IMG/VR virus record: IMGVR_UViG_3300034683_000192
Coordinates: 124,001 to 188,000 of that record
Direction: 5' to 3' (one strand)
Source of the DNA: a virus
DNA: 64,000 bases
Shown: positions 1-64,000 of the stretch, piece after piece
Numbering within the stretch: the first letter of the stretch is position 1
How the letters are laid out: each line of letters begins with the position of its first letter
Program-made: the position numbers and the translations under genes
The notes under the pieces: generated by a model
Databases searched by the model: none
Told to the model about the DNA's origin: nothing
The model's input: only the letters and a program-made list of their open reading frames with translations

Positions 1-1452
1 GTACTTCAAGGCTCTGTGTCTATATACGCGAGCTCTCGATTGGTAGTGAGCTATTTGTCTGCTAAGATTTCCATTGTAGATATCTACGAATTCTGGAATG
101 TTACCACTCTTAAGAACACGTAAACGTCCGAGTCTCTGTTCTGCTCCAGGTTCACTACCATCTGAATCCGTACGAATGACCGTGCGAAGCATGGCAATGT
201 CAGTCCCTGTACCACATGCTTTAGGATTCCCGATGATGATGTCGGAAATCTCTTTATTCTCTTCGGGATCGTCCCCAAAGAATGTATTCACTTTAAGATC
301 AGGAAATTCACATTCCAGATATCGCTTGATCATTTCACCGAATGCACGAGTGAACCCAAATATCAGTAACTTTTCTCCAGGTTCTTTAACTCGCATGTAG
401 TGTATATTGATTATTGGAATAAGTACATTCCGTAAGAATCTTTGTCTTACTTTCGGGTTATTCTGAATATACCCTTCGTATCTCGGATGAGAATAGCCGT
501 GAAATGTATTGAACATCGATTCTTTTGGAATGTCCAGAAAATATTGATATCCTGTCACATTAACGTATTTGTGGTATTCCCCACCACTCACGAGCATTGA
601 GTCGGGATAAATCAGATCGAATATTGCTCGTTCACTTCTCTTGCTTCTCTTAGGCGTAGCAGAGAGATATCCATTGTGCTGAATAATAGACAAAAGATCG
701 ATTGTGACCAGTGTATGAAAACAAAGATGAAATTCATCGAAGAATTTTGCGCCAATCCCATAGTGCTTCTGAAAGTCCTCCCAAGTGGGCATTCCTTCAT
801 AGCTACCAAGACCCTGGGCAAATGCTTTAAGCGTGTCTAATGACGCTATGAATATCTTTGGCATCAATTCAGATGCCATGAGTCTGATGACCGAGTTTGC
901 TCCTTTAAGAACATAGACGTCATCTTCTTTGATATCTAATTGCTCAAGAACGGCATTTTTCCACTGATCAAGTAGACCATCCGAGACGATCATAGATGCC
1001 ACACCCATCTTTACGATAGCGGCATTGGCACTGAATGTCTTTCCTTTTCCTGTCTGCAAATCTGACCCACGCATAGGTAGGTTTTCATTTGCCAGATGAT
1101 CCACTACAGGAACTTGATATTCTCGAACTTCCCAGCCTTTGCGTAATTTGATGCATATTTTTCTTGGAGGAGCTACTTCTCCTTCAAACACTTCGTAGGG
1201 TATTTTTTGGAAAGTCAAGGAATCTTCAATAGAAGAAAGAAGCTGTCTAGGAACTCGCATTTCTCCATTTACGCGATCGTAAATGTAATATCTGTTCAGC
1301 AGTACAAACTTTCTGGAATTCTTATCGAATTCCATTTCTCGGCACTTATCAAGTACCCGGCGTATATCCCCTTTTCCATTCGCAACATCTCCGTTTTTTG
1401 AGCAACGGATTGCTACAAATGTGGGGTATACCGTTATGCACACAGGATCCAT
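1..1452 (-). CDS. UvsW-like SF2 DNA/RNA helicase (3' end cut by window)
   Basis: Partial gene: 484 codons are present and the frame is still open at base 1. Walker A QTGKGKTF is at residues 133-140, a DEFH box at 239-242, and an SF2 motif VI of the form EQRLGRLR at about 438-445, followed by a basic C-terminal stretch. This order is that of superfamily 2 helicases such as T4 UvsW, which remodel branched DNA and R-loops during recombination-dependent replication. The ATG at 1452 is preceded by CGAGGAT, a usable ribosome binding site. It lies downstream of the beta' C-half gene with two small genes between. Family assignment is firm; the exact role (UvsW against another DExH helicase) is inferred. 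Confidence 0.85.
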   Translation of the reverse strand, partial: MDPVCITVYPTFVAIRCSKNGDVANGKGDIRRVLDKCREMEFDKNSRKFVLLNRYYIYDRVNGEMRVPRQLLSSIEDSLTFQKIPYEVFEGEVAPPRKICIKLRKGWEVREYQVPVVDHLANENLPMRGSDLQTGKGKTFSANAAIVKMGVASMIVSDGLLDQWKNAVLEQLDIKEDDVYVLKGANSVIRLMASELMPKIFIASLDTLKAFAQGLGSYEGMPTWEDFQKHYGIGAKFFDEFHLCFHTLVTIDLLSIIQHNGYLSATPKRSKRSERAIFDLIYPDSMLVSGGEYHKYVNVTGYQYFLDIPKESMFNTFHGYSHPRYEGYIQNNPKVRQRFLRNVLIPIINIHYMRVKEPGEKLLIFGFTRAFGEMIKRYLECEFPDLKVNTFFGDDPEENKEISDIIIGNPKACGTGTDIAMLRTVIRTDSDGSEPGAEQRLGRLRVLKSGNIPEFVDIYNGNLSRQIAHYQSRARVYRHRALKY

Positions 1453-1475
1453 TAATAATCCTCGGTTAAAGGTTA

Positions 1476-1479
1476 CATA
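1476..1479 (-). promoter_or_regulatory. possible TATG-type (late) promoter
   Basis: On the minus strand the gap between the hairpin at 1506-1529 and the helicase start reads AATTTTATGTAACC. The TATG core in AT-rich surroundings resembles the phiKZ late element as I recall it. Spacing to the ATG is about 24 bases, shorter than at the other candidates (34-37). Weak on its own. Confidence 0.25.
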
Positions 1480-1505
1480 AAATTTGCATACTGTTTGTAG
1501 AGATA

Positions 1506-1529
1506 CACCGGGAGATTTCTCTCCCGGTG
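1506..1529 (-). terminator. hairpin after the 249-aa gene
   Basis: Perfect 10-bp stem CACCGGGAGA / TCTCCCGGTG with a 4-base loop, just past the stop codon of the gene at 1536. No U tract follows on the minus strand. Confidence 0.7.
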
Positions 1530-1535
1530 CAAGAA

Positions 1536-2285
1536 TCAGTCGACGATGATCCAGTCGGAATCAGCGGTCTTCTTCCACTTGAGAGGAAGAGAGAACACCT
1601 GACAAAGATAGACCAGAGAGTTGATGATCTGTGCTGCCATCACGTCAGAATTGATGGGACGATTATCCTTCTTGTTGGTGAGGTATTGATGCCACACCGA
1701 AAGATGGATAAACAACGTATTTACGTCGTCATCGTCTTCGTCGAGATCTTCGTGACGTATGTCGTACAGTTCCGCAGGAACGACCGCTGTATAGGTAAAG
1801 ATAGTTTCCTGCATGACAGGATAGACTCCGAGACCCTCAGCGACGAGCTTTGATGCATCTTCGTTGGATACACCTTTAAGTTCTGCGGTAAACAATACGC
1901 GATTCTCGCGATTTCTTTCTTCGATACCTCGGACAATCTCAGCGTATCGTTTTTTGGCAGCTGCTATCTCTTCAGGAGTTGCGCAGATTTCATTTGCCCA
2001 AATCGATACTTCTTTATCGCCGACTTTGACGACGGATGAAGAAGGAATATTGGGGTCAGTGACATTATCACCAGCAAACCCCTCGATTTCATCGGACATG
2101 CGCCCTACTGATTTGGAGAGATCTTCTTTGGCCGCAGGATGCATATCAACGTAGATGACATCCTTGGTAACCTCGTGTGTGACGACAAGTTTACCTTTGG
2201 TGGTATCCACATAGATCGGATCATCCTTACGATCTGTACCTTCCAAGGAAAAATCATCCTCGGAGACAATGTTAAGTTTTGCCAT
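1536..2285 (-). CDS. unknown protein, 249 aa
   Basis: I do not recognise this protein. It is acidic and probably soluble. It has an Asp/Glu-rich hinge with a DEDDDD run two thirds of the way in, then a mixed hydrophobic and aromatic C-terminal domain ending in WIIVD. ATG at 2285 is preferred over an in-frame GTG at 2294, because GAGTGG sits six bases before the ATG and the GTG has no ribosome binding site. It lies 13 bases downstream of the 164-aa gene and is probably co-transcribed with it; a hairpin ends the unit. It sits between polymerase and helicase genes, but nothing in the sequence gives a function. Confidence 0.8.
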   Translation of the reverse strand: MAKLNIVSEDDFSLEGTDRKDDPIYVDTTKGKLVVTHEVTKDVIYVDMHPAAKEDLSKSVGRMSDEIEGFAGDNVTDPNIPSSSVVKVGDKEVSIWANEICATPEEIAAAKKRYAEIVRGIEERNRENRVLFTAELKGVSNEDASKLVAEGLGVYPVMQETIFTYTAVVPAELYDIRHEDLDEDDDDVNTLFIHLSVWHQYLTNKKDNRPINSDVMAAQIINSLVYLCQVFSLPLKWKKTADSDWIIVD

Positions 2286-2298
2286 ACTGTCCACTCAC

Positions 2299-2793
2299 TT
2301 ATTCGGGGAGATTATCGACCTTCGGCCGATTCACGCCATTGATCGCCCACTGAAGAACACCACCGAGGAATTCCCAGAGTTTCGGGCGAATTCTTCCTGC
2401 GCAAACCGATTTTCCGATCTCGTGAGAGAAAGTCTTGATATTCACGGAAGAGGATGCTTCAGTATGTACGTAACCATGCCTGGTCATGACTTCGAGAAGA
2501 GAGATCTTCTTCTCGTATCCTTCAGTCGGGTGATACATGTTCGTTTCGGTATCCCTGACCAGACACACGAAATTCTCGACGTCCGTTTCGAGAATTGAGA
2601 GATTTTCTACATCGACTTCATCGGGTCGAGTTTCAAGCTCAAAGTACCGCTGAGCGATCACACTTGCAGGTGCCCAGGATACGTATCCGTCGATGTATGT
2701 AACTTTGTAACCAGGTTCACCAGTCTCGAAGTGTGCCTGAGGTTCAGCAGTGATGAGATTGATACCGATCAGATATTTCTTTTCCGAAGACAT
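2299..2793 (-). CDS. unknown protein, 164 aa
   Basis: No confident family. The N-terminal third contains a Gly-Tyr-Lys-Val-Thr-Tyr-x-Asp-Gly-Tyr-x-Ser-Trp-x-Pro segment. It resembles a short 'DGYxSWxP' motif found in many small phage proteins of unknown role, where it is followed by a helix (here VIAQRYFEL). The C-terminal half has a predicted helix with Cys (SVCAGRIRP) and a hydrophobic tail. The gene starts 37 bases below the hairpin that ends the polymerase unit, with AAGGAAC upstream of the ATG. It is likely the first gene of a two-gene unit with the 249-aa gene. Confidence 0.8.
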   Translation of the reverse strand: MSSEKKYLIGINLITAEPQAHFETGEPGYKVTYIDGYVSWAPASVIAQRYFELETRPDEVDVENLSILETDVENFVCLVRDTETNMYHPTEGYEKKISLLEVMTRHGYVHTEASSSVNIKTFSHEIGKSVCAGRIRPKLWEFLGGVLQWAINGVNRPKVDNLPE

Positions 2794-2829
2794 ATATGTT
2801 CCTTTGTTTTGTGGTTACAAAAAGAATAA

Positions 2830-2858
2830 GGCTCCGTACCCACAAAGGATACGGAGCC
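2830..2858 (-). terminator. hairpin ending the RNA polymerase beta/beta' unit
   Basis: Stem GGCTCCGTA / TACGGAGCC with further CC/GG pairing inside, directly after the beta' C-half stop codon. On the minus strand it is followed by TTATTCTTTTTG, one of the more U-rich tails among the hairpins here. Confidence 0.8.
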
Positions 2859-2866
2859 CCGATATC

Positions 2867-4852
2867 TTACCGAATCCAATCGTAGGAGAGACCGTAGTTC
2901 CGGTCAAACGCACCCACAACTCTGGAGACGGTATACATCGTCGGATCCGCGAATCTCTTCTTGTGTTCTTCGTACGAGAATTGTCCAGAGTACGTCCTGT
3001 TATGGATGATATCTGGAGTATTCCCGAAAATCACATGATCCAGATCTTCCACTATCGGAATATCCCACCGATCCTTATCGGTGATCATGTGTGCTTTCAA
3101 AATCATCTCGAGATGGAGAATGTTCGTCTTTGGAACTTTCGACCAGACAAGGTCGCAGAAGTGATCGAGCGCTTGTCCGAATGATTTGTATTTCGACAAT
3201 CCATTGCTCTCGAGGAATTTGATAACCGAGAGAACATAGGCATACGTCGAGTCGTTGACGATCGCTGCACGAAAGATCGGTATGGTCGGGATATCCTGCA
3301 TAGGAATCCACAGAACATTTTCATCGACCACGAGATCGATGTACTTTTCCTTCATGTACAGAAGAAACTCCATCGTCAGAAATGGCTTTTGACCATCGAC
3401 AATGAGAGGAAATTCTGACATGATACCAGATGGATCTTTCACCAGAATCGAGGATATGCTACTGAATCGATCTTCTGGAAGTGCAGCATCTTCTGTCAAT
3501 TCCAAAAGGTCGGACTGTGTTCCGTAGAAGTCATCGAAAAGAATCCCTACGGACCACGGCTCTTTGACATTTTTGAATTCAGGAGTCAGATGAATACCAT
3601 CTTCTTTTCGAACCAGAAAGTCTGTCGCTTGTGTCGGAATCACGTACAGTTGTGACAGAGTCTTGATCAGGTGTTTTGTTGAGAGAATCATCTGGGATAC
3701 CTGGGACACCACTTCCGATGCCGAGTTAATCCCGATGTTAATCCCGTTACTGTTCTTGAATTCGAATCCCTGAAGGAACTTGGGATACTCTTCAGAGATC
3801 CCTCGAACCGACAAGTTACGAAGAAGAAGTCCACCGCAGACCATGCATACGCCATCAGTATGACGACAACCACCAGGAGTGATCATGTTTACTTCATGGT
3901 CGATGAAGGACTTGATGTTTCTGCTCGTGAGAGGAATGATGCTACCATCATCCAGAATGATGAATTTTCCGACATAGTTCTTTGCGAAGCTTGCGCGAAT
4001 AGTGCGCCTGATCGTCTTGTGTGCTCCACAATCCGGCATATATGCCCGGAGAAGTTCCGCTGTGATAAGGTGCATCTTTCTGCCCCAATACTGAGACGTC
4101 TGGATGGCCTTATGGTTCATGATGGCAGCTTTTCTACCTGCCTGAGATTCGATAGCGAGATCGACTATGTTCTGCATCCCGGAAACGACAGAACCTTTCA
4201 CGGGACGAGGAATGACTTTGTCGTTGACTTCAGTACGAAGCCCAAGAGCAATGAGCACTTGCTGCAATTGGTTAGCATTCAGAATGTCTGCTTGTTGCCA
4301 ATGCAAAAGTGCTTCATTTTTGAGTAGACCTCTTGTACCAAGAGCTTTGCACAACTTTTCTTTGGCATCAGAGATCGTTTGTTCAATGACATTTGTTCCG
4401 TACTTGTTATCCAGATCAACCGAGATGATGGGTTTGATTACTGGATCTTGCACGATCTCAACGAGATCGACGATGGATATCCCGCAGTGATGTTCTGCAA
4501 GTTCCATCGTACCGAAGTCATCAAGATAGTTGATGCAATGCCAGAGTCTCCAAGTAAATTCATCGAGACCTCGTTCGTCGAGATCCAAATATATGTCGCC
4601 GTATACTTCAGACAAGATGGACTGGCAAACGGATTTGCTGAACACCTTGAATTCGTGCATATGCCTTTTCAGTACAGGCATGCCCATGCTGCGGTAGATT
4701 TCCCAAATAGGGAGATTGACGAGTACTTGCTGAATAAGGTGTTCACTTACACCATCGGCAAATTCTACGTCCACCCATCCTTGTGGATGTCGGTGTTTGG
4801 AGATGATTTCCTTTGCAAATGCATACGACATGTCTTCTTGTCTGATTAACAT
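2867..4852 (-). CDS. phage RNA polymerase beta' subunit, C-terminal half
   Basis: 661 residues covering the C-terminal half of an rpoC-type subunit. Cys275 (PDCGAHKT) with Cys329, Cys336 and Cys339 (CRHTDGVCMVC, spacing C-x6-C-x2-C) form the second beta' zinc site. Upstream, the stretch around residues 220-262 (ESQAGRKAAI...QYWGRKM) aligns with the trigger-loop/bridge region, and residues after the zinc site (GINSASEVVSQVSQ) match the conserved AAQSIGEPGTQ helix. ATG at 4852 is preferred: GGGAGG lies seven bases before it, and it overlaps the beta stop codon by seven bases, implying coupled translation. In phiKZ-like phages such halves assemble into the non-virion polymerase that reads middle/late genes; assignment to that enzyme is from gene order. 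Confidence 0.93.
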   Translation of the reverse strand: MLIRQEDMSYAFAKEIISKHRHPQGWVDVEFADGVSEHLIQQVLVNLPIWEIYRSMGMPVLKRHMHEFKVFSKSVCQSILSEVYGDIYLDLDERGLDEFTWRLWHCINYLDDFGTMELAEHHCGISIVDLVEIVQDPVIKPIISVDLDNKYGTNVIEQTISDAKEKLCKALGTRGLLKNEALLHWQQADILNANQLQQVLIALGLRTEVNDKVIPRPVKGSVVSGMQNIVDLAIESQAGRKAAIMNHKAIQTSQYWGRKMHLITAELLRAYMPDCGAHKTIRRTIRASFAKNYVGKFIILDDGSIIPLTSRNIKSFIDHEVNMITPGGCRHTDGVCMVCGGLLLRNLSVRGISEEYPKFLQGFEFKNSNGINIGINSASEVVSQVSQMILSTKHLIKTLSQLYVIPTQATDFLVRKEDGIHLTPEFKNVKEPWSVGILFDDFYGTQSDLLELTEDAALPEDRFSSISSILVKDPSGIMSEFPLIVDGQKPFLTMEFLLYMKEKYIDLVVDENVLWIPMQDIPTIPIFRAAIVNDSTYAYVLSVIKFLESNGLSKYKSFGQALDHFCDLVWSKVPKTNILHLEMILKAHMITDKDRWDIPIVEDLDHVIFGNTPDIIHNRTYSGQFSYEEHKKRFADPTMYTVSRVVGAFDRNYGLSYDWIR

Positions 4853-6990
4853 GCGCGTGCCTCCCAAGGGTCATCTCTTCGTACCATAGCTTCATCTCCA
4901 CCAATCTCGATACCACAAACCGTGAGAAGTTGATTCGTCACAGCGAGCATCGTATTGCTTTTCGTGAGTTGATCCTCATCAAAGTCGAGCCAATCGAGAC
5001 GAGTAGGTCTATCCATAGTCAACAACTGCTCGTTGAGAGCGTTGGTTGCTTCCGGAGAGTTGGCATACATCGTCAAGATCCGATAAGACAGCTTACCGAT
5101 GGCCATCGTCAGAAGACGATATTCATCTTCACCCAGTCTGATCGGAACCATACCAATCGGAGACTGAGATTTTGCTTTCTTATGCTTTGCTCTTACTGGT
5201 ACTCCGAGCTGGTTGACGTACGTCATACCGCACGATCTAGCGTGCGGAATTTTGCAGAGGATGTAGATGTACTTTCGCGCTATCCACATCGGTCTGATCG
5301 TACGAACTCTCCGAATTACGTTACCATCACTGTCAAGCTGATTGAACTCGACAGGTGTAGGCTTCACGTCATACTTCTTAACCATGTACTCCACCCACTC
5401 AGGGGTGATGGTCTCGAGAGTCGGAGGAATGACCAGAATCGGGTATCCCCGTTTACGGATTTCCCGCATGTACTGTTTGATACGCTTTGGCGTATTCACT
5501 GTCCGTGCAACGAGATCTGCGTATACCTCGTTAACATCAGCGAAGAACCCTAAGAGATCCTCAAACTGCTGTTCATCGTCATACTGTCGCTCTTCCCATC
5601 TGCGCATGACACACCCTGCAACGAAATTGATGAACTGCTCATAGAGCTGTCCCAAGTTCATGCGGTTAACCACCGCTTCGGGTGCAATGATGATATCTGC
5701 TACAGTCCCGTAATCATCTACGGGCATGTGCTCTTTCTTTCTGATTTCACTGATAACGCCTTTACCACCTTCACGTCCTGATGACTTGTTCCCAAGTGAT
5801 ACGACGTTGTCGTACTTGTAGGTGATAACGAGACGTGTGAACTGAATTGGTTCTCCCTTGAATGAGAACTTCGGAACAGTGCGAATTTCTTTGACTCGCT
5901 CTCTGTTAGCAGCGAGAATCAGTTTCGCACGTTCGACGAGTGATGAAAATTCAGGAGAAGGGGATCTGCTTTTCTTCTTGCACTCGTTTTCGTATACCTG
6001 AACGACCGTGCGATGAAATGCAAGTCCGTTGTCGATATACTTTTCAAGCTGAGCGAAAATGTTCTGGGGTGTCTTCACCTGACGATTGAAGTTTCGGTAG
6101 ACATCAATGTCGATGACAGTTGCACCCGGTTCTGCAAATCGAATATCGTCATGACTGAACTGCGGTTCGCAGAGCGCCATATCGGTCATGTCGCTGATCA
6201 TTGAAGATTCGTTGACTGTACGGAATCCACAGATGATTCCATCGTCACGAACTCGCTCGTGGATATCCGGCATGAACTTGTAATCATCACCAGTCGAATA
6301 AAGGTTCAGAGGAACCATATTCTTTTCGATGTCGATCACGAGAGTTCTGATCCCAAGAGTCCCCAGTCTCTTTGCAAGTTCATCAGAAATGCAGAATGCA
6401 TCTTCGACTGTTTCTTTTGCCGACATGTAGCACACGTTGGCATTGACGCCGAGACAATACTTGGAGTTTTGAACCGCAGGTGAATTGGTAAGTGTGATTC
6501 CTTTCGGAATACCGACACCAGCTCGTATGAAGTTGTCATTTACCCGATTTGCATAGCCGAAGCCATCCGCGCATTTCGTGTATCTGGAAACTTCTTTGTA
6601 GTGGACTTGTCCATCTTCGTCACCCACATAAACGACGACCATCGATGGATTGAACAGAATCGGATCAGCTCCGATCTGTGTGCGATATTTCGGAATGACT
6701 GCTACTGTGGTAGCTGCCTGTTCCATACGAGTGTCGTTGAATGTGTAATCTGCGAAATGTCTTTCGTATCCAGTACAAATTGCAGGTACCTCTGCACCAG
6801 CAGGAATAGGCGCCTGGACGATGTTACTGGAATACATCCCCATACGCTGAGACGTGATGAATTGTACGAACGGGACCAAGTTCGTTTTGGTCCCGAGTAA
6901 TCGGATGTCAGTCGAGAGATCTCGCATGAGTGGATATCTCTCAACAAATTCATCCCAATACTCTGGGATCGGAAACTCGGAGTTCCGCAT
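4846..6990 (-). CDS. phage RNA polymerase beta subunit, C-terminal half
   Basis: 714 residues. They begin near the rifampicin region equivalent (SQRMGMYSS... then PAICTGYE, matching the bacterial MQRQAVP...GTGME stretch). They contain GNKSSGREGGKGVIS at 400-414 and RMNLGQ at 443-448, the two best conserved C-terminal beta motifs, so the catalytic core and clamp side are present. The N-terminal half of beta is not in this window. ATG at 6990 has AGGAG upstream; a longer frame to 7059 would run through the promoter-like site at 7045-7055 and is rejected. Its stop overlaps the start of the beta' C-half, the same adjacency as gp71-73/gp74 in phiKZ. Confidence 0.93.
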   Translation of the reverse strand: MRNSEFPIPEYWDEFVERYPLMRDLSTDIRLLGTKTNLVPFVQFITSQRMGMYSSNIVQAPIPAGAEVPAICTGYERHFADYTFNDTRMEQAATTVAVIPKYRTQIGADPILFNPSMVVVYVGDEDGQVHYKEVSRYTKCADGFGYANRVNDNFIRAGVGIPKGITLTNSPAVQNSKYCLGVNANVCYMSAKETVEDAFCISDELAKRLGTLGIRTLVIDIEKNMVPLNLYSTGDDYKFMPDIHERVRDDGIICGFRTVNESSMISDMTDMALCEPQFSHDDIRFAEPGATVIDIDVYRNFNRQVKTPQNIFAQLEKYIDNGLAFHRTVVQVYENECKKKSRSPSPEFSSLVERAKLILAANRERVKEIRTVPKFSFKGEPIQFTRLVITYKYDNVVSLGNKSSGREGGKGVISEIRKKEHMPVDDYGTVADIIIAPEAVVNRMNLGQLYEQFINFVAGCVMRRWEERQYDDEQQFEDLLGFFADVNEVYADLVARTVNTPKRIKQYMREIRKRGYPILVIPPTLETITPEWVEYMVKKYDVKPTPVEFNQLDSDGNVIRRVRTIRPMWIARKYIYILCKIPHARSCGMTYVNQLGVPVRAKHKKAKSQSPIGMVPIRLGEDEYRLLTMAIGKLSYRILTMYANSPEATNALNEQLLTMDRPTRLDWLDFDEDQLTKSNTMLAVTNQLLTVCGIEIGGDEAMVRRDDPWEARAC

Positions 6991-7044
6991 TTTTAAACAT
7001 CTCCTGAGTTTGCAGATTATTGAATGAGGCAAGGATGCAAACAA

Positions 7045-7055
7045 GTAATATATAC
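7045..7055 (-). promoter_or_regulatory. early-type promoter, GTATATATTAC
   Basis: On the minus strand the site reads GGGTATATATTACTTG, 55 bases upstream of the beta C-half start. It contains TATATTAC, the phiKZ early-promoter element. It lies in the divergent spacer with the plus-strand gene at 7088, and because the core is nearly palindromic it could serve both directions. Confidence 0.65.
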
Positions 7056-7087
7056 CCACACCTCTTTTGGGAATCTAGGAGTTCGTT

Positions 7088-7441
7088 ATGATCGTTACCG
7101 ACCTTATTCAACGCCCGATGTCCGAACTCGAAGATATTGCTATCGAGTGGAGACTTTTCATAGAAGATCATCGGACCCTCATTATCTCCGAATCGACGCA
7201 AACTGAACTTACAGATGATATCATCGCCATGTACGAAAATAGACCAGAAGATTACATGGACTATTTGAAGCTTCCGCGCAGTATCACATGGATCATGCTC
7301 TGGCTTAATGGTTTTGGCAATGCGAATGATTTTCATCCACAGAAGACATTAATTGTACCGAGTATAAACACAATACGTACACTCCGTGAAGAGTACCGCA
7401 CATTCATTTCAGATCTTCAAAAGGTAGCAGTAACTGGGTAA
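7088..7441 (+). CDS. unknown protein, 117 aa
   Basis: I do not recognise it. Small, mostly helical, acidic N-terminal half (LTDDIIAMYENRPEDYMDYL) and an aromatic stretch ITWIMLWLNGFG that may be a short hydrophobic helix or core strand. AGGAG lies six bases before the ATG, and a strong bidirectional hairpin follows the stop, so it is a single-gene unit facing away from the polymerase operon. The opposite strand has a comparable open frame, but it lacks a good ribosome binding site and would overlap the beta start region. Confidence 0.7.
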   Translation: MIVTDLIQRPMSELEDIAIEWRLFIEDHRTLIISESTQTELTDDIIAMYENRPEDYMDYLKLPRSITWIMLWLNGFGNANDFHPQKTLIVPSINTIRTLREEYRTFISDLQKVAVTG

Positions 7442-7445
7442 CGAA

Positions 7446-7475
7446 TCTCTAGGGACGCATGAGCGTCCCTAGAGA
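7446..7475. terminator. bidirectional hairpin between convergent genes
   Basis: 13-bp perfect stem TCTCTAGGGACGC / GCGTCCCTAGAGA, loop ATGA. It sits between the plus gene ending at 7441 and the minus gene ending at 7486, so it can serve both transcripts. Confidence 0.8.
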
Positions 7476-7485
7476 AATGTGGGCG

Positions 7486-8094
7486 TTATGCCCAAACATC
7501 GACGATGATCGGATATCCAAGAAGAAGCCAGCTGGCTGGCACATTCGTCAGTGTATCGAAAAGCATCGGATGAAACACTTCAGTAAACAGTGCGCCACCC
7601 TTACTGAATGTATGTGTGGACTCTGTAAGGTCTTCACACCGAATCACCATGGCATTAAGAATTCTGCCACGGATAGTAGGAAGAACCATCGGGTCGATCA
7701 CTGCATGCAATCGACATTCCATTCCGATAAATCGATCCGCTATTCCTGTAGCACTGTCACGAGAAAGAGTTTTCTGAACAGTTCCCAGACTCTCGATCTT
7801 GAGCATCTGATCTGGTACAAGTTCTTTGAGATACTTGTCATGAATCTCGAACCCACCAGTTAATTTGAGCTGTTCAAGTTCTTTTTTGGTATGCTCAGTA
7901 AGAATGAACTTGATCTTTGTCAGCTCTTCGAGGTATTTTTCCTGAGTGATCTTACCAGTATTTATCGGAAGGATGAGACTGAGTTCTTTCCGACTCTCCC
8001 ACCAGTGGTCGGGTTCTTTGATTACTTTGGTAATCTTGAGAAAATGTGGTTGACGTACAATAATGTCTCGTGATTTGTCGGATGAGTGCCACAT
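7486..8094 (-). CDS. unknown protein next to baseplate spike, 202 aa
   Basis: Not recognised by sequence. It starts five bases after the stop of the putative baseplate spike gene and is surely in the same unit. Lys-rich helical middle (KKELEQLKL, DKYLKEL) and a hydrophobic C-terminal end (ASWLLLGYPIIVDVWA) that looks like buried strands rather than a membrane span. Position suggests a small baseplate or tail-tip component, as short genes often follow spike genes in myovirus-type modules, but this is inference from context only. Confidence 0.8.
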   Translation of the reverse strand: MWHSSDKSRDIIVRQPHFLKITKVIKEPDHWWESRKELSLILPINTGKITQEKYLEELTKIKFILTEHTKKELEQLKLTGGFEIHDKYLKELVPDQMLKIESLGTVQKTLSRDSATGIADRFIGMECRLHAVIDPMVLPTIRGRILNAMVIRCEDLTESTHTFSKGGALFTEVFHPMLFDTLTNVPASWLLLGYPIIVDVWA

Positions 8095-8099
8095 TTACT

Positions 8100-9224
8100 T
8101 TACTCTCCACGATTCTTATTCATGATTGATTCTTGCGCCAAAGCTCTGACTGCATCAGCCTGAGGACATCCAAGCTGATCCATACACGACGCAATGATCG
8201 TTAGAGCTTGACTTACCTGCTCCCATGCAGAGCAATGTCTGTTGGCTGCTCCGCCTCCTCCAGTATTTGGGGAGTTATTAGGAGTAGATCCTCGACCATT
8301 TTCTACATCTGTAGAAGGAGATCCGTATGTGCTATCTCCTGCTCCTGTAGAATAAGACTCCGCTTGTACATTTTTAGCGACGATGGTATCTGCTTCCATG
8401 GCACCCTTAATGCCTACACATTGTGCCTCGATGATCGCAGTACCATCAGCCTTCAAGAGAAGATTGTTTGCTTTCCAGACAGTAGTACCATCACCAGTTG
8501 TATTACTGGTAGTGATCACTGGAATATCCAGCACTAGCTGTCTGCCAGCTTTCATCAAGATATCTTCAGGTGCGATCTGTATGATACTTTTCTGTGCTAG
8601 ATCTATTATCGATCCATCTCGGTTTCTCATCCGTACTCGAGGAAGTTCCGAGTCTATGAGTATTTCATTGTTAGAGTCGTCACATACGACGAATCTATTA
8701 TTCTCCGGATCAAGTGCCAGGAAGTACGCATATTCTTCTCCATTAGCCTTGCTTGTACGAAGAAGAACACGTTTATGATGTTTTGTATCCAATTCAATGC
8801 AATATGTATTTTCGTCAGTCAGTGCAGCAATTGGTCCTGGGGCTCCACTGATACGGAAATTGAGTCGTTCAGGTCCACGAAGATTATCATCGCGACCTAT
8901 CGCGTCCCAGTAGTAATCATCCGCATCGGCATACTTCCATACCCAGACTTGTTCGTTCTTCCTGATATCTGGAGGATACGCTCTATTGGGATTCCCGATA
9001 TAGGTAGCCTCTACTGTATTGGTAGTAGTGGCACTTCCCTTATATCCCGTGAGTTCGTTCCCTATTTCTCGTGGATCGTCTACCGACCGGACATCTCCAG
9101 TGACAAAAGGAAGCATTTCCTTAAGATACACTTTGATGACACGAGAATCGGATTCTTTATCTTCTAACACAATACCCACAAATTGCGAGAATTGATTTCC
9201 ATTCGTTGAAGAATAATCAGGCAT
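8100..9224 (-). CDS. putative baseplate central spike (gp5/VgrG-like)
   Basis: 374 residues. The N-terminal part (FVGIVLEDKESD...RVIKVYLKEMLP) looks like the OB-fold domain that opens gp5, gpV and VgrG spike proteins. The central to C-terminal part (IIDLAQKSIIQIAP...ILMKAGRQLVLD...ANNLLLKADGTAII) has the short repeating strand pattern of a trimeric beta-helix spike. A Gly/Asn/Ser linker (SPNTGGGG) leads to a small Cys-containing helical C-terminus (HCSAWEQVSQ...IIASCMDQLGCPQ). ATG at 9224 has AAGGAG upstream; a longer frame to 9272 lacks one. Role: membrane-piercing tip of the contractile tail. Assignment rests on pattern, not a diagnostic motif. Confidence 0.6.
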   Translation of the reverse strand: MPDYSSTNGNQFSQFVGIVLEDKESDSRVIKVYLKEMLPFVTGDVRSVDDPREIGNELTGYKGSATTTNTVEATYIGNPNRAYPPDIRKNEQVWVWKYADADDYYWDAIGRDDNLRGPERLNFRISGAPGPIAALTDENTYCIELDTKHHKRVLLRTSKANGEEYAYFLALDPENNRFVVCDDSNNEILIDSELPRVRMRNRDGSIIDLAQKSIIQIAPEDILMKAGRQLVLDIPVITTSNTTGDGTTVWKANNLLLKADGTAIIEAQCVGIKGAMEADTIVAKNVQAESYSTGAGDSTYGSPSTDVENGRGSTPNNSPNTGGGGAANRHCSAWEQVSQALTIIASCMDQLGCPQADAVRALAQESIMNKNRGE

Positions 9225-9284
9225 GATGGTATCTCCTTCAAAGAATGATCGAACACTGAAAAATAAATACACACAATAAAGAAA

Positions 9285-9316
9285 GGAGAGAGATCCCGGT
9301 AAGGGGATCTCTCTCC
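9285..9316 (-). terminator. hairpin after RD-rich gene
   Basis: 13-bp perfect stem GGAGAGAGATCCC / GGGATCTCTCTCC, six-base loop, followed on the minus strand by TTTCTTTATTG. It closes the operon that begins near 14970. Confidence 0.85.
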
Positions 9317-9328
9317 ATTGTGGTCAGA

Positions 9329-10570
9329 CTAAAATGCGGCTCTGCTGCGATAACCACGACGATAATCGCGATCGTCGTAATCTTCGCGAGAATCGCGTGC
9401 CCACGATTCGCTCGATCTGCTGTAACTCCTACGACGATCGTAGTCCCGATCATCTCTGTAATCACGTCGATCGCGGTAGTCTCTACGACCACGGTCACGA
9501 TCTCGGTAATCTCGATCATCACGGTCATCGCGGTAGTCCCGCCGTTCCCACGATGCTTCTCGCCGGGGTTCTCTTCGATCATCGCGGTAATCGCGATCAC
9601 GCTCACGTGGATCGCGGTCGCGATCTCTGTCACGATCATCTAGAGGATCCCTCAGCGATTCTCTCGGAGGAGCAACCTTTCTGGTAGCGACAGGCTTTTC
9701 CATCTTGTCCTTGACGGACTTTCCGAGGCTGATCGAAGATGACCATTGACACATCTTGTGATAGATGTCGATCCTCGAAAGATGCGGTTCGATGAGTTTC
9801 AGATCACCGGAAATATCCAGATCTCGATCACTCACCGCATCCTCGGTGGTAATTTCGACTGCGACTGCCAGAGCAGACCACGCTCTGAACCACACGTCCA
9901 GATAGGTACGCAGTTGCGGGCAGACGAGTTCAGTTGTCGTAGCCTGATAGACCTCAGGTACCGGCTTGTCCGTATCGAACAGAGCACGTACGAGATCCTT
10001 CAGTACTGCCCAGGTCTTCTTGCGGACCTTGGTGGACGGAATCGCTTTCTGATAATCCTCGGAAGGATCTTCGATCCCAAGGATCAGTTTGGTAGTCTTG
10101 GTGGTGGGATTGTAGTACAGCGAGCAGAACCCGTCGTTGCACTTGTCGAGGATGTAATCGAGTTCGACGATCATCTTCGCATCAGCTCGACCAGCGACCG
10201 CTTTCGTGTACTTCACGAGATCCGGATACGGGCACGGCTCTTCGGTGCTTGCGAACTTGAGGATGGTCTTGATGACTGACCCGAGATTTTCGCTCAGGAT
10301 GACGCTGAGCACACGATAGAACCAGTTTCTGTCCGCAGACGCAGTAACGCCTTCCGCGAACGGGTTGATGATCACTGCATCCGGATGATCCGGATTCACC
10401 GTATAGGTGTAGAGAATGCCTGTAGCATCTCCGGCGATCTGTACCTGGATGGGGTCACTCTGTGATTGGACCCAATGGACTTTTCCGGTGGCGTCGACGA
10501 CGAGGTGACCGCCAAGTTCAAGAATGCCAGTGATGAAGGACTGGACATCCTTGTGGGTAAATTCAGCCAT
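9329..10570 (-). CDS. unknown protein with Arg-Asp-rich C-terminal tail, 413 aa
   Basis: Residues 1-300 form an ordinary-looking globular domain I do not recognise (Cys-containing; FRVLSVILSE-type helices). Residues 307-410 are an extreme low-complexity tail of RD, RDRD, RDYRDDR and SYSRSS units, mixing positive and negative charge, like the RD domains of the eukaryotic proteins NELF-E and U1-70K. Such mixed-charge tails bind RNA or drive condensation in those systems; here that is inference only. The gene is GC-richer than its neighbours. GGAG precedes the ATG. It is last in a four-gene operon and is followed by a strong hairpin. Confidence 0.85.
   Translation of the reverse strand: MAEFTHKDVQSFITGILELGGHLVVDATGKVHWVQSQSDPIQVQIAGDATGILYTYTVNPDHPDAVIINPFAEGVTASADRNWFYRVLSVILSENLGSVIKTILKFASTEEPCPYPDLVKYTKAVAGRADAKMIVELDYILDKCNDGFCSLYYNPTTKTTKLILGIEDPSEDYQKAIPSTKVRKKTWAVLKDLVRALFDTDKPVPEVYQATTTELVCPQLRTYLDVWFRAWSALAVAVEITTEDAVSDRDLDISGDLKLIEPHLSRIDIYHKMCQWSSSISLGKSVKDKMEKPVATRKVAPPRESLRDPLDDRDRDRDRDPRERDRDYRDDRREPRREASWERRDYRDDRDDRDYRDRDRGRRDYRDRRDYRDDRDYDRRRSYSRSSESWARDSREDYDDRDYRRGYRSRAAF
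9341..9652 (-). repeat. DNA encoding the RD-repeat tail
   Basis: Imperfect repetition of short units such as GATCGCGAT and CGATCACGG, translating as Arg-Asp dipeptides with interspersed Tyr, Ser and Trp. The repeat is degenerate at DNA level but very regular at protein level, which argues for selection on the protein rather than simple slippage. Confidence 0.8.
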
Positions 10571-10597
10571 GTGCTGGTTCTCCTTCTCCAGATGTAC

Positions 10598-12136
10598 TTA
10601 AATGCGATATGAGTTGGCCATGTCGTCCATGGTCCCCACGTAACTTACGAGGGTATCCAAACTTTCTGCGTTGTGTTCTTTGTGCTCCAAGCTTCCCACC
10701 ATCGGAGTGATGAGCGGAGCCATTGCCCCATGATGAACCAGCCATCCATCTGCATCGTCGTCGTAGTCGAGCAACTGCAGCTGCATGACGGTGTAGTTGT
10801 TCATGGTGAAACTCACAGTCAAGTCAAAATGCCCGCAGTGATGCAAGACGAGACTGAAGAGATCTTTTTCGATATGAGTAAGACAAGCTTCCCACTTCGC
10901 ACGTACTGCATCAGGGGATTCCTGAATCATCGTACCGAGCATCTGAACTTCGACGATAGGTTGGTCATCCAACCGTGAAGTTGAGACAGGATTGCATGAG
11001 CAGTAACGGAACGCTACGTCACACAATCCGTAATACGAAAATGCCGAAGGCATGTTTGCTTGGAGGAACGACGACCAAACCTGACGCAGCGATGGATTAT
11101 GAACTCCATCATCCACTTCAAGCGGAGCATCGAATGGGATCTCGAATGTATGGATGTTGTTGCGCAAGGAAGGATATTCCCTGAACAGTTCACCGAGTGT
11201 GACCTGCTTGTTGACATCGAGCCCGAACTGTAGCGTAGGTACGCCATCATCGATGTTTCGCAGAACGACGCTTCGGTCAAGATCCGCAGTATCGAATCGG
11301 TGATGCGAATGAAGTCCGGATACTCCACCGATATTCGAATTGTGCAGAGCACGAAGACCCTTGTACACTGTGTCGAGCTGTCTGACAGGACTTCGAACAC
11401 TCGTATCGATGAGATGTGCACCGGGATGAATTCCGGAATCTATTCTGGAATAGAAATCCGTATCCATGATCGTCCCATCACCAGCAGATACCTTCCCATT
11501 GAGAAGGGTTTTCGGAGTGAGGAGATAATCTCGATTACCACCGAGCTGCGACACACTGGAAGGAAGAATCACATCGGTATCTTGCGCAGTACGCAAGACG
11601 TCAATGCTCCCAGCAGGACGAGCAATGGAGTTTACCGAACCATGCGTCATGTGAGTGATCAGCAGAAGCGCTTCATCGTTGAACGTTCTTCTGCCGAAGT
11701 TTTCTGTGTAAGGAGACGCATCCCCATTGATGGGAAGAACGTATCCGATATAAACCAGCCGAGAGTTTGTCCCACGTTCACCTCGGCGACTACGAATCGG
11801 TGCATTGTCGATGGTCAGCATGAACGACCAGAGTTCTTCGTAATGTCGTTGGGACACACGAATGGATCTGCTGGAAGGGAGAATCACGTGAGGCGTTTCC
11901 TCCACTCCGAGAATTCCTCTGGGAGCTGCATCACCGATACTTCTCGGATCTCCATCGAGATAGTCGGCAACTTTCGAGATGTAGTCATGATCGAAGTTGA
12001 ACAGAGACGGACGTATTGCTACTTCCGGCAACTGCTGCGCAGGAAACAAGTAGAGAACTGCGTTGCTCTTACTTGTCGACCAGGTCGTACGTCCTACAGT
12101 ACGGCTAGGTCTCATACGGTCTTCGATTCCAAACAT
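10598..12136 (-). CDS. unknown large protein, 512 aa
   Basis: No family recognised. Mixed alpha/beta composition, several His/Asp-rich segments (LHSHHRFDTADLD, HCGHFDLTVSF) and a C-terminal acidic loop (DYDDDADGW). No membrane segments or signal peptide. GGAGG precedes the ATG, and it sits between the 409-aa and 413-aa genes of one operon. The operon's promoter-like site is of the early type, so a purely structural (late) role should not be assumed; an early function or a packaged virion protein are both possible. Confidence 0.85.
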   Translation of the reverse strand: MFGIEDRMRPSRTVGRTTWSTSKSNAVLYLFPAQQLPEVAIRPSLFNFDHDYISKVADYLDGDPRSIGDAAPRGILGVEETPHVILPSSRSIRVSQRHYEELWSFMLTIDNAPIRSRRGERGTNSRLVYIGYVLPINGDASPYTENFGRRTFNDEALLLITHMTHGSVNSIARPAGSIDVLRTAQDTDVILPSSVSQLGGNRDYLLTPKTLLNGKVSAGDGTIMDTDFYSRIDSGIHPGAHLIDTSVRSPVRQLDTVYKGLRALHNSNIGGVSGLHSHHRFDTADLDRSVVLRNIDDGVPTLQFGLDVNKQVTLGELFREYPSLRNNIHTFEIPFDAPLEVDDGVHNPSLRQVWSSFLQANMPSAFSYYGLCDVAFRYCSCNPVSTSRLDDQPIVEVQMLGTMIQESPDAVRAKWEACLTHIEKDLFSLVLHHCGHFDLTVSFTMNNYTVMQLQLLDYDDDADGWLVHHGAMAPLITPMVGSLEHKEHNAESLDTLVSYVGTMDDMANSYRI

Positions 12137-12154
12137 GCAGAAGGCCTCCGTGGG

Positions 12155-13384
12155 TTATTGTTCAACGAGAGATTTGGATACCAGCGGAACGATCGCGAAA
12201 TCCGCGTGGTAGATGAATTCGAATACATTCGTGCGCATCGTAATCAGAAGTTCCCCATCAATGACAAGGAGTTCGATACGGAGCACTTCACTGGCTTCTT
12301 CGTCAGAATGATCGAGAAGTTCCCCTATACCAGCAGAAGCATTGATTTCGTCAAATGTATCCTGAATGACACCTTCGACGAATTCGCTGTTAAGTAGAAA
12401 CTCTTCGACTTTCATCAGGAAGCTGATTTCTTTGGCTTCCGTGGTCTGAATTTTCTGATAAAGATTCGAGAGAACTGTCTCATCCTGAACCTCGTTCCAT
12501 GCATATCCATCGAATCTGAACGCAATCTTGATCACGTCGTATCCCGACGAAATAAGAATTTCGTACAGATCCATGAATCCGCTGATCTCGGTAATACCAC
12601 TCGAAGGAATTTGTGCGAGATTCTTTTTGACCTGCATCGTCTCTCGCAAATCGATCCATTCATTGTCCGTACGAATTTCCGGACAAATCTTTTCTTCGAT
12701 TTCTTTCGGAGAGATAGATGCTTTCTTGGTAAATTCCGAGAAGATGAGATTGTGACTCAGATCAATCGCAGGGGTTTCCACGATTTTGTCCAGCAACTCG
12801 TCGAGATGATCTTCACTATCGAATATACCATCTCGCAACCTCACATTCATGAGGTGTGCACGATCTTCGATTTCGTATGGAACTATTACTGAATCGCACA
12901 TCCCGGAATTTTCCAGTATCGATGTGATTCGTGGAAATCTTGTCAATTCTGCGGTAGGATGATATTCGAGAATACCTTCGCGTACCTTTCGAAAAATATG
13001 CTTTGCTCTGGGAATCACTTTACGTGTTCCGGGCTTGCCGTATAGCCGTCTCACTGCGTTGATGCCATGGATATTCAGGTACGGCAATGCCCCTGTATCC
13101 GAGGCCGTCCTTGGGTATACCAAGGTCATCACAGGATAAATCCTGTCAGCGAAACGCTCCGTAGATTCTGCAATTGCGATATGCCTCACGAGTAGATCAT
13201 CGACGATGTGCGTAAACACATACTTATCGAGATCGACTTCCGTCTCGAATCTTCCTCCGATCATGTATTCTGCAGCATGCCGAAGAAAGCTGAGAAAGTG
13301 GTTTTGCTCTCTCCAGATCCCGGTGAGGGTTTCCAGAGATAAACCACCAGCATGAAAGATTGGGGTTTTTCGAACAAGGATCAT
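12155..13384 (-). CDS. unknown large protein, 409 aa
   Basis: Not recognised. The N-terminal half is basic and aromatic with segments such as RFPRITSILE; the C-terminal half is acidic and helical (EEKICPEIRTDNEW; DHSDEEASEVLRIELL). No catalytic motif stands out. Its ATG overlaps the TGA of the 529-aa gene (ATGA), a sign of translational coupling, so the two products probably act together. Same operon as the 512-aa and RD-tailed proteins. Confidence 0.85.
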   Translation of the reverse strand: MILVRKTPIFHAGGLSLETLTGIWREQNHFLSFLRHAAEYMIGGRFETEVDLDKYVFTHIVDDLLVRHIAIAESTERFADRIYPVMTLVYPRTASDTGALPYLNIHGINAVRRLYGKPGTRKVIPRAKHIFRKVREGILEYHPTAELTRFPRITSILENSGMCDSVIVPYEIEDRAHLMNVRLRDGIFDSEDHLDELLDKIVETPAIDLSHNLIFSEFTKKASISPKEIEEKICPEIRTDNEWIDLRETMQVKKNLAQIPSSGITEISGFMDLYEILISSGYDVIKIAFRFDGYAWNEVQDETVLSNLYQKIQTTEAKEISFLMKVEEFLLNSEFVEGVIQDTFDEINASAGIGELLDHSDEEASEVLRIELLVIDGELLITMRTNVFEFIYHADFAIVPLVSKSLVEQ

Positions 13385-14970
13385 TCGATTTTTCCCTTAA
13401 CGTAGGTGAATGAGACAAATTTCATGAGGTCGATCATGATCTTCTGGAAATCATGAATCGCTACCCCATTCTTTCCTTCAGTTCCTATCATCTCCCACAC
13501 GGCAGGTGCAGTATTGTACGTCATGGTTCGTTGAACCAGAGTCGATGCAATATTTTTGAGTTTGGCATTCCACTCCTTCTCGCCGAATCCGGCAGGGAGA
13601 AGTTTCTTGCACTCAGTATACTCAAATGCGTTTTGCCATGCGTTATTGAAAATCAGATCCGATGGTTGAGATTCTCTCGGGGTCTCTGTCAGGTTTGCTG
13701 TCAGAATGTGTGCCAGTGTAGCACTACCCGAGGATGCCAAAATGAACTGGAAAGTGGCAGCCATATCACTTACCACAGCAGCATTTAGCATCGAAATTCC
13801 TGATCCTCCCCCGATCATAGGTCCGTAGTACATCGAGAGAAGATAGAGAGAAATGTCGTGGATGATCACCGGATTTCTTCGATAATACGCACGAGCAGAT
13901 TCAAGCATTTCAGGATCAATTTCTTCATCCCTTGCTACTTTCTTCCACACGTTATTTGCCACGACTGAAATGATGATAGGAGTATCCGCAGTCTTTGCTG
14001 ACTGTCTGGATTCTGCTTCCATTCTGGAAGTATTCCCTTCATCTTTTTCTTGATCGACTGGGTCAGTGATAATCTTTGCTGCGTTATTCGCAGCAATGTT
14101 CTTTTGTTGTGAATCAGCTGCACCTGTACCACAGCATGCGAGATACTTGATGATATTCCCATCTTCTTTGTGAAGAGAGACACACACGAGCCGTTTTACG
14201 ACTGCTGTATCCACTGCATGTCTGGCTGCACGTGCCAACGTGTTGCCGTTGTACATTGCAGTGGCATCACCTTTGTGATAGCCACTGACGAGTTTGGTGA
14301 GATAGCGATGAAGCTTCAGCAGAAGCTGCTGATACGTACGAGAATGAAGTTTCGTCAGAATCGCACGTGCGTGTGATTCTTTATATTCGTTGTCGATGAC
14401 TTTGCTGTACTTGAAAATGAACGCTCCCATGATAGGAGAGATGAGTTTCATGAATACCGCAATAGCAGTCACAAGTACTGCTTCATCGTGGTGAAATGTC
14501 ATCTCCGGAGTATCTTGAGGGCGAGAACCTGCATCATCCATCTTAGCGACAGGAATGCAGTCTTTGACGTAAGTCTCAGTTCTTTTGCAGAGGTTGATTT
14601 CTCGATCCAACCGATCGAGAATATCTCCTACTTTATCTTCAACTTCTTCGATGTCTGATGCATCATCTGCACCATTGCGAATGAGTAGATGCGATTCGAG
14701 AAATGCATAGGCAATCTTCTCATGTTCTTCGACTGTGAATGATCTCAGGAAATGATTCACTGGGTCGTAGGCGACTTCTGGACCAGTCCCTATATCTCCG
14801 GACTCAGGATCATATTCCCTTCTGCGTGTGGTGAATGCAGAAAACGTCCGAATGTTGAAGAGCATGAGTTCTTCAATACCAGGAAGATCCGGTATTTCAA
14901 ACCCACCACACACCATCCGGATGTATGGGTTTTGTGAGCTAAACCCATCCACAGGTTCAAAATGCAGCAT
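13381..14970 (-). CDS. unknown large protein, 529 aa, first gene of operon
   Basis: Not recognised. Mostly helical, with an acidic linker (DDASDIEEVEDKVGD), a region rich in Ala/Lys/Gln (GAADSQQKNIAANNAAK) and a Gly-rich hydrophobic segment YGPMIGGGSGISMLNAAVV in the C-terminal third. ATG at 14970 follows AGGAG by five bases; an in-frame GTG six bases upstream is within the ribosome binding site and is rejected. The early-type promoter lies 96 bases upstream. It leads a coupled set of four large unknown genes down to 9329. Confidence 0.85.
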   Translation of the reverse strand: MLHFEPVDGFSSQNPYIRMVCGGFEIPDLPGIEELMLFNIRTFSAFTTRRREYDPESGDIGTGPEVAYDPVNHFLRSFTVEEHEKIAYAFLESHLLIRNGADDASDIEEVEDKVGDILDRLDREINLCKRTETYVKDCIPVAKMDDAGSRPQDTPEMTFHHDEAVLVTAIAVFMKLISPIMGAFIFKYSKVIDNEYKESHARAILTKLHSRTYQQLLLKLHRYLTKLVSGYHKGDATAMYNGNTLARAARHAVDTAVVKRLVCVSLHKEDGNIIKYLACCGTGAADSQQKNIAANNAAKIITDPVDQEKDEGNTSRMEAESRQSAKTADTPIIISVVANNVWKKVARDEEIDPEMLESARAYYRRNPVIIHDISLYLLSMYYGPMIGGGSGISMLNAAVVSDMAATFQFILASSGSATLAHILTANLTETPRESQPSDLIFNNAWQNAFEYTECKKLLPAGFGEKEWNAKLKNIASTLVQRTMTYNTAPAVWEMIGTEGKNGVAIHDFQKIMIDLMKFVSFTYVKGKIE

Positions 14971-15065
14971 GACCACTCCTGTCTTATCTGTCGATCCTAC
15001 ATGGACCGTGTCGCGCTCATGTCATATTCAAAGCATGTCGGAATTTACATGATCACTCCAAGTAG

Positions 15066-15076
15066 GTAATATATAC
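15066..15076 (-). promoter_or_regulatory. early-type promoter, GTATATATTAC
   Basis: On the minus strand AAGGTATATATTACCTAC, 96 bases upstream of the start at 14970 and 2 bases below the stop codon of the next gene. Exact match to the core shared with 7045 and 32230. Confidence 0.65.
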
Positions 15077-15077
15077 C

Positions 15078-15623
15078 TTACTCATTGTTGGGTTCGGTAC
15101 GTATTCTCTTTTTCAACTCACGAAGAGTATCCTCTTTCGACAGTCCGAGTTCTTTTTCAAGATACTCGAAATTTTCCATGATCTGAGAAATGAATTTTTC
15201 GCGAATGGTTTGGAGAAGGTTCGTCGACGACGTACGTTCTCCCAAAAATTCAGTTGAAAGTTCATTAGGATCACACCTACGTCTGGTATGCATGACTTTA
15301 GCTATGGCAGCACCGACTTCATGAACCGCAGAAATCGTCTCAACTCCTTTGGAGATATCGTAATAAAAATTCAATGATACACTTATTCCATTACGGATTC
15401 GGTGCAGATCGTCGAGAGATAGTTTTTCCAATTCAGCCAATAACCCATCGATGGACAACAACGCAAGATCGCGATATTTGGTTATCCCATCTCCGAATTT
15501 GAACGCACACACTTCATCCAGTAACTCAACGCAGATCAATTGGTTTAGGACTACTGGGTCCAGTATTTTCCATTCTTGCGTTGTGCTTACCAACACACTT
15601 GGTCGACTCATTTGATCTCTCAT
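15078..15623 (-). CDS. unknown protein with tail-fibre-type GDGxTKYxDL motif, 181 aa
   Basis: Residues around 50-62 read FKFGDGITKYRDL, the signature loop of the short N-terminal domain found in many phage tail fibres, yet the rest is a helical domain (SLDDLHRIRNGISVSLNFYY) ending in a Lys/Glu-rich coiled-coil-like tail. The 107-aa neighbour has the same motif and layout, so the two are probably paralogues. ATG at 15623 follows AGGAG. It could be a small fibre-network or head decoration component, but no function is established. Confidence 0.8.
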   Translation of the reverse strand: MRDQMSRPSVLVSTTQEWKILDPVVLNQLICVELLDEVCAFKFGDGITKYRDLALLSIDGLLAELEKLSLDDLHRIRNGISVSLNFYYDISKGVETISAVHEVGAAIAKVMHTRRRCDPNELSTEFLGERTSSTNLLQTIREKFISQIMENFEYLEKELGLSKEDTLRELKKRIRTEPNNE

Positions 15624-15641
15624 GACCAATCTCCTGTACAG

Positions 15642-15965
15642 CTATTTCGTGCGTGATTTGCCGTTGCAACAAGACGATGAGGTAACTTCTATGACCGCAT
15701 CAAGAACTCGTGCGTAATTGGGCAGCGTCGTTCTCGGTACTGCCATCACAAGACTACATTTTACGATATCTGCATCGACAGGAGATAGAGTCTTAAGATA
15801 CTCGACCATATCGCCACGTGTCTTAACTTCTAAGTCCAGATATTTTGTCTTTCCATCTCCAACGCAGAAAAATACTTCGTCCTCTCCGACAACTATCGTC
15901 GGTTCTCCATTCGAAGGTACATACTCTCCCTCTATTGCTATCACATCTTTGACTTGAAGTTTCAT
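15642..15965 (-). CDS. unknown protein with GDGxTKYxDL motif, 107 aa
   Basis: Contains VGDGKTKYLDL in mid-protein, aligned with the same motif in the 181-aa neighbour, followed by a matching helix (MVEYLKTLSPVDADIVK against GLLAELEKLSLDDLHRIR). The C-terminus has a Cys pair (SSCCNGK). GGAGG precedes the ATG. It is an independent small gene rather than part of a fibre. Confidence 0.8.
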   Translation of the reverse strand: MKLQVKDVIAIEGEYVPSNGEPTIVVGEDEVFFCVGDGKTKYLDLEVKTRGDMVEYLKTLSPVDADIVKCSLVMAVPRTTLPNYARVLDAVIEVTSSSCCNGKSRTK

Positions 15966-15977
15966 TGGTATTCCTCC

Positions 15978-16592
15978 TTACCATTTGTTGATTCGTTTAT
16001 ACCTACGATTATGCATCGATTTCAATCGATTGATCCGTTTCTCTTCTTCGAGAGGATCATACGCAGGCTCTTCACATTTCGGACAGCGAAAGACCTGCGC
16101 TTGGTCTAGCGTCGAAACAATAGAGCTTCCTCTGAGTTTGGATATGGACATACCCATGTCAGAATTTCCAATAACCAGGACTCCACCATTTGGGAATTGG
16201 TACAGCTCATTACACTCGTCGGTTTCATGATCGCTAGATTTGTACTGATTTTCCATTTCTTTGGCAACTCGATCAAACTCATCTTCAGTGAGAATAACGA
16301 CTTCGTCGCAGATGTCGTGTACTATCGCAGTGTGCATGAATTTGATCATAAGCATCGTGTTGATGATCCCAGACTTCCCACATTGTCGGATTACCGTAAC
16401 ATCGTCCGTGTTCATGGGATCTGCGACTACACGACCATTTTCATCGATTACAGAAATGACCTGAGTATTTTCAGAATCTACTGAAACCGATTTGAGATAT
16501 TTACTCTCGTACGTTCCGTTGTAGGCTTCCTCCAAACTGACCGGTCCGAGAATTTTCTGCGCATCTACGGTCGTAAATATGATTCTGACCAT
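15978..16592 (-). CDS. unknown protein, 204 aa
   Basis: Not recognised. The N-terminal part is strand-rich. A single CPKC knuckle near the C-terminus (FRCPKCEEPAYDP) lacks a second Cys pair close by, so an isolated zinc ribbon is doubtful, though earlier Cys residues could complete a site. It ends in a strongly basic tail (RLKSMHNRRYKRINKW) that could bind nucleic acid. GGAG precedes the ATG. It lies in the run of small genes upstream of the large unknown operon. Confidence 0.8.
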   Translation of the reverse strand: MVRIIFTTVDAQKILGPVSLEEAYNGTYESKYLKSVSVDSENTQVISVIDENGRVVADPMNTDDVTVIRQCGKSGIINTMLMIKFMHTAIVHDICDEVVILTEDEFDRVAKEMENQYKSSDHETDECNELYQFPNGGVLVIGNSDMGMSISKLRGSSIVSTLDQAQVFRCPKCEEPAYDPLEEEKRINRLKSMHNRRYKRINKW

Positions 16593-16605
16593 TGGTATAT
16601 CTCCA

Positions 16606-16881
16606 TCATTTGGTGATCAGTGAAAATGCAACAACCCCAGTCATTATTCCAAGCATGCATGAACCTATCCCAGACACAACACGTGCTTCATGCATCTCGA
16701 TTGTTTCTTTCTTAAGCCGTCGGGTTATCATCGACAATACCCCAGCAGCGAACGTACCGAGTGCTATTCCGGTAAGAATCGTCACTGGCTGAAAATGATC
16801 TTCCACCAACAATCCCAGAGTCAGCATCACTGCATACGGAATACAAAGGAGTGATGCCGAATATACGTTTATTGCATTCAT
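16606..16881 (-). CDS. small membrane protein, 91 aa
   Basis: Three hydrophobic segments at about residues 8-26, 34-52 and 68-88, with a basic, charged loop between the second and third (ITRRLKKETIEMHE). No family recognised. AAGGAG precedes the ATG. It is adjacent to another small multi-span protein, so the two may act together in the host inner membrane, for example in lysis timing or superinfection exclusion; this is a guess from topology. Confidence 0.75.
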   Translation of the reverse strand: MNAINVYSASLLCIPYAVMLTLGLLVEDHFQPVTILTGIALGTFAAGVLSMITRRLKKETIEMHEARVVSGIGSCMLGIMTGVVAFSLITK

Positions 16882-16909
16882 ATCGGCTCCTTCGGGTGTC
16901 TAGCGTATC

Positions 16910-17266
16910 TTAGATTTCGTAAAATACAGAGATAATCGCCAGACAGACAAAGGCGATCGTATTCATGAGATCCACTGGATCACTTCGTTCAAAGTCATCG
17001 TTCACGTATTCAATTACGGAAACAATTCCCGTAGCCATTGCAAATATGTAAAGGAGTGTTGTTGACGCATTGACGATATATTTACCACTCATCATACCCG
17101 ATCCGACAATACACAGGTATCCGAGTACACCACTTACCCAGAATCTGGTATAATTGGAACTGTCTTTGTGCGTGGTCTGGTACCACAATTCCACGATGGC
17201 ACCAATGATGAAAATTACAATACCCATGGTGTGAATGGGCTCGATAAGAAAAGTCACGTCAATCAT
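16910..17266 (-). CDS. small membrane protein, 118 aa
   Basis: Four likely transmembrane helices, at about residues 10-29, 42-60, 65-85 and 98-116, with short polar loops. No recognised family. AGGAG precedes the ATG. It starts the two-gene membrane unit and lies 55 bases below the hairpin that ends the SSB-like gene, with an AT-rich promoter-like stretch between. Confidence 0.75.
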   Translation of the reverse strand: MIDVTFLIEPIHTMGIVIFIIGAIVELWYQTTHKDSSNYTRFWVSGVLGYLCIVGSGMMSGKYIVNASTTLLYIFAMATGIVSVIEYVNDDFERSDPVDLMNTIAFVCLAIISVFYEI

Positions 17267-17305
17267 GCTAAACTCCTGTCAGTTAAAGGTTATAGTAAAC
17301 TTACA

Positions 17306-17315
17306 ATATATTTTT
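17306..17315 (-). promoter_or_regulatory. possible early-type promoter variant
   Basis: On the minus strand AAAAATATATTGTAAG, about 40 bases upstream of the start at 17266. It shares ATATATT with the early element but diverges after it (GTAA instead of AC). Confidence 0.35.
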
Positions 17316-17320
17316 CGATA

Positions 17321-17351
17321 CATCCTAGGGCCCTTACGGGACCCTAGGATG
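17321..17351 (-). terminator. hairpin after SSB-like gene
   Basis: Stem CATCCTAGGG / CCCTAGGATG with CCC/GGG pairing continuing inside across a one-base bulge. On the minus strand an A/T-rich stretch follows some bases later. Confidence 0.75.
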
Positions 17352-17369
17352 CGGAGTTTCTTCTGGTAA

Positions 17370-17993
17370 CTAGTAGATCATGTCATCAAGACTGTCATCC
17401 GCGGCTGTCTGTTGCGCGGGAGGAGCAGATGGAGCAGAAGAACCACCAGAATTCTTCGATGCATTGGATCCACCACGAGGCGGCTGAACCGTACGGCACT
17501 TGATCGCGACGATTTCCCACGACGACATGATGAATCGGCACAGTTCCTTCGCGGATCTGCGGCTGCGTACCGTGGGACTGTTGTCTTCGGATGAGATCTC
17601 GACAGCACTGTTACCCTTGATCGGAAACAGTTCAGGAGCCTGTCCTTCGAAAACAACTTCGATGAAGATGATGCCGTGTTCATCCTTACCGAGGATGATG
17701 GTACAGTCTCTCTTGTACGTAGGACGCGGCTGAGCCTGAGCATCCCACTTCGACAGAATGATAGACGTCTTGGCACCGGGTGCTGCAGTCAGAAGAGCTT
17801 GCATGACTTCGCCCATAGCGAGACGAGTTTCATTCGCGATGACAATGCTCTTCGGACGTTCACCACGGCCTTTTCCCTGAAAGATCGTGAGAGTGGTATT
17901 TCCATTCCATGCGCCGAAGTGGAGTTCAGACTGCCCACTCGCGCTGCGGAACTTACGGACACCATTCGGATTGAAATCTCCGACATTGGCCAT
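17370..17993 (-). CDS. putative single-stranded DNA-binding protein, 207 aa
   Basis: N-terminal 150 residues are strand-rich with a basic, aromatic face (FGAWNGNTTLTIFQGKGRGERPK). They are followed by a Gly/Ser/Ala/Pro-rich linker (residues about 175-197) and an acidic C-terminal tail DDSLDDMIY. A folded core plus flexible linker plus acidic tip is the architecture of bacterial and phage SSBs, whose tip recruits replication partners. No OB-fold motif can be proven by eye. The gene is GC-rich like other likely abundant products here. AAGGAG precedes the ATG. Confidence 0.5.
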   Translation of the reverse strand: MANVGDFNPNGVRKFRSASGQSELHFGAWNGNTTLTIFQGKGRGERPKSIVIANETRLAMGEVMQALLTAAPGAKTSIILSKWDAQAQPRPTYKRDCTIILGKDEHGIIFIEVVFEGQAPELFPIKGNSAVEISSEDNSPTVRSRRSAKELCRFIMSSWEIVAIKCRTVQPPRGGSNASKNSGGSSAPSAPPAQQTAADDSLDDMIY

Positions 17994-18003
17994 GACGTAC
18001 TCC

Positions 18004-18900
18004 TTAGAATTTGACCGTAGTAAGCATAGGTCTCATGACAAGACCAGATGCAACAGCATCCTCGATTATTGATGCTTCAGATCGAGAAATCCATCGGTGG
18101 GATTCTGCTCTCTCTAATAGCAGTGCCTTAGTCTTTCTTTTTGCCATTGGTTCCACGAGGATATTGTCACCGAATAGCAAATGTGTAGCTGAGTTAAATG
18201 GGACGGTATCGACCTTAAATACCTTTTTCCCAAAGCTTTCCAGAGATTTGATTTCTCCGGTAAAACTCTCGATTAGTGTAAACTTTTTGACATACCGTGC
18301 AAGATGAAGGTCGACGGCTTGTCTGCTGATCATCCCAATTCTTAAATCGAGGAGACCTAGCGTACTTTTGATTTTACCTAAAGTCATTTTCTCTTTGATG
18401 CTATTCATCACAAAAGAGAAAATATCCTGATGTGGAAAAGTTCTATTGGTTCCGGCATGCATAGTCACACATGTCATATTGCCGAATTGTGTGGCAACAT
18501 CCGGTTTCATCGTGCGAGGAAAGTGCGCTTTTTCTATATCTTGTTGAATCTTAAGGATCCTGAGTTGTTCTTTGTTCGGAATTCTTCGATGTACATTAGG
18601 AAGCGCATCGTAGTGTGGAACATACAGCACAAAGTGCGGATATGGTGAGGATACGCTAAGTACCTCTAAGTATTCATGGAATGCGGCTATGATGTTATCG
18701 ATATCCTCGAATGTCCATTTTGCAACTTCATCGTCTCGCGTACCCTTACCGAGATTGTTCCTGATGAGGGTATCGAGATTTACCAGAATAACATCCCACA
18801 CTGGAGGATTTCTTCCAAATGCCAGAGATTTCAAAGTATCCAGAATTTTGAAGGTTCCAGTACCTCGAATTTTATCTGGTTGCGAATTTTCGAACATCAT
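18004..18900 (-). CDS. unknown protein next to Mre11-like nuclease, 298 aa
   Basis: Not recognised. A strand-helix start (WDVILVNLDTLIRNN) then PHFVLYVPHYDALPN and basic helices gives a hint of a Rossmann-like or PIN-like alpha/beta core with conserved-looking Asp residues, but this is speculative. The preceding nuclease gene ends in AGTGAGTAATCCCATG; ATG at 18900 is preferred and gives a short gap. The GTG at 18912 would overlap the stop codon and has a poorer ribosome binding site. Coupling to the Mre11-like gene suggests a DNA-processing role. Confidence 0.75.
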   Translation of the reverse strand: MMFENSQPDKIRGTGTFKILDTLKSLAFGRNPPVWDVILVNLDTLIRNNLGKGTRDDEVAKWTFEDIDNIIAAFHEYLEVLSVSSPYPHFVLYVPHYDALPNVHRRIPNKEQLRILKIQQDIEKAHFPRTMKPDVATQFGNMTCVTMHAGTNRTFPHQDIFSFVMNSIKEKMTLGKIKSTLGLLDLRIGMISRQAVDLHLARYVKKFTLIESFTGEIKSLESFGKKVFKVDTVPFNSATHLLFGDNILVEPMAKRKTKALLLERAESHRWISRSEASIIEDAVASGLVMRPMLTTVKF

Positions 18901-18904
18901 GGGA

Positions 18905-20050
18905 TTACTCACTTAGAATTTCGCGTATTCTTTCCGCGGTTATAGGTGATGTACCATATACCGTCTGGAGATGAAGAAACACATGTTCATGAATATTGGA
19001 TTCATCAACTACAAATTCTTCTGTAGATAACTGCAGATCAAAATCTGTACTGATGATCTTTCTTTGTATATCGTCTTTCTTTGTGGATAAACCAGTAATC
19101 GAGAGATTGGTTCCATACGTTTGATTAGCGCACTGAATAAGGATCATTCTCTTTTCCGTATCTTCGTGTGCTATTCTCAAATGTCCGTATGGATTTTCTC
19201 CAAACTTCTTCTTAATCTGATCATGCATGTCAAGAAGAAGTTCATCGATGTCTCCGTTATTCGATTTAGGATAAATCGTAAAGAAGTACATCGCTTCAGT
19301 ATTTTCTTTGAAAGTCATTTTCCACTTATCATCAGCTAACCGAGTAAGTGTTAGATAACCTTTCTTTTCCTCTTCTCCATGATTTAATCGTTCAAAGCTC
19401 CCCACATACACAACATTTTTGTGTACTGAATGCGTATGAACATGACCCACTAGTACCTTCCCCTTGACCCATCCTTCGAACTGTTTCGCTCGATAAGTAC
19501 GAGCAGGTTCTTTAGGTATGCCTTTGGGAAGGACATGATCAAAATATCCATGAGCTATGACTAGATCAACATACGTCCATCCGGACTTTTCCATCGTTTC
19601 GTGTACAAGATCCAAAATCTCTTCACTTGTCTTGTATGGAAGATCGTCTGGAATGAACAGCAATCGAAGATCCATATCAGGAATGTATTCGATCGCGACA
19701 TGATCGTAGTATTTGAGATCTGCCATCATGTCTGCGTATGTCAAATTGAGAGTATTTACTGTGGCAAGTTGACCTCTATCGTGGCTCCATGTACCACGAA
19801 GAATTCTGACCTTTACAGAATACTCTCGAGCAATGCGAAGTAGTTCGCCTATCGCAAGAAGTGCTTCCTGTGTTTGAACATGATCGAGAAGAAGTAGCTT
19901 ATCAAAAAGATCACCAGCAAATATCAGCAGTTTTGCTTGTTTGATATCTTCGTGTACGTCACGCAAATCGTAGCGTATTTTTCCTGCAGTGATCTTCGGA
20001 TGCCCAAAATGAACATCCGAGATCACTACAGCGTCGTAGATTTTTTCCAT
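18905..20050 (-). CDS. Mre11/SbcD-like metallophosphoesterase (gp47-type)
   Basis: 381 residues with the calcineurin-like phosphoesterase pattern in order: ISDVHFGHP near the start, FAGDLFDKL, RGTWSHDRGQ at the place of the usual GNHD, IAHGYFDHV, and GHVHTHSV. These place two metal-binding sites as in SbcD, Mre11 and T4 gp47, which process DNA ends in recombination and repair. The third motif is altered (Trp-Ser before His-Asp), though the His-Asp pair remains. The C-terminal domain (about 150 residues) is less conserved. A partner SbcC/gp46 ATPase is not in this window. ATG at 20050 directly follows the stop of the upstream gene. Confidence 0.85.
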   Translation of the reverse strand: MEKIYDAVVISDVHFGHPKITAGKIRYDLRDVHEDIKQAKLLIFAGDLFDKLLLLDHVQTQEALLAIGELLRIAREYSVKVRILRGTWSHDRGQLATVNTLNLTYADMMADLKYYDHVAIEYIPDMDLRLLFIPDDLPYKTSEEILDLVHETMEKSGWTYVDLVIAHGYFDHVLPKGIPKEPARTYRAKQFEGWVKGKVLVGHVHTHSVHKNVVYVGSFERLNHGEEEKKGYLTLTRLADDKWKMTFKENTEAMYFFTIYPKSNNGDIDELLLDMHDQIKKKFGENPYGHLRIAHEDTEKRMILIQCANQTYGTNLSITGLSTKKDDIQRKIISTDFDLQLSTEEFVVDESNIHEHVFLHLQTVYGTSPITAERIREILSE

Positions 20051-20052
20051 CA

Positions 20053-20655
20053 CTATTCGTCAGAGGATTCGAAGAAATCCTCTACCGACTGTTCAGGTGA
20101 ATCAATTTGTGCTTCCGATTCTTCCGGAAGATTCTTGACGAGTTCCGCATATTTTTCAGGATTCGTCTTCTTCAGAACCCCAAGAGACAGTTTGATGACA
20201 GCAGATTGTGCAGCTGCCAGCTTCCGCGGGTTATGCCCCTGGGATTGTACGAATTCTCGTGCGAGAATGTAGTACGCTTTCGTGTTATCGTCATGCGTTT
20301 CATTCTCGTTCTTGTTGTGGAGATATTCGAGACTGCCAGACTTCATCGAGTCGATGAGCGATGTCGGCATTCTTTCAGGAGGAATGGTAAATACCACGTT
20401 ATCCTGATTGGTCGGATCCATCGGAGATCCGTCATGATAGACGGTGATGAACTTAGTGATGTCGAATCTTTCCTCGTATTCTGCTCGGAGGATCCGCATA
20501 CTCTGCATTTCCGCTTCAGGAATAGATTCCTTGTTTCGGAAAAGCGGAGCGAATCTTGCGAACTCCGAAAGATATACTCTCGACTTTTCAAGTTCGACTT
20601 CTTGAATTGTCTTGAGCATCTCCTGAAATTCTCGACGGTTTTCTTCGTAGCTCAT
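20053..20655 (-). CDS. unknown acidic protein, 200 aa
   Basis: Not recognised. A long charged helix opens the protein (EENRREFQEMLKTIQEVELEK), and it ends in an acidic Ser/Glu/Asp tail (EQSVEDFFESSDE). It lies between the gp25-like gene, whose TGA its ATG overlaps, and the Mre11-like gene, all coupled. It could be a baseplate or scaffold-type component or a recombination accessory; context does not decide. Confidence 0.8.
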   Translation of the reverse strand: MSYEENRREFQEMLKTIQEVELEKSRVYLSEFARFAPLFRNKESIPEAEMQSMRILRAEYEERFDITKFITVYHDGSPMDPTNQDNVVFTIPPERMPTSLIDSMKSGSLEYLHNKNENETHDDNTKAYYILAREFVQSQGHNPRKLAAAQSAVIKLSLGVLKKTNPEKYAELVKNLPEESEAQIDSPEQSVEDFFESSDE

Positions 20656-21086
20656 ATCTTCGTTCCTTTGAGCGAGAGTTCAAGTATTGAGTTTTGATTG
20701 ACTTTGATCATTGCGTCAGTAAGAACCAAAGAATCGACATTACTCGAATCAGTGACCGTTACACGTACTTCGAGATTGTACGACCCATCAGTTTCTTTTT
20801 CGGTAGAGGTTACTTCTACCCGAATATTTCCATTTGGAAAATATCTGGTAAGAATATCACCGAGCTGGTTCTGGTACGCAGAACAGAGCGCGTCTGGGTT
20901 ATCGCCATATTGCGCCTGCAATTCGCGAAGCGACAACTTGATTCCAGGATAGAGATCGGTATCTTTTCCTGGTTGTGCGGTGGTATGTCTGATGACATAC
21001 GCAGTAACATCCTGTATGGAAGTGATTATTCCAACAGATGCACTAAGAGTCGGAATGCATGGAATAGGATCAGTCGTCTGGCTCAT
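20652..21086 (-). CDS. putative baseplate wedge protein, gp25/GpW-like, 144 aa
   Basis: Overall layout resembles the small gp25-like wedge subunits of contractile tails. An N-terminal helix and strand lead to YPGIKLSLRELQAQYG, where family members have a 'PdfGs.l.dllf' loop. A helix follows (CSAYQNQLGDILTRYFPNGNIRVEV), then strands with an alternating polar/nonpolar pattern (YNLEVRVTVTD). Such proteins join wedge and sheath in the baseplate. ATG at 21086 follows GGAG by seven bases; a longer frame has none. Assignment by pattern, moderate confidence. Confidence 0.5.
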   Translation of the reverse strand: MSQTTDPIPCIPTLSASVGIITSIQDVTAYVIRHTTAQPGKDTDLYPGIKLSLRELQAQYGDNPDALCSAYQNQLGDILTRYFPNGNIRVEVTSTEKETDGSYNLEVRVTVTDSSNVDSLVLTDAMIKVNQNSILELSLKGTKI

Positions 21087-21130
21087 GGGCTTTCTCCTCA
21101 AAGAAAAATGAATATAAACGTGAGGTATAG

Positions 21131-21165
21131 AATCGAGGGGACCCTAGACGGGTATCCCCTCGATT
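21131..21165 (-). terminator. hairpin after the 222-aa gene
   Basis: 11-bp stem AATCGAGGGGA / TCCCCTCGATT around an inner GC-rich loop (ACCCTAGACGGGT). On the minus strand it is followed by CTATACCTC. Confidence 0.75.
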
Positions 21166-21167
21166 CA

Positions 21168-21836
21168 TTAGCCCCGGATGTTATCGAGATCAGTGGGATC
21201 GAGGTACGTCGTTTCAACGACCTCTTCCATGAGTCTACGAGCACGATCCAGTGAGATGACTTCGTCTGGCGTAAGATCCACGTCATCGTGATCTTCCGTA
21301 TCGACGAATATGAGAATATCTTCTTCAGGAACTCCACGAAGTTCCGCAAGTTCTTTGCGCAGTTCTTTATCTTCTTCGTTCAGGAATTTGTCAGGGTCAT
21401 CCAAATGAACGACTCCGTTGCGATCGATGAGTCGATCGTACATTTCTTTCTTCTGCACTAACTCATCAGCAGTATATCCATACCCACTGATTCGACCTTG
21501 CTTCAGTAGAGAGAATACGGGATCCGTGGTGATTGTCGGGATGATCATGCAGGGAGGAAGTTCCCTGAGTTCCTCGATATCGTCGATCCAGATGATATCG
21601 TCCGTACGCAGAAGCTTTCTTGCTACGAGATTGACAGCACGACTCGCTTCACGAATCGGCACTATGTACTTCGAAAGAAATGAATCGTACTGTCTACCGT
21701 ATCGGTCATCTTTCGACCCGAAATAGGTAGAACCAGTCAGTCGGTTGATCTGCTGAATAAGAGCAGCATCTCCTCTCGTACCAAGGAGACTCGACATCGG
21801 TGGGATGCTGCTCAGTTCGGTGAGGTTACTCAACAT
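21168..21836 (-). CDS. unknown protein, 222 aa
   Basis: Not recognised. Soluble, helical, with a very acidic C-terminal third (EEDKELRKELAELRGVPEEDIL then VDTEDHDDVDLTPDE). It is a single-gene unit with an early-type promoter 41 bases upstream and a strong hairpin after the stop; GAGGAG precedes the ATG. Its early-type promoter argues against a purely late structural role. Confidence 0.8.
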   Translation of the reverse strand: MLSNLTELSSIPPMSSLLGTRGDAALIQQINRLTGSTYFGSKDDRYGRQYDSFLSKYIVPIREASRAVNLVARKLLRTDDIIWIDDIEELRELPPCMIIPTITTDPVFSLLKQGRISGYGYTADELVQKKEMYDRLIDRNGVVHLDDPDKFLNEEDKELRKELAELRGVPEEDILIFVDTEDHDDVDLTPDEVISLDRARRLMEEVVETTYLDPTDLDNIRG

Positions 21837-21876
21837 CAGTTCTCCTCAAACTTTTAAAGTTCCGATACTCATCAAA

Positions 21877-21888
21877 GTAATATATTCC
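21877..21888 (-). promoter_or_regulatory. early-type promoter, GGAATATATTAC
   Basis: On the minus strand AGGAATATATTACTTTG, 41 bases upstream of the start at 21836. Matches TATATTAC exactly. Confidence 0.65.
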
Positions 21889-21930
21889 TATTCCTTTGAC
21901 GAGCACAGAATGGTTATGTGTTATCTTCTT

Positions 21931-22194
21931 CTACATGAACTCGTCGTCGACATTGATCTCTACTTCGATTAATGCTACTCCAGTAGGAGTCTTTACTACT
22001 TTGCATGACAAATATCGCACACAAGGATCTTCTGCGTAAATGCTAAGATATCCCTTATTTCCAGCAAGTCCGATTCGAACTTCACCATCGAGAAGAGCTT
22101 CTCTGAACCAAGCTGGATACTTCTCTGACATTATTTCAGCCTTATCTTCTTCTCGTATTGGACCGAAAATAAACTCAGTAATCTGTGAACTCAT
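21931..22194 (-). CDS. unknown small protein, 87 aa
   Basis: Not recognised. Strand-rich with an alternating pattern in the C-terminal half (RYLSCKVVKTPTGVALIEVEINVDDEFM). ATG at 22194 follows GGAGAGCATC; a longer frame to 22269 would run into the hairpin of the upstream gene and is rejected. Lies between two hairpin/promoter boundaries and is probably transcribed alone. Confidence 0.7.
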   Translation of the reverse strand: MSSQITEFIFGPIREEDKAEIMSEKYPAWFREALLDGEVRIGLAGNKGYLSIYAEDPCVRYLSCKVVKTPTGVALIEVEINVDDEFM

Positions 22195-22254
22195 GATGCT
22201 CTCCATATGCTGAGTGTTATGACAGCAAAACAAATCACGATCGATATAATTGAG

Positions 22255-22290
22255 TTTGGGGATCTCCACCCTAAGATAGAGATCCCCAAA
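22255..22290 (-). terminator. hairpin after the 311-aa gene
   Basis: 12-bp perfect stem TTTGGGGATCTC / GAGATCCCCAAA with a 12-base loop, directly past the stop at 22296. On the minus strand an AT-rich stretch follows. Confidence 0.8.
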
Positions 22291-22295
22291 TTGAA

Positions 22296-23231
22296 CTATT
22301 TCTTTTCGTCGTGATAACCAAGACCCTCTATTAGAGAATTCAATTTCATCAGACGATCATTGGCCACCTTGATGTATTTTTCATTACCAGGATGGCTCCA
22401 AAGATCAACCAAAGTCTCACGGATAGCAATAGCTTCTCTGCGATGGCCTGCGAGAGCTTTCTTGGACAGCTTCGGATAGACGTTTCTTTGCTGTCCTTCC
22501 CAGCCACGAATTCTCGATTGGAACATCACGTCGAGGTGATTTACGAGTTGACCTTCTTTCTTGTCCATGGCGATACCAGTAATAAAGTACCGGTATTCCA
22601 CAGTATCTCCACGGAACAGATACGTTTGTTCAATCCAACAATCTATTCCGGGAATCCCTAGGCATGATTGCATGGAATGTAGTACGTGTGCACGACAAAT
22701 GAACAAATCAAATATCGCATACGGATACTTGAGAAGATCTTTCATCGTGCGTTCCGTGTGTGGAATTTTCTTTAATTCGCACACATCGGATTCGCATCTT
22801 GCTGAGATGATTTTATCTGTAGCGTCCTTTTTGACTGGAGGACTTACGCACATGCTGAGAGGATCTACGAGTTCGACACCTTGTGGTTTGATTTCCATGA
22901 GCACATTGAGAAGCGCTCTTCTGCAGAGTGGAGGCATGCGAAAATCGATACCGCCTTTGATATCGATACTGGGGCGCATGCGTTTGATCGCAGTCTGCGG
23001 ATCGGAGACTTCGACCTGACGAACTTCGGATGTCTTTGACCATCCGACAATTGGTGAATTCATCCGTACAGCGAAAAATGTACGAATAGATTTGACGCAA
23101 TATTCTGCGTCACTGAAGAATGTCGCGAGAGCTTCCCTGAAACCATCGCTGACGGTAGAATCAGCGAGAGAATCGATTGTCGTTTTGTACGACTCGAAAA
23201 TTTTGGGATACGAAATCTTGTCAGAAAACAT
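22296..23231 (-). CDS. unknown protein, 311 aa
   Basis: Not recognised. Basic, helical, with several Cys (SARCESDVCELKKI; CRAHVLHSMQSCLG) and an Arg-rich segment (RIRGWEGQQRN). No membrane spans. AAAGGAG precedes the ATG. Single-gene unit bounded by hairpins on both sides. Basic character and Cys content would suit a nucleic-acid-binding or virion protein, but nothing specific can be claimed. Confidence 0.8.
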   Translation of the reverse strand: MFSDKISYPKIFESYKTTIDSLADSTVSDGFREALATFFSDAEYCVKSIRTFFAVRMNSPIVGWSKTSEVRQVEVSDPQTAIKRMRPSIDIKGGIDFRMPPLCRRALLNVLMEIKPQGVELVDPLSMCVSPPVKKDATDKIISARCESDVCELKKIPHTERTMKDLLKYPYAIFDLFICRAHVLHSMQSCLGIPGIDCWIEQTYLFRGDTVEYRYFITGIAMDKKEGQLVNHLDVMFQSRIRGWEGQQRNVYPKLSKKALAGHRREAIAIRETLVDLWSHPGNEKYIKVANDRLMKLNSLIEGLGYHDEKK

Positions 23232-23309
23232 GGGTTTCTCCTTTGTGGTGACTATTGACCGCCAAATGAGGTTAATGAAGCTTCTGGCCTAATGACGCTT
23301 ATATTGTTA

Positions 23310-23336
23310 CTGGTGGGAGGAATTTCCTCCCACCAG
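23310..23336 (-). terminator. hairpin after the 55-aa gene
   Basis: 13-bp perfect stem CTGGTGGGAGGAA / TTCCTCCCACCAG with a one-base centre, directly after the stop of the small gene ending at 23343. Confidence 0.8.
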
Positions 23337-23342
23337 ATACAA

Positions 23343-23510
23343 TCACGAATTTTCTTTGTATGTGCATTCAGCAAATTCCCAGACGCACTGGTCAGCCATG
23401 TCCTGCTTTTCTTGTTCAGTCATGGCATTCCATTTTTCGTCATCGACTTCAATCGTAGTTTCTCGTTCTGAGCACATGTACCCTGTGGATACAATAACTT
23501 TTATTTCCAC
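23343..23510 (-). CDS. small protein, 55 aa, GTG start
   Basis: Short gene read directly from the minus strand: GTG at 23510, TGA at 23343-23345, AGGAG eight bases upstream of the GTG and a perfect hairpin just past the stop. The product starts MEIKVIVSTGYMCSERE and is acidic, with a short N-terminal strand pair then a helix containing WNAMTEQEKQD. This layout (V-V-S-T-G-x5-E, then 'V-D-D-x-W-x-x-M-T-x-E') resembles small phage proteins of the DUF7167 kind, as far as I recall; function unknown. Confidence 0.7.
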   Translation of the reverse strand: MEIKVIVSTGYMCSERETTIEVDDEKWNAMTEQEKQDMADQCVWEFAECTYKENS

Positions 23511-23521
23511 GAGCTAAACTC

Positions 23522-24037
23522 CTAGGGTTTCCACCACCCAAACAGCTGTTTAATATTCTCTTTGAGTGATGATTCACGATTCTTTTGTTCGAGTTTTGTA
23601 AGAAGCTCAGAATTCTCCTTACGAAGATCCTTTACTTCTTGCATTATGCATGAATTGTAGAACCCTACGACATTGATGAATAAGTATTCTTCGACATCGT
23701 GGAGGTATACAAAATCGCCCTCTGGTGAGGTATATTTTTTCAATCGATGGCTGTCGCTAGGTAATGGTAGACCTGGGTCTATTTTCCATGCTGGGGAAAC
23801 GTATCGAGTACGAAGCTCGATGATTCGTGAAGGATCTTCGATATATCCTAAGATTTTCCAATCATCTTCCGTTCTGACATATGCGACATACGTCATCTGG
23901 TTATTATCATCTCGTGCACCGACGATAATGACTGACCATTCCGGAGGAGAGAAGTACTTAAGAGTAGATTCATTCGTAGTGTAGTACACATCAGTATGCA
24001 TCACTCTTATTTCTTCGCACGTAATGTTTTTAGACAT
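23522..24037 (-). CDS. unknown protein with C-terminal coiled coil, 171 aa
   Basis: Not recognised. A strand-rich domain (WSVIIVGARDD; MTYVAYVRTEDDWKILGYIED) is followed by a heptad-like helix (MQEVKDLRKENSELLTKLEQK) and a short aromatic end (LFGWWKP). GGAG precedes the ATG. It lies in a run of closely spaced small genes from 25618 down to 23343, probably one transcript. Confidence 0.8.
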   Translation of the reverse strand: MSKNITCEEIRVMHTDVYYTTNESTLKYFSPPEWSVIIVGARDDNNQMTYVAYVRTEDDWKILGYIEDPSRIIELRTRYVSPAWKIDPGLPLPSDSHRLKKYTSPEGDFVYLHDVEEYLFINVVGFYNSCIMQEVKDLRKENSELLTKLEQKNRESSLKENIKQLFGWWKP

Positions 24038-24051
24038 TTCGCTCTCCAGAA

Positions 24052-24471
24052 TCAGTTCTTTTTGAATTCTTCGTTCAAATATTCCTTGAACAGTTCTTTT
24101 GCTGCATCAGGAATTTCTCGAACAATCTCACTATTCGTCACAGTAGGTACCACGCGAATAGCGATCATTTGATTGGTGCTTGGGAGTACCCAAGTCACTA
24201 TCCAGCATAATGCACCGATCACCGCGAATCGGATGATTGTCTTGTCAGATATCTTGTCGTCGTTGAATTCTTGAGCCTGTTTTCTGTGGTATTCGGGTTC
24301 CGAGGTGGTCGGATTATCTGCGTGGTTGTTATGTTTTTTGATCTTTTCGTTCATCTCGTTATTGTGGAACATCCCGAAAACAGCAAGTACTAGAGTAAGT
24401 ACCCCGGCAATAGCGAGTATGAGTCGAATTCCATCGAGTTTCAGAATCCAGTAAACTTCCCACGCGGTCAT
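24052..24471 (-). CDS. membrane protein with two spans, 139 aa
   Basis: Hydrophobic helices at about residues 15-34 and 78-98 separated by a polar, His/Asn-rich loop; the C-terminal 40 residues are charged and helical (DAAKELFKEYLNEEFKKN). No family recognised. ATG at 24471 is preferred: AAGGAG lies seven bases before it, whereas the ATG at 24477 is only one base from the site. Coupled to the 117-aa gene upstream, whose TGA lies within AATGA. Confidence 0.7.
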   Translation of the reverse strand: MTAWEVYWILKLDGIRLILAIAGVLTLVLAVFGMFHNNEMNEKIKKHNNHADNPTTSEPEYHRKQAQEFNDDKISDKTIIRFAVIGALCWIVTWVLPSTNQMIAIRVVPTVTNSEIVREIPDAAKELFKEYLNEEFKKN

Positions 24472-24473
24472 TT

Positions 24474-24827
24474 TCATTCTCCTTCGATACGAATGTTTGC
24501 AGCAGAAAGCAAATCCCGGAAATAATCGACGAATTCATTGGTACCTACAGGCGATGCTTCCATTAGCTTTACGCCTTGAAAATACAAAACTCGTGAAGTA
24601 TCGATCGATACGACATTACTGACGTATTCGATCGTCATATTGATTGCCGCAGAAATAGCGGTCCCAGTGAGATCTTCTGTGGATTTCAGTACTGGGCACA
24701 GTCGATGAAGGAATTCTTCAGTGTACGGTACATTTGAACGCAATCGCGTTGACAGATCAGAAAGATGGATACAAAGATCTATGAATTCATCTTCTGTTCT
24801 ACCGATGAGAAATTGTTTGGTGTACAT
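24474..24827 (-). CDS. unknown protein, 117 aa
   Basis: Not recognised. Helical, mildly acidic, with a hydrophobic segment (GTAISAAINMTIEYVSNVV) that is amphipathic rather than a membrane span. AGGAC is the best ribosome-binding match before the ATG. Middle member of a cluster of small, closely spaced genes. Confidence 0.75.
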   Translation of the reverse strand: MYTKQFLIGRTEDEFIDLCIHLSDLSTRLRSNVPYTEEFLHRLCPVLKSTEDLTGTAISAAINMTIEYVSNVVSIDTSRVLYFQGVKLMEASPVGTNEFVDYFRDLLSAANIRIEGE

Positions 24828-24841
24828 GATTTTGTCCTGAA

Positions 24842-25084
24842 TTACAGATGAAACGCACGGAGTCTGGACAAGATCCGCTGAAGAGGAGCAGCTTCATTTA
24901 TGTTGAAGGTGTCCGCAACTGGAATGTTCTGATTGATAAAATTCACGGCGAATTCGTGAACTTCTTCGACTGTGTTACAAACCAGACGAATCTGATGTTC
25001 TGCGGTCTGTGCTGCATGATCTCCGAGTATCGTTTTGATGTATCGTGAGGCAACCTGCACAGACTCTTTAAGTGCATCATTCAT
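24842..25084 (-). CDS. unknown small protein, 80 aa
   Basis: Not recognised. Helical, with two His-containing segments (DHAAQTAEHQIR; VEEVHEFAVNFINQ). The ATG at 25084 lies inside the end of the 63-aa gene (8-base overlap) and is preceded by GGAG within that gene, so translation is probably coupled. Confidence 0.75.
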   Translation of the reverse strand: MNDALKESVQVASRYIKTILGDHAAQTAEHQIRLVCNTVEEVHEFAVNFINQNIPVADTFNINEAAPLQRILSRLRAFHL

Positions 25085-25268
25085 CACAATCTTTCTCCTC
25101 TTTAGGATTGCAGTACGCAAGAGAATCTAACACGATTTTTTGTTTGTAACGAGTTTTCACTGTCGTGAGTATTTCCGGTAAGGGTTGTTTCATATCGTCG
25201 ACATTTTTCATAGTCAAACGAGTACCATCGGCATAAATGGTTCGAATGTCTATGGGAATATCTTTCAT
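25077..25268 (-). CDS. unknown small protein, 63 aa
   Basis: Not recognised. Starts with strands (IPIDIRTIYADGTRL) and ends KEEKDCDE. Its ATG overlaps the TGA of the 117-aa gene upstream (ATGA) and AAGGA precedes it; the longer frame upstream has no ribosome binding site. The overlaps on both sides make it a clear operon member. Confidence 0.7.
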   Translation of the reverse strand: MKDIPIDIRTIYADGTRLTMKNVDDMKQPLPEILTTVKTRYKQKIVLDSLAYCNPKEEKDCDE

Positions 25269-25618
25269 TGGAGTTTCCTTGTTGCGCAATGTGTATCAAG
25301 TTCTTCGAAATACTTTTCTGCTTCGCGCATTGACAAAGAATTTATCGCGTCACTTTGATCAGGATTGTGGTGCATGAGCTTTACTGCTTTACCGCTCAAG
25401 ATAACGGCAAGTACCATCCTTTTCATTGCCTCGTAAACCATATCTTCATCGATGCCATCGTTGGTGCGAAGAGAATTCAAGTATTCGCGAATACACTCGA
25501 CGATTTTGTCACTGGGATAATCCACGAGCGTCAAGAATTTCTTCGTCAATTTGTCGTCATCTTCAGCGTGGTACAACTTACAAAGTTCATCCACGAGATC
25601 GAGAGGAATTCTGATCAT
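25265..25618 (-). CDS. unknown protein, 117 aa
   Basis: Not recognised. Helical, with acidic N-terminal half (HAEDDDKLTKKF) and KAVKLMHHNPDQSD in the C-terminal half. It starts 21 bases below the hairpin that ends the beta' N-half gene, leaving almost no room for a promoter, so it may be read by polymerase passing that hairpin. Confidence 0.75.
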   Translation of the reverse strand: MIRIPLDLVDELCKLYHAEDDDKLTKKFLTLVDYPSDKIVECIREYLNSLRTNDGIDEDMVYEAMKRMVLAVILSGKAVKLMHHNPDQSDAINSLSMREAEKYFEELDTHCATRKLQ

Positions 25619-25638
25619 ATCGTTTTACCTATTTAAAG

Positions 25639-25666
25639 AGGAGGATCCCCTCAAAGGGATCCTCCT
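25639..25666 (-). terminator. hairpin after beta' N-half gene
   Basis: 11-bp stem AGGAGGATCCC / GGGATCCTCCT, loop CTCAAA. On the minus strand it is followed by CTTTAAATAGG, with the next start codon only 21 bases away. Confidence 0.75.
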
Positions 25667-25674
25667 TCCTGTTA

Positions 25675-27198
25675 TTACATTTCGAACCTAACGTGTTTTG
25701 GCGTATCCATACCACACGAAAGGAATGAGTTGATGTGAACTGTCGCCTGGTTTGTAGGCATAACGAGTCCACCAACTGCCAAATCGGATTTCGACAGAAT
25801 AGTCATCCTTGGATGAAGATTCTGAAGAAATGGCACCATCCCCATTTCTTTGATGAAGAGGATGTACATTTCGTCACCATCAAAGTCAGCATTCGGGGCT
25901 TTGCAGATACGCGCAGAAATGGAGATTGTTTCATCCGCCATATCTGTTTTGACTTTGGTCATGTAAAGGAGCTGAATGGCTCCTAGGACCAGAGTCGGAT
26001 TTCGTCCGACCAAAAGAGGTAGTCCCTTATAAGGACACTCTTCGATCAGTTTCATGATGATGCGGTGAATATCTTCGTCGAACACTACAAGTCCTCGCAT
26101 GTACTTTGCGAGTGCCTCGTTGAGTGTATGTGGTCGTTTAACTTTGTATCCTGGGGATTCTTCCACAGGAATGAAAGATCGATTCATGAGAACATTAAGG
26201 ATCTCTCCTTTAAGTGCTCCCATTGCAATTTTCATAGGGATATAGATTTCATCCCCTTCATGTGGACTGACGATTGGTACAATGACTGAACGTGCAGAGA
26301 AGTGGACTCTAGCGCCCATGTTGTGGCGACGAGCCTGTGCAAATTTGTCACCGAATTTCTTTTCGATGATGTTTTCAGTATAAGCGATGAGACTTTCGTA
26401 GACTTTCCACAACTGTCTGTCGACGTACGTTTTGTCAGTCAGACATCTCTTCGATTCGTATGCGAGTGTGGACAAGTCAGATGCTGCTGACATCATGTGG
26501 CCTGCAGCGTTGTCAATAGCTTTCATCTTGCACTCTTTCGCGATTGGCGTAAGTACAGGATGAAGTGAAGGAAATTTGCGTATCCACATCAAGTGTTTGT
26601 ATTGCTCATACATGTCTTTGACGTGGCATAAATCTTTCTTGCTCTTCGTCAACTTGTATGTGTTGAAGAAGAAGTCCATGATTTCGTCTGTATGTTTCTC
26701 GAAATAGCGAAATCCTTGAGCACGGATGTGTGACCGCACACCGTGAGGAAGTTCTTCTGTAGGATCAAGGATTGCTTGGAGAAGAGGAATTTTTCGTACT
26801 TTCGATTTGGGTTTTTCGGACTTTACTTTGCCGAGCCATCTCGAAAGAACTGCGTAAAATACTGGATGCATGATCGATGGGAGATGATCAGGGAAGATGA
26901 GCCAGTTAACGCAGCCGAGTTTGCTCGTAAACTCTGTTGAGACAGTAGTTTTGCAGATCGGACAAACGTATCCTGCGTAGAAGTTCCCCCGATACTCCTT
27001 ACACTCACAAGTAGCTACGAAACCAAGCTCAGGCTCAATATCGTAGAAGAGCTGTGAGATTCTTTCTTGAGTAAGCTTCTTTCCTGTAAGATCAGAATCG
27101 TTAAGAGCTTTTGCTCCTATCGATTCAGAATGAAGTTTCTCAAAATCTGTTAGCCGTACCCTATTTCGTTTGAGATACGGACTTTTCTTTCCACTCAC
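25675..27198 (-). CDS. phage RNA polymerase beta' subunit, N-terminal half
   Basis: 507 residues. First beta' zinc site at Cys64, Cys66, Cys79 and Cys82 (CECKEYRG...GYVCPICK). RVHFSARSVI corresponds to the bacterial RVDYSGRSVI strand, RNPTLVLGAIQ to RAPTLHRLGIQ, and the catalytic loop NADFDGD is at 436-442, with the three Asp that hold the active-site Mg. It ends soon after (TNQATVHINSF), exactly where the C-half at 4852 takes up the chain, so beta' is split 3' of the catalytic loop. GTG start at 27198 with AGGAGG nine bases upstream. Equivalent in position to gp55 of phiKZ. Confidence 0.95.
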   Translation of the reverse strand: MSGKKSPYLKRNRVRLTDFEKLHSESIGAKALNDSDLTGKKLTQERISQLFYDIEPELGFVATCECKEYRGNFYAGYVCPICKTTVSTEFTSKLGCVNWLIFPDHLPSIMHPVFYAVLSRWLGKVKSEKPKSKVRKIPLLQAILDPTEELPHGVRSHIRAQGFRYFEKHTDEIMDFFFNTYKLTKSKKDLCHVKDMYEQYKHLMWIRKFPSLHPVLTPIAKECKMKAIDNAAGHMMSAASDLSTLAYESKRCLTDKTYVDRQLWKVYESLIAYTENIIEKKFGDKFAQARRHNMGARVHFSARSVIVPIVSPHEGDEIYIPMKIAMGALKGEILNVLMNRSFIPVEESPGYKVKRPHTLNEALAKYMRGLVVFDEDIHRIIMKLIEECPYKGLPLLVGRNPTLVLGAIQLLYMTKVKTDMADETISISARICKAPNADFDGDEMYILFIKEMGMVPFLQNLHPRMTILSKSDLAVGGLVMPTNQATVHINSFLSCGMDTPKHVRFEM

Positions 27199-27248
27199 AG
27201 ATACTTACCTCCTAGACCGAAAAATTAAACCCTTTGGTCTAAAGAAAC

Positions 27249-27282
27249 AAGGGGAGGGACCCTTTGAAGGACCCCTCCCCTT
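27249..27282 (-). terminator. hairpin between putative shell gene and beta' N-half
   Basis: 10-bp stem AAGGGGAGGG / CCCTCCCCTT with an internally paired loop. It separates the abundant-looking gene at 28966 from the polymerase gene; partial read-through could set the ratio between them. Confidence 0.75.
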
Positions 27283-27316
27283 CGAACCGTTTCCTTAAGG
27301 CGTTTTCGTGTGTGGA

Positions 27317-28966
27317 CTATCTGTGACGGATGGTGCGACCACCCCAGATGCCAGAGCCCTGGCGAATGCTCTGCCCACGACGAGTGTGGATGGACGTACG
27401 ACCCATGATCGCAGAGATGTTGCGACCGCGGTCGAAGTAGGCGCCGATGCTGATGGGAGCATTGGTGTTGTAGTCGGTACGAACGCGCAGCGAGCTGCCG
27501 GCGGCCTTCATGATGGCTTCGAGCGCATCTTCACGCAGCGGGCACATGTAGGTCATGTACAGCGGCTGGACATTCTTGTAGCCGAGGTCACGAATGGAGT
27601 CGATCCGGCGCAGCGCATCGTTGTCGTAGGTGAGGAAGTCCCCGAGCAGACGACGATCGCTGGTAGCCTGAATGGCATCGAAGTAGTCGATTTCGCGGGA
27701 ATCGACCATGCGGCCTTCCTTGTTCACCAGAGTGGTGAGCATGCCGATCGGCTTGTCGAACATGGTATCCGGACCGTCAGTGATGTGATTGCTTCCGAAG
27801 AATTCAGCGAAGTCTTCGAGAATCGGGCCCTGCATCTTTTCGTTGGCCATGGCATACATGCCGGGCAGGGTCACGCGACCGGGCTGGATGTCGACCACGA
27901 CGATCGGTTCGAACATGCGGTCACGGACGAAGCGATTGAGCTGATCGATGTTGGTAAGTTCTTCGGGACGACCATCTTCATCGAACCACAGATTGCCGAG
28001 GTTCGGGCTGTTCGGGCCGAAGGATTGGAACGGAGACAGCCAGCCCTTATGGGTGATGGCGTAGTCCAGGAAGTTGGCCAGCAGAACGGGGAACATCCGA
28101 GAATGACGGATGTAGGAGGCCCATTCGGTGAGGTGCAGGATCGGCTGGTACATGAGGTCGCGGCCTTCGTAGACTTCATAGAAGTCCGTGAAACCGCCCA
28201 TGGCGCCGAGTTCGATGTATTCGTCGCGACGATCACGATCATCACGATTACGATCACGGTCGCGAACATCGCGATCACGATCGTCCGTCAGCATGTTCAT
28301 GACGATGCCGACGTCGATGCGGCCGAGCACCTTGTGCGGGGTCAGCGCGCCGATGACGTCGTGTACACGGTTGGGATCGGTGACGATGTCGTAGCGGCAT
28401 TCCTTCACCATCTTGTAGGTGATGTCGCTGTAGAGACCGCCGGTGAGTGCTTCCTTCACCGTGTCGAACCACTGGGTCGGCTTTTCGTAGTCGCCACGCA
28501 GAACGACGTAGACGTCCAGCAGCGATTCGGCATTGCCGATTTCCAGAGCGATGCGGAATTCGTCATGCACGCGGGAGACGTAGTCTTCGGTACCGCCGCG
28601 ATAAGCATCGGGGCGCATGTGTTCTTCGAAGATCAGCGCGACGGCGATGCCGTCCTTGACGAACAGTTCGGCGCTGGCGGCGGGCATACGCACGCTCGTG
28701 ATGCCGAGTTCCGGAGCCTTGGTGAAGGATTCCTTCAGCTGCGTCAGGAAGGTCGTACCTTCCGGCGACAGTGCCTGGTGCTGAGCCTTGCTGCGCACGT
28801 AGTGGATGAGCGATGCACCGCTCGAACCAGACGAGGAGGAAGCTGCACGTTCGGCGCGAGTGTCGTCCTGAACGGGCGACACGTTGTCATGAACGGATCC
28901 CACAGGGGATGCGATCGGATGACCCTGGGTCTTGTCATTGTCATCGATGGCGAATTCAACGGGCAT
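27317..28966 (-). CDS. putative phage-nucleus shell protein (chimallin/ChmA candidate), 549 aa
   Basis: Sequence alone does not identify the family to me; the proposal rests on context. (1) It lies immediately upstream of the beta' N-half gene, the same neighbour as ChmA (gp54) has in phiKZ (gp55). (2) It has its own early-type promoter and hairpin. (3) It is one of the GC-richest genes here (one sampled line is 57% GC against 35% in a nearby gene), suggesting codon adaptation for high expression. Low-complexity Ser/Gly near residues 41-52, a run of Arg-Asp repeats at 228-249 inside the folded part, and a basic, Arg/Gly-rich C-terminus. AAGGAG precedes the ATG. Alternative: another abundant early or structural protein. 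Confidence 0.5.
   Translation of the reverse strand: MPVEFAIDDNDKTQGHPIASPVGSVHDNVSPVQDDTRAERAASSSSGSSGASLIHYVRSKAQHQALSPEGTTFLTQLKESFTKAPELGITSVRMPAASAELFVKDGIAVALIFEEHMRPDAYRGGTEDYVSRVHDEFRIALEIGNAESLLDVYVVLRGDYEKPTQWFDTVKEALTGGLYSDITYKMVKECRYDIVTDPNRVHDVIGALTPHKVLGRIDVGIVMNMLTDDRDRDVRDRDRNRDDRDRRDEYIELGAMGGFTDFYEVYEGRDLMYQPILHLTEWASYIRHSRMFPVLLANFLDYAITHKGWLSPFQSFGPNSPNLGNLWFDEDGRPEELTNIDQLNRFVRDRMFEPIVVVDIQPGRVTLPGMYAMANEKMQGPILEDFAEFFGSNHITDGPDTMFDKPIGMLTTLVNKEGRMVDSREIDYFDAIQATSDRRLLGDFLTYDNDALRRIDSIRDLGYKNVQPLYMTYMCPLREDALEAIMKAAGSSLRVRTDYNTNAPISIGAYFDRGRNISAIMGRTSIHTRRGQSIRQGSGIWGGRTIRHR
28220..28285 (-). repeat. RD-dipeptide insert in the putative shell gene
   Basis: CGATCACGA-type repetition encoding about 22 residues of mainly Arg and Asp, the same composition as the tail of the gene at 9329. 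Confidence 0.75.
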
Positions 28967-29061
28967 CGGAGTCTCCTTGATGCAGTTGGTTGGTTTACGT
29001 TCCTGGCCAGAACTTATTAGTAGTTTTACCTAGATCGTACCAATTACAATCTAAGCAGGGT

Positions 29062-29082
29062 TCACAATAGTGATATATATGC
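29062..29082 (-). promoter_or_regulatory. early-type promoter with TCACnATAGTGA dyad (divergent)
   Basis: On the minus strand GCATATATATCACTATTGTGA; the core starts 104 bases upstream of 28966. The TCAC...GTGA arms next to the core also occur at 45935-45956. It lies in the 211-base divergent spacer, so it could also affect the plus gene at 29178. Nothing else was seen in that spacer. Confidence 0.6.
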
Positions 29083-29177
29083 ACATTTCCCTTGGGGATT
29101 TGAGCACATGATATGCAACCCGTGTACGAAATGACATGGTCGCTTGACCCGCCTCATTATGTAGGAGGAAGGTATAC

Positions 29178-30341
29178 ATGCTACAAGACCTCGCGCACCA
29201 CTTCCGTGTGGCATCACCTAAGGTCCTGCCCAAATGGGAGCAGTACGTGGATTTTTTGAAACTTCAGAAGCGCATACTCAAAACACGCTTCTTGAATCTT
29301 GACGGATTTGAGTCGAGAGGATTCTTCATACTGAAGCAGATCCTTAAGACTCTCGATCCAGATATAGAGTATCTGTCATTACAGTCAAATGACTTTGCAA
29401 GATATCTCAACTATTTCAAAGAAATTCCATCGAATGCTAACGATATATTCGATCCTGCACGATCTGGTAAAGCCTATCGAAAAGCATTCTACAAGAAAGG
29501 ATTATTCGCACCGAACGAATACATTTGTCCGGTATCCGATGTTGACCACATCAAAACTCTTCCTCTCGAAGGATCGTGGGAAGAGTGGAGTAAGGTCAAA
29601 CCTATGCAAATATGGTATCACGATACTGACGAGTATACTCTCGACATATTTCAAGGACAAGTAGTTACGAAATACACACATCCGAATTTCTCGATGATCT
29701 GTCTCGATACTACTGCTCTTCTTTTCAAATACTTCAAATATCTGACGATGGATGTACCCCAAGAAGAAGGAACAAAGAACTTCCATACATTCATCTATAA
29801 ACACGTCTATCCATTTATCATGGATGATCTACTCGAAATATGGTTATTCAACAGAATAACTCATATAGCAAATCTCGTTACTGAAGGACCTTCCACTGCC
29901 AACTTAGTCCATATAGCACCATCATCCGATCGAGCATTCGGGTACGTGGGAAGCAGGTATGGAGAAGCAATGGAATCTCTTTACAGTGCGATGGAAGATG
30001 TCAAAAATGGTACAATTAACGTGAATTCAATCTTCTGTGCAAAATTGCTCCCGAGTGGATCAATAGTGGATAGAATGAATTACGCCAATGAGTATCTCGA
30101 TATTCCGAATACTGTACAATACAAACATGCGATTCTTTTGAGGGACATGCCGATCATTGATCTCATGGTAACCATGCACTCGTGGAGACCTGACGTCACC
30201 ATCTATCAATCTCTCAGAAGAGATCTCAATATTTACCTGAGAAGAATGAAAATGAATCGTATATGGCAGAGAATCTATGATTCGTCCGTACGGACGAAAG
30301 TAGAAGATTGGATTGAAAATTCGCAAAAGAAAATCGAGTAA
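29178..30341 (+). CDS. unknown protein, 387 aa
   Basis: Not recognised. AT-rich gene, in contrast to the divergent GC-rich neighbour. Helical and aromatic (FLKLQKRILKTRF; MICLDTTALLFKYFKYL), basic C-terminal end (RRMKMNRIWQRIYDS...ENSQKKIE). AGGAGG lies nine bases before the ATG; a hairpin follows the stop. Monocistronic. A phage-nucleus-associated or virion role are both possible; nothing in the sequence decides. Confidence 0.8.
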   Translation: MLQDLAHHFRVASPKVLPKWEQYVDFLKLQKRILKTRFLNLDGFESRGFFILKQILKTLDPDIEYLSLQSNDFARYLNYFKEIPSNANDIFDPARSGKAYRKAFYKKGLFAPNEYICPVSDVDHIKTLPLEGSWEEWSKVKPMQIWYHDTDEYTLDIFQGQVVTKYTHPNFSMICLDTTALLFKYFKYLTMDVPQEEGTKNFHTFIYKHVYPFIMDDLLEIWLFNRITHIANLVTEGPSTANLVHIAPSSDRAFGYVGSRYGEAMESLYSAMEDVKNGTINVNSIFCAKLLPSGSIVDRMNYANEYLDIPNTVQYKHAILLRDMPIIDLMVTMHSWRPDVTIYQSLRRDLNIYLRRMKMNRIWQRIYDSSVRTKVEDWIENSQKKIE

Positions 30342-30354
30342 TTGAAATGTGAAG

Positions 30355-30380
30355 AGAGGATGGTCTAATGACCATCCTCT
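30355..30380 (+). terminator. hairpin after the 387-aa gene
   Basis: 11-bp perfect stem AGAGGATGGTC / GACCATCCTCT, loop TAAT, followed by TTTAG. Confidence 0.8.
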
Positions 30381-30636
30381 TTAGTAGAAACTTTATGTTT
30401 ATCTGTATATCTACGAGATCCTTTGATGGATCTCGTTTATCATTTTCCTCTTTCTTTTATCCTCCCCACCACCCACCCTATAGAGGGTGTTTCCTTATTT
30501 AAATACTAAATACAAAATAAGGAAGTGTCTCACAGATATGCAGACTTCGTCTGCCTCCCATTTTCTCCGAAGAGAAATGTTCGCAAAATATAGATAGTCT
30601 CTGTAAAAAAATACAAAAGTTCATTCTGTAGAGAAA

Positions 30637-30663
30637 TCTAGGGGAGACACTGTCTCCCCTAGA
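30637..30663 (-). terminator. hairpin after the zinc-ribbon gene
   Basis: 13-bp perfect stem TCTAGGGGAGACA / TGTCTCCCCTAGA with a single-base centre, 7 bases past the stop at 30671. Minus-strand tail TTTCTCTACAG. Confidence 0.8.
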
Positions 30664-30670
30664 TGAAATG

Positions 30671-31492
30671 TTATTTCTCCGCATATTCCATGAGAATCGT
30701 GTTCAGAGTTTTCCCATTCCAGGATTCTCGGGTACATGACTTAAGCGCATTGTTGATGTACTCAGCGACTTCGGGATTGTTGAGTTCGGAAAGTTCATCA
30801 ACTATTATTGCCAGTACGAGACCCTGATCCATATCACTTACCCGAGAGAACTCCTTCCTTACGAAGTTCGGATTGACGGTATCCTTCACGTGCACGAATC
30901 CGTCATTTATGAGAAGCTCGGGAAATTGTGTCACGTCGTCGGGGTGCATACGAATCGTGCAGGTATCGATCTGCTGATCCACATTACCGGGTTCCATCCA
31001 TGTGTGTACTCGGATAGTACGAAGAGGAAACTTGGAATCCTCCGTCGGAATGATGATCAGCTTCTTGGAATTTGGATCATCTTCTTTGAGTTCCCGGATG
31101 TGACGATATGCCGAACAAAAATCCGAGAATACCAGAACGAACTCAGGATGTACCCGATTGTGATTGGTAACACCCACATTGTACGGGTATCTCGAATGAA
31201 AATCCAGAATGAAACCAACCCCGAGGATTGGTTCGAGTTCGTAGGGGCCGCACAAGAAGTCGCAACGCGTGCAACTGATTATTTCAGGATTCATTGCTCC
31301 AATCTTCATCTTTACAAATTCGATGATTTCGTCGAGAACTAATTCAACTGTACCATCTTCCATTTGACGGCGAATTGTTATACGTTCGTATTCATCATTC
31401 AGAAGTACTGAAGTGAATTGCTCGACCTGCCCACAAAGATCTGTCGTACCGCACTGCGGACACACGGAAATACGTCTACCTGCGACATCCAT
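30671..31492 (-). CDS. zinc-ribbon-containing unknown protein, 273 aa
   Basis: Opens with CPQCGTTDLCGQV and has a second Cys pair downstream (CTRCDFLCG), giving a plausible four-Cys zinc ribbon, the only one in the window outside the polymerase. The remainder is an alpha/beta domain with no known motif. ATG at 31492 follows AAGGAG; a longer upstream frame overlaps the neighbouring gene and lacks a site. Third gene of an early-type unit starting at 32186. Zinc ribbons in phage proteins often contact DNA or polymerase, so a regulator of transcription is possible, but not shown. Confidence 0.8.
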   Translation of the reverse strand: MDVAGRRISVCPQCGTTDLCGQVEQFTSVLLNDEYERITIRRQMEDGTVELVLDEIIEFVKMKIGAMNPEIISCTRCDFLCGPYELEPILGVGFILDFHSRYPYNVGVTNHNRVHPEFVLVFSDFCSAYRHIRELKEDDPNSKKLIIIPTEDSKFPLRTIRVHTWMEPGNVDQQIDTCTIRMHPDDVTQFPELLINDGFVHVKDTVNPNFVRKEFSRVSDMDQGLVLAIIVDELSELNNPEVAEYINNALKSCTRESWNGKTLNTILMEYAEK

Positions 31493-31502
31493 GAGATTCT
31501 CC

Positions 31503-31775
31503 TTATTTTTTCTTGAGAGTTGCGGCTGCCACCAGTCGATTGTCTCGTTCGATGTACGCCATGAGAACATCGCCTTCAGCGTCGATGGTCACGACTGTGG
31601 ATGCAAACCTTGCGGTCTGTGACAAAGTAGGAAGTTCTCCATGATGGCGCATGTACATCCTGGTGGCGAGTAGGGCATCGTGCACCCATGACCGATTGGC
31701 CATGTCCGGTTCAAGTATTTCTATCGACTGTAATTCACCAAGAGAGGCGAGGCTCTCTTTCGTGCGGACGAACAT
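31503..31775 (-). CDS. unknown small protein, 90 aa
   Basis: Not recognised. A basic, helical N-terminal half (HDALLATRMYMRHHGE) then strands (TVVTIDAEGDVLMAYIERDNR). Starts four bases after the stop of the 135-aa gene and ends just before the zinc-ribbon gene; middle gene of the unit. Confidence 0.8.
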   Translation of the reverse strand: MFVRTKESLASLGELQSIEILEPDMANRSWVHDALLATRMYMRHHGELPTLSQTARFASTVVTIDAEGDVLMAYIERDNRLVAAATLKKK

Positions 31776-31778
31776 GTA

Positions 31779-32186
31779 CTACCCCCGTACTGCTTCCATG
31801 GAAGTGATTCCTTCGTATCCGACGAACTCAGGAATGTGGATGTTCGTCTTGGTCATTGCGGTGATCATGCAGACCAGATCATTCCCGCGGCCGACATAGA
31901 CCTCGAGGTAGTATTCGGTGATTTGATCGTAACGATCCTTATCACCGTCACCGAGTTCAATGACGGAGACATCCACATCCAACCATTCGAATGCATTGAA
32001 CCAGTAATTCGTGACGGTACCTCTACGCAGCTGCTCCATCGCAGCACGGAAGATGTTTATACCGATCATTCTGGTAATGGTCGGACAAAAGGACTCGATC
32101 TTCGTCGGAACTGCGAAGTTCATCAGCACCTGAAGGGCCTTCTGCTTTTCTTCCGTATCCGTCTTGCAAGTCACTTTCATTCGCAT
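31779..32186 (-). CDS. unknown protein, 135 aa
   Basis: Not recognised. Strand-rich C-terminal part (EYYLEVYVGRGNDLVCMITAM). First gene of a three-gene unit with the early-type promoter 44 bases upstream; GGAGG precedes the ATG by nine bases (a second in-frame ATG lies six bases on). The unit ends in the zinc-ribbon gene. Confidence 0.8.
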   Translation of the reverse strand: MRMKVTCKTDTEEKQKALQVLMNFAVPTKIESFCPTITRMIGINIFRAAMEQLRRGTVTNYWFNAFEWLDVDVSVIELGDGDKDRYDQITEYYLEVYVGRGNDLVCMITAMTKTNIHIPEFVGYEGITSMEAVRG

Positions 32187-32229
32187 ATGTCATTCCTCCT
32201 ACTGAATGAATAGTTTACGTTCTAATTCG

Positions 32230-32240
32230 GTAATATATAC
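32230..32240 (-). promoter_or_regulatory. early-type promoter, GTATATATTAC
   Basis: On the minus strand TTGAGTATATATTACCGAATT, 44 bases upstream of the start at 32186. Exact core match. Confidence 0.65.
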
Positions 32241-32274
32241 TCAATCTAGGTATGATTAATACTTACAAACAATC

Positions 32275-32306
32275 TCTAGATGGTCCCCGTGAGGAGACCA
32301 TCTAGA
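32275..32306 (-). terminator. hairpin after the baseplate hub gene
   Basis: 11-bp stem TCTAGATGGTC / GACCATCTAGA with further CC/GG pairs in the loop, just past the stop at 32311. Confidence 0.8.
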
Positions 32307-32310
32307 TACA

Positions 32311-33648
32311 CTAATCGTCGGTCGGAGAGAGCCGAAGTACGTAGGCTGTGTCAACTGTGTAAATGTACTTACTCTTTCTATCGAAGATGCGTGTAGTCGA
32401 TCTCACGGATTCAACTACACCTTCAGTCGTCTGGTACTGACTGTCTTTATCAAAGTGATAATGAACTCGTTCACCAGGAATGAAAGTAAACGGTTCGGAC
32501 ATCAGCCATCCAGAGGAAAGAATCGTACAATCGTATTCTGCCATTTGACTGGCTAGAACGTATGCGTTGTTTGTCGATGATTCGTAGAATGCACCTTGAG
32601 ATTGTGCAGACATGCTTCTGTTTGCTGCAAGTCCACATCCTAAGATGTTCTTATCTGAAAATGTTCCTTTTGCTCCGTTGGTAGTTCTACCAATATCTAG
32701 AGCCATATCTGTGCGAGTGGTTACTCGGTAAGTACCGAATATCTCTGCACCTTTAGTGGCCATATCTACAGACTGCACATCTACGTTATTCACGAGATGC
32801 ATCACGTCGCCATCTTTGTAGTGATATCCTTTCATCCCTAAGTATTTCGATGAAGGGACGTTGTAGATGTGTGTTACTTCTGGCTTGATTGATTTGTCTG
32901 GTTTTGTCTCGTATGGTGGATAGATGTAGAATACACCACCTGTATAGTAGTGCGCTACGCCCTTACTATAGATTCCGAAGTTCTCTTGAATATACTCGAA
33001 GATCGTGGTAAGATCGTGCATTGGTGGAATAAGAAATGACTTCCTTCTCTGTTTGTTGTGAGGAGGAATCATCGAAATATTCTTTATTCCCAATGCGTTG
33101 AGTACGTAGTAAATGACATCGAGTACTGTACAATCCTTAAGAAGAGCATTGATCTGTTTCTTCCTTAAATCGTACAAGTCTTTTTCGATAAGTTGAACTG
33201 ACATGGATATCATTCGTCCATGTACAGATTCTGGAGTGTAATGTTCATCAGATTCGAGCATCGCTGATTTAGTGTACTGCTTAAGCAAATCACCAGCATT
33301 AGCGATGACAACTCTGTAGGTAAAACTTATTGGAAGACTACCGTCGATGATTTCAAATGGATCCAGATTGACTCTTGTGTATTTTACGGTACACAAGAGA
33401 TCTTGATAATTCTCACACAGAAGGATTGCTTCTGGCGCCGTTATTTCTAGGACCATCTGAATTTCATCTGCGAACTTTCTGACGAAATCCTGATGAACCT
33501 CTATTGTCGGAACATACCTCAACTGTATGTTCACTGAAGGATTTGAAGAAGAATATAGAGTACAGTCCATGATAAAGTAGTTGGATTCTACTTTAGTTAG
33601 TACGCTCTCTACATTCTTCTCCATGATGCGGCTCATCGGAGTAATCAT
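32311..33648 (-). CDS. putative baseplate hub protein (gp27/gpD-like)
   Basis: 445 residues. Central segment (LDVIYYVLNALGI...LIPPMHDLTTIFEYIQENFGIYSKGVAHYYTGGVFYIYPPY) has the helix-strand order of the late-control/hub domain of gp27 and gpD proteins, where a helix pair 'IF.YI...FG.Y' precedes a hairpin that carries the spike. A late segment FTFIPGERVHYHFDK looks like an OB-type end domain. ATG overlaps the TGA of the upstream gene (ATGA). The hub holds the spike, whose gene is at 9224. Assignment is by pattern and could be another baseplate subunit. Confidence 0.45.
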   Translation of the reverse strand: MITPMSRIMEKNVESVLTKVESNYFIMDCTLYSSSNPSVNIQLRYVPTIEVHQDFVRKFADEIQMVLEITAPEAILLCENYQDLLCTVKYTRVNLDPFEIIDGSLPISFTYRVVIANAGDLLKQYTKSAMLESDEHYTPESVHGRMISMSVQLIEKDLYDLRKKQINALLKDCTVLDVIYYVLNALGIKNISMIPPHNKQRRKSFLIPPMHDLTTIFEYIQENFGIYSKGVAHYYTGGVFYIYPPYETKPDKSIKPEVTHIYNVPSSKYLGMKGYHYKDGDVMHLVNNVDVQSVDMATKGAEIFGTYRVTTRTDMALDIGRTTNGAKGTFSDKNILGCGLAANRSMSAQSQGAFYESSTNNAYVLASQMAEYDCTILSSGWLMSEPFTFIPGERVHYHFDKDSQYQTTEGVVESVRSTTRIFDRKSKYIYTVDTAYVLRLSPTDD

Positions 33649-34085
33649 GCGTTATGCGCCTGCTGAAGAAGTGTGGCAAATGGAGATTTCTCAAACCTTT
33701 TCTGGTCAGGATACATCTTCGCCAATATCTCCGCCTTTGTACACATGACTTTGTAGAGCTCGTGTGCTTTCTTGTTGAATTCGAGTATTGCTCGATCTCG
33801 TGGTTTCTCTTCGTGCATGTGTTCAAGATACCACTTGAGATTTCTCTTGATGTCGACGATATCCCCATTATAGAGAATGGTAAACGGGATCTTATTGAAA
33901 TGCAGATCGACGAGATGAACTATCGCGTAAAGTCCACGACAGGTCTCACCATCGATTGGACTGTAGACAGGACCTGCGGTATTCTCAGCAAAAAAATACG
34001 GAGAGAGTACTCCGTAGTTTGCAGGAACATCTCCTATTAGGTACCCACGATAATTGACGTGGTCGACTATGGACGCGAAATACAT
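33645..34085 (-). CDS. unknown protein, 146 aa
   Basis: Not recognised. Compact, aromatic N-terminal half, helical C-terminus rich in Lys/Glu/Phe (KAHELYKVMCTKAEILAKMYP). Its ATG lies inside the end of the 429-aa gene (19-base overlap) and its TGA overlaps the hub ATG, so it is translationally coupled on both sides. Small baseplate component is the natural guess from position. Confidence 0.75.
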   Translation of the reverse strand: MYFASIVDHVNYRGYLIGDVPANYGVLSPYFFAENTAGPVYSPIDGETCRGLYAIVHLVDLHFNKIPFTILYNGDIVDIKRNLKWYLEHMHEEKPRDRAILEFNKKAHELYKVMCTKAEILAKMYPDQKRFEKSPFATLLQQAHNA

Positions 34086-35356
34086 CTGGATTTTCCTCGG
34101 AGTGTATTGATCGCCACATTTGCAAGTTCAATATAGATTGGGTATGTGTAAAACATCATCATGTCCGACATATGCTGAGTATCTTTGACTAGTGTCAGTA
34201 CTTCAGTCGGATTGATTGCACGATCGGTGATGTAGGTATAGAGAATCCTTTCAAGAGGAGTCATGCTGTCTTTGTTTCTCGTGTAGAATGCATTGCTCAG
34301 TACGTAGTATTCTTCGCCTTCTGGATCGAGTGCGATATACCATCGATTGATGAGTGCGGTATGGTCAACTGCCAGTGCATTCGCAGCGAGATATTTCTTT
34401 TTGAATTTGGGTACAATTAGAGAAAACGTTTCGAGTATATCCGTTTTGAACTGGTACCAAATGGAGTCATCGTAATCCTGCAGACGACGGAAGATTTGTT
34501 GAGGTCGCATCTTCACTTCTTTGTACGTAAGCAGTTTCTTCATGAATTCGCCTACGTAAGGATCATACACTCCATCAGGTCGTACAAATGCTCTCCAATC
34601 TTCATTGAAGAACTTTCGAATATAGAGTTTTATCAGAGCTGCTCTGATTTGCTCAAACGACATTACGTCGAGGTACGTCTGCTCTTTGAGAAGTGTGTAT
34701 GTGTCGTTTCCGGGGTAGGATACTTTTTCGAAGATGAATGTTTCTCTTACCCCAGAATCCAACCGACGGATGATCAGATCAGTAGCAAGATTCAGGATCT
34801 CGAAACCGATCTTGTAACAGCGATTCTGTCTGTAAGTCATTGGGGTCTTATCATTGACCTTGAACTCACCGACATTTCCATCATCGAGCTGCATCAAGAA
34901 CTGATCACCGACGTTCGGTTCAAATCCAGGATAAACGACAGCTTCACCATTCAGATCGAAACTATTGTCTTCTGGATTGAATGTCGGCTGAAGAGAATCC
35001 TGCAGTCTCATTTCAAAGTGCAGAATCTTGGTAAAGTCCTTATGTACAGGATTCCCCATGGGCTGTATGTCCGCTGGGGAAGTGCGAATATCCTGCTCTG
35101 GCTGATTCACGTGGTAATACGTGACCGTGACAGGAATACCCTCGACATACGTCATGAGATCCCGAAAGGTATTCTCGTATTGATCTATGTTGAGCGCAGT
35201 CCTTGTAGAGAAGGTATTCGATATGTGCGCAAGTGCAGCTAAGTCACCGTCGGTGGTGACATTATCGTTGTTCGGAATGATCCGGTCAGTTTCTTTAAGT
35301 TCTGTATTTTGCGACGATGTCGCCGATGAGTTGCCGGAGCGGCCGATAAGAGTCAT
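34067..35356 (-). CDS. unknown structural-type protein, 429 aa
   Basis: Not recognised. Begins with a Ser/Asn/Thr-rich disordered stretch (residues 1-35), then strand-rich and helical segments (FLMQLDDGNVGEFKVND; IFRRLQDYDDSIWYQF). ATG at 35356 follows GGAGG by five bases and lies 62 bases inside the end of the 514-aa gene, an unusually long overlap in a different frame. The run 36839-32311 is one transcript ending in the putative hub, so this is probably a baseplate or tail component, by context only. Confidence 0.75.
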   Translation of the reverse strand: MTLIGRSGNSSATSSQNTELKETDRIIPNNDNVTTDGDLAALAHISNTFSTRTALNIDQYENTFRDLMTYVEGIPVTVTYYHVNQPEQDIRTSPADIQPMGNPVHKDFTKILHFEMRLQDSLQPTFNPEDNSFDLNGEAVVYPGFEPNVGDQFLMQLDDGNVGEFKVNDKTPMTYRQNRCYKIGFEILNLATDLIIRRLDSGVRETFIFEKVSYPGNDTYTLLKEQTYLDVMSFEQIRAALIKLYIRKFFNEDWRAFVRPDGVYDPYVGEFMKKLLTYKEVKMRPQQIFRRLQDYDDSIWYQFKTDILETFSLIVPKFKKKYLAANALAVDHTALINRWYIALDPEGEEYYVLSNAFYTRNKDSMTPLERILYTYITDRAINPTEVLTLVKDTQHMSDMMMFYTYPIYIELANVAINTLRGKSRCISRP

Positions 35357-36839
35357 TGAGACCTCCGAGGACGTTGAATTTCGGATCCTTGATTGTACCA
35401 GTGGAAGTATCCACGAGTCCATTATCCAGTAGATTCTGAATCTGTTTGGACACAGTAAAGAACGGCCACTTGTCAAGGATTAGATCGTACCACTCAGGAT
35501 TGAGAAACCGAATGTCCGTGATTTCATAAAGAACGATTCGGTATTGTTTGTGGATATTGAATCCAGGAAACTTAAGAGTGAGGTCCTCTGTAAGTTCGAG
35601 TTGTTCGACTTCTATCGGAATATCGTTCGCAAAAACCTCAATACGGACGAGACAATCATCTCTGAATGATTTTTGTCCTTGCCGTTTGAGTACTTCTACG
35701 ATAGTCGGATGAAGTCTGTATCCTTCATCAGTGTCGAGTATTCCAGATAGATTCTCTGCTGTCATCTCGCCTGGAGTTTCATTGACGATACATCCAGCGA
35801 TAAGAAATTCCCGATACGACTTTTTGTAAACAATTCCTCTAGGAATCATCCAATCGTCGTAATAAGGAAGAACGATAGGAGTTGGACGAGGTCCAATGTT
35901 CTGAACTCGAAATTGTTCTTCCTGTTCTTTCTCCGGGAAAGTTCCATCGAGATTTCTGAAGGGAATATCTGTATCCCTTTTAAGGATCAGAAATTCAGGA
36001 ATCATTTGGTTGTCAACAACGTGAGGATACTGCAAACACATACAGTCAACTCGATTGTACTGCATGTGCAGAACAAAGCGAGTCTGGTATGCATTCGGAG
36101 ATCTTCCGTTCTTGACTTCTTCTGGTTTGTCTTCAGTATATTCAAGCTGTACTGTACAGTAGATGTTGGTCTTGGGAATAATCAGTTCAACGTTTCGATT
36201 CACTTCGGATCGACTCACGTTTCGCTGAATAATCCCTTGTGATCCCGCTGTAAGGTAATCCCAAAATGACAAATTCGGATTCTTAGTGAATCTGCGCAAT
36301 TTGTAAAGACCATATAGCGACACCAGAATGTCTTGCGGTATCGGATAATCGTACTTTACAGTTTCTGTGTATACGTGACCACCAGAAAATCTACGGTACA
36401 GTAATGTTGGTATTTCGTATGCTTGATCGCGGCTCACAAGTTCTATTTCAAATTCCATCGCGACATACGCAGGTACTGCCATTTCGAGAAGTCGGATGGA
36501 TGAAACGGGATCCACAAATACTGGTGGGTATTTGTTTCCAAGATCATGTTTATTGATGTATTGCCCGGTATGAACAGCTACACCAGCAGCATCCCACTTT
36601 ACATTCGCTGGGTTTGTATTGGGATGTGCTTTGACCATGATCTTGTTATTGCGGAAAATTGTACTGTGATCGTTGTCAGTAGCTTGTTGCGCGACACTGT
36701 ACGATGTATCGATGTACAGCTTATTGTCCATCGGGGTTAATGGATTGATGTCGTTCAGGATCTTATGCACCATCTGTTTGACCACAACATCGTGGATGTG
36801 TTCGGTCATTTCGGTAATCGGAGAATATCTGACCGGCAT
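35295..36839 (-). CDS. unknown structural-type protein, 514 aa
   Basis: Not recognised. Strand-rich throughout, aromatic, with polar loops; no membrane spans. First gene of the unit 36839-32311. ATG at 36839 follows GGAGG by five bases. The C-terminal 20 codons are shared with the start of the next gene in another frame. Large size and neighbours suggest a baseplate wedge or neck protein, without a diagnostic motif. Confidence 0.8.
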   Translation of the reverse strand: MPVRYSPITEMTEHIHDVVVKQMVHKILNDINPLTPMDNKLYIDTSYSVAQQATDNDHSTIFRNNKIMVKAHPNTNPANVKWDAAGVAVHTGQYINKHDLGNKYPPVFVDPVSSIRLLEMAVPAYVAMEFEIELVSRDQAYEIPTLLYRRFSGGHVYTETVKYDYPIPQDILVSLYGLYKLRRFTKNPNLSFWDYLTAGSQGIIQRNVSRSEVNRNVELIIPKTNIYCTVQLEYTEDKPEEVKNGRSPNAYQTRFVLHMQYNRVDCMCLQYPHVVDNQMIPEFLILKRDTDIPFRNLDGTFPEKEQEEQFRVQNIGPRPTPIVLPYYDDWMIPRGIVYKKSYREFLIAGCIVNETPGEMTAENLSGILDTDEGYRLHPTIVEVLKRQGQKSFRDDCLVRIEVFANDIPIEVEQLELTEDLTLKFPGFNIHKQYRIVLYEITDIRFLNPEWYDLILDKWPFFTVSKQIQNLLDNGLVDTSTGTIKDPKFNVLGGLNDSYRPLRQLIGDIVAKYRT

Positions 36840-36864
36840 TGTGGCCTCCAAAAATACCTGAATG

Positions 36865-36868
36865 TATG
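36865..36868 (+). promoter_or_regulatory. possible TATG-type promoter for the fibre cluster
   Basis: GAATGTATGGAAAATG, 50 bases upstream of the start at 36918 in the divergent spacer (36840-36917). Weak single match. Confidence 0.25.
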
Positions 36869-36917
36869 GAAAATGAATCGCATATCATGTAAGTTAGACC
36901 CTTAGGAGGGTAAAATA

Positions 36918-37730
36918 ATGTCCAACGATGAAGGTATAATGTCAGCGCTCTTTCATCTCGGAAATGATAATCCGAGTAATCCTGTCGAACAGACCGCAGA
37001 TACCGATATCATTGAATTGACCAATCCAGAACCAGCTTCTTCGAAAATCACAGACTTTGAAATAAAGTTTGTGGGTATCTCCAAAGCATCTGGAGAAGAA
37101 CCACTTGCACCAAATCCCAAAACGTTGAAAATATTCCAAAAATTCAATGATATCGTTATCGCAATAGATGCACTCCATGCGGAGTATCTTGAACTTTTCG
37201 AGAACGAAAACGTACCTACGTTTACTATGGATCGAGTACTCACAGAAATGCAGTTGTGTTTCGTAGAGTACCTCTCGAATAGAAAGACGAGACTTCATCC
37301 AATCGTCAACATGCTCACCATGTGTGAGAGTTTTCTTATTCCGAGGTTTTACAAACTCGCATACAACGATATTTCCGAACCAGAAACTCGGAAACAGCAT
37401 GGAGATCGAGTTCAGGCGATTGCCGCCATCATGAAGATGCTGCAAGTCACATTCTTTGAAAAATTCGATACTCCTGGTGTAGGAATGATTTCGCGATATA
37501 CCGCGATCAGTCTTCACAAATACAATGAAGATTTGATTCCTACCGATAAGAATACACTCATCGATGTTATCAATCTCTGTATGTGTCAAATGATACAGGG
37601 AAAGATTCCGACTGTTGACGTTACCGCTGATGTTACAATTCCCGACATGCTGTTCTGGTGTCTTACTGCGCTTGCAGAACAAGAAGTCAATATCTTAGAA
37701 GAAGTCACTACTTACCTGAATCGCAGATAG
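36918..37730 (+). CDS. unknown protein at head of fibre cluster, 270 aa
   Basis: Not recognised. Disordered acidic N-terminus (residues 1-45), then helices (YLELFENENVP; QAIAAIMKMLQVTFFEKF). AGGAGGG lies seven bases before the ATG. It precedes three fibre-related genes on the same strand with 11-12-base gaps, so it likely contributes to attachment or is co-expressed with fibres. Confidence 0.8.
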   Translation: MSNDEGIMSALFHLGNDNPSNPVEQTADTDIIELTNPEPASSKITDFEIKFVGISKASGEEPLAPNPKTLKIFQKFNDIVIAIDALHAEYLELFENENVPTFTMDRVLTEMQLCFVEYLSNRKTRLHPIVNMLTMCESFLIPRFYKLAYNDISEPETRKQHGDRVQAIAAIMKMLQVTFFEKFDTPGVGMISRYTAISLHKYNEDLIPTDKNTLIDVINLCMCQMIQGKIPTVDVTADVTIPDMLFWCLTALAEQEVNILEEVTTYLNRR

Positions 37731-37741
37731 GAGCAGCATAA

Positions 37742-38602
37742 ATGCCCACTCTCATATCAACAGTAATTCTGAGATCGAAAACTCACGCTGAATGGGATGC
37801 AGAAAATCCAGTAATACTTACCGGATATGGTGCATATTCCACAGATACCAGAGAAGTCAAAATAGGTGATGGTACAACTCACTGGAGAGAGCTTACTTCC
37901 AGTCCTTATGGAAGTGTGGTTGGTCCGCACGCCGAACTTCATCTTCCAAATGGAATTGACCCAGTCACAGATGTGCAACTTGAAGATGGTTCGAGTGCAA
38001 AAGATCTCGGGCAACTCAAAGCACGACTCGGTGAGTTTGTTCAGAATGCACAACTCAATACATTCACCAAATCTGGAGCATTTCCGATATCCGCTGTAGG
38101 TATGGTGGATGGTCCTGTTACAAATGCTGGAGGAATTCTCATCGTATTCGCGGTAAGCGAATCATACGTTTACCAAGAGTACATTGAACTTGGTGTCTCC
38201 AAATTCCGGTACTGGAGAGTGAGTCAGGGTAGTGTCTGGACTTCATGGAAAGAAGTTGCGACTACTGCAGATCTTGCGGCTATTCGTGATGAACTTCTTC
38301 AGCAATTCAGTGACTATGTCAGTACAAATACTTTCGTTTCCGCAGTGGACGCAATAAATGCAGAACTTACATCCATTCGTGAAAACGTGTCTGACGAAAT
38401 CTCACTTGACAATTCTGCGATCTTTGCATCTGCAAAATCTGTCAAGCTTTTGAATGATCAACTTACGACCGCTCTTGCTGGAAAAGCAAATACCGCACAT
38501 ACACATACTGCGGATCAGGTTGGACTTCCATATATCCAATACTCTACACTCGATCCTACGGGTGGTGTCAATAACACGATACACATCAAGCTGATTGCTT
38601 AG
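37742..38602 (+). CDS. tail fibre protein, 286 aa
   Basis: Clear fibre architecture. Residues 1-60 form the N-terminal domain found in many fibres and in the Mtd tropism determinant (RSKTHAEWDAENPVIL...EVKIGDGTTHWREL). Residues about 100-175 resemble the pyocin-knob module, ending in FRYWRVSQGSVWTSWKEV. Then a helical repeat, and a tip with KANTAHTHTADQVGL, the HxH motif that binds metal along fibre shafts. AGGAG lies close before the ATG. The tail-tip knob suggests receptor binding; host receptor unknown. Confidence 0.85.
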   Translation: MPTLISTVILRSKTHAEWDAENPVILTGYGAYSTDTREVKIGDGTTHWRELTSSPYGSVVGPHAELHLPNGIDPVTDVQLEDGSSAKDLGQLKARLGEFVQNAQLNTFTKSGAFPISAVGMVDGPVTNAGGILIVFAVSESYVYQEYIELGVSKFRYWRVSQGSVWTSWKEVATTADLAAIRDELLQQFSDYVSTNTFVSAVDAINAELTSIRENVSDEISLDNSAIFASAKSVKLLNDQLTTALAGKANTAHTHTADQVGLPYIQYSTLDPTGGVNNTIHIKLIA

Positions 38603-38614
38603 AAAGGAGTCCAC

Positions 38615-39577
38615 ATGTCAACCACTTGCCTGTTCTACAATCAGCACACAGCTCTTGCTGTATACGATTCAATAATACTCAATCTCGAACCTACTGATCG
38701 ACCAGTACTGAGAAGTATTGGTTCCCAGTATGATTTTTTGAAGTTTGATGAAATAGATGGCGTAGTTTTATCTGGTGGGTGCAATGTGACCACAGGGGGA
38801 ATCGACGTTCGTCTTACTGAACAAGATATTGAAGATGTTCGTACATTTCTCCAACAGAAGTACGATGAAGAAAAGTACTCAGTATACTTGTTCGACAAAA
38901 ATCGAAGATTTCTTCATGTCGCACGAAAATATACTGTCACCGATCCGGAAATGTCAGTAATTCCACTAACCATACGTACCACCAAGGTACCATCTGAGAC
39001 AGATATCATAATTCCAGGTACAGATACATTTGATCGAGCATATCTCGCTATCGATGCCGATGGTACATACTCGATCCTTCCTGGAGTACTGAAAGAATCT
39101 CACAAGGTTCTGTGTACTGAAGAAGAATTTCTCGAAAACTGGGATATACCAGAGCATCAATGCAAGTACGACTTTGCGTCGTCCGCATGGATAGATATTC
39201 GTTCTCTTGAATCGTATATGAACGAACTCTCACTTGAAATTCGTACTCATTTTGAAGGGGTTCGCTGGAAAGCGTGGAATAAATACGTTCCTCAGTACGA
39301 CCAAGCTACGTGGGCGTCACAGTTGACGGAAGCTACTGCATGGCTCAAAGACAACACAGAAGAAACGCCATACATTGATCTCTTCTTGGCTGGACGAGAT
39401 ACTCCTCCTACAAAAGAAGAACTGTGTTTGGATATCGTGAATAACAACCACCAGTTCAAATTGGTGATGGCACCAATAAACTCAGAACAGTGGAATTGGC
39501 TCGATAAGATCAAAGTAGCCAAAACCAATTCCGAACTTGACACCATTCGTGCACAATTCCGAAACTCTGTGAAGTGA
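38615..39577 (+). CDS. putative tail fibre assembly protein, 320 aa
   Basis: The C-terminal 110 residues follow the fibre-assembly/DUF4376-like pattern: RWKAWNKYVPQYDQATWASQ, then PYIDLFLAGRDTPPTKEELCLDIVNNN and a final helix with WLDKIKVAKTNSELDTI. The N-terminal two thirds are specific to this phage. Lies 12 bases after the fibre gene; fibre chaperones are usually next to their fibre. AAAGGAG precedes the ATG and a hairpin follows. Confidence 0.65.
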   Translation: MSTTCLFYNQHTALAVYDSIILNLEPTDRPVLRSIGSQYDFLKFDEIDGVVLSGGCNVTTGGIDVRLTEQDIEDVRTFLQQKYDEEKYSVYLFDKNRRFLHVARKYTVTDPEMSVIPLTIRTTKVPSETDIIIPGTDTFDRAYLAIDADGTYSILPGVLKESHKVLCTEEEFLENWDIPEHQCKYDFASSAWIDIRSLESYMNELSLEIRTHFEGVRWKAWNKYVPQYDQATWASQLTEATAWLKDNTEETPYIDLFLAGRDTPPTKEELCLDIVNNNHQFKLVMAPINSEQWNWLDKIKVAKTNSELDTIRAQFRNSVK

Positions 39578-39581
39578 ACCG

Positions 39582-39611
39582 CATGTGCTTGCCCGAAAAG
39601 GCAAGCACATG
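39582..39611 (+). terminator. hairpin after fibre assembly gene
   Basis: 12-bp stem CATGTGCTTGCC / GGCAAGCACATG with a six-base A-rich loop, five bases past the stop. Confidence 0.8.
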
Positions 39612-39659
39612 TTCTACCAAATATAATGTATCATAATCATTAACCAGTGGAGATTTACC

Positions 39660-40166
39660 ATGTCCGTTCTCGTAAATATTGGCGGCACGTGGAAGACGGC
39701 TGACAAGATATTTGTGAAGATAAATGACAGTTGGAAAGAATCTGAAAATATATTTGTCAAAACTAACGACATCTGGACTCCAGCATATTCCTTTTCTTGG
39801 AGTATTGGTAGTTGGAGTACTTGTACAGTTTCGTGTGGTGGTGGTACGCAGTCTCGTACTGTCGAGTGCCGTAGAAATGACAACAAACTCGTAAATGACG
39901 CATTATGTACTACCACAAAACCAATAACTTCACAATCTTGCAATACACAAGCATGTGCTGCTCCAGAGTGTAGATATTCTGGAATGGACCCTAACTATAC
40001 TTGGTTTATTACGTCTGGTCAGTCGTGGCTTTATTGGGGAGGAGCTTCTCCATTTGCAAAAATAAGTCAAAGTGCTACATCTTACACATATGGCGGATAT
40101 TTGTACACTAAAGGTGTACTTATGCAATCTACTACTCTATTTCAAATATGCCGTACACCAGTGTAG
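39660..40166 (+). CDS. thrombospondin type-1 repeat protein, 168 aa
   Basis: Residues 1-42 carry two copies of a short unit (TADKIFVKINDSWKE, SENIFVKTNDIWTP), typical of a fibre base. Residues 44-99 are a full thrombospondin type-1 repeat: WSxCxxSCGGGxQxRxVxC with six Cys at 55, 59, 70, 83, 94 and 99. In animals and apicomplexans this domain binds glycans and proteins and is disulphide-bonded; in a phage it is unusual and points to an adhesin, but function is inferred. The rest (residues 100-168) has no known motif. A hairpin precedes and the adjacent fibre gene follows. Confidence 0.85.
   Translation: MSVLVNIGGTWKTADKIFVKINDSWKESENIFVKTNDIWTPAYSFSWSIGSWSTCTVSCGGGTQSRTVECRRNDNKLVNDALCTTTKPITSQSCNTQACAAPECRYSGMDPNYTWFITSGQSWLYWGGASPFAKISQSATSYTYGGYLYTKGVLMQSTTLFQICRTPV
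39798..39956 (+). other. thrombospondin type-1 domain (within gene)
   Basis: DNA encoding residues 47-99, from the Trp of the WSxC motif to the sixth Cys of the repeat. Confidence 0.8.
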
Positions 40167-40216
40167 ATACATACAAGAGATAATTACCATATAGACTTTA
40201 TACTGGGAGATCATAA

Positions 40217-41698
40217 ATGCAAAATCACATTCCGAATAGATTATTCGCACAATCATTTCTGTATCGTGTGAGTTTTGAGAAATCCACCAATACAGAGTAC
40301 ATGACAAAACTCATCTCGGAGTTTCGTTCAAAAAATCGTGATGTCATCTTCGATATACATCTGAATGATTCACAAACTCAGAAAAGTGTGTTTGAGATTT
40401 TCAAAGAAGTGGGACCCACTGAAAAGATACGATTCACGCAGAACCGTTCTTTTGATCAGAATGACTGGGTCTATTCTGGTGAAGGTGAACACATTGGATT
40501 CATTGCTCCAGACGAGCATACACTGCATCACATCACGTTGATGTCGATTCATTCGATTGGTGAACGAGAACCAGTCATGCTCGTCTACAATGGGAATGAA
40601 ATCTATCTTCCTGTCGAAAAGATTCCTCCGAACATTTTGAGTCATTCGATCAACTTGATCTCCGGAGAAAAGATATCTTCGGACGGACTTTGTTCAGTCA
40701 TTCCTGTACAGTCAAAAATGATCGGACCGAAAGGTAGAATCATCACTTCTGCACAGACAAGAGCAGGTCTCGTGTGTCACGCATTTCAGGGTGAACTTCC
40801 TAGTCTGAATGTTCCTGGAAATATCAACAAGATCAATTTCCTTGAACAGTGGTTGACTGGGTCGACATCCCTTACATCTAAAGAATTCATTGGGTACGAA
40901 TTTGAGAAGGATACTTTCCGTATTCGTTCCATCGAATTCATTGCCAGAGTTGGTGCTCCAGATGCTCCTGCGCAACTTACCCCAAGACCAAAGACGATGC
41001 AGATATTCGGAAAAAAAGGAACCACCTGGATTCCTATTTCTACCGAATTTACTCTTCAGCCAGAACACTGGCAATTCTTGAGTCCGGTTGCACTCAATTT
41101 CACACCAGACGAAGATGAAGATTTTGAGTACTCTGGAATTCGTGTCGACATCTCTGAGTGGTATCCAGGTGCACATGACAAGATGGAACTTGGTCTCATG
41201 CGAATGATTGTACGCGGTATCCCCAAATACAGTCAAAACATCAAAGTTCCATTCATCACCCCTCCAGATAGTCAAATGCTGTACACCCAGTACAATCCCT
41301 ATCTTCTGGAATATCCCAAGAATATTGGGGAAGAGATCATTCCACCGAATATCTCGGAAAAGAAAATCGATCTGACAAAGTACCTTCCTGTACCGAAAAA
41401 GATCGAGTTCGCCAACACGAAGATAAACTATCTCGAAGATCTTATCAATGTCACTGAACTTGAGTCTGGTGATGTTATTGAGATTCGTGCCAAGAAAGCA
41501 ACAACTTTCCAGATAGGCAGAGAAACTCCGAAAGATGATCATTCGCGACTTCTTGCGGATCGTTGTCTTCTGCTTGCTGGATACAAGTTCTCTCTCGGAG
41601 GATCGTCATATTTCACGGTGTACGGTAAAGTGCAACGGAATACCACGATCAGATTGACCTTCGACGCAAAAGAAAAAGTATTCGTTATCGAAAAATAA
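40217..41698 (+). CDS. unknown fibre/tail-tip protein, 493 aa
   Basis: Not recognised as a family. Strand-rich with several repeats of a 'FYxSGIRVDISEWYPG'-like carbohydrate-module layout in the second half (EYSGIRVDISEWYPGAHDKM). Lies between the TSP1 gene and the Gly-rich adhesin, so a receptor-binding role is likely. GGGAG precedes the ATG. A 15-bp hairpin follows. Confidence 0.7.
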   Translation: MQNHIPNRLFAQSFLYRVSFEKSTNTEYMTKLISEFRSKNRDVIFDIHLNDSQTQKSVFEIFKEVGPTEKIRFTQNRSFDQNDWVYSGEGEHIGFIAPDEHTLHHITLMSIHSIGEREPVMLVYNGNEIYLPVEKIPPNILSHSINLISGEKISSDGLCSVIPVQSKMIGPKGRIITSAQTRAGLVCHAFQGELPSLNVPGNINKINFLEQWLTGSTSLTSKEFIGYEFEKDTFRIRSIEFIARVGAPDAPAQLTPRPKTMQIFGKKGTTWIPISTEFTLQPEHWQFLSPVALNFTPDEDEDFEYSGIRVDISEWYPGAHDKMELGLMRMIVRGIPKYSQNIKVPFITPPDSQMLYTQYNPYLLEYPKNIGEEIIPPNISEKKIDLTKYLPVPKKIEFANTKINYLEDLINVTELESGDVIEIRAKKATTFQIGRETPKDDHSRLLADRCLLLAGYKFSLGGSSYFTVYGKVQRNTTIRLTFDAKEKVFVIEK

Positions 41699-41704
41699 AC
41701 TACC

Positions 41705-41735
41705 TGACAAATGCTGGAAATTCCAGCATTTGTCA
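41705..41735 (+). terminator. hairpin after the 493-aa gene
   Basis: 15-bp perfect stem TGACAAATGCTGGAA / TTCCAGCATTTGTCA with a single-base centre; AT-rich rather than GC-rich, followed by AATATTG. Confidence 0.75.
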
Positions 41736-41751
41736 AATATTGCGCAAATAT

Positions 41752-41755
41752 TATG
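41752..41755 (+). promoter_or_regulatory. TATG-type (late) promoter candidate
   Basis: CAAATATTATGTTCATC between the hairpin at 41735 and the gene at 41789, 34 bases from the start codon. TATG in AT-rich context, same spacing as at 42949, 53808 and 62039. Confidence 0.45.
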
Positions 41756-41788
41756 TTCATCTAAATACCAATAAACTAGGAGGACGTA

Positions 41789-42871
41789 ATGCCAATATCA
41801 ATTGAACTTGCAGACGCCGGTAGCAAGTTGCGTAAAAATTACAATAAAGAAGTAATCGCCGGTACTGAATTTAAATTTCCTACTCCGATGGAAGATTTCT
41901 TTTCCACTGGTGTAACTACTACGGATGAATTTGAATCTACTGTAGATGGAGATCCAGTTGTTCTTTCTTTCAAAAATATGACCATCAACGCTGGTCATAT
42001 TGTTCGACCTACAAATAGATGTAAAGGGATGTTCATTTACGTTGAAGGAGATCTCATCGTAAATGGACAATTGACCATGACTGCACGCGGTGCCGCTGGT
42101 GCAGGTATGTTTGTAGGGATCGATCCTGAAGTTGGAGTTTACATAAACTCTGAAGATACCTTTACCGAACACGATCTTGTTGTCATATCTCCCAATGGTG
42201 GAAATGGTGGATCACGTCGAAGTATTGGTAGTGGAAGTGAAACTTCATACGGTGCAGATGGATATCCCGGATATGTCGGTACCAACGGCGCATGTGGAGG
42301 CGGTGGTGGAGGCGGCGTAGCCCATCAAAATAGTGGTTCAAGTACATCAGGATCTGGATCAGCTGGTACATCTTTCTCTGGTGGAGCCGGAGGTGGTGGA
42401 GCAGCTTCTGCTGGTGTTACCATTACTGCAGAAAATGGTGCACTCGATGGTGGGGCTGGCGGCAATGCCAGAGCAGCTACAATAAATACCTCGACCAAAC
42501 GTAGAGCGTGTGGTGGTGGCGCAGGAAATCCTGGTGGTGCATTTCAGCGAGCTGCTCCTGTCGAATATCTTGCACAGAACGGTGGTACTGGTGCCGGAGG
42601 ATTGATCATTCTCGTTGTTAAGGGGAACATTATCCTTGGTACCAGTGGAAAAATAAGTTCAGATGGTGTTGTAGGTGGTGCTGGACACAATGCTGGTGGA
42701 GGAGGATCTGGTGGCGGAGCCATCCACATCTTCCACAAAGGTACGATCAATGATCTCACCAAAATCACTGCTACCGGTGGTAATGGTGGTGGATCTACTG
42801 GTGGATCTATTCCTTATGCTCGAGGTGGTAAAGGCGGGAATGGATTCATTGGTCGATATATCCTGGGATAA
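41789..42871 (+). CDS. glycine-rich tail fibre / adhesin, 360 aa
   Basis: After an N-terminal strand domain (residues 1-120), most of the protein consists of Gly/Ser/Ala-rich runs, including GGGGGGVAHQ and several GGxGGxG stretches. Such polyglycine shafts occur in gp38-like adhesins at the tips of phage long tail fibres, where loops between Gly runs contact the receptor. AGGAGG precedes the ATG. The Gly runs are coded with varied GGN codons, not a simple DNA repeat. Confidence 0.75.
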   Translation: MPISIELADAGSKLRKNYNKEVIAGTEFKFPTPMEDFFSTGVTTTDEFESTVDGDPVVLSFKNMTINAGHIVRPTNRCKGMFIYVEGDLIVNGQLTMTARGAAGAGMFVGIDPEVGVYINSEDTFTEHDLVVISPNGGNGGSRRSIGSGSETSYGADGYPGYVGTNGACGGGGGGGVAHQNSGSSTSGSGSAGTSFSGGAGGGGAASAGVTITAENGALDGGAGGNARAATINTSTKRRACGGGAGNPGGAFQRAAPVEYLAQNGGTGAGGLIILVVKGNIILGTSGKISSDGVVGGAGHNAGGGGSGGGAIHIFHKGTINDLTKITATGGNGGGSTGGSIPYARGGKGGNGFIGRYILG

Positions 42872-42889
42872 TGGTTCCAAGTATAAACG

Positions 42890-42917
42890 AGATGAGGACC
42901 CATTTGGGTCCTCATCT
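42890..42917 (+). terminator. hairpin after the Gly-rich fibre gene
   Basis: 12-bp perfect stem AGATGAGGACCC / GGGTCCTCATCT, loop ATTT, followed by TTTGTACCTATTTTTTTA, one of the clearest U-rich tails here. Confidence 0.85.
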
Positions 42918-42948
42918 TTGTACCTATTTTTTTATGTCAGGTACTCAT

Positions 42949-42952
42949 TATG
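42949..42952 (+). promoter_or_regulatory. TATG-type (late) promoter candidate
   Basis: GTACTCATTATGTGTC, 35 bases before the start codon at 42987. Confidence 0.4.
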
Positions 42953-42986
42953 TGTCTATACGAGTAATACATCTAAGGAGCCTCAC

Positions 42987-44333
42987 ATGAGTCTTTTCGA
43001 TTCCGTTGGCATCAAGAATGCACAAATCGCTCCGTACATCAATACTGGTACTCTTTTCGATATCGCACTCGGTCAGTTTGAAAAGAGCTATGACGATCGC
43101 TGGATTCTGAATGGGGGTATTGCCCCTATCACTGGAGTCTGTGGTCGAGCTGGAACATACAAGTCGACTGTAGTCGACAGTATCATTATCCAGATTCTTC
43201 TTCGCTATCCACAAATCGAATGCTGGAAACATGACTCCGAGCAAAACGTATTCTCTCTCGTACGATTCGAGAAGATGGCTGATGGTAAAATCGATGTGAA
43301 TACTCGATTCCGTCTGACCAATGCTACATCACACACATTTGCTGAGGTCATCGAAGGTCTTCAGGAACTGTGTGCATTCAAAGAAAAGAATCGAAAAGAT
43401 TACATCGTTCCGTCGCCTTTCCTCGACCTTTCTGGAAATCGACTCAATACTTGGGTTCCGACTATCGTCGATATCGACAGCTTCACTTGTATGCGAACTG
43501 TACAGGAAGAAGGACAATCGGAAAAGGTCGGTCTCGAAGATGGTGCAAGAAACATGGACGATATGTTTGACGGGAAAGTCAAACGCAAGTTCATGTTCGA
43601 CATATCGCGCTGGGCATCAAAGTTCGGCATTTACTTCCTGATGACTGCACATGTTGACGATACGTGCGACATTGATCCACGTAGACCGGCACAAAAACAG
43701 TTGCAGTTTCTTCGTCAGGGTGATAGACTCAAAGGGGTCGGTTCTCAGTTTGAATTCCTCACAAACGTGCTCCTTCAGGGTACCTCCCCGACTCCCATCG
43801 TAGACGCCAAGAAGGGTCCTGAATATCCTACCGGCAACGAATCAAACATCGATATCAACGAACTCTCCGTAAAGATCCTTCGATGCAAGACAAATGCAAC
43901 TGGGACAATTATCCCTCTTGTCATGTCGCAGCATCTCGGGATTCTTGGTCCTCTTACCAACTACCATTTCCTCAAGAATAATGGGGATTATGGATTTGCA
44001 GTGAAAGGACATAACAGATATTCTCTGTTCTCTCCTGATCTTCTTCTCCACAGAAATTCCATTATCGAATCGCTGCACGATAACTACGAAGCTTGTCGTG
44101 GTCTTGAGATTCTCGCACAGCTGAAGTGGGTAGCGATGTTCTGGAATACTAAGGCTCAGCCTGTGGATATTCCTGAAACAGCTACAGAGTTCGTCGAAAA
44201 GATTCATGCTTCGAACTCTATTGCGGTGGAGGATATCCTTAATTCCAGAGGTCATTGGTCTTTGGATGAAACCAAAGAGGATCGCAAGTACATGAGTCTT
44301 TACGATATTCTTCAAATCATCGGAAAAAAATAA
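42987..44333 (+). CDS. UvsX/RecA-like recombinase or related ATPase, 448 aa
   Basis: P-loop GRAGTYKST at 53-61 and Walker B VPTIVDIDSF around 157-166, with a strand ending in TAHVDDT in the place of the RecA motif after Walker B. Spacing and the degenerate P-loop (G-x6-K-S-T) resemble T4-type UvsX, which coats single-stranded DNA and drives strand invasion. A DnaB-like fold cannot be fully ruled out. ATG at 42987 with AAGGAG upstream; a longer frame back to 42675 runs through the Gly-rich gene, the hairpin and the promoter candidate and is rejected. Confidence 0.7.
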   Translation: MSLFDSVGIKNAQIAPYINTGTLFDIALGQFEKSYDDRWILNGGIAPITGVCGRAGTYKSTVVDSIIIQILLRYPQIECWKHDSEQNVFSLVRFEKMADGKIDVNTRFRLTNATSHTFAEVIEGLQELCAFKEKNRKDYIVPSPFLDLSGNRLNTWVPTIVDIDSFTCMRTVQEEGQSEKVGLEDGARNMDDMFDGKVKRKFMFDISRWASKFGIYFLMTAHVDDTCDIDPRRPAQKQLQFLRQGDRLKGVGSQFEFLTNVLLQGTSPTPIVDAKKGPEYPTGNESNIDINELSVKILRCKTNATGTIIPLVMSQHLGILGPLTNYHFLKNNGDYGFAVKGHNRYSLFSPDLLLHRNSIIESLHDNYEACRGLEILAQLKWVAMFWNTKAQPVDIPETATEFVEKIHASNSIAVEDILNSRGHWSLDETKEDRKYMSLYDILQIIGKK

Positions 44334-44347
44334 CAAAGCCCAGTACA

Positions 44348-44377
44348 CTAGAGGTGCTCCATATGGAGCACCTCTAG
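44348..44377. terminator. bidirectional hairpin between convergent genes
   Basis: 15-bp perfect palindrome CTAGAGGTGCTCCAT / ATGGAGCACCTCTAG. Lies between the UvsX-like gene (plus) and the minus gene ending at 44381. Confidence 0.85.
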
Positions 44378-44380
44378 CAT

Positions 44381-44851
44381 CTAGGCATTAGGATCTTTAT
44401 GTTCAGTGTACAGCATAAAGATCCCGTTATGCGAGTTTCCTCTCGTGTAGATCAACTTGTGTATGTCTTTGCACAGATCCCAGAAGTATTCATTCCGTAC
44501 GTCTTCTTCCAGATCTGCGTCAAGCATTGTTTGATCGATTTCGAATGGGTATGCATTCGCGTCGTATATTTCACACGCGATTACAACCGTGTCTTTTTCG
44601 ATGTCCACATCGAATAACTGCGAAAATAACTTATTTGTGTTTTCTCGCAGTACGTGAACATTTACTTGTACTTTGTTGGATTCTCGATTCATTTCGAACA
44701 TAATCCACACTGGAAGCAGTACGTATGGATCCGCTGAGAATCGCTCTTGTATGGCATTTTCAATTCTTTTTCCAATGTCTGGATAATCTTGGAATGCCAT
44801 TATGTCGTAAAATTCATCTTCGGTGATTACATAATCGCACATGTTCCGCAT
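44381..44851 (-). CDS. unknown acidic protein, 156 aa
   Basis: Not recognised. Acidic, Asp/Glu-rich (EDEFYDIMAFQDYPDI; DADLEEDVRNEYF), strand-containing C-terminal end. ATG at 44851 follows GGAGG; an upstream ATG overlaps the ribosome binding site. Separated from the 137-aa gene by a hairpin with almost no gap. Confidence 0.75.
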   Translation of the reverse strand: MRNMCDYVITEDEFYDIMAFQDYPDIGKRIENAIQERFSADPYVLLPVWIMFEMNRESNKVQVNVHVLRENTNKLFSQLFDVDIEKDTVVIACEIYDANAYPFEIDQTMLDADLEEDVRNEYFWDLCKDIHKLIYTRGNSHNGIFMLYTEHKDPNA

Positions 44852-44863
44852 ATCTTCCTCCAT

Positions 44864-44886
44864 ACGGAGAGGGTAAACCCCTCCGT
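44864..44886 (-). terminator. hairpin after the 137-aa gene
   Basis: ACGGAG / CTCCGT with an inner GGG / CCC pair across a one-base bulge, directly after the stop at 44892. Only 13 bases separate it from the next start codon. Confidence 0.65.
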
Positions 44887-44891
44887 GATTG

Positions 44892-45305
44892 TTAGACCAA
44901 TGTCAATTGTCCGTTTTCTTTACACTCGCTACGAACTACGAGTACCGTCGTTGGGGATGGATTCATCCACGAACAGGAGTACCTTCGCTCATCTGCGATC
45001 CATGCCAGTATGGTATCACGTAATGCACGGAGTTTCCATGTCGTTTCGATCCGAAGTGGCATTGGTTTGTGGTATCGTCTCAGTTTTATATCCACCGCGA
45101 TGACGACTTGGTTGTAGGTGTCTTTGATCATCGCAGTAACGTCGTCATTGGAACAAATGTCCCCTGGGGTATAATGAAGGCAGATACCGTCAGGATAGAC
45201 AGAGCAAATTGCTCTATCTTCCGGAAGATACCATCGACCCTCATCGATCTGCTCAAGGGCCATTCCGTCACACATCGCACGTATGGTCTGCTCGAGCTGA
45301 TTCAT
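44892..45305 (-). CDS. unknown protein, 137 aa
   Basis: Not recognised. Several Cys spread through the chain (MCDGM, ICSVYPDGICLHY, DICSNDD, YSCSW, SECKE) without a fixed pair spacing. Mixed alpha/beta, soluble. GGAGG precedes the ATG. Second gene of the deaminase unit, 15 bases from its upstream neighbour. Confidence 0.75.
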   Translation of the reverse strand: MNQLEQTIRAMCDGMALEQIDEGRWYLPEDRAICSVYPDGICLHYTPGDICSNDDVTAMIKDTYNQVVIAVDIKLRRYHKPMPLRIETTWKLRALRDTILAWIADERRYSCSWMNPSPTTVLVVRSECKENGQLTLV

Positions 45306-45320
45306 TTTGGTTCCTCCAGA

Positions 45321-45902
45321 TTAGATATACTTAGTGAAGATCTCCTTCGGATCGAACCCGGTAACTTCCACCAGATTCATCTGTTCCAGTTCAGAGATCT
45401 GTCCGTATACGGACTCCATATTACCCTTCGAGTAGCTTCCGGTGAAGTACACGTTGGCTACACCAGAAGCGCATAGCATCTTCAGACAGATGGGGCATGG
45501 CATCGTTGTGCAGTACACATCTGCACCTGCCAGACTGAATCCGAGTCTACTGGAGTTGGCGATGATGTTCTGTTCAGCGTGCATCGCTTTGCAGATGTCG
45601 AGACTCTTACCGGACGGAATGTTGTTGATCGTCCGGAGACAAGTTTCAGGAGTGCAGTGCTCATGATCACGAAGCACTCCATTGTATCCTTCGGCGATGA
45701 TGAGGCCATCCTTTACTGCGATCGCACCTACTTTCCGGCGGGTGCAGGTGGACCGCATGCTCACCACATGCGCGATCAGCATGAACCAGTCGAGAGAAGA
45801 AATCCTCTCAGGCTGGAGCTTCTGCGCGTATGGTTTTGCGAGTCCACGCAAACCACCGGGAATCATCTGACCGCCAGGATTTCCGTCGCGTTTGATGGGC
45901 AT
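45321..45902 (-). CDS. deoxycytidylate (dCMP) deaminase
   Basis: 193 residues. Zinc-dependent deaminase motifs: MHAEQNIIAN (HAE, with the catalytic Glu) and TTMPCPICLKM (PCxxC). An N-terminal STCTRRKVGAIAV strand belongs to the substrate pocket, and the C-terminal region VANVYFTGSYSKG is typical of the dCMP family. Converts dCMP to dUMP for dTTP supply during phage replication. Early-type promoter 42 bases upstream and AAGGAG before the ATG. CMP/dCMP group is certain; dCMP preferred by phage context. Confidence 0.9.
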   Translation of the reverse strand: MPIKRDGNPGGQMIPGGLRGLAKPYAQKLQPERISSLDWFMLIAHVVSMRSTCTRRKVGAIAVKDGLIIAEGYNGVLRDHEHCTPETCLRTINNIPSGKSLDICKAMHAEQNIIANSSRLGFSLAGADVYCTTMPCPICLKMLCASGVANVYFTGSYSKGNMESVYGQISELEQMNLVEVTGFDPKEIFTKYI

Positions 45903-45934
45903 ATCTACTCCTTTTAAAAGGGTTAATTGTTAAG

Positions 45935-45956
45935 ATCACTATAGTGATATATATCC
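45935..45956 (-). promoter_or_regulatory. early-type promoter with perfect ATCACTATAGTGAT dyad (divergent)
   Basis: On the minus strand GGATATATATCACTATAG, core 42 bases upstream of 45902. The overlapping 14-base palindrome at 45935-45948 resembles the TCACnATAGTGA arms of 29062-29073. The spacer also serves the plus gene at 46020. Confidence 0.65.
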
Positions 45957-46019
45957 ACGACAATGTTCATTGTCATAGTCTCGTCATGCTATGCATTTCG
46001 CACACAAAGGAGATTTATC

Positions 46020-46970
46020 ATGACGAAGACTGCTACTCTCTCTGGATGGCACAACATCTCCACAAACAATCACACTCGTGTGAATGGTGTGACTGTCCAA
46101 GATATCCTGAGTATCTTAACTTCAATCAGAACGAATAAGACTTTTGTCGAATGGACAGAAGCATACGAAGAAGCCTACCTTCATTTTATCGATCAGAATA
46201 ACCCACACGAAGTAACTGTCGATCAACTCAAGACAAAAGTCATTCAGGTCATATATGAAACATGGCTCTCTGAAGGATATCAGGGAAGTCTGCAGAATTT
46301 CATCGATCTGCTTTTTCAGTATATCGAAATTGCAGACGATGCAAAAATGCAAGAAGGTACATCTGAAGTAGCTGTACCATCAGTCGCAGTATTTCAGCAC
46401 GCCATTGATAGACACGATGAAGATCTTGGTGCACATGAAGAACTCATCAATCCAATGTTTCCTGGGAATGAAAAGATAGTAAGTCCGATACTTGTGCTCT
46501 CATCTTTGGTTGGAGCACCCAGAGATATAGCAAGTAATCTCACTAGCGACTCAAAGAAGTTCGCAGGAATTCTTCTTGATGTCGGTAGTAAATCAGATGA
46601 ATTTACTGTAGCAATAGCGTGCGATTTTGTCGAAGAATCGATTCTCGTACTTAAGTGGGCAGATACAGATACTGTCGAAGTATCATTTTCTCCTACTACC
46701 TCACAAGTGAATATTCGAAATGGTGTAACGTCATTTGTAATCACTCTTGACGAAATTCCCACAAAACTCGATATAGCTCTTTCTGTGTACGCAGGATATT
46801 TGACAGTACATGTTGGAGATACTTTTGTCAATATGGGAAATATCCCATTGACAGCAAGCGATGCTCTTACGTGTGATGTCATTACCTTCGACGCACTTCA
46901 TTCGTTCGTTGTCTATCCGGAAGCACTGACTCTGGATCAAATAGTTCACGTTTTTGAAATCCTCGATTAG
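46020..46970 (+). CDS. tail fibre-type protein, 316 aa
   Basis: N-terminal 100 residues (HFIDQNNPHEVTVDQLKTKV...ETWLSEGYQGSLQNFI...LFQYIEIAD) are matched in order by the next gene, so the two are N-terminal paralogues that likely share a mounting site. The C-terminal half is strand-rich and looks like a lectin-type jelly roll. ATG at 46020 follows AAAGGAG; an earlier in-frame ATG at 45963 overlaps the promoter spacer and is rejected. Likely fibre with a separate binding head. Confidence 0.75.
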   Translation: MTKTATLSGWHNISTNNHTRVNGVTVQDILSILTSIRTNKTFVEWTEAYEEAYLHFIDQNNPHEVTVDQLKTKVIQVIYETWLSEGYQGSLQNFIDLLFQYIEIADDAKMQEGTSEVAVPSVAVFQHAIDRHDEDLGAHEELINPMFPGNEKIVSPILVLSSLVGAPRDIASNLTSDSKKFAGILLDVGSKSDEFTVAIACDFVEESILVLKWADTDTVEVSFSPTTSQVNIRNGVTSFVITLDEIPTKLDIALSVYAGYLTVHVGDTFVNMGNIPLTASDALTCDVITFDALHSFVVYPEALTLDQIVHVFEILD

Positions 46971-46982
46971 GGAGATATTCTG

Positions 46983-48701
46983 ATGCCCCCAAAGAGACCG
47001 ATAGGTACCATTACCGGATTCGAGCTCATCACCACGAATGATCTCGAAGAAAATACCACTCCACAATCAGAACACGAGTACACTCTCGAGGATCTCTATC
47101 TCCAGTTGAAGAAACTGCGAGATTATCTGGATCTTGATCGTCTGACGTATATCGAAGGACTGATTACCAGACACATCCACGATTTCAATAACCCACATCT
47201 TGACGATCTTAGCAAACTCGGAACAAGTGTTCTTCAGGAACTTTACAATCTTTGGCTTTCCGAAGGAAATACTGGAGAACGTGAAGAATTCTTGAGAGTA
47301 CTTTTCCAGTATGTGAAGATTGCCGATGTGATCACATCACTCGAAGGTAAAGCGCTCGATCAAGTACCTTCGGTGAAATCAGCTGCAGCAATGATTTCTG
47401 CGCACAATACCAGCGCAGATGCGCACGATGCTCTTTTCCAGACGCTCTTTCCTGGAGAGGAAGTTTCCATGACTCCGACCTTCGTCATCGATGCGATGGT
47501 CGGGCTTCCGAGAGACATGGAAATTGTTGCGGATACATCTATCTCGTTCATCGACGAACATGGACGACTCAAAGATGCTCCAGCTGGAGTCATTCCCATC
47601 GACTACCAGTTTGGTGAACCTACTTTTCCTTTGACTGGAGAATTCACAAACGAATTTCTCCATACCGAAGCATTCGACAATCCGTACTGGATTTGTGAAA
47701 ATGCGGAAGTTGTAATTGACAATACTCGAGATAACTTGAGAAAAATTGGCCCGATGTTTGTTCTTGTTGAGCATAGCTCAGAGAATCCCATTGAACATAT
47801 TCTCAAGTGCGACAATGGTATCGAAGTAGAAGCAAACAAACTCTACACGATTTCGTTGTTCGTATCGGCACGAGAAAGACACAGTATCGGGATTCGTATA
47901 CCTGGAGGATTCGTAGGATCATATCCTCAGGTACATTTCAATCTCGAAGAAAAAGCGATATTCATCAATGCCAACGCGGATAAGACCAAACTGTATGGGG
48001 AACTCCACGAACTCCATTCTGGATATTACCGTGTAGCTGTAACGTTCCGTCCTGGTTCGGCTGGTCTCGTTGTTCCTGAGATCTACGTACTCGACATCTA
48101 TGACGGTGACTCGAACTACGTGGGAACGGATGGATACGGTATTGGTATCGATGCAATCGAATTCAATGAAGGTCCGATTGTTCCTTACGTGAAGAGTGAA
48201 GATACTCCAGGTATCTGTGGACAACATACCTTCAGGATGCCTACTGGAGCGTGGTACAACAAAGACGAAGGTACTCTTATCGTAGAGTGTAATAACTCAA
48301 ATCCTCTTCTTCCTTCAGGACCAAGAGTACTCTACTCCATCGGTGATGGCGCAAATGGAATGACTGTAACTGGTCAGTACCCCACCAATCACAACAGAAG
48401 ATTCTTCTTCAACGGTTACGATGAAAGAAGTATCTCCATGTATGGTCAGTGGAGTCCTACGAGTGCGAGAGAACTAGTTACATTCATTCATGGTTATTCC
48501 GAACAGAAACACCTTATCGGTGGTTTTGACGGAAATGCATCAGAAATCGTGACGAATAAGAAGGTTTTCCAATCTCCGGCATACCTGTATCTTGGAACCG
48601 ACCGTCTCGGAAAATATCCATTCTACGGATGGCTGAGAAGAGTCTGGTACTATCCCGGAATCTGCACTCTGAAAAACGTCAACTTCTTCTTGGGAGAATA
48701 G
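46983..48701 (+). CDS. tail fibre-type protein with LamG-like C-terminus, 572 aa
   Basis: N-terminal 100 residues match the previous gene (RHIHDFNNPHLDDLSKL...YNLWLSEGNTGEREEF...LFQYVKIAD). The middle and C-terminal parts have strand patterns and aromatic residues of a concanavalin/LamG-type carbohydrate-binding domain (SPTSARELVTFIHGYSEQKH...LYLGTDRLGKYPFYGWLRRVW). Starts 12 bases after the upstream stop; GGAG precedes the ATG. Role: second receptor-binding protein mounted like its neighbour. Confidence 0.7.
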   Translation: MPPKRPIGTITGFELITTNDLEENTTPQSEHEYTLEDLYLQLKKLRDYLDLDRLTYIEGLITRHIHDFNNPHLDDLSKLGTSVLQELYNLWLSEGNTGEREEFLRVLFQYVKIADVITSLEGKALDQVPSVKSAAAMISAHNTSADAHDALFQTLFPGEEVSMTPTFVIDAMVGLPRDMEIVADTSISFIDEHGRLKDAPAGVIPIDYQFGEPTFPLTGEFTNEFLHTEAFDNPYWICENAEVVIDNTRDNLRKIGPMFVLVEHSSENPIEHILKCDNGIEVEANKLYTISLFVSARERHSIGIRIPGGFVGSYPQVHFNLEEKAIFINANADKTKLYGELHELHSGYYRVAVTFRPGSAGLVVPEIYVLDIYDGDSNYVGTDGYGIGIDAIEFNEGPIVPYVKSEDTPGICGQHTFRMPTGAWYNKDEGTLIVECNNSNPLLPSGPRVLYSIGDGANGMTVTGQYPTNHNRRFFFNGYDERSISMYGQWSPTSARELVTFIHGYSEQKHLIGGFDGNASEIVTNKKVFQSPAYLYLGTDRLGKYPFYGWLRRVWYYPGICTLKNVNFFLGE

Positions 48702-48704
48702 CCA

Positions 48705-50159
48705 ATGGCTGTCACGACCATAGATCTCGTGGAAGGTGTCTGGATCAAACTCGAAGGAATCGACGGATCATTCACGATTCGTAATCGTTCCGGACATCCC
48801 GTCAGTATCGTTCTGTCCGATGTCGATGAAGTTCCTACTGACGCAGGACTCGCCGAGCTCGGAATCAATCCCATGGAAATTGGTGGACATATTTTCGAAG
48901 TAAGTACTTCGGAAGCATATCCCTTCGCTTTCGCAAAAGCTGGGGATAGTCAAGCATCAATTACCATTCGACCATTCGGATCTATCGATCCATCAGAAGA
49001 CATCACGTATCTTTCGCAGTTGCTCGACGCAATCGTCGTGACTGTGAATGATCACTTGGCTAACAGAAACGATCCGCACGATGTGACGAAAGAACAGGTC
49101 GGTCTTTCGGATATTCCGAATTCGATTTCGGATGATCCTGAAACTAACGATGGGCAGACTCTCGCAACGACCGCTCTTACTCATCTCATCCTCGAAGTTC
49201 TGACGACTCATATTCAGACAGTCGAAGGTAATCCGCATGGTGTTACCAAGGCTGACGTGGGTCTTTCGAATGTGGAAAATTATTCTCCAGCTACTGTGGA
49301 GACTGGGTCAGATCAGACCAGAGATGATCTTTACATGACACCAAAAGCCACGTATGATGCAGTTCGTGCGTGGATTCCGGTGAATATGGCAATGTCGCCT
49401 CAATCGATCATCAAGTGCAAGATGGGACCGAGACCTTCCGGTTGGTCCAATATCGATTGTACTCAACCATCCATTCCTGTCGAAAAGGTGAATGATACCA
49501 GACTGATCGTCAATTCTGGTCTCATGGTCGCATTTGCCGATCTTGGGAAAGTACGGGAAAGCTTCGAACTGACGCAAGCAGTTGAACTGGTTCTTCCGAA
49601 TAATGTTGCAGACGGCATGTACTACGTGTACGGCAATCTGACTGACAAAGCAGCATTCGCAGATTTCGCTATCTCGAATGTCGGATACAAAGAAGCGCCT
49701 TACCGTGATGGACATTACGGCGACTTCTTTGATACCGCGAAGTGCGTGATGTATGACCAAGACAATAACACGATCAGACGTGTATACCTTGCAAAGGTCA
49801 TTGTCATTGGTGGTATCATCGCACAGATCATCTGTGTTCCTCTTGGAAACACAGTAACCATTCCCGCAACGATTCCTCTGATGCTCGGAGGACGCGATCT
49901 TTACTACAATCCATTCATGTCTCCTGTAACGACGCAAGTCGAAGTCGAATACAATTCGACATGGGGAGAACCTGGATGGAACGACCAGATCGGTGTAGCA
50001 GCAAGACCTCATCAGACTGGTCCTGAAGAACGAATCATTCTTCAGGCTGGGTTGATGGGATTTCTTGCGTGCGGTCGAGAATCTGGATCTGCATTTGGTG
50101 CAAATTTCCAGACGGTCACCACTCCGATTCGCGCACGCATTGTCGTCAAAAAGAAATAG
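48705..50159 (+). CDS. tail fibre protein, 484 aa
   Basis: Fibre shaft repeats are clear: HLANRNDPHDVTKEQVGLSD and later HIQTVEGNPHGVTKADVGLSNVENY, the collagen-like 'NPHxVTKxxVGL' units of T4-type long fibres. The C-terminal 200 residues are strand-rich and specific. It starts one or two codons after the previous stop, so the three fibre genes 46020-50159 are one unit. Confidence 0.85.
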   Translation: MAVTTIDLVEGVWIKLEGIDGSFTIRNRSGHPVSIVLSDVDEVPTDAGLAELGINPMEIGGHIFEVSTSEAYPFAFAKAGDSQASITIRPFGSIDPSEDITYLSQLLDAIVVTVNDHLANRNDPHDVTKEQVGLSDIPNSISDDPETNDGQTLATTALTHLILEVLTTHIQTVEGNPHGVTKADVGLSNVENYSPATVETGSDQTRDDLYMTPKATYDAVRAWIPVNMAMSPQSIIKCKMGPRPSGWSNIDCTQPSIPVEKVNDTRLIVNSGLMVAFADLGKVRESFELTQAVELVLPNNVADGMYYVYGNLTDKAAFADFAISNVGYKEAPYRDGHYGDFFDTAKCVMYDQDNNTIRRVYLAKVIVIGGIIAQIICVPLGNTVTIPATIPLMLGGRDLYYNPFMSPVTTQVEVEYNSTWGEPGWNDQIGVAARPHQTGPEERIILQAGLMGFLACGRESGSAFGANFQTVTTPIRARIVVKKK

Positions 50160-50168
50160 GACTGTCGA

Positions 50169-51083
50169 ATGCAATATACTCTCGCTACGACATACCCCGA
50201 TTACGATGAGATACCTGAAGGAGATTGCGTTTCCTTTATGGATCTCGAGAAACAGGCAGAGAGAGATCTTGTTTATCTCGAGAAGTATCTGCAATCGATG
50301 TACGGTAAGGAGTTTTACAGTCCCAATGGATTGACGAGGCTTCTTGCTGGGGTACTCAACACATTCGGGCATATCGCGAACACATTCAAAACCAATCTCT
50401 TCAGATCCTATCGGGTACTCAAGAGAACAGAACTCATCTATTACGGTGAGGCGAATGTCGCGACGCTTCCACGGATACTGAATACCCAGTACGAACTAGT
50501 CAGAAATCTCGAGATCCCTGTACCAGACAAGATGTCTGTCCCTTACTTCGATGCGGCGGATCAGGGGTATGGACTTCTGACACTGCTCGACATGAAGAAT
50601 ACGACAAACATGTTTGTCAAGGATCTCGAGGAAGTTCTTGAAAAAGTGATGGGTGCAACTACACCTACACTAGTTCTTCGAGTACCCGATAGGCTCCCTG
50701 CGATAGTGAAGAGCTTCAAAAAGTTCGACTCGTATTTTAAGGGACCCAAGAAACAAACATATCCATTCACCAAGATGTTCCGGACAATGGATGAATTCCG
50801 TAGCGTACACCGAACTCTTGTAGGTGCTGCCGAATTTCACTATTCCGTAGAACGAATTGTTTCGAATATGGATAAATGTACGAATCTTCTGAAAACCATT
50901 CTGTCGTTCATGGAGAAAGATGGAGCGGAACTTCCGAAAGAAACAATCGTACGTCTATCCGAAATGGCAATGTACTACGCGAAGGTTTTCGATATGTTCG
51001 GAGTAGCCATCCAAGATATGGCGAGAATCGAACATAACTTCGTTGAAGTACTGAAAAGCATCAGAAAAGAGCTCAATTTGTAG
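50169..51083 (+). CDS. unknown helical protein, 304 aa
   Basis: Not recognised. Mostly long helices (DLEKQAERDLVYLEKYLQSMYGKEF; NMDKCTNLLKTILSFMEKDG), no membrane span, basic-to-neutral. AGGA precedes the ATG, nine bases after the last fibre gene, and a bidirectional hairpin follows. May be a fibre- or baseplate-associated protein or an internal head protein. Confidence 0.75.
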   Translation: MQYTLATTYPDYDEIPEGDCVSFMDLEKQAERDLVYLEKYLQSMYGKEFYSPNGLTRLLAGVLNTFGHIANTFKTNLFRSYRVLKRTELIYYGEANVATLPRILNTQYELVRNLEIPVPDKMSVPYFDAADQGYGLLTLLDMKNTTNMFVKDLEEVLEKVMGATTPTLVLRVPDRLPAIVKSFKKFDSYFKGPKKQTYPFTKMFRTMDEFRSVHRTLVGAAEFHYSVERIVSNMDKCTNLLKTILSFMEKDGAELPKETIVRLSEMAMYYAKVFDMFGVAIQDMARIEHNFVEVLKSIRKELNL

Positions 51084-51099
51084 ACATGAACATACCGAT

Positions 51100-51123
51100 G
51101 AGGAGAGCCCTAGGGCTCTCCTC
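51100..51123. terminator. bidirectional hairpin between convergent genes
   Basis: 12-bp perfect palindrome GAGGAGAGCCCT / AGGGCTCTCCTC between the plus gene ending at 51083 and the minus gene ending at 51141. Confidence 0.8.
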
Positions 51124-51140
51124 TCGGATATGCTTTTCTA

Positions 51141-51497
51141 TTAGATCTTCTTGTACTTTTCTCGAACTTCGAGCATCTTCTCCGAGATGGTCCGAAGCTT
51201 CGTATCTTTGCCTTGGTAGTACTCGACCAAAGCTTCAAGTTGTGCCTCGATAGGAGCTATTCGGAGATATTCCGCTTTTCTCTGACGCCGAACTTCTTCG
51301 TTATAAAGTTCAGTGTAATTGTCGGCAGGGATTTCCCACTCACCTGCTTCGGTAGCCACCATTACGGTATCTCCGTTATTCGGAGGAAGTCCGGACATCT
51401 TCACGTATCCTGAAGGAATGTCGGATTCAAACATCACTCGTCCCCAGGTACAGGTGCCTGGTTTTGCCACGACTATCATTTCAAAATTTTCAGTCAT
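51141..51497 (-). CDS. putative fibre assembly/chaperone protein, 118 aa
   Basis: C-terminal half has the helix pattern common to fibre chaperones of the gp38/Tfa kind (IPADNYTELYNEEVRRQRKA...QLEALVEYYQGKDTKLRTI). N-terminal half is strand-rich. Separated by three bases from the collar-domain fibre upstream; GGGAG precedes the ATG. Assignment by pattern and neighbour. Confidence 0.55.
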   Translation of the reverse strand: MTENFEMIVVAKPGTCTWGRVMFESDIPSGYVKMSGLPPNNGDTVMVATEAGEWEIPADNYTELYNEEVRRQRKAEYLRIAPIEAQLEALVEYYQGKDTKLRTISEKMLEVREKYKKI

Positions 51498-51500
51498 TGT

Positions 51501-53774
51501 TTACTCCCACACGTAGCGATGGAGGATTTCGTTTCCTTCAGGAATCTGCAGGTACTTCGCCTTTACATACTTGTACTCTACAGTGTTTTCATCTATGAGC
51601 TGTTTCGGAACACGGAATGTAGTAGAATCATCTCCGTGTGAATAGTTGTCAGTGTATCCATTGGTAGTATTCTCATCCTGCCAAGTAAGATCACTGACAA
51701 TCTTTCCTGACTCTACTGCGTAATTGTAAAGCTCAGGATAACTCGTCCGGAGAAGTTCAGATCCATCGTACCTGATCCACCCAGGAACTGTATCCATGGT
51801 GTATCTGGTAACTACCATTCCGACAGGTGTTGCATCTATGACAAGTGCAGGCGACTGGGTCGTCTGTACAAGTTCAAATACGGTGATCTCTACTTCGATG
51901 GGATTTCCATCGATAGAGAAGAATACCAGACTCTCGAGTATGGTAGATTCCGGAATCGGATATTCAGGGCAAGAAGAAATCACGGATGGATATGCAGAGT
52001 CGACGACTTCTTCGTAATTCTCATCAAGGATTCTTCCATGAAGAGTACCCGACAGCGAGAATGTGGATGAGTCGAATGTGAATTGTCCATTACCACTATT
52101 CATTCCCATTGATGAGAGCATGAATTTATAGTGGTTATCTTTGGACTTGTCCCAGCCCATAAGTTGGATGGACTGTCCAGAAATATCCAAAGTTTTGGCT
52201 GTGAGAGTATTGTTTCTTATGGCAAGATCAGACGTCTTCGTGTTGATCGCCATTCCAAGATTCTTCAGATCTTTACCCATTTCAAAATTCACCATGATCT
52301 GGTAAATTCTGTCAGGATAGACGATTATCGACTGATCCTCAGATGTACCTTCAAAAAGAATTTTGGCTCTATGTACTGGAGCCACTTGGACGTTTGTATA
52401 TCCGCCGCCACCAAGAAGATTGATGAGAACGGCACGATTGTTTACCGGATTCATGTAACAGTCAGATCGTACACCATCGATGGCTTCTTGTTCTGTCGCC
52501 ATCGGACCATTCACCACATCAGCAAGACCTACTTGCTGTTTGGTGACATTGTGGCTGTTGGTCTGATCATCGACATGCGTACTTAACGCACTATTCACCA
52601 GCAAAGTTTCCTGACGTGCACTCTGGATTGCTGCATATACGTCAGTGAACTGCTGATCGAGTAAATTCAGATCGGATATATCCGAAAGTACGTGATTGTG
52701 ATTGACAGGTGCTGCACCACAATCGCCGGGTATATGAGTATGCGTTTTGTTCGCTTTATCTGCGAGTTTTGTCTCTGTATCGAGTCGCAGTGAATTTACT
52801 GCTTTCGATGACGCGAGACTATTACTTGAGTTCAGATTGATTTCGTCTGAGACGTTAGTCGGAAGATTCAAATCGATGATGTCTGCCGCAGAGTGAGTAT
52901 GTTCTTCTTCTGCGGCATGAATCATTTCTGGAGTAACACCATGCACATTGTCCGTACGATTGTTCATGTGATTGATGAACTGTTCGTTGGATGCAGTCAA
53001 CTGCGTATCGGTATACTGTTGAGCACGGGACAACGTGGTGGTCGCTGTAGTTGTCACGAATTCTTCAGATGCGAACCCTGAACCACCCGACAACATTTTT
53101 GATGCCACGTAATCCATGTATCGTTCAAATGCAGTCTTAACGTAATGTACGTAGATACACACAATCCCACATGTTTCGTTGGGGCTCATGTTGTCTACGA
53201 CAAAGTCAAGAAATGCAATCGACGGTTGATCTACATCAAATTCGAATGAGTACTGTCCAGGAAGAGTGATCTCTTTGATAAGTTCACTCTTCTCGTTCAT
53301 GACTCTGATTTTTCCTGAAGGAAGCGCAGACACAATGAGATACACGAAATGTGTACCAGTAGATTTGAATGCTTCTGAGAGAACTCTCAGTCGAGCTTGT
53401 TCCAATGATACTGGTTTTCTATTGACATAAAGAAGAGTATCGAGATCGATGTAGAATTCATCCATTCCCCACTTCTGATCCACGAAGAATGGATTCAGAA
53501 TAGGATCGGACAATACCGGAGAAAGATGGATTTGATCGAGTGAGTTCTGTACATTTTGCAGATCTCGTCGTACTCCGAGCATTGCAGAATTCATCGCAGC
53601 GCTCGATACAAGTTTGTCAGGAGCATTGCATTCAGGATCTTGGGTGATACCTGACATCTCTGCACCGGACATGACAAACTTACCAGTATGTGTTTCGTTA
53701 GTCACGACCTTGGAAGTCGCAATTGCCGTAGGAGTAAGAGTCGATCCAGGGATGTTCTGATCGGTATCGCTCAT
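51501..53774 (-). CDS. tail fibre with phage tail collar domain, 757 aa
   Basis: Central shaft repeats of 'NVSDEINLNSS...SSKAVNSL...KANKTHTHIPGDCGAAPVNHNHVLSDI' type, with HxH metal-binding motifs. The C-terminal segment PVGMVVTRY...GWIRYDGSELLRTSYPELYNYA...GDDSTTFRVPKQ is the phage tail collar domain, which caps trimeric fibres. The N-terminal third is strand-rich and mounts the fibre. A TATG-type motif lies 34 bases upstream; GAGAGG precedes the ATG. A homologous shaft occurs in the fibre ending at 59165. Confidence 0.9.
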   Translation of the reverse strand: MSDTDQNIPGSTLTPTAIATSKVVTNETHTGKFVMSGAEMSGITQDPECNAPDKLVSSAAMNSAMLGVRRDLQNVQNSLDQIHLSPVLSDPILNPFFVDQKWGMDEFYIDLDTLLYVNRKPVSLEQARLRVLSEAFKSTGTHFVYLIVSALPSGKIRVMNEKSELIKEITLPGQYSFEFDVDQPSIAFLDFVVDNMSPNETCGIVCIYVHYVKTAFERYMDYVASKMLSGGSGFASEEFVTTTATTTLSRAQQYTDTQLTASNEQFINHMNNRTDNVHGVTPEMIHAAEEEHTHSAADIIDLNLPTNVSDEINLNSSNSLASSKAVNSLRLDTETKLADKANKTHTHIPGDCGAAPVNHNHVLSDISDLNLLDQQFTDVYAAIQSARQETLLVNSALSTHVDDQTNSHNVTKQQVGLADVVNGPMATEQEAIDGVRSDCYMNPVNNRAVLINLLGGGGYTNVQVAPVHRAKILFEGTSEDQSIIVYPDRIYQIMVNFEMGKDLKNLGMAINTKTSDLAIRNNTLTAKTLDISGQSIQLMGWDKSKDNHYKFMLSSMGMNSGNGQFTFDSSTFSLSGTLHGRILDENYEEVVDSAYPSVISSCPEYPIPESTILESLVFFSIDGNPIEVEITVFELVQTTQSPALVIDATPVGMVVTRYTMDTVPGWIRYDGSELLRTSYPELYNYAVESGKIVSDLTWQDENTTNGYTDNYSHGDDSTTFRVPKQLIDENTVEYKYVKAKYLQIPEGNEILHRYVWE

Positions 53775-53807
53775 GGGAAATATGCCTCTCGAATAAAAAA
53801 TTTAGGG

Positions 53808-53811
53808 CATA
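53808..53811 (-). promoter_or_regulatory. TATG-type (late) promoter candidate
   Basis: On the minus strand TCAGATAATATGCCCTAAATT, 34 bases upstream of the fibre start at 53774. Confidence 0.45.
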
Positions 53812-53822
53812 TTATCTGAAAA

Positions 53823-53852
53823 TGAGGGCTCCCCGCAATGGGAGAGCCCTCA
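53823..53852 (-). terminator. hairpin after the paralogue array
   Basis: TGAGGGCTC / GAGCCCTCA with CCC/GGG pairing in the loop, directly past the stop at 53865. It closes the array of four paralogues. Confidence 0.75.
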
Positions 53853-53864
53853 CTCTATTTCGAC

Positions 53865-54494
53865 TTATCCGCGTTGAAGTTCAAGGATCTTGTCGGCAAG
53901 AAGTTCTGCGAATTCGTCGGAATCGAATGCCAACTTGGTCATGTAGATCAGCTTTTTCACAGATTTGTTTACCGCGCAGCTGAACCACTTTCCTTCCTGT
54001 GAATACGGAAACGGTTTCCCTTCATCGAGCGAAATATGCTCCTCTTCCGCTATTGTCCGGTACGTCTTGATGACACAATCCGTGACACCACCGAAGAAGT
54101 CTCTCACATTACCAGGAAGGAGGGTATTCGAATGAACCGTGAACTCGAACGACTCCATGTCTTTGGAGCTCACATGTGCCACAGGTACCGACACGTAGAA
54201 GTTCTGCGGCTTGGTGAATTCGATGCCGTAATTATTCAGACGTTTCGCGAATGCTTCAGTGAACCGGATACCGGCATTCGAGTCATCATACAGCTGATCC
54301 ATTTCCGCCCCGACGAAAACGATGTCATCGTCGTGGAATACACCAGGTCCGACCGAAGGTTCCGGTGAGTCCACGAAATAGATTCCGTGATCTTCCAGAG
54401 ATTCAATCAGTTTGATGAAGGGATCCACTTCCACTTCCAGTTTCTTGGGGAAAGCGAAAATGGTACACGACAGATTGATTTTGGGTTCGTTCAT
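53865..54494 (-). CDS. unknown protein, array member A, 209 aa
   Basis: Not a known family to me, but homologous to the gene at 55678-56259: both read F-x-F-P near the start, then FHDDDIVFVG (FTHDEEVVIVG), a run ending RFTEAFAKRL (YFTKEFAEMI), then EGKWF (EGNYF) and LIYMTK (TIYVTK) near the C-terminus. Overall strand-helix pattern suggests a single mixed domain. GGAGG precedes the ATG. Last of four in the operon starting at 56735. Confidence 0.8.
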   Translation of the reverse strand: MNEPKINLSCTIFAFPKKLEVEVDPFIKLIESLEDHGIYFVDSPEPSVGPGVFHDDDIVFVGAEMDQLYDDSNAGIRFTEAFAKRLNNYGIEFTKPQNFYVSVPVAHVSSKDMESFEFTVHSNTLLPGNVRDFFGGVTDCVIKTYRTIAEEEHISLDEGKPFPYSQEGKWFSCAVNKSVKKLIYMTKLAFDSDEFAELLADKILELQRG

Positions 54495-54523
54495 GAGAAT
54501 CCTCCGAGATTCGTCGTTGGGTG

Positions 54524-55090
54524 CTATCGGGTGTAGTTAGCGATGACTTGGACGAGTTCATCAATCGCTTGTACGTATTCCGATTCCTTTGCGAAAAGTG
54601 TTCCAGCTACTCGAGTATCGTCGCAGACAAGAACATGATCGTCGTTTTCGACAGTACGATAAAATTTCATCAACCCGAACGTGTAGATGATTTCCTTCGT
54701 GACACGCTGAATCAGTCCTGATGGTCTGTTCCAATCGGAACGACAAAATTCGTGCAACACACTTCCAGTCGTAATCATGCCGCAGTATTCGTCGTTACCA
54801 AGACCATACGAGTAGTCGATGCAGTGCTCGGAGAACTTCGTTGTCACCAGATGCGAGAAGCGAAAATTCTTGATTTCGTCGCATTTGGTTTCGAGAATTC
54901 CGAGACAAACAATTGGAACAGAGTCGATCATCACTGTTTGTAGGGTATCTTTGTGCGAATATTCCCCACAAATATGTGGTTGTGATGCGATCTGCTCGAA
55001 TATCTTCTCGACGTCGTTCTCCGTAAATTCCTTATCGAAAGATACCGGAAACTCAAATGTCGTGAGCTTGATCGATCCGTAGTTATCCAT
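54524..55090 (-). CDS. unknown protein, array member B, 188 aa
   Basis: Paired in sequence with member C: VMIDSVPIVCLGILET (here) against YVIHDEPILVLGVISET, each after an F-P-F/V-type N-terminal strand and a short helix. Cys-rich region near the middle (HCIDYSYGLGNDEYCG). Loosely matches A and D in N-terminal layout. ATG at 55090 has AAAGG upstream with wide spacing. No function known. Confidence 0.75.
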   Translation of the reverse strand: MDNYGSIKLTTFEFPVSFDKEFTENDVEKIFEQIASQPHICGEYSHKDTLQTVMIDSVPIVCLGILETKCDEIKNFRFSHLVTTKFSEHCIDYSYGLGNDEYCGMITTGSVLHEFCRSDWNRPSGLIQRVTKEIIYTFGLMKFYRTVENDDHVLVCDDTRVAGTLFAKESEYVQAIDELVQVIANYTR

Positions 55091-55097
55091 TACCGAT

Positions 55098-55652
55098 TTA
55101 ACCCCTTTCAGGTGAAACGGTGACTTTGATGATTGCTGCGAGTTCCATGATGTGTTCCCCGATATTTCTCACCGGAGCAGTGATAATTGCTTCGATGTGG
55201 AAATAGTCGAAGATGGTGATGTATGCATTCGGATGTCCGGAATCAGTAGATGCAGCCAATTCCATCGCTTTTTCTTCGACGCTATTGTTCAGCATCCCTA
55301 GCTGCCGAAGACGATGACATTGTTGATAAAGGTACTGGAGATGGAACATGTTCCCTTGTTTACGAAAATCCGATCCTTTCACGATCGGAAGTTCGTTCGC
55401 TATGAATATTCCTTCGAGACCACGTTGAAAATGGAACTGATGATTGACTGTTTCGCTGATCACTCCAAGAACCAGGATGGGTTCATCGTGAATGACGTAT
55501 ACCGGACTGCACGGAGCATGCTGTGCACTTACCGTAAGAAGTTCCGACCCCGCGATTTTGTCAAAAATCGGACCAACGTGATCTTTGGTGAGACCTTCGA
55601 CTTTCAGTGGAAACGATATCGTTGTGTTCAGATTATCGATCGTAGTAAACAT
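55098..55652 (-). CDS. unknown protein, array member C, 184 aa
   Basis: Homologue of B (PILVLGVISET, then a 15-residue region ending F-x-F). N-terminal FTTIDNLNTTISFPLKVE has the same F-P strand. Soluble, mixed alpha/beta. GGAGG precedes the ATG. Gene gap to B 7 bases. Confidence 0.75.
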   Translation of the reverse strand: MFTTIDNLNTTISFPLKVEGLTKDHVGPIFDKIAGSELLTVSAQHAPCSPVYVIHDEPILVLGVISETVNHQFHFQRGLEGIFIANELPIVKGSDFRKQGNMFHLQYLYQQCHRLRQLGMLNNSVEEKAMELAASTDSGHPNAYITIFDYFHIEAIITAPVRNIGEHIMELAAIIKVTVSPERG

Positions 55653-55677
55653 CGTTACCTCCGGTATCGAGGGTTAT

Positions 55678-56259
55678 CTAGGAACTTGCGTTTTCCATCA
55701 GATGCTTCACGAACGGCATCACGAATTTTTTGTGTTCGTATGCCGATTTGGTTACGTAGATCGTTTCGAAGATTTCGTCATCCCCGATCATCGTGAAGTA
55801 GTTTCCTTCCAGAGGAATATCCTTATCTACGGCATTGCGGTGAAGGTTCATTTCGAGATCGATGAACTGCATGATGTCATCAACCTTCGTATCAGGCATC
55901 ATCAGATCGAGTTTGTTTTCTCGATAGGTGTTCATCGCACGGAGATCGACTGTCAGAAATTGGCAGTATTTCGGATTTTTCGATTCGAGGATCTTGATGT
56001 TCCCGCCGCAAGCTACGGAGTTGTCAGAGATCATCTCGGCGAATTCCTTGGTGAAATAGTACCCATGTGCAGTACCGATACCGACGATTACCACTTCTTC
56101 GTCGTGGGTGAATGACGAAATCCACACTCCGAGCTGTTCGTAGTTGCTGTTGAAGATTCCCTGATCATTGAATTGATCGATAGCTTCCCTGATGACATCG
56201 TCATGAATGTCCACCACGAAAGGAAATTGTTCAGCAGTGATTTCTGTGGAAATTTTCAT
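55678..56259 (-). CDS. unknown protein, array member D, 193 aa
   Basis: Homologue of A with the motifs listed there (FTHDEEVVIVG, FTKEFAEMI, EGNYF, TIYVTKSAYEHK). ATG overlaps the stop of the small membrane protein upstream (ATGA), so translation is coupled. The array probably arose by two rounds of duplication; function unknown. Confidence 0.75.
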   Translation of the reverse strand: MKISTEITAEQFPFVVDIHDDVIREAIDQFNDQGIFNSNYEQLGVWISSFTHDEEVVIVGIGTAHGYYFTKEFAEMISDNSVACGGNIKILESKNPKYCQFLTVDLRAMNTYRENKLDLMMPDTKVDDIMQFIDLEMNLHRNAVDKDIPLEGNYFTMIGDDEIFETIYVTKSAYEHKKFVMPFVKHLMENASS

Positions 56260-56735
56260 TTGAAGGCTCCGTTGTTGCGAAGTTTTTGAATTTCTTCAAT
56301 AGACGTTGCATTTCTGATTGCAGGTGCACGCAGGAACAATTCGTGGTAACCACGTTTCTCGAGAATCTCATTATACGCTTCACATCGGTATATCTCCAAT
56401 TCGTCAGATGATAGAGATTCTTCCGAGTCCGGTAAATCGATTGATATACTACTCGCGATTGCACCACGTACAATCGCATCGATTTTTTCTTTTGTGGTCG
56501 CGTGATATACATCATCCGAGTACGTCTGAATTTTGTAGGGATCTTCGAGTGTTTTAACAATCGTATTCCATGCATGAATACGATGAAATTCCAGATCCGC
56601 ATCTAGGGAATTTGTTGACTTGTGATGTTTGGACATTCCCCACACGAATAACCACACCGACACAACTAGTGCTACCGTACAAATGACGATAGCTTCCAGT
56701 AATGGGTGCATTGACATCATTTCTAAAAATTCCAT
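56256..56735 (-). CDS. membrane-anchored protein, 159 aa
   Basis: One hydrophobic helix near the N-terminus (residues about 10-32, AIVICTVALVVSVWLFVWG), then a soluble, helical, basic-to-acidic domain. No family. ATG at 56735 follows AAAGGAGG; an upstream start lies in the hairpin of the next gene and is rejected. Its TGA overlaps the ATG of array member D, so it heads the array transcript. Confidence 0.75.
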   Translation of the reverse strand: MEFLEMMSMHPLLEAIVICTVALVVSVWLFVWGMSKHHKSTNSLDADLEFHRIHAWNTIVKTLEDPYKIQTYSDDVYHATTKEKIDAIVRGAIASSISIDLPDSEESLSSDELEIYRCEAYNEILEKRGYHELFLRAPAIRNATSIEEIQKLRNNGAFK

Positions 56736-56752
56736 CACACCTCCTTTAGAAA

Positions 56753-56782
56753 CGAGAGGGGTGGGATATCCCACCCCTCTCG
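56753..56782 (-). terminator. hairpin after the 729-aa gene
   Basis: 15-bp perfect palindrome CGAGAGGGGTGGGAT / ATCCCACCCCTCTCG. The array's ribosome binding site AAAGGAGG begins ten bases after the stem on the minus strand. Confidence 0.8.
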
Positions 56783-56809
56783 GATTGATCGTTAATGCGG
56801 TGCCGTCAG

Positions 56810-58999
56810 TTAGACGGAGGATTCACGAATGGCGATGCCCACGTTCTTCACGTAGTACCGTTCATTGGACGAACGAGAGATCAGCGTGAGCGAATCGTTC
56901 AGGTCCACGCAGATTTCGTAGTTCTTATCCTGGTCGATCCGGAACAGCTTGGTGTTGCGCTGGTCACCGGACGGTTCGATGGTGAGTTCTTCGTCAGTTT
57001 CGCGATCAACGATCACCATGTTGACGAGACTCACGGCTTCGACGCTGATGACCCCATTGAGATCCTGCAGCGTGGTCGAAATCCAGTTGGACTTCTTGTC
57101 CTGGTTTTCGTACTGGGTCACTACGTTGATCGGGGCTCGGGTTTCTTCCTTGGTCGGAACTTCCGCTTCTTCCACGACGATGTCGTCTGCTTCCAGCTCG
57201 ATCGGATCGCTGTCACTTTCCGGATCGTCCGCAGGTTCCTGCATCATCGCATCCACGACTGCCGGGGCAGGGTCAGCGAACGACTGGTCATCGACGATGT
57301 CTTGAACGAATGCGTCATCCAGCGGCAGACTGGTATCCATCTGCACAGGTTCGGACTGTTCCGAGTCCTGAATGGGGGAAGGCTCGGAAGCTTCCTGATC
57401 CTTGCAGGTGCAGTTGTCGCACGGAGTTTCGCAGTCGCAGACGGAACCTTCGTCTTCGGTGGAAATCGTCACCTGATCCGGATCAGTGTAGACGATTGAA
57501 ATGGACTGATCCCCGTTGTCCACGACTTCGAGCCCGGTGGGGACATATTCGTCCTGATAGGGTTCATCGGTCGATTCCGTCGGAGTGACATCAGCAGCAT
57601 GCTTCACGACCGTTTCGGTGATCGTCGAAAGCGGTACTTCGATCGTGGGCTGTTCTTCGACCGCTTCGGTTTGTGCGGTCGTAACTTCTTCCGACGCGAT
57701 GACCTGCGGACGATCTTCAGTCGGAAGGGTCTGCACCTGTTCGGTGATGTTCGACAGCTCCTGCGCAGGAACTTCGGGTTCCTTTTCGGCAGGAATGGGA
57801 GCTTCTTTGGCGGGTGCGGGTTTCTTCACTTCCTTCTGCTTCTTCGGCTTGGATTCCTTATTGACCAGATGGTCAGGAATCAGCTCTTCTGCCGGAATGT
57901 CGGCGACTTCATCTGCCGACAACTGACGATTTGTCGACTTGGCGAAACGGCAGATGTTCGTGATGGTCGTCTGACCGACTTCCCCACGTTCCTGATCCTT
58001 CTTGTAGATCATCTTCAGCAGGTCACCCGGGAGAATGGCCTTGCCGAAAATGGTCCGTGTGAATTGATTCAGGTACCTGGCGAAGAATTCGGACATGGCG
58101 GTCACGTCGTCGTTCGACAGGATCCAGCATTCGTAGAAACGCTGCACATCGATGGAGATGGGCGCATTCTTGCCGTAGTTGTTGTAGAGCAGCCTTGCCT
58201 GGCACAGGAATTCGCCGGGGCGCGCCTGGTGGAAGCCGAACTGCATCCAGACGAATTGATTCCCGTTCATGTGCAGGTCATTGGCATCATTGGCGATCTG
58301 GGTCATGAACACGGAGAAGTTCGCGCAATCGTACACGACATCCACGTATTCGTCACCGATCCCCGATTTTTCGAGGGTATGCTTCGAATCGTCCGCGCCG
58401 TATACGTTGGCGTACACGTCACGAGCTTCGTCGCGAGTTACGTCGTGGAATTGTTCCACGTACATCGCCTCCGTGCAGTTGAAGGTGAACAGTTTCTTGT
58501 AGAGGGCATCGAACGCATTCTTGAGCGCAGGATGCACCGCTATCAGAGAATCCAGCCACGAAGAGTCGAGACCGCGCTTGCCAGCGACATGCCCCTTAAC
58601 CAGGGACAGCTTTGCGGTACCGAACTGTTGTTCTTTCTTGCAGGGTTCGGTCGACTCGATGCGGTAGACGGCGAATCTGGCCGAGCCCATGCGGTGGTAA
58701 CCCACGAGCACCATGCAGCCGGGCCAGATATCCACGGAAGCGTGGAGTGAGTTGAAATTTCGGAACGGAAGAATCTTCGCGTGCGACGGATGGCCACCAG
58801 GTCCGGTTACCACGATGGCGAATCCGCTGTTGTCACGTTGACCACCCATCTCGAAGAGACCGCCACGCCCACCGGTATTGATCTCGATTTCCTGCGGAAA
58901 CTTCGGATGCTTTTCCGTCAGAAATCGAAAGGAGTGGAAGTAGCCGGAGTGCAGAGCCTCTCTCCATTTCTTGGGTGCCCCATTCTTACGATCGTACAT
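56810..58999 (-). CDS. unknown GC-rich protein, 729 aa, with disordered acidic linker and Cys knuckle
   Basis: Not recognised. Residues 1-350 form a GC-rich folded domain with Gly/His-rich loops (GGQRDNSGFAIVV; QARPGEFLCQARLL). Residues about 395-620 form a long low-complexity linker rich in Glu, Pro, Thr and Ala (KPKKQKEVKKPAPAKE; ESDSDPIELEADD) containing CDCETPCDNCTC, a cluster of five Cys in 12 residues like a metal-binding knuckle. The C-terminal part (about 620-729) is a second folded domain with a basic centre. GGGAGG precedes the ATG; early-type promoter 55 bases upstream. High expression inferred from GC bias; role unknown. Confidence 0.8.
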   Translation of the reverse strand: MYDRKNGAPKKWREALHSGYFHSFRFLTEKHPKFPQEIEINTGGRGGLFEMGGQRDNSGFAIVVTGPGGHPSHAKILPFRNFNSLHASVDIWPGCMVLVGYHRMGSARFAVYRIESTEPCKKEQQFGTAKLSLVKGHVAGKRGLDSSWLDSLIAVHPALKNAFDALYKKLFTFNCTEAMYVEQFHDVTRDEARDVYANVYGADDSKHTLEKSGIGDEYVDVVYDCANFSVFMTQIANDANDLHMNGNQFVWMQFGFHQARPGEFLCQARLLYNNYGKNAPISIDVQRFYECWILSNDDVTAMSEFFARYLNQFTRTIFGKAILPGDLLKMIYKKDQERGEVGQTTITNICRFAKSTNRQLSADEVADIPAEELIPDHLVNKESKPKKQKEVKKPAPAKEAPIPAEKEPEVPAQELSNITEQVQTLPTEDRPQVIASEEVTTAQTEAVEEQPTIEVPLSTITETVVKHAADVTPTESTDEPYQDEYVPTGLEVVDNGDQSISIVYTDPDQVTISTEDEGSVCDCETPCDNCTCKDQEASEPSPIQDSEQSEPVQMDTSLPLDDAFVQDIVDDQSFADPAPAVVDAMMQEPADDPESDSDPIELEADDIVVEEAEVPTKEETRAPINVVTQYENQDKKSNWISTTLQDLNGVISVEAVSLVNMVIVDRETDEELTIEPSGDQRNTKLFRIDQDKNYEICVDLNDSLTLISRSSNERYYVKNVGIAIRESSV

Positions 59000-59053
59000 T
59001 GTTCCTCCCGGGAATTTGTGTGTTGTAGATTAGAGTAACGATCGATCATGGAG

Positions 59054-59064
59054 GTAATGTATAC
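59054..59064 (-). promoter_or_regulatory. early-type promoter, GTATACATTAC
   Basis: On the minus strand GGAGGTATACATTACCTCC, itself a 19-base imperfect palindrome, 55 bases upstream of 58999. One-base variant of the TATATTAC element. Confidence 0.55.
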
Positions 59065-59130
59065 CTCCAATTTTGTCGAATAATTCTGAGCGCACTATAC
59101 TAGTAAATAGTTACATCAAAAAGTACGGAG

Positions 59131-59158
59131 AAGAAGGGGCGGGAAACCGCCCCTTCTT
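59131..59158 (-). terminator. hairpin after the large fibre gene
   Basis: 12-bp perfect stem AAGAAGGGGCGG / CCGCCCCTTCTT with a GAAA-type loop, directly past the stop at 59165. Confidence 0.8.
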
Positions 59159-59164
59159 CTTTAT

Positions 59165-62002
59165 CTACCAGATTCTTGAAATGCGCAGAGAATATCTGCC
59201 AGCTGACATCGATACAAACTTGATGTAGTCTTCATCAATTTGCTCGACGCTTCCGACAGGATTCGATCCATTCACAGACAAAGAGAAGACAGTGAAGTCA
59301 ATTCTCTTCGTATTGAAAGGATTGGGAATGTAGTGTGTTTTTATTCCCTGTGGCTGAGCATTGAAATGGTCGATAGGTACGTGACAATAGTCGCCGAGGA
59401 CTACTCCACTATGAATGAATCCTTCCCAGGAATTATCGTACGCTTTCACGTATTCAATCTTTCCAAGAGGGAAAAGATTTTCAGGTTCCATCGAACACGT
59501 CCGAATGTTGTAGAACGCACTTTCGAACATGGGGATGAGTTTCCACATCCCAAGTTTGGCCTGTCCCTTTGTTCCACGCATCGTCAGGATGTACTTTACA
59601 ACATTCCGGTGATACGTGGGATATTTTTTGATCCACCATGCACGATCTTTGGTACCATCACCAATAGCTGGGAGATATCCATTGACCGTTTCAACTATGA
59701 CCTGAGTTCCATCAGAATATTCGACTTTGAATTCCCACTCGTCAGGTACTGCATTTTCGGCAATGACATCATCAGAGAAAACAATCCGATGTCCCACAAG
59801 TACCATGGAAGTAACGAACTCGTGAGTAATCGTGACTTCAGTGGCATTTTCTGACAAAAAGAAATCCATGTTCTCTTTATACAGATTTTCTACCGGATGA
59901 GTAGGATCTTCGGATGTCACCGAAACAGTTCCCCAGTGAACATTCGTCTTTCCACTGAATTTATCCATGAGTCCAGGAATACCCGATTGGATTTCACTGA
60001 ACTCGGCACGAAGAGGACTGACGATGTATTCAGCATCAGTAGCTCCGTTGTACTGAATGAACAAATAGAGTGGAGTATTGATTTCGCTTATTCCTGGATC
60101 TATTTCTGGGATAGCTTCGATATCGAGTGTACGTACACCAGCATGTGTTGCTGAGGCGATCGAGATTGGCGAGGTAGTAGCAATCTTTCCTGCAGATACA
60201 TCAGAGAAAGAGAACTCTATCCTCATACCCCAATGCATGCTAGCATCGAGATGCACTTTCGAAATCACGAACGAAAATCTACGCCCACGTATAGGGGAAG
60301 TGAGAGTATCTTTTACAAAATCTGCTGAACTGTACCATCCAGCAAAGTCCGCACCGGTCGTACGAACAACCACACCATCTACAATGAGTATCCACTCTTC
60401 AGGTACACCACCAATAGCGGAGGTACTATCCTTAAAGAAGGTATAAGCATCAATCTCTCTTTCGGTGTGGAAGTAGTATTCGACTAGTACTTCAGGAGAG
60501 AGTATTTCATTTGCTGACAAGAATGCTGCTACGTTTGCAGTATGATCTGCTTCAGTAAGGTGTTTCTTGAAAGCGTATTGGATCGCATGTCCATCGATGG
60601 TAGGAATATTGGTAGAAGCCTGACCCTCGTAATAGTCATATTCCCCTGAAGATTGATGCACGATGTATGGGAAAATGACTGGACAGATTGGAGGAGTCAA
60701 ACTACTTTCTTCCATTCCTATCGGGAGACTTCCCTGTTCGTACGCAGAAATTGTCAAAGGACTGAGAGAAGGAGTAGTCAGATTTTCAAGATCATTGAGA
60801 GCTGTCGCAATGATCGAATTGACTTCTTCTTCTGTCGTATATTCGTCGTGGGTATGAATTCTATCTGCTGCTCCGATATCTTCGGGGAGATGGGAGTGAT
60901 CTTTTGCTGCGGCATTGAGAGAATTCAGCGTATGTGTATGATCGATAGGAGCCGCACTCACTTCGACCGCAGTGTGCGTATGGCCTACTTCCGACTTATG
61001 ATCGAGTTCATTCGTCAGAAGCATGAGAAGATCGTGCACTGCTTTTGATGATGCGATGGTCGTACTGCTATCAAGATTGATCGCATCGGAAATATCTGTA
61101 GGTACATCACCAAGACCAACTTCGTCTGGTGTATGAGTATGTCCTACTTTGGATGCACCAATGAGATCGCAGTTGATTCCGTGTGGGTTTGTCGATTCAA
61201 GATGAATCTGCAGATTGTCCGAAATAGGGAAGATGAGATCAGTGATAAGCTGTTGAGTCAGCTCATTCGACTCAGCAATTGCTGTTTCAAGTTCTTGTCT
61301 GCTGATCCCCATTCCTCCACCATCAAGGAAGAGGAACTTCATGTACTCTTTAAGTCTCGGAGTAACGCGATGGAGCCAAACTGAGGATACTCGAATGATC
61401 TCCCCAGGAAATACTCCTTCAGCTACTATCTTCAGCCCAGCGATAGTGGGATCAGTGACAGTGATTTCAAATGACGCTGTTCCATATGAATCAATCTCGG
61501 CGAGAATATCCCCACCGGTATTGTAGATCTTGAGTACCCCAGAATCAAGTCTCGGGACAATCACATGGAGAAAGTAATATCCTGCAAAGGCAAATGCTTC
61601 TCCGGGAAGTCCAAGATAGTTCGGTTCGTTGAGATTCCTCGTTCCTGTGAAGTACGCGTGACCATCAACAATTTGCCAGTTCGCAATTTCCCATTCATCA
61701 TCGTTTTCGGTAAACGATTGAGCAATGAGAGGAAGAGACAGAACTGTATTGTCGAGGAAGAAGTTGTTATTGGGATCTATTTCATTGATTGCTCGCTCGA
61801 GATCTTGTTGGGTCTTTTTGTGTGCTGCCCCAGATACAAGTTCACTGAGCTTACCTTCTACCTCATCAGTAGAGATCAGATCAATCTCCACTGAACCATT
61901 GAGTACCATCCGATCTATATCGGCTTTACCGGCACTGATGCCTGCGCCAGACAAGGTGGCACCCGGACGAGGAAGAAGCTGAAGAACCTTTGCTGCATTC
62001 AC
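59165..62002 (-). CDS. large tail fibre protein, 945 aa, GTG start
   Basis: Shaft repeats as in the collar-domain fibre (VPTDISDAINLDSST...SSKAVHDL...EVGHTHTAVEVSAAPIDHTHTLNSL...IHTHDEYTTEEEVN), with several HxH motifs. The C-terminal 450 residues are strand-rich with Trp-rich motifs (MHWGMRIEFSFSD) and may form a binding head. GTG at 62002 is chosen: AGGGGG lies six bases before it and a TATG motif lies 37 bases upstream. An ATG at 62053 is flush against the upstream hairpin, has no ribosome binding site and is rejected. Confidence 0.85.
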   Translation of the reverse strand: MNAAKVLQLLPRPGATLSGAGISAGKADIDRMVLNGSVEIDLISTDEVEGKLSELVSGAAHKKTQQDLERAINEIDPNNNFFLDNTVLSLPLIAQSFTENDDEWEIANWQIVDGHAYFTGTRNLNEPNYLGLPGEAFAFAGYYFLHVIVPRLDSGVLKIYNTGGDILAEIDSYGTASFEITVTDPTIAGLKIVAEGVFPGEIIRVSSVWLHRVTPRLKEYMKFLFLDGGGMGISRQELETAIAESNELTQQLITDLIFPISDNLQIHLESTNPHGINCDLIGASKVGHTHTPDEVGLGDVPTDISDAINLDSSTTIASSKAVHDLLMLLTNELDHKSEVGHTHTAVEVSAAPIDHTHTLNSLNAAAKDHSHLPEDIGAADRIHTHDEYTTEEEVNSIIATALNDLENLTTPSLSPLTISAYEQGSLPIGMEESSLTPPICPVIFPYIVHQSSGEYDYYEGQASTNIPTIDGHAIQYAFKKHLTEADHTANVAAFLSANEILSPEVLVEYYFHTEREIDAYTFFKDSTSAIGGVPEEWILIVDGVVVRTTGADFAGWYSSADFVKDTLTSPIRGRRFSFVISKVHLDASMHWGMRIEFSFSDVSAGKIATTSPISIASATHAGVRTLDIEAIPEIDPGISEINTPLYLFIQYNGATDAEYIVSPLRAEFSEIQSGIPGLMDKFSGKTNVHWGTVSVTSEDPTHPVENLYKENMDFFLSENATEVTITHEFVTSMVLVGHRIVFSDDVIAENAVPDEWEFKVEYSDGTQVIVETVNGYLPAIGDGTKDRAWWIKKYPTYHRNVVKYILTMRGTKGQAKLGMWKLIPMFESAFYNIRTCSMEPENLFPLGKIEYVKAYDNSWEGFIHSGVVLGDYCHVPIDHFNAQPQGIKTHYIPNPFNTKRIDFTVFSLSVNGSNPVGSVEQIDEDYIKFVSMSAGRYSLRISRIW

Positions 62003-62038
62003 GGGGAACCCCCTATAGGTTTCAAAAATATCACAAAG

Positions 62039-62042
62039 CATA
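62039..62042 (-). promoter_or_regulatory. TATG-type (late) promoter candidate
   Basis: On the minus strand CGAAATACTATGCTTTG, 37 bases upstream of the GTG at 62002, between the hairpin of the helicase gene and the fibre start. Confidence 0.45.
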
Positions 62043-62053
62043 GTATTTCGCAT

Positions 62054-62084
62054 GATCTACTGGCCCTTGTCAGGCCAGTAGATC
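62054..62084 (-). terminator. hairpin after the helicase gene
   Basis: 12-bp perfect stem GATCTACTGGCC / GGCCAGTAGATC with a seven-base loop, just past the stop at 62094. Confidence 0.8.
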
Positions 62085-62093
62085 TTTGTTCAT

Positions 62094-63692
62094 CTAAAGC
62101 AAAGCACTGAATTCGAGTTCATTTCCGATTTGTTCTGTCTGACCCTGAACAGCGTAAATGTCTGTGACATACAGCTGCTCTTCTATATCCTCATCACTAA
62201 CAATTCCGAACTCAGTGAATGGATATGCAAAATACTTCCAAGCTTCTGGAGTGTCATCGACGTATCGATGTTTGCCTCGCTGAACTGTCAGATACTTGGT
62301 ACCAAGATGATTTGTCTCGAGATGTACAAACAATTCGAGGTCGATTTCTTGTGACGCACCAATACTGTTTCCAGCAAATCCTGCAGTAAACTTTTTAACG
62401 TGATTATTACCTGGTCCTGCAACAGCTTTCATTGCTTCTCGGTTGAGCTGATGTGCAGTTATGAACAGGATACCACGAGTCTTGGTAAATGTACAAAGTT
62501 CATTGAAAAGATCAGTGATGAGAAGGTCATCACGTTTGTTTTCTTTTGAACCAGGAGTTCCTTTCTTCATCTTGGAAGCATAGTCGACGAGCGCAACGAC
62601 GATCTCAAACCCTTGTGCTTCGTATGCTTCAACCGTATCGATGAACTTCTGTGCATCAAATTTGGTACCTTCCCATCTTTCGACAAAAAGGTTCCATCCT
62701 CTATCTGCGTAAAGGTTCTGTACCTTTGCGATAATTTCTTCTTCTGTCTTTCCTCGTGACGATTCTCGATAGATGCCTTCATACATGGTTTTGTAAAACC
62801 ACATCATGTTTTCGTTGGCTTCGTTCTCGAGACTGATGAAGAGTACTGTAGGTTTACCCTTACATCCTGTCGGAGGATCATTAAAACAGACAATACCTCG
62901 AGCAATCGTCATGAGTAGACCAGATTTGAAGTTGTGGAGAAGTGCGTAAATACATACAGACTCTCCTCTGGCAAGTCCACCTCTACGACCACAAGCTTTA
63001 TCCAGTCCTTTAAGACCGGTCTTGAGAATACCGAAAACTTTACGTGCACGATATCGTGCAAGAGCTTGCTGAACTGATTCTGGGTCAGACATATCGACTC
63101 GTTCGACACATCCCTTTGCCAGTCTGTCTGTACCTTTGGTAATTTCAACGAGTTCCCTTGCGATATTGATGACATCATTAAGATGCTGTTCTTGAGTTTC
63201 TATATCTGTGGTTAAGTTACACGCACTAAGCTTTCCGTACATTCTCTTGACCATACGGTTAGCTTTATTCCAGAGAGTCGTATGAATGAGTTTTCTTCTG
63301 GAATCACTGAGTATGTCTAGTTTGGTTTCTTCGTTGCTATTGCTGATTGTATCGAAGACATCCTTCATCGCTTTGTAAAAGAGATCGTCTGCCTTTACGA
63401 TAGGATCAGCAAAAAATCCAAGAATGAGAGTAGATTTTTCCAACTTACCTTTATCGGTATTAGGAATAGTTTTGAGCTTATCGAGAAGAGTAACGAACTT
63501 TCTTGACAGACCATTGTCCATCGCAGTATTATTTTTCATCTCATCGGTATAGATGACGATGAGTTCATCGATGATAGCTACATCTTCTGGTGTACCAGAA
63601 TTTGCAAGAAGTGCTACTGCATCGAGAAGAATTTCTGTGGTGATCGCCGACATTGCGAGTGACTCCAGGTTAGGCATGGGAGGGCGCGACAT
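62094..63692 (-). CDS. DnaB/gp41-type replicative helicase, 532 aa
   Basis: C-terminal RecA-like domain with VFGILKTGLKGLDKACGRRGGLARGESVCI leading into a degenerate P-loop ALLHNFKSGLL (about residues 250-260; Lys-Ser kept, the Gly of GxGKS lost). Then VVALVDYASKMKKG (Walker B region) and FITAHQLNREAMKA, the DnaB/gp41 glutamine-arginine motif. N-terminal 200 residues are helical. Replicative hexameric helicase is the best call; a different DnaB-fold ATPase is possible. ATG at 63692 chosen over a longer TTG frame. Confidence 0.8.
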   Translation of the reverse strand: MSRPPMPNLESLAMSAITTEILLDAVALLANSGTPEDVAIIDELIVIYTDEMKNNTAMDNGLSRKFVTLLDKLKTIPNTDKGKLEKSTLILGFFADPIVKADDLFYKAMKDVFDTISNSNEETKLDILSDSRRKLIHTTLWNKANRMVKRMYGKLSACNLTTDIETQEQHLNDVINIARELVEITKGTDRLAKGCVERVDMSDPESVQQALARYRARKVFGILKTGLKGLDKACGRRGGLARGESVCIYALLHNFKSGLLMTIARGIVCFNDPPTGCKGKPTVLFISLENEANENMMWFYKTMYEGIYRESSRGKTEEEIIAKVQNLYADRGWNLFVERWEGTKFDAQKFIDTVEAYEAQGFEIVVALVDYASKMKKGTPGSKENKRDDLLITDLFNELCTFTKTRGILFITAHQLNREAMKAVAGPGNNHVKKFTAGFAGNSIGASQEIDLELFVHLETNHLGTKYLTVQRGKHRYVDDTPEAWKYFAYPFTEFGIVSDEDIEEQLYVTDIYAVQGQTEQIGNELEFSALL

Positions 63693-63799
63693 ACTATTCA
63701 ATCCGAGGTAGAAAAAGAAAACATCCAGTATATGCAGTCCACTAAATATATGTTATGCACTACTTTACTCATATCTTCCTTTTTCGGGAGGTCCCACGG

Positions 63800-64000
63800 A
63801 TGATTCAATTTCTTTGTGTGAACAAAATTTCCCAGGTGAATGGTCCTGGTTCTCTTCCCGGAGAAATGCACAGCATATCCGAGTTTGCGAACAGTACCAA
63901 ATTCACACCACAAGATCGCATCAAAATGCTTGCATCTCAAGCATTCCTTGCGAACTACGTCAGCGGTATGTGTGAATCACACTGTCCGTCGATGAATGAA
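63800..64000 (+). CDS. unknown protein, 3' end cut by window (67 codons present)
   Basis: Open frame from ATG at 63800 to the window end. CGGGAGG lies before the ATG. The visible part is MIQFLCVNKISQVNGPG then helical stretches with Cys (SGMCESHC). Not recognised. The spacer to the divergent helicase gene (63693-63799) is AT-rich, with CATATATTTAG resembling a promoter on the minus strand. Confidence 0.7.
   Translation, partial: MIQFLCVNKISQVNGPGSLPGEMHSISEFANSTKFTPQDRIKMLASQAFLANYVSGMCESHCPSMNE

Follow-up and report, generated by a model that had tools for sequence, protein, structure and literature searches.

The window, a 64,000-nt stretch that forms part of a 199,880-bp IMG/VR record, carries on its minus strand an ORF for a 549-aa protein that is almost certainly a very divergent ChmA (chimallin), judging by its predicted fold and by sequence profiles (Table 1). 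A sequence-only reading of this DNA had made the same proposal from the gene order, an early-type promoter and a strong GC and codon bias, and had described an Arg-Asp (RD) insert and an Arg/Gly-rich C-terminus. The ORF is real, with an ATG start codon and a good ribosome-binding site close upstream, and the gene order is as claimed: chmA lies 118 nt upstream of the gene for the N-half of RNAP beta' (beta'N), which is the phiKZ gp54-gp55 arrangement. The order gp52-family gene (opposite strand), chmA, beta'N is common to the window, phiKZ, PCH45, Asesino and pVp-JHP1101. Split multisubunit RNAP genes and a PicA homologue co-encoded with ChmA, both Chimalliviridae traits, are also present. With phmmer, 42 ORFs of the genome had homologues in five chimalliviruses; the Chimalliviridae core comprises 68-72 genes, and the record may be incomplete. 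A baseplate assembly gene (8100-9272(-), phrog_3216) separates the gp70-like gene from the one for RNAP beta, a spot that in phiKZ and PCH45 lacks such a gene; it also follows the gp70-like gene in two related genomes described below, L009 and L012.

Table 1. Features of the locus and related ChmA genes. Positions are those of the window unless a contig is named.
Feature	Position	Strand	Basis or remark
chmA, putative divergent chimallin, 549 aa	27317..28966	-	Foldseek to PDB and profile-profile comparison
Ribosome-binding site of chmA, AAGGAGA	28972..28978	-	Sequence
AT-rich promoter-like element GTGCATATATATCACTA, 102 nt upstream of chmA	29068..29084	-	One other near-identical copy in 200 kb
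Terminator-like hairpin after chmA, 15 bp stem	27249..27282	-	Sequence; strong
RD tract DDRDRDVRDRDRNRDDRDRRDE, aa 228-249, 19/22 R/D	28220..28285	-	In loop between predicted strands 219-226 and 250-267, GNAT-like domain
RNAP beta' N-half (phiKZ gp55 family)	25675..27198	-	phrog_2987 E 3e-73; best tblastn Serratia phage PCH45, 29%
phiKZ gp52-family gene	29178..30341	+	blastp E 1e-7 to PCH45 gene, 6e-5 to phiKZ gp52
RNAP beta subunit part	4846..7059	-	phrog_3295 E 6e-131
Further RNAP subunit piece, phiKZ gp74 homologue	2867..4867	-	phrog_3015 (described as RNA polymerase beta subunit) E 5e-81; phmmer to phiKZ 66626-68659 gene E 8e-18
PicA-like protein (phiKZ gp69 / PhiPA3 gp63 family), 512 aa	10598..12136	-	hhalign of trio vs PicA family Prob 92, E 6e-7, full-length collinear; shuffles at least 0.097
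phiKZ gp70 / PhiPA3 gp64 family protein, 413 aa, long RD(Y) tail	9329..10570	-	hhalign of window/L009/L012 trio, tails removed, vs gp70 family Prob 93, E 3e-7; shuffles at least 0.12
RD-rich tail of gp70-like protein, about aa 311-410	9341..9640	-	Sequence
Clade ChmAs beside beta'N (IMG/VR contigs up to 307 kb)	L245 8315-9931; L246 7947-9764; L247 1778-3361; L253 7006-8613; L009 8269-9885; L012 6236-7843		

The composition of chmA is unusual for this genome. Its GC content is 0.59 and its GC3 0.74, CGT and CGC make up 45 of its 48 Arg codons, and the claimed codon bias is indeed the strongest among the 27 genes checked. This bias probably accounts for a 570-aa antisense ORF (27308-29020(+)) that overlaps chmA. 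Second in codon bias (GC3 0.69) is 56810-58999(-), whose 729-aa product has no PHROG match and may be a structural protein made in large amounts, perhaps the major capsid protein. The promoter-like element upstream of chmA has a single further copy in 200 kb (GTGGATATATATCACTA, 45942-45958(-)), 40 nt upstream of a 193-aa ORF (45321-45902(-)). Because the element is so rare and its one extra copy also lies just upstream of an ORF, a dedicated promoter-like element for chmA is plausible, and this much of the promoter claim stands; "early" is a conjectural label for it. Expression of the 193-aa ORF may coincide with that of chmA, which itself is probably strongly expressed from its own transcription unit. 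The Arg/Gly-rich C-terminus is present in the product, with an enrichment that is modest.

Used by itself, the 549-aa protein found no relative in PHROGs, Pfam, PDB phmmer, phage tblastn or IMG/VR and GTDB peptide-pattern scans, and a canonical ChmA HMM gave no direct match to it. The curated models PF25677, a Phikzvirus-level model, and phrog_4795 both match phiKZ gp54 and both miss the 549-aa protein. Homologues were reached through the neighbouring beta'N gene in IMG/VR contigs. A beta'N search led to contig L009 (43% identity), where the upstream ORF encodes a 538-aa homologue of the window protein (E 7e-28). The L012 protein forms a bridge, matching both the window protein (blastp E 3e-16) and the canonical ChmA L037 (E 2e-7), in small databases. 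PF25677 did not match the L009 and L012 ChmAs either, and a Pfam scan of the ChmAs from the window, L009 and L012 returned no family. Profile-profile comparison of this three-sequence alignment with about 65 canonical ChmAs gave E 9e-9, and adding four members to make a seven-member clade gave E 2e-18 (Prob 96-99 over both comparisons), with no control in the trio test (unrelated families, column shuffles, reversal) scoring below E 0.23. The 66-sequence "core" set includes L075, which is no ChmA but probably a DNA polymerase; the outcome was the same without L075 and L074. The HMM comparison with ChmA families that the sequence-only reading had proposed is thus positive only at the profile-profile level, through intermediates. 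An alignment of seven canonical ChmAs, searched against the genome, found nothing, the window protein included; the alignment is too diverse for this purpose, so the genome may hold a second ChmA.

Structure prediction, the other proposed check, was positive against the chimallin cryo-EM structures. A first AlphaFold (AF2) model, built from the three clade sequences (window, L009, L012) without canonical ChmAs and without templates, had low confidence (pTM 0.49, mean pLDDT 49), and ranks 1-9 of its Foldseek search against the PDB were chimallins (Goslar, 201phi2-1, PhiPA3; E 3e-11 to 4e-8, prob 1.00), with rank 10 already at E 0.35. A second model, from a 42-sequence alignment that includes 39 canonical ChmAs and so is not independent of ChmA, reached pTM 0.71 and matched 7sqq at a TM of about 0.6 and E 1e-14. 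For the two-domain fold (alpha/beta NTD and GNAT-like CTD), full-length Foldseek matches were chimallins only, and weak GNAT matches came next at E of at least 0.07. About 50 aa at each end of the window ChmA are present but low-confidence in the models, where the protomer-linking segments are unresolved. Strong codon bias is typical of major structural proteins too, but it is extremely improbable that the ORF encodes a structural protein other than chimallin, and a capsid or sheath identity is rejected, as far as modelling goes, on the predicted fold, since every significant match of either model is a chimallin, no competing fold appears, and the slot beside beta'N is filled by a ChmA-size protein in nearly every related locus. 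Together, the fold, synteny, codon bias and profile-profile homology support the identification as a divergent ChmA.

On the beta'N tree, the window joins L009, L012, L245, L246, L247 and L253 in a fully supported group (SH-aLRT 100), which a long branch separates from every other chimallivirus included (midpoint root only) and whose ChmAs measure 527-605 aa. By this placement from sequence, the window belongs to a deep chimallivirus clade that had not been placed before and whose ChmAs are small. A further contig, L244, has beta'N and a gp70 homologue, and no upstream ORF there matched ChmA. Compared with the chimallins of 201phi2-1 (gp105, 7sqq), Goslar (7sqt), PhiPA3 (gp53, 8fne) and phiKZ (gp54, PF25677, phrog_4795), the window protein has the same full-length two-domain fold (TM about 0.6), the same location upstream of beta'N, strong expression signals and collinear motifs (an RxDvxI strand, a gfvDl strand and GxxxDxRxIDy near aa 418-428). 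It differs from them in sequence (about 11-13% identity), in length (549 aa versus about 610-690), in being missed by the curated models and in having an RD tract in an inter-strand loop. The 201phi2-1 chimallin has been shown to form tetramers and a closed sheet. Going by its fold and gene context, the window ChmA would likewise assemble into tetramers and a closed sheet round the replicating phage DNA, and would be the principal shell protein of the phage nucleus in a deeply divergent chimallivirus.

From ChmA, the PicA-like and gp70/gp64-like proteins and the split RNAP genes, we infer that this phage builds a nucleus. A search for PhuZ tubulin gave no PF00091 match in the window genome or two relatives (G000, G001, G002), whereas phiKZ, 201phi2-1 and PCH45 do match. 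PhuZ is dispensable, only 66% of the family have it (PMC10299810), and Asesino builds its nucleus without it (PMC11724907). The protein encoded at 9329-10570 has the homologous N-terminal domain of the gp70 family and the place after PicA, adjoining the PicA homologue as in phiKZ; unlike phiKZ gp70 and PhiPA3 gp64, it bears a long RD tail. In PhiPA3, gp63 (PicA) and gp64 were both found at the nuclear shell (PMC10643120, PMC11087766). One review lists Imp3 with the proteins identified in that shell-protein study (PMC12908238), and another states that PicA/Imp1 function depends on Imp3 (PMC13282480); by elimination, PhiPA3 gp64 / phiKZ gp70 is probably the import factor Imp3 (PMC12908238, PMC10643120). 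A role for the 9329 protein as a virion or tail protein, suggested by the baseplate gene downstream, was dropped after the profile comparison with gp70.

The RD insert in ChmA lies exactly where it had been described. It aligns to a variable loop near residues 275-286 of 201phi2-1 ChmA and is predicted to be a loop extension on the GNAT-like domain. Within the 199,880-bp record only two genes have RD tracts, ChmA and the gp70-like gene, the kinship that had been noted from sequence. The accompanying idea that the insert binds a partner at the shell gains support from comparison: the 9329 protein has a shell-localised homologue, and R/D or R/E tracts co-occur in ChmA and this protein family across genomes. 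The ChmAs of Serratia phage PCH45 and the L077/L078 group, which fall outside the window's clade on the tree, also have R/D- or R/E-rich tracts and are accompanied by RD tails on gp70-family proteins; in these ChmAs the tract occupies not the loop used in the window but, for the most part, the N-terminal segment (loop 2 in L055).

In a scan of ten genomes, the number of proteins with a tract ranged from 0 to 3 per genome; these were mainly ChmA and the gp70-family protein, and sometimes PicA and one 620-720-aa protein. Such a protein (618-720 aa) with an RD-rich segment is encoded by PCH45 (MN334766.1 39342-41426, with a weak phrog_15010 match), the L055 genome (111256-113418) and pVp-JHP1101 (15060-16916), phages that also have tracts on their ChmA and gp70 homologues. 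The PicA homologues of pVp-JHP1101 (200122-201690) and the L078 genome (74772-76352) have an R/D tract near the C-terminus. To measure co-occurrence, we scored 22-aa windows for richness in R plus D/E, by one fixed rule, in every available representative chimallivirus genome with both genes. Among the first 52 genomes, gp70 carried a tract in seven, and the same seven scored highest in ChmA (7/7 vs 0/45) at cut-offs picked after the data had been seen; the rank correlation between the two proteins, which needs no cut-off, was 0.80. For 19 newly found genomes the prediction was written before the gp70 tails were read. The tail was above the cut-off in 10 of 11 ChmA-positive genomes, the eleventh scoring 13 against a cut-off of 15, and in 0 of 8 ChmA-negative ones (P 1e-4, or 0.001 without near-copies, neither phylogeny-corrected). 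Over 75 genomes, 17 had tracts in both proteins, one in ChmA only, none in gp70 only and 57 in neither, counts that overstate independence since the largest RD-bearing clade has many close relatives. The pattern needs 6-7 changes on the beta'N tree, at least four of them on well-supported branches, and independent pairs all run in the same direction or are tied, being too few for sign-test significance. Within the window's clade of seven, the window alone has a tract in both proteins, and L009 is weakly Arg-rich in both.

Pairing of the two tracts is our leading hypothesis for the RD tract; the contact itself we infer from the co-occurrence. We hypothesize, tentatively, that chimalliviruses repeatedly evolve matching Arg/acid tracts on ChmA and the gp70/gp64-family protein as a physical docking or co-condensation code that holds the factor at the shell, at whichever exposed ChmA segment a lineage uses. 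In the window, the ChmA tract and the gp70-like tail would form a matched mixed-charge pair that keeps this factor, which is probably associated with import, at the shell. In eukaryotes, R/D domains of mixed charge concentrate proteins in nuclear speckles, and their patterning determines the destination (PMC9324279). The likeness lies in the alternating R/D composition and the accumulation at a nuclear body; it is an analogy of composition only, without homology and in a different compartment.

A reading that we take seriously but rather doubt is that the RD tracts arose neutrally, as disordered loops and tails gained low-complexity sequence through repeat slippage in lineages prone to it, and share no function. 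Disordered tails are free to drift, the DNA of the ChmA tract contains a degenerate 6/27-nt tandem repeat of CGTGAT type, and the kinship and sign-test limits given above would suit such a process. However, all six Arg codons are used in the gp70-like tail, which indicates that the amino acids are kept and not a DNA repeat. Tracts are also rare in the genomes that bear them (1-3 of about 80-300 ORFs each) and fall repeatedly on ChmA and the gp70-family protein, sometimes PicA, their position within ChmA varies, and the concordance held in the pre-stated test. It is unlikely that RNA, such as emerging mRNA, is what each of the two tracts (on ChmA and on the gp70-like protein) binds, in place of the other tract. 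Arg-rich disordered segments are often RNA-binding, and ChmC, whose gene lies nearby in known chimalliviruses, binds RNA and associates with the shell (PMC12908238), but the window ChmA tract is charge-balanced and largely alternating, and in a study of eukaryotic R-MCD peptides a blocky pattern led to phase separation, with RNA affinity, and the alternating one did not (PMC9324279).

A set of large metagenomic phages that annotation would miss can now be grouped with the nucleus-forming phages, where it occupies a long branch of its own. Their predicted shell proteins are about 80 residues smaller than those known, which bears on the origin of the phage nucleus and on the minimal shell. The pores of the shell are too small for most folded proteins. 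If the pairing of tracts on ChmA and the gp70/gp64-family protein is functional, it would offer a testable sequence handle on how import factors anchor to the shell.
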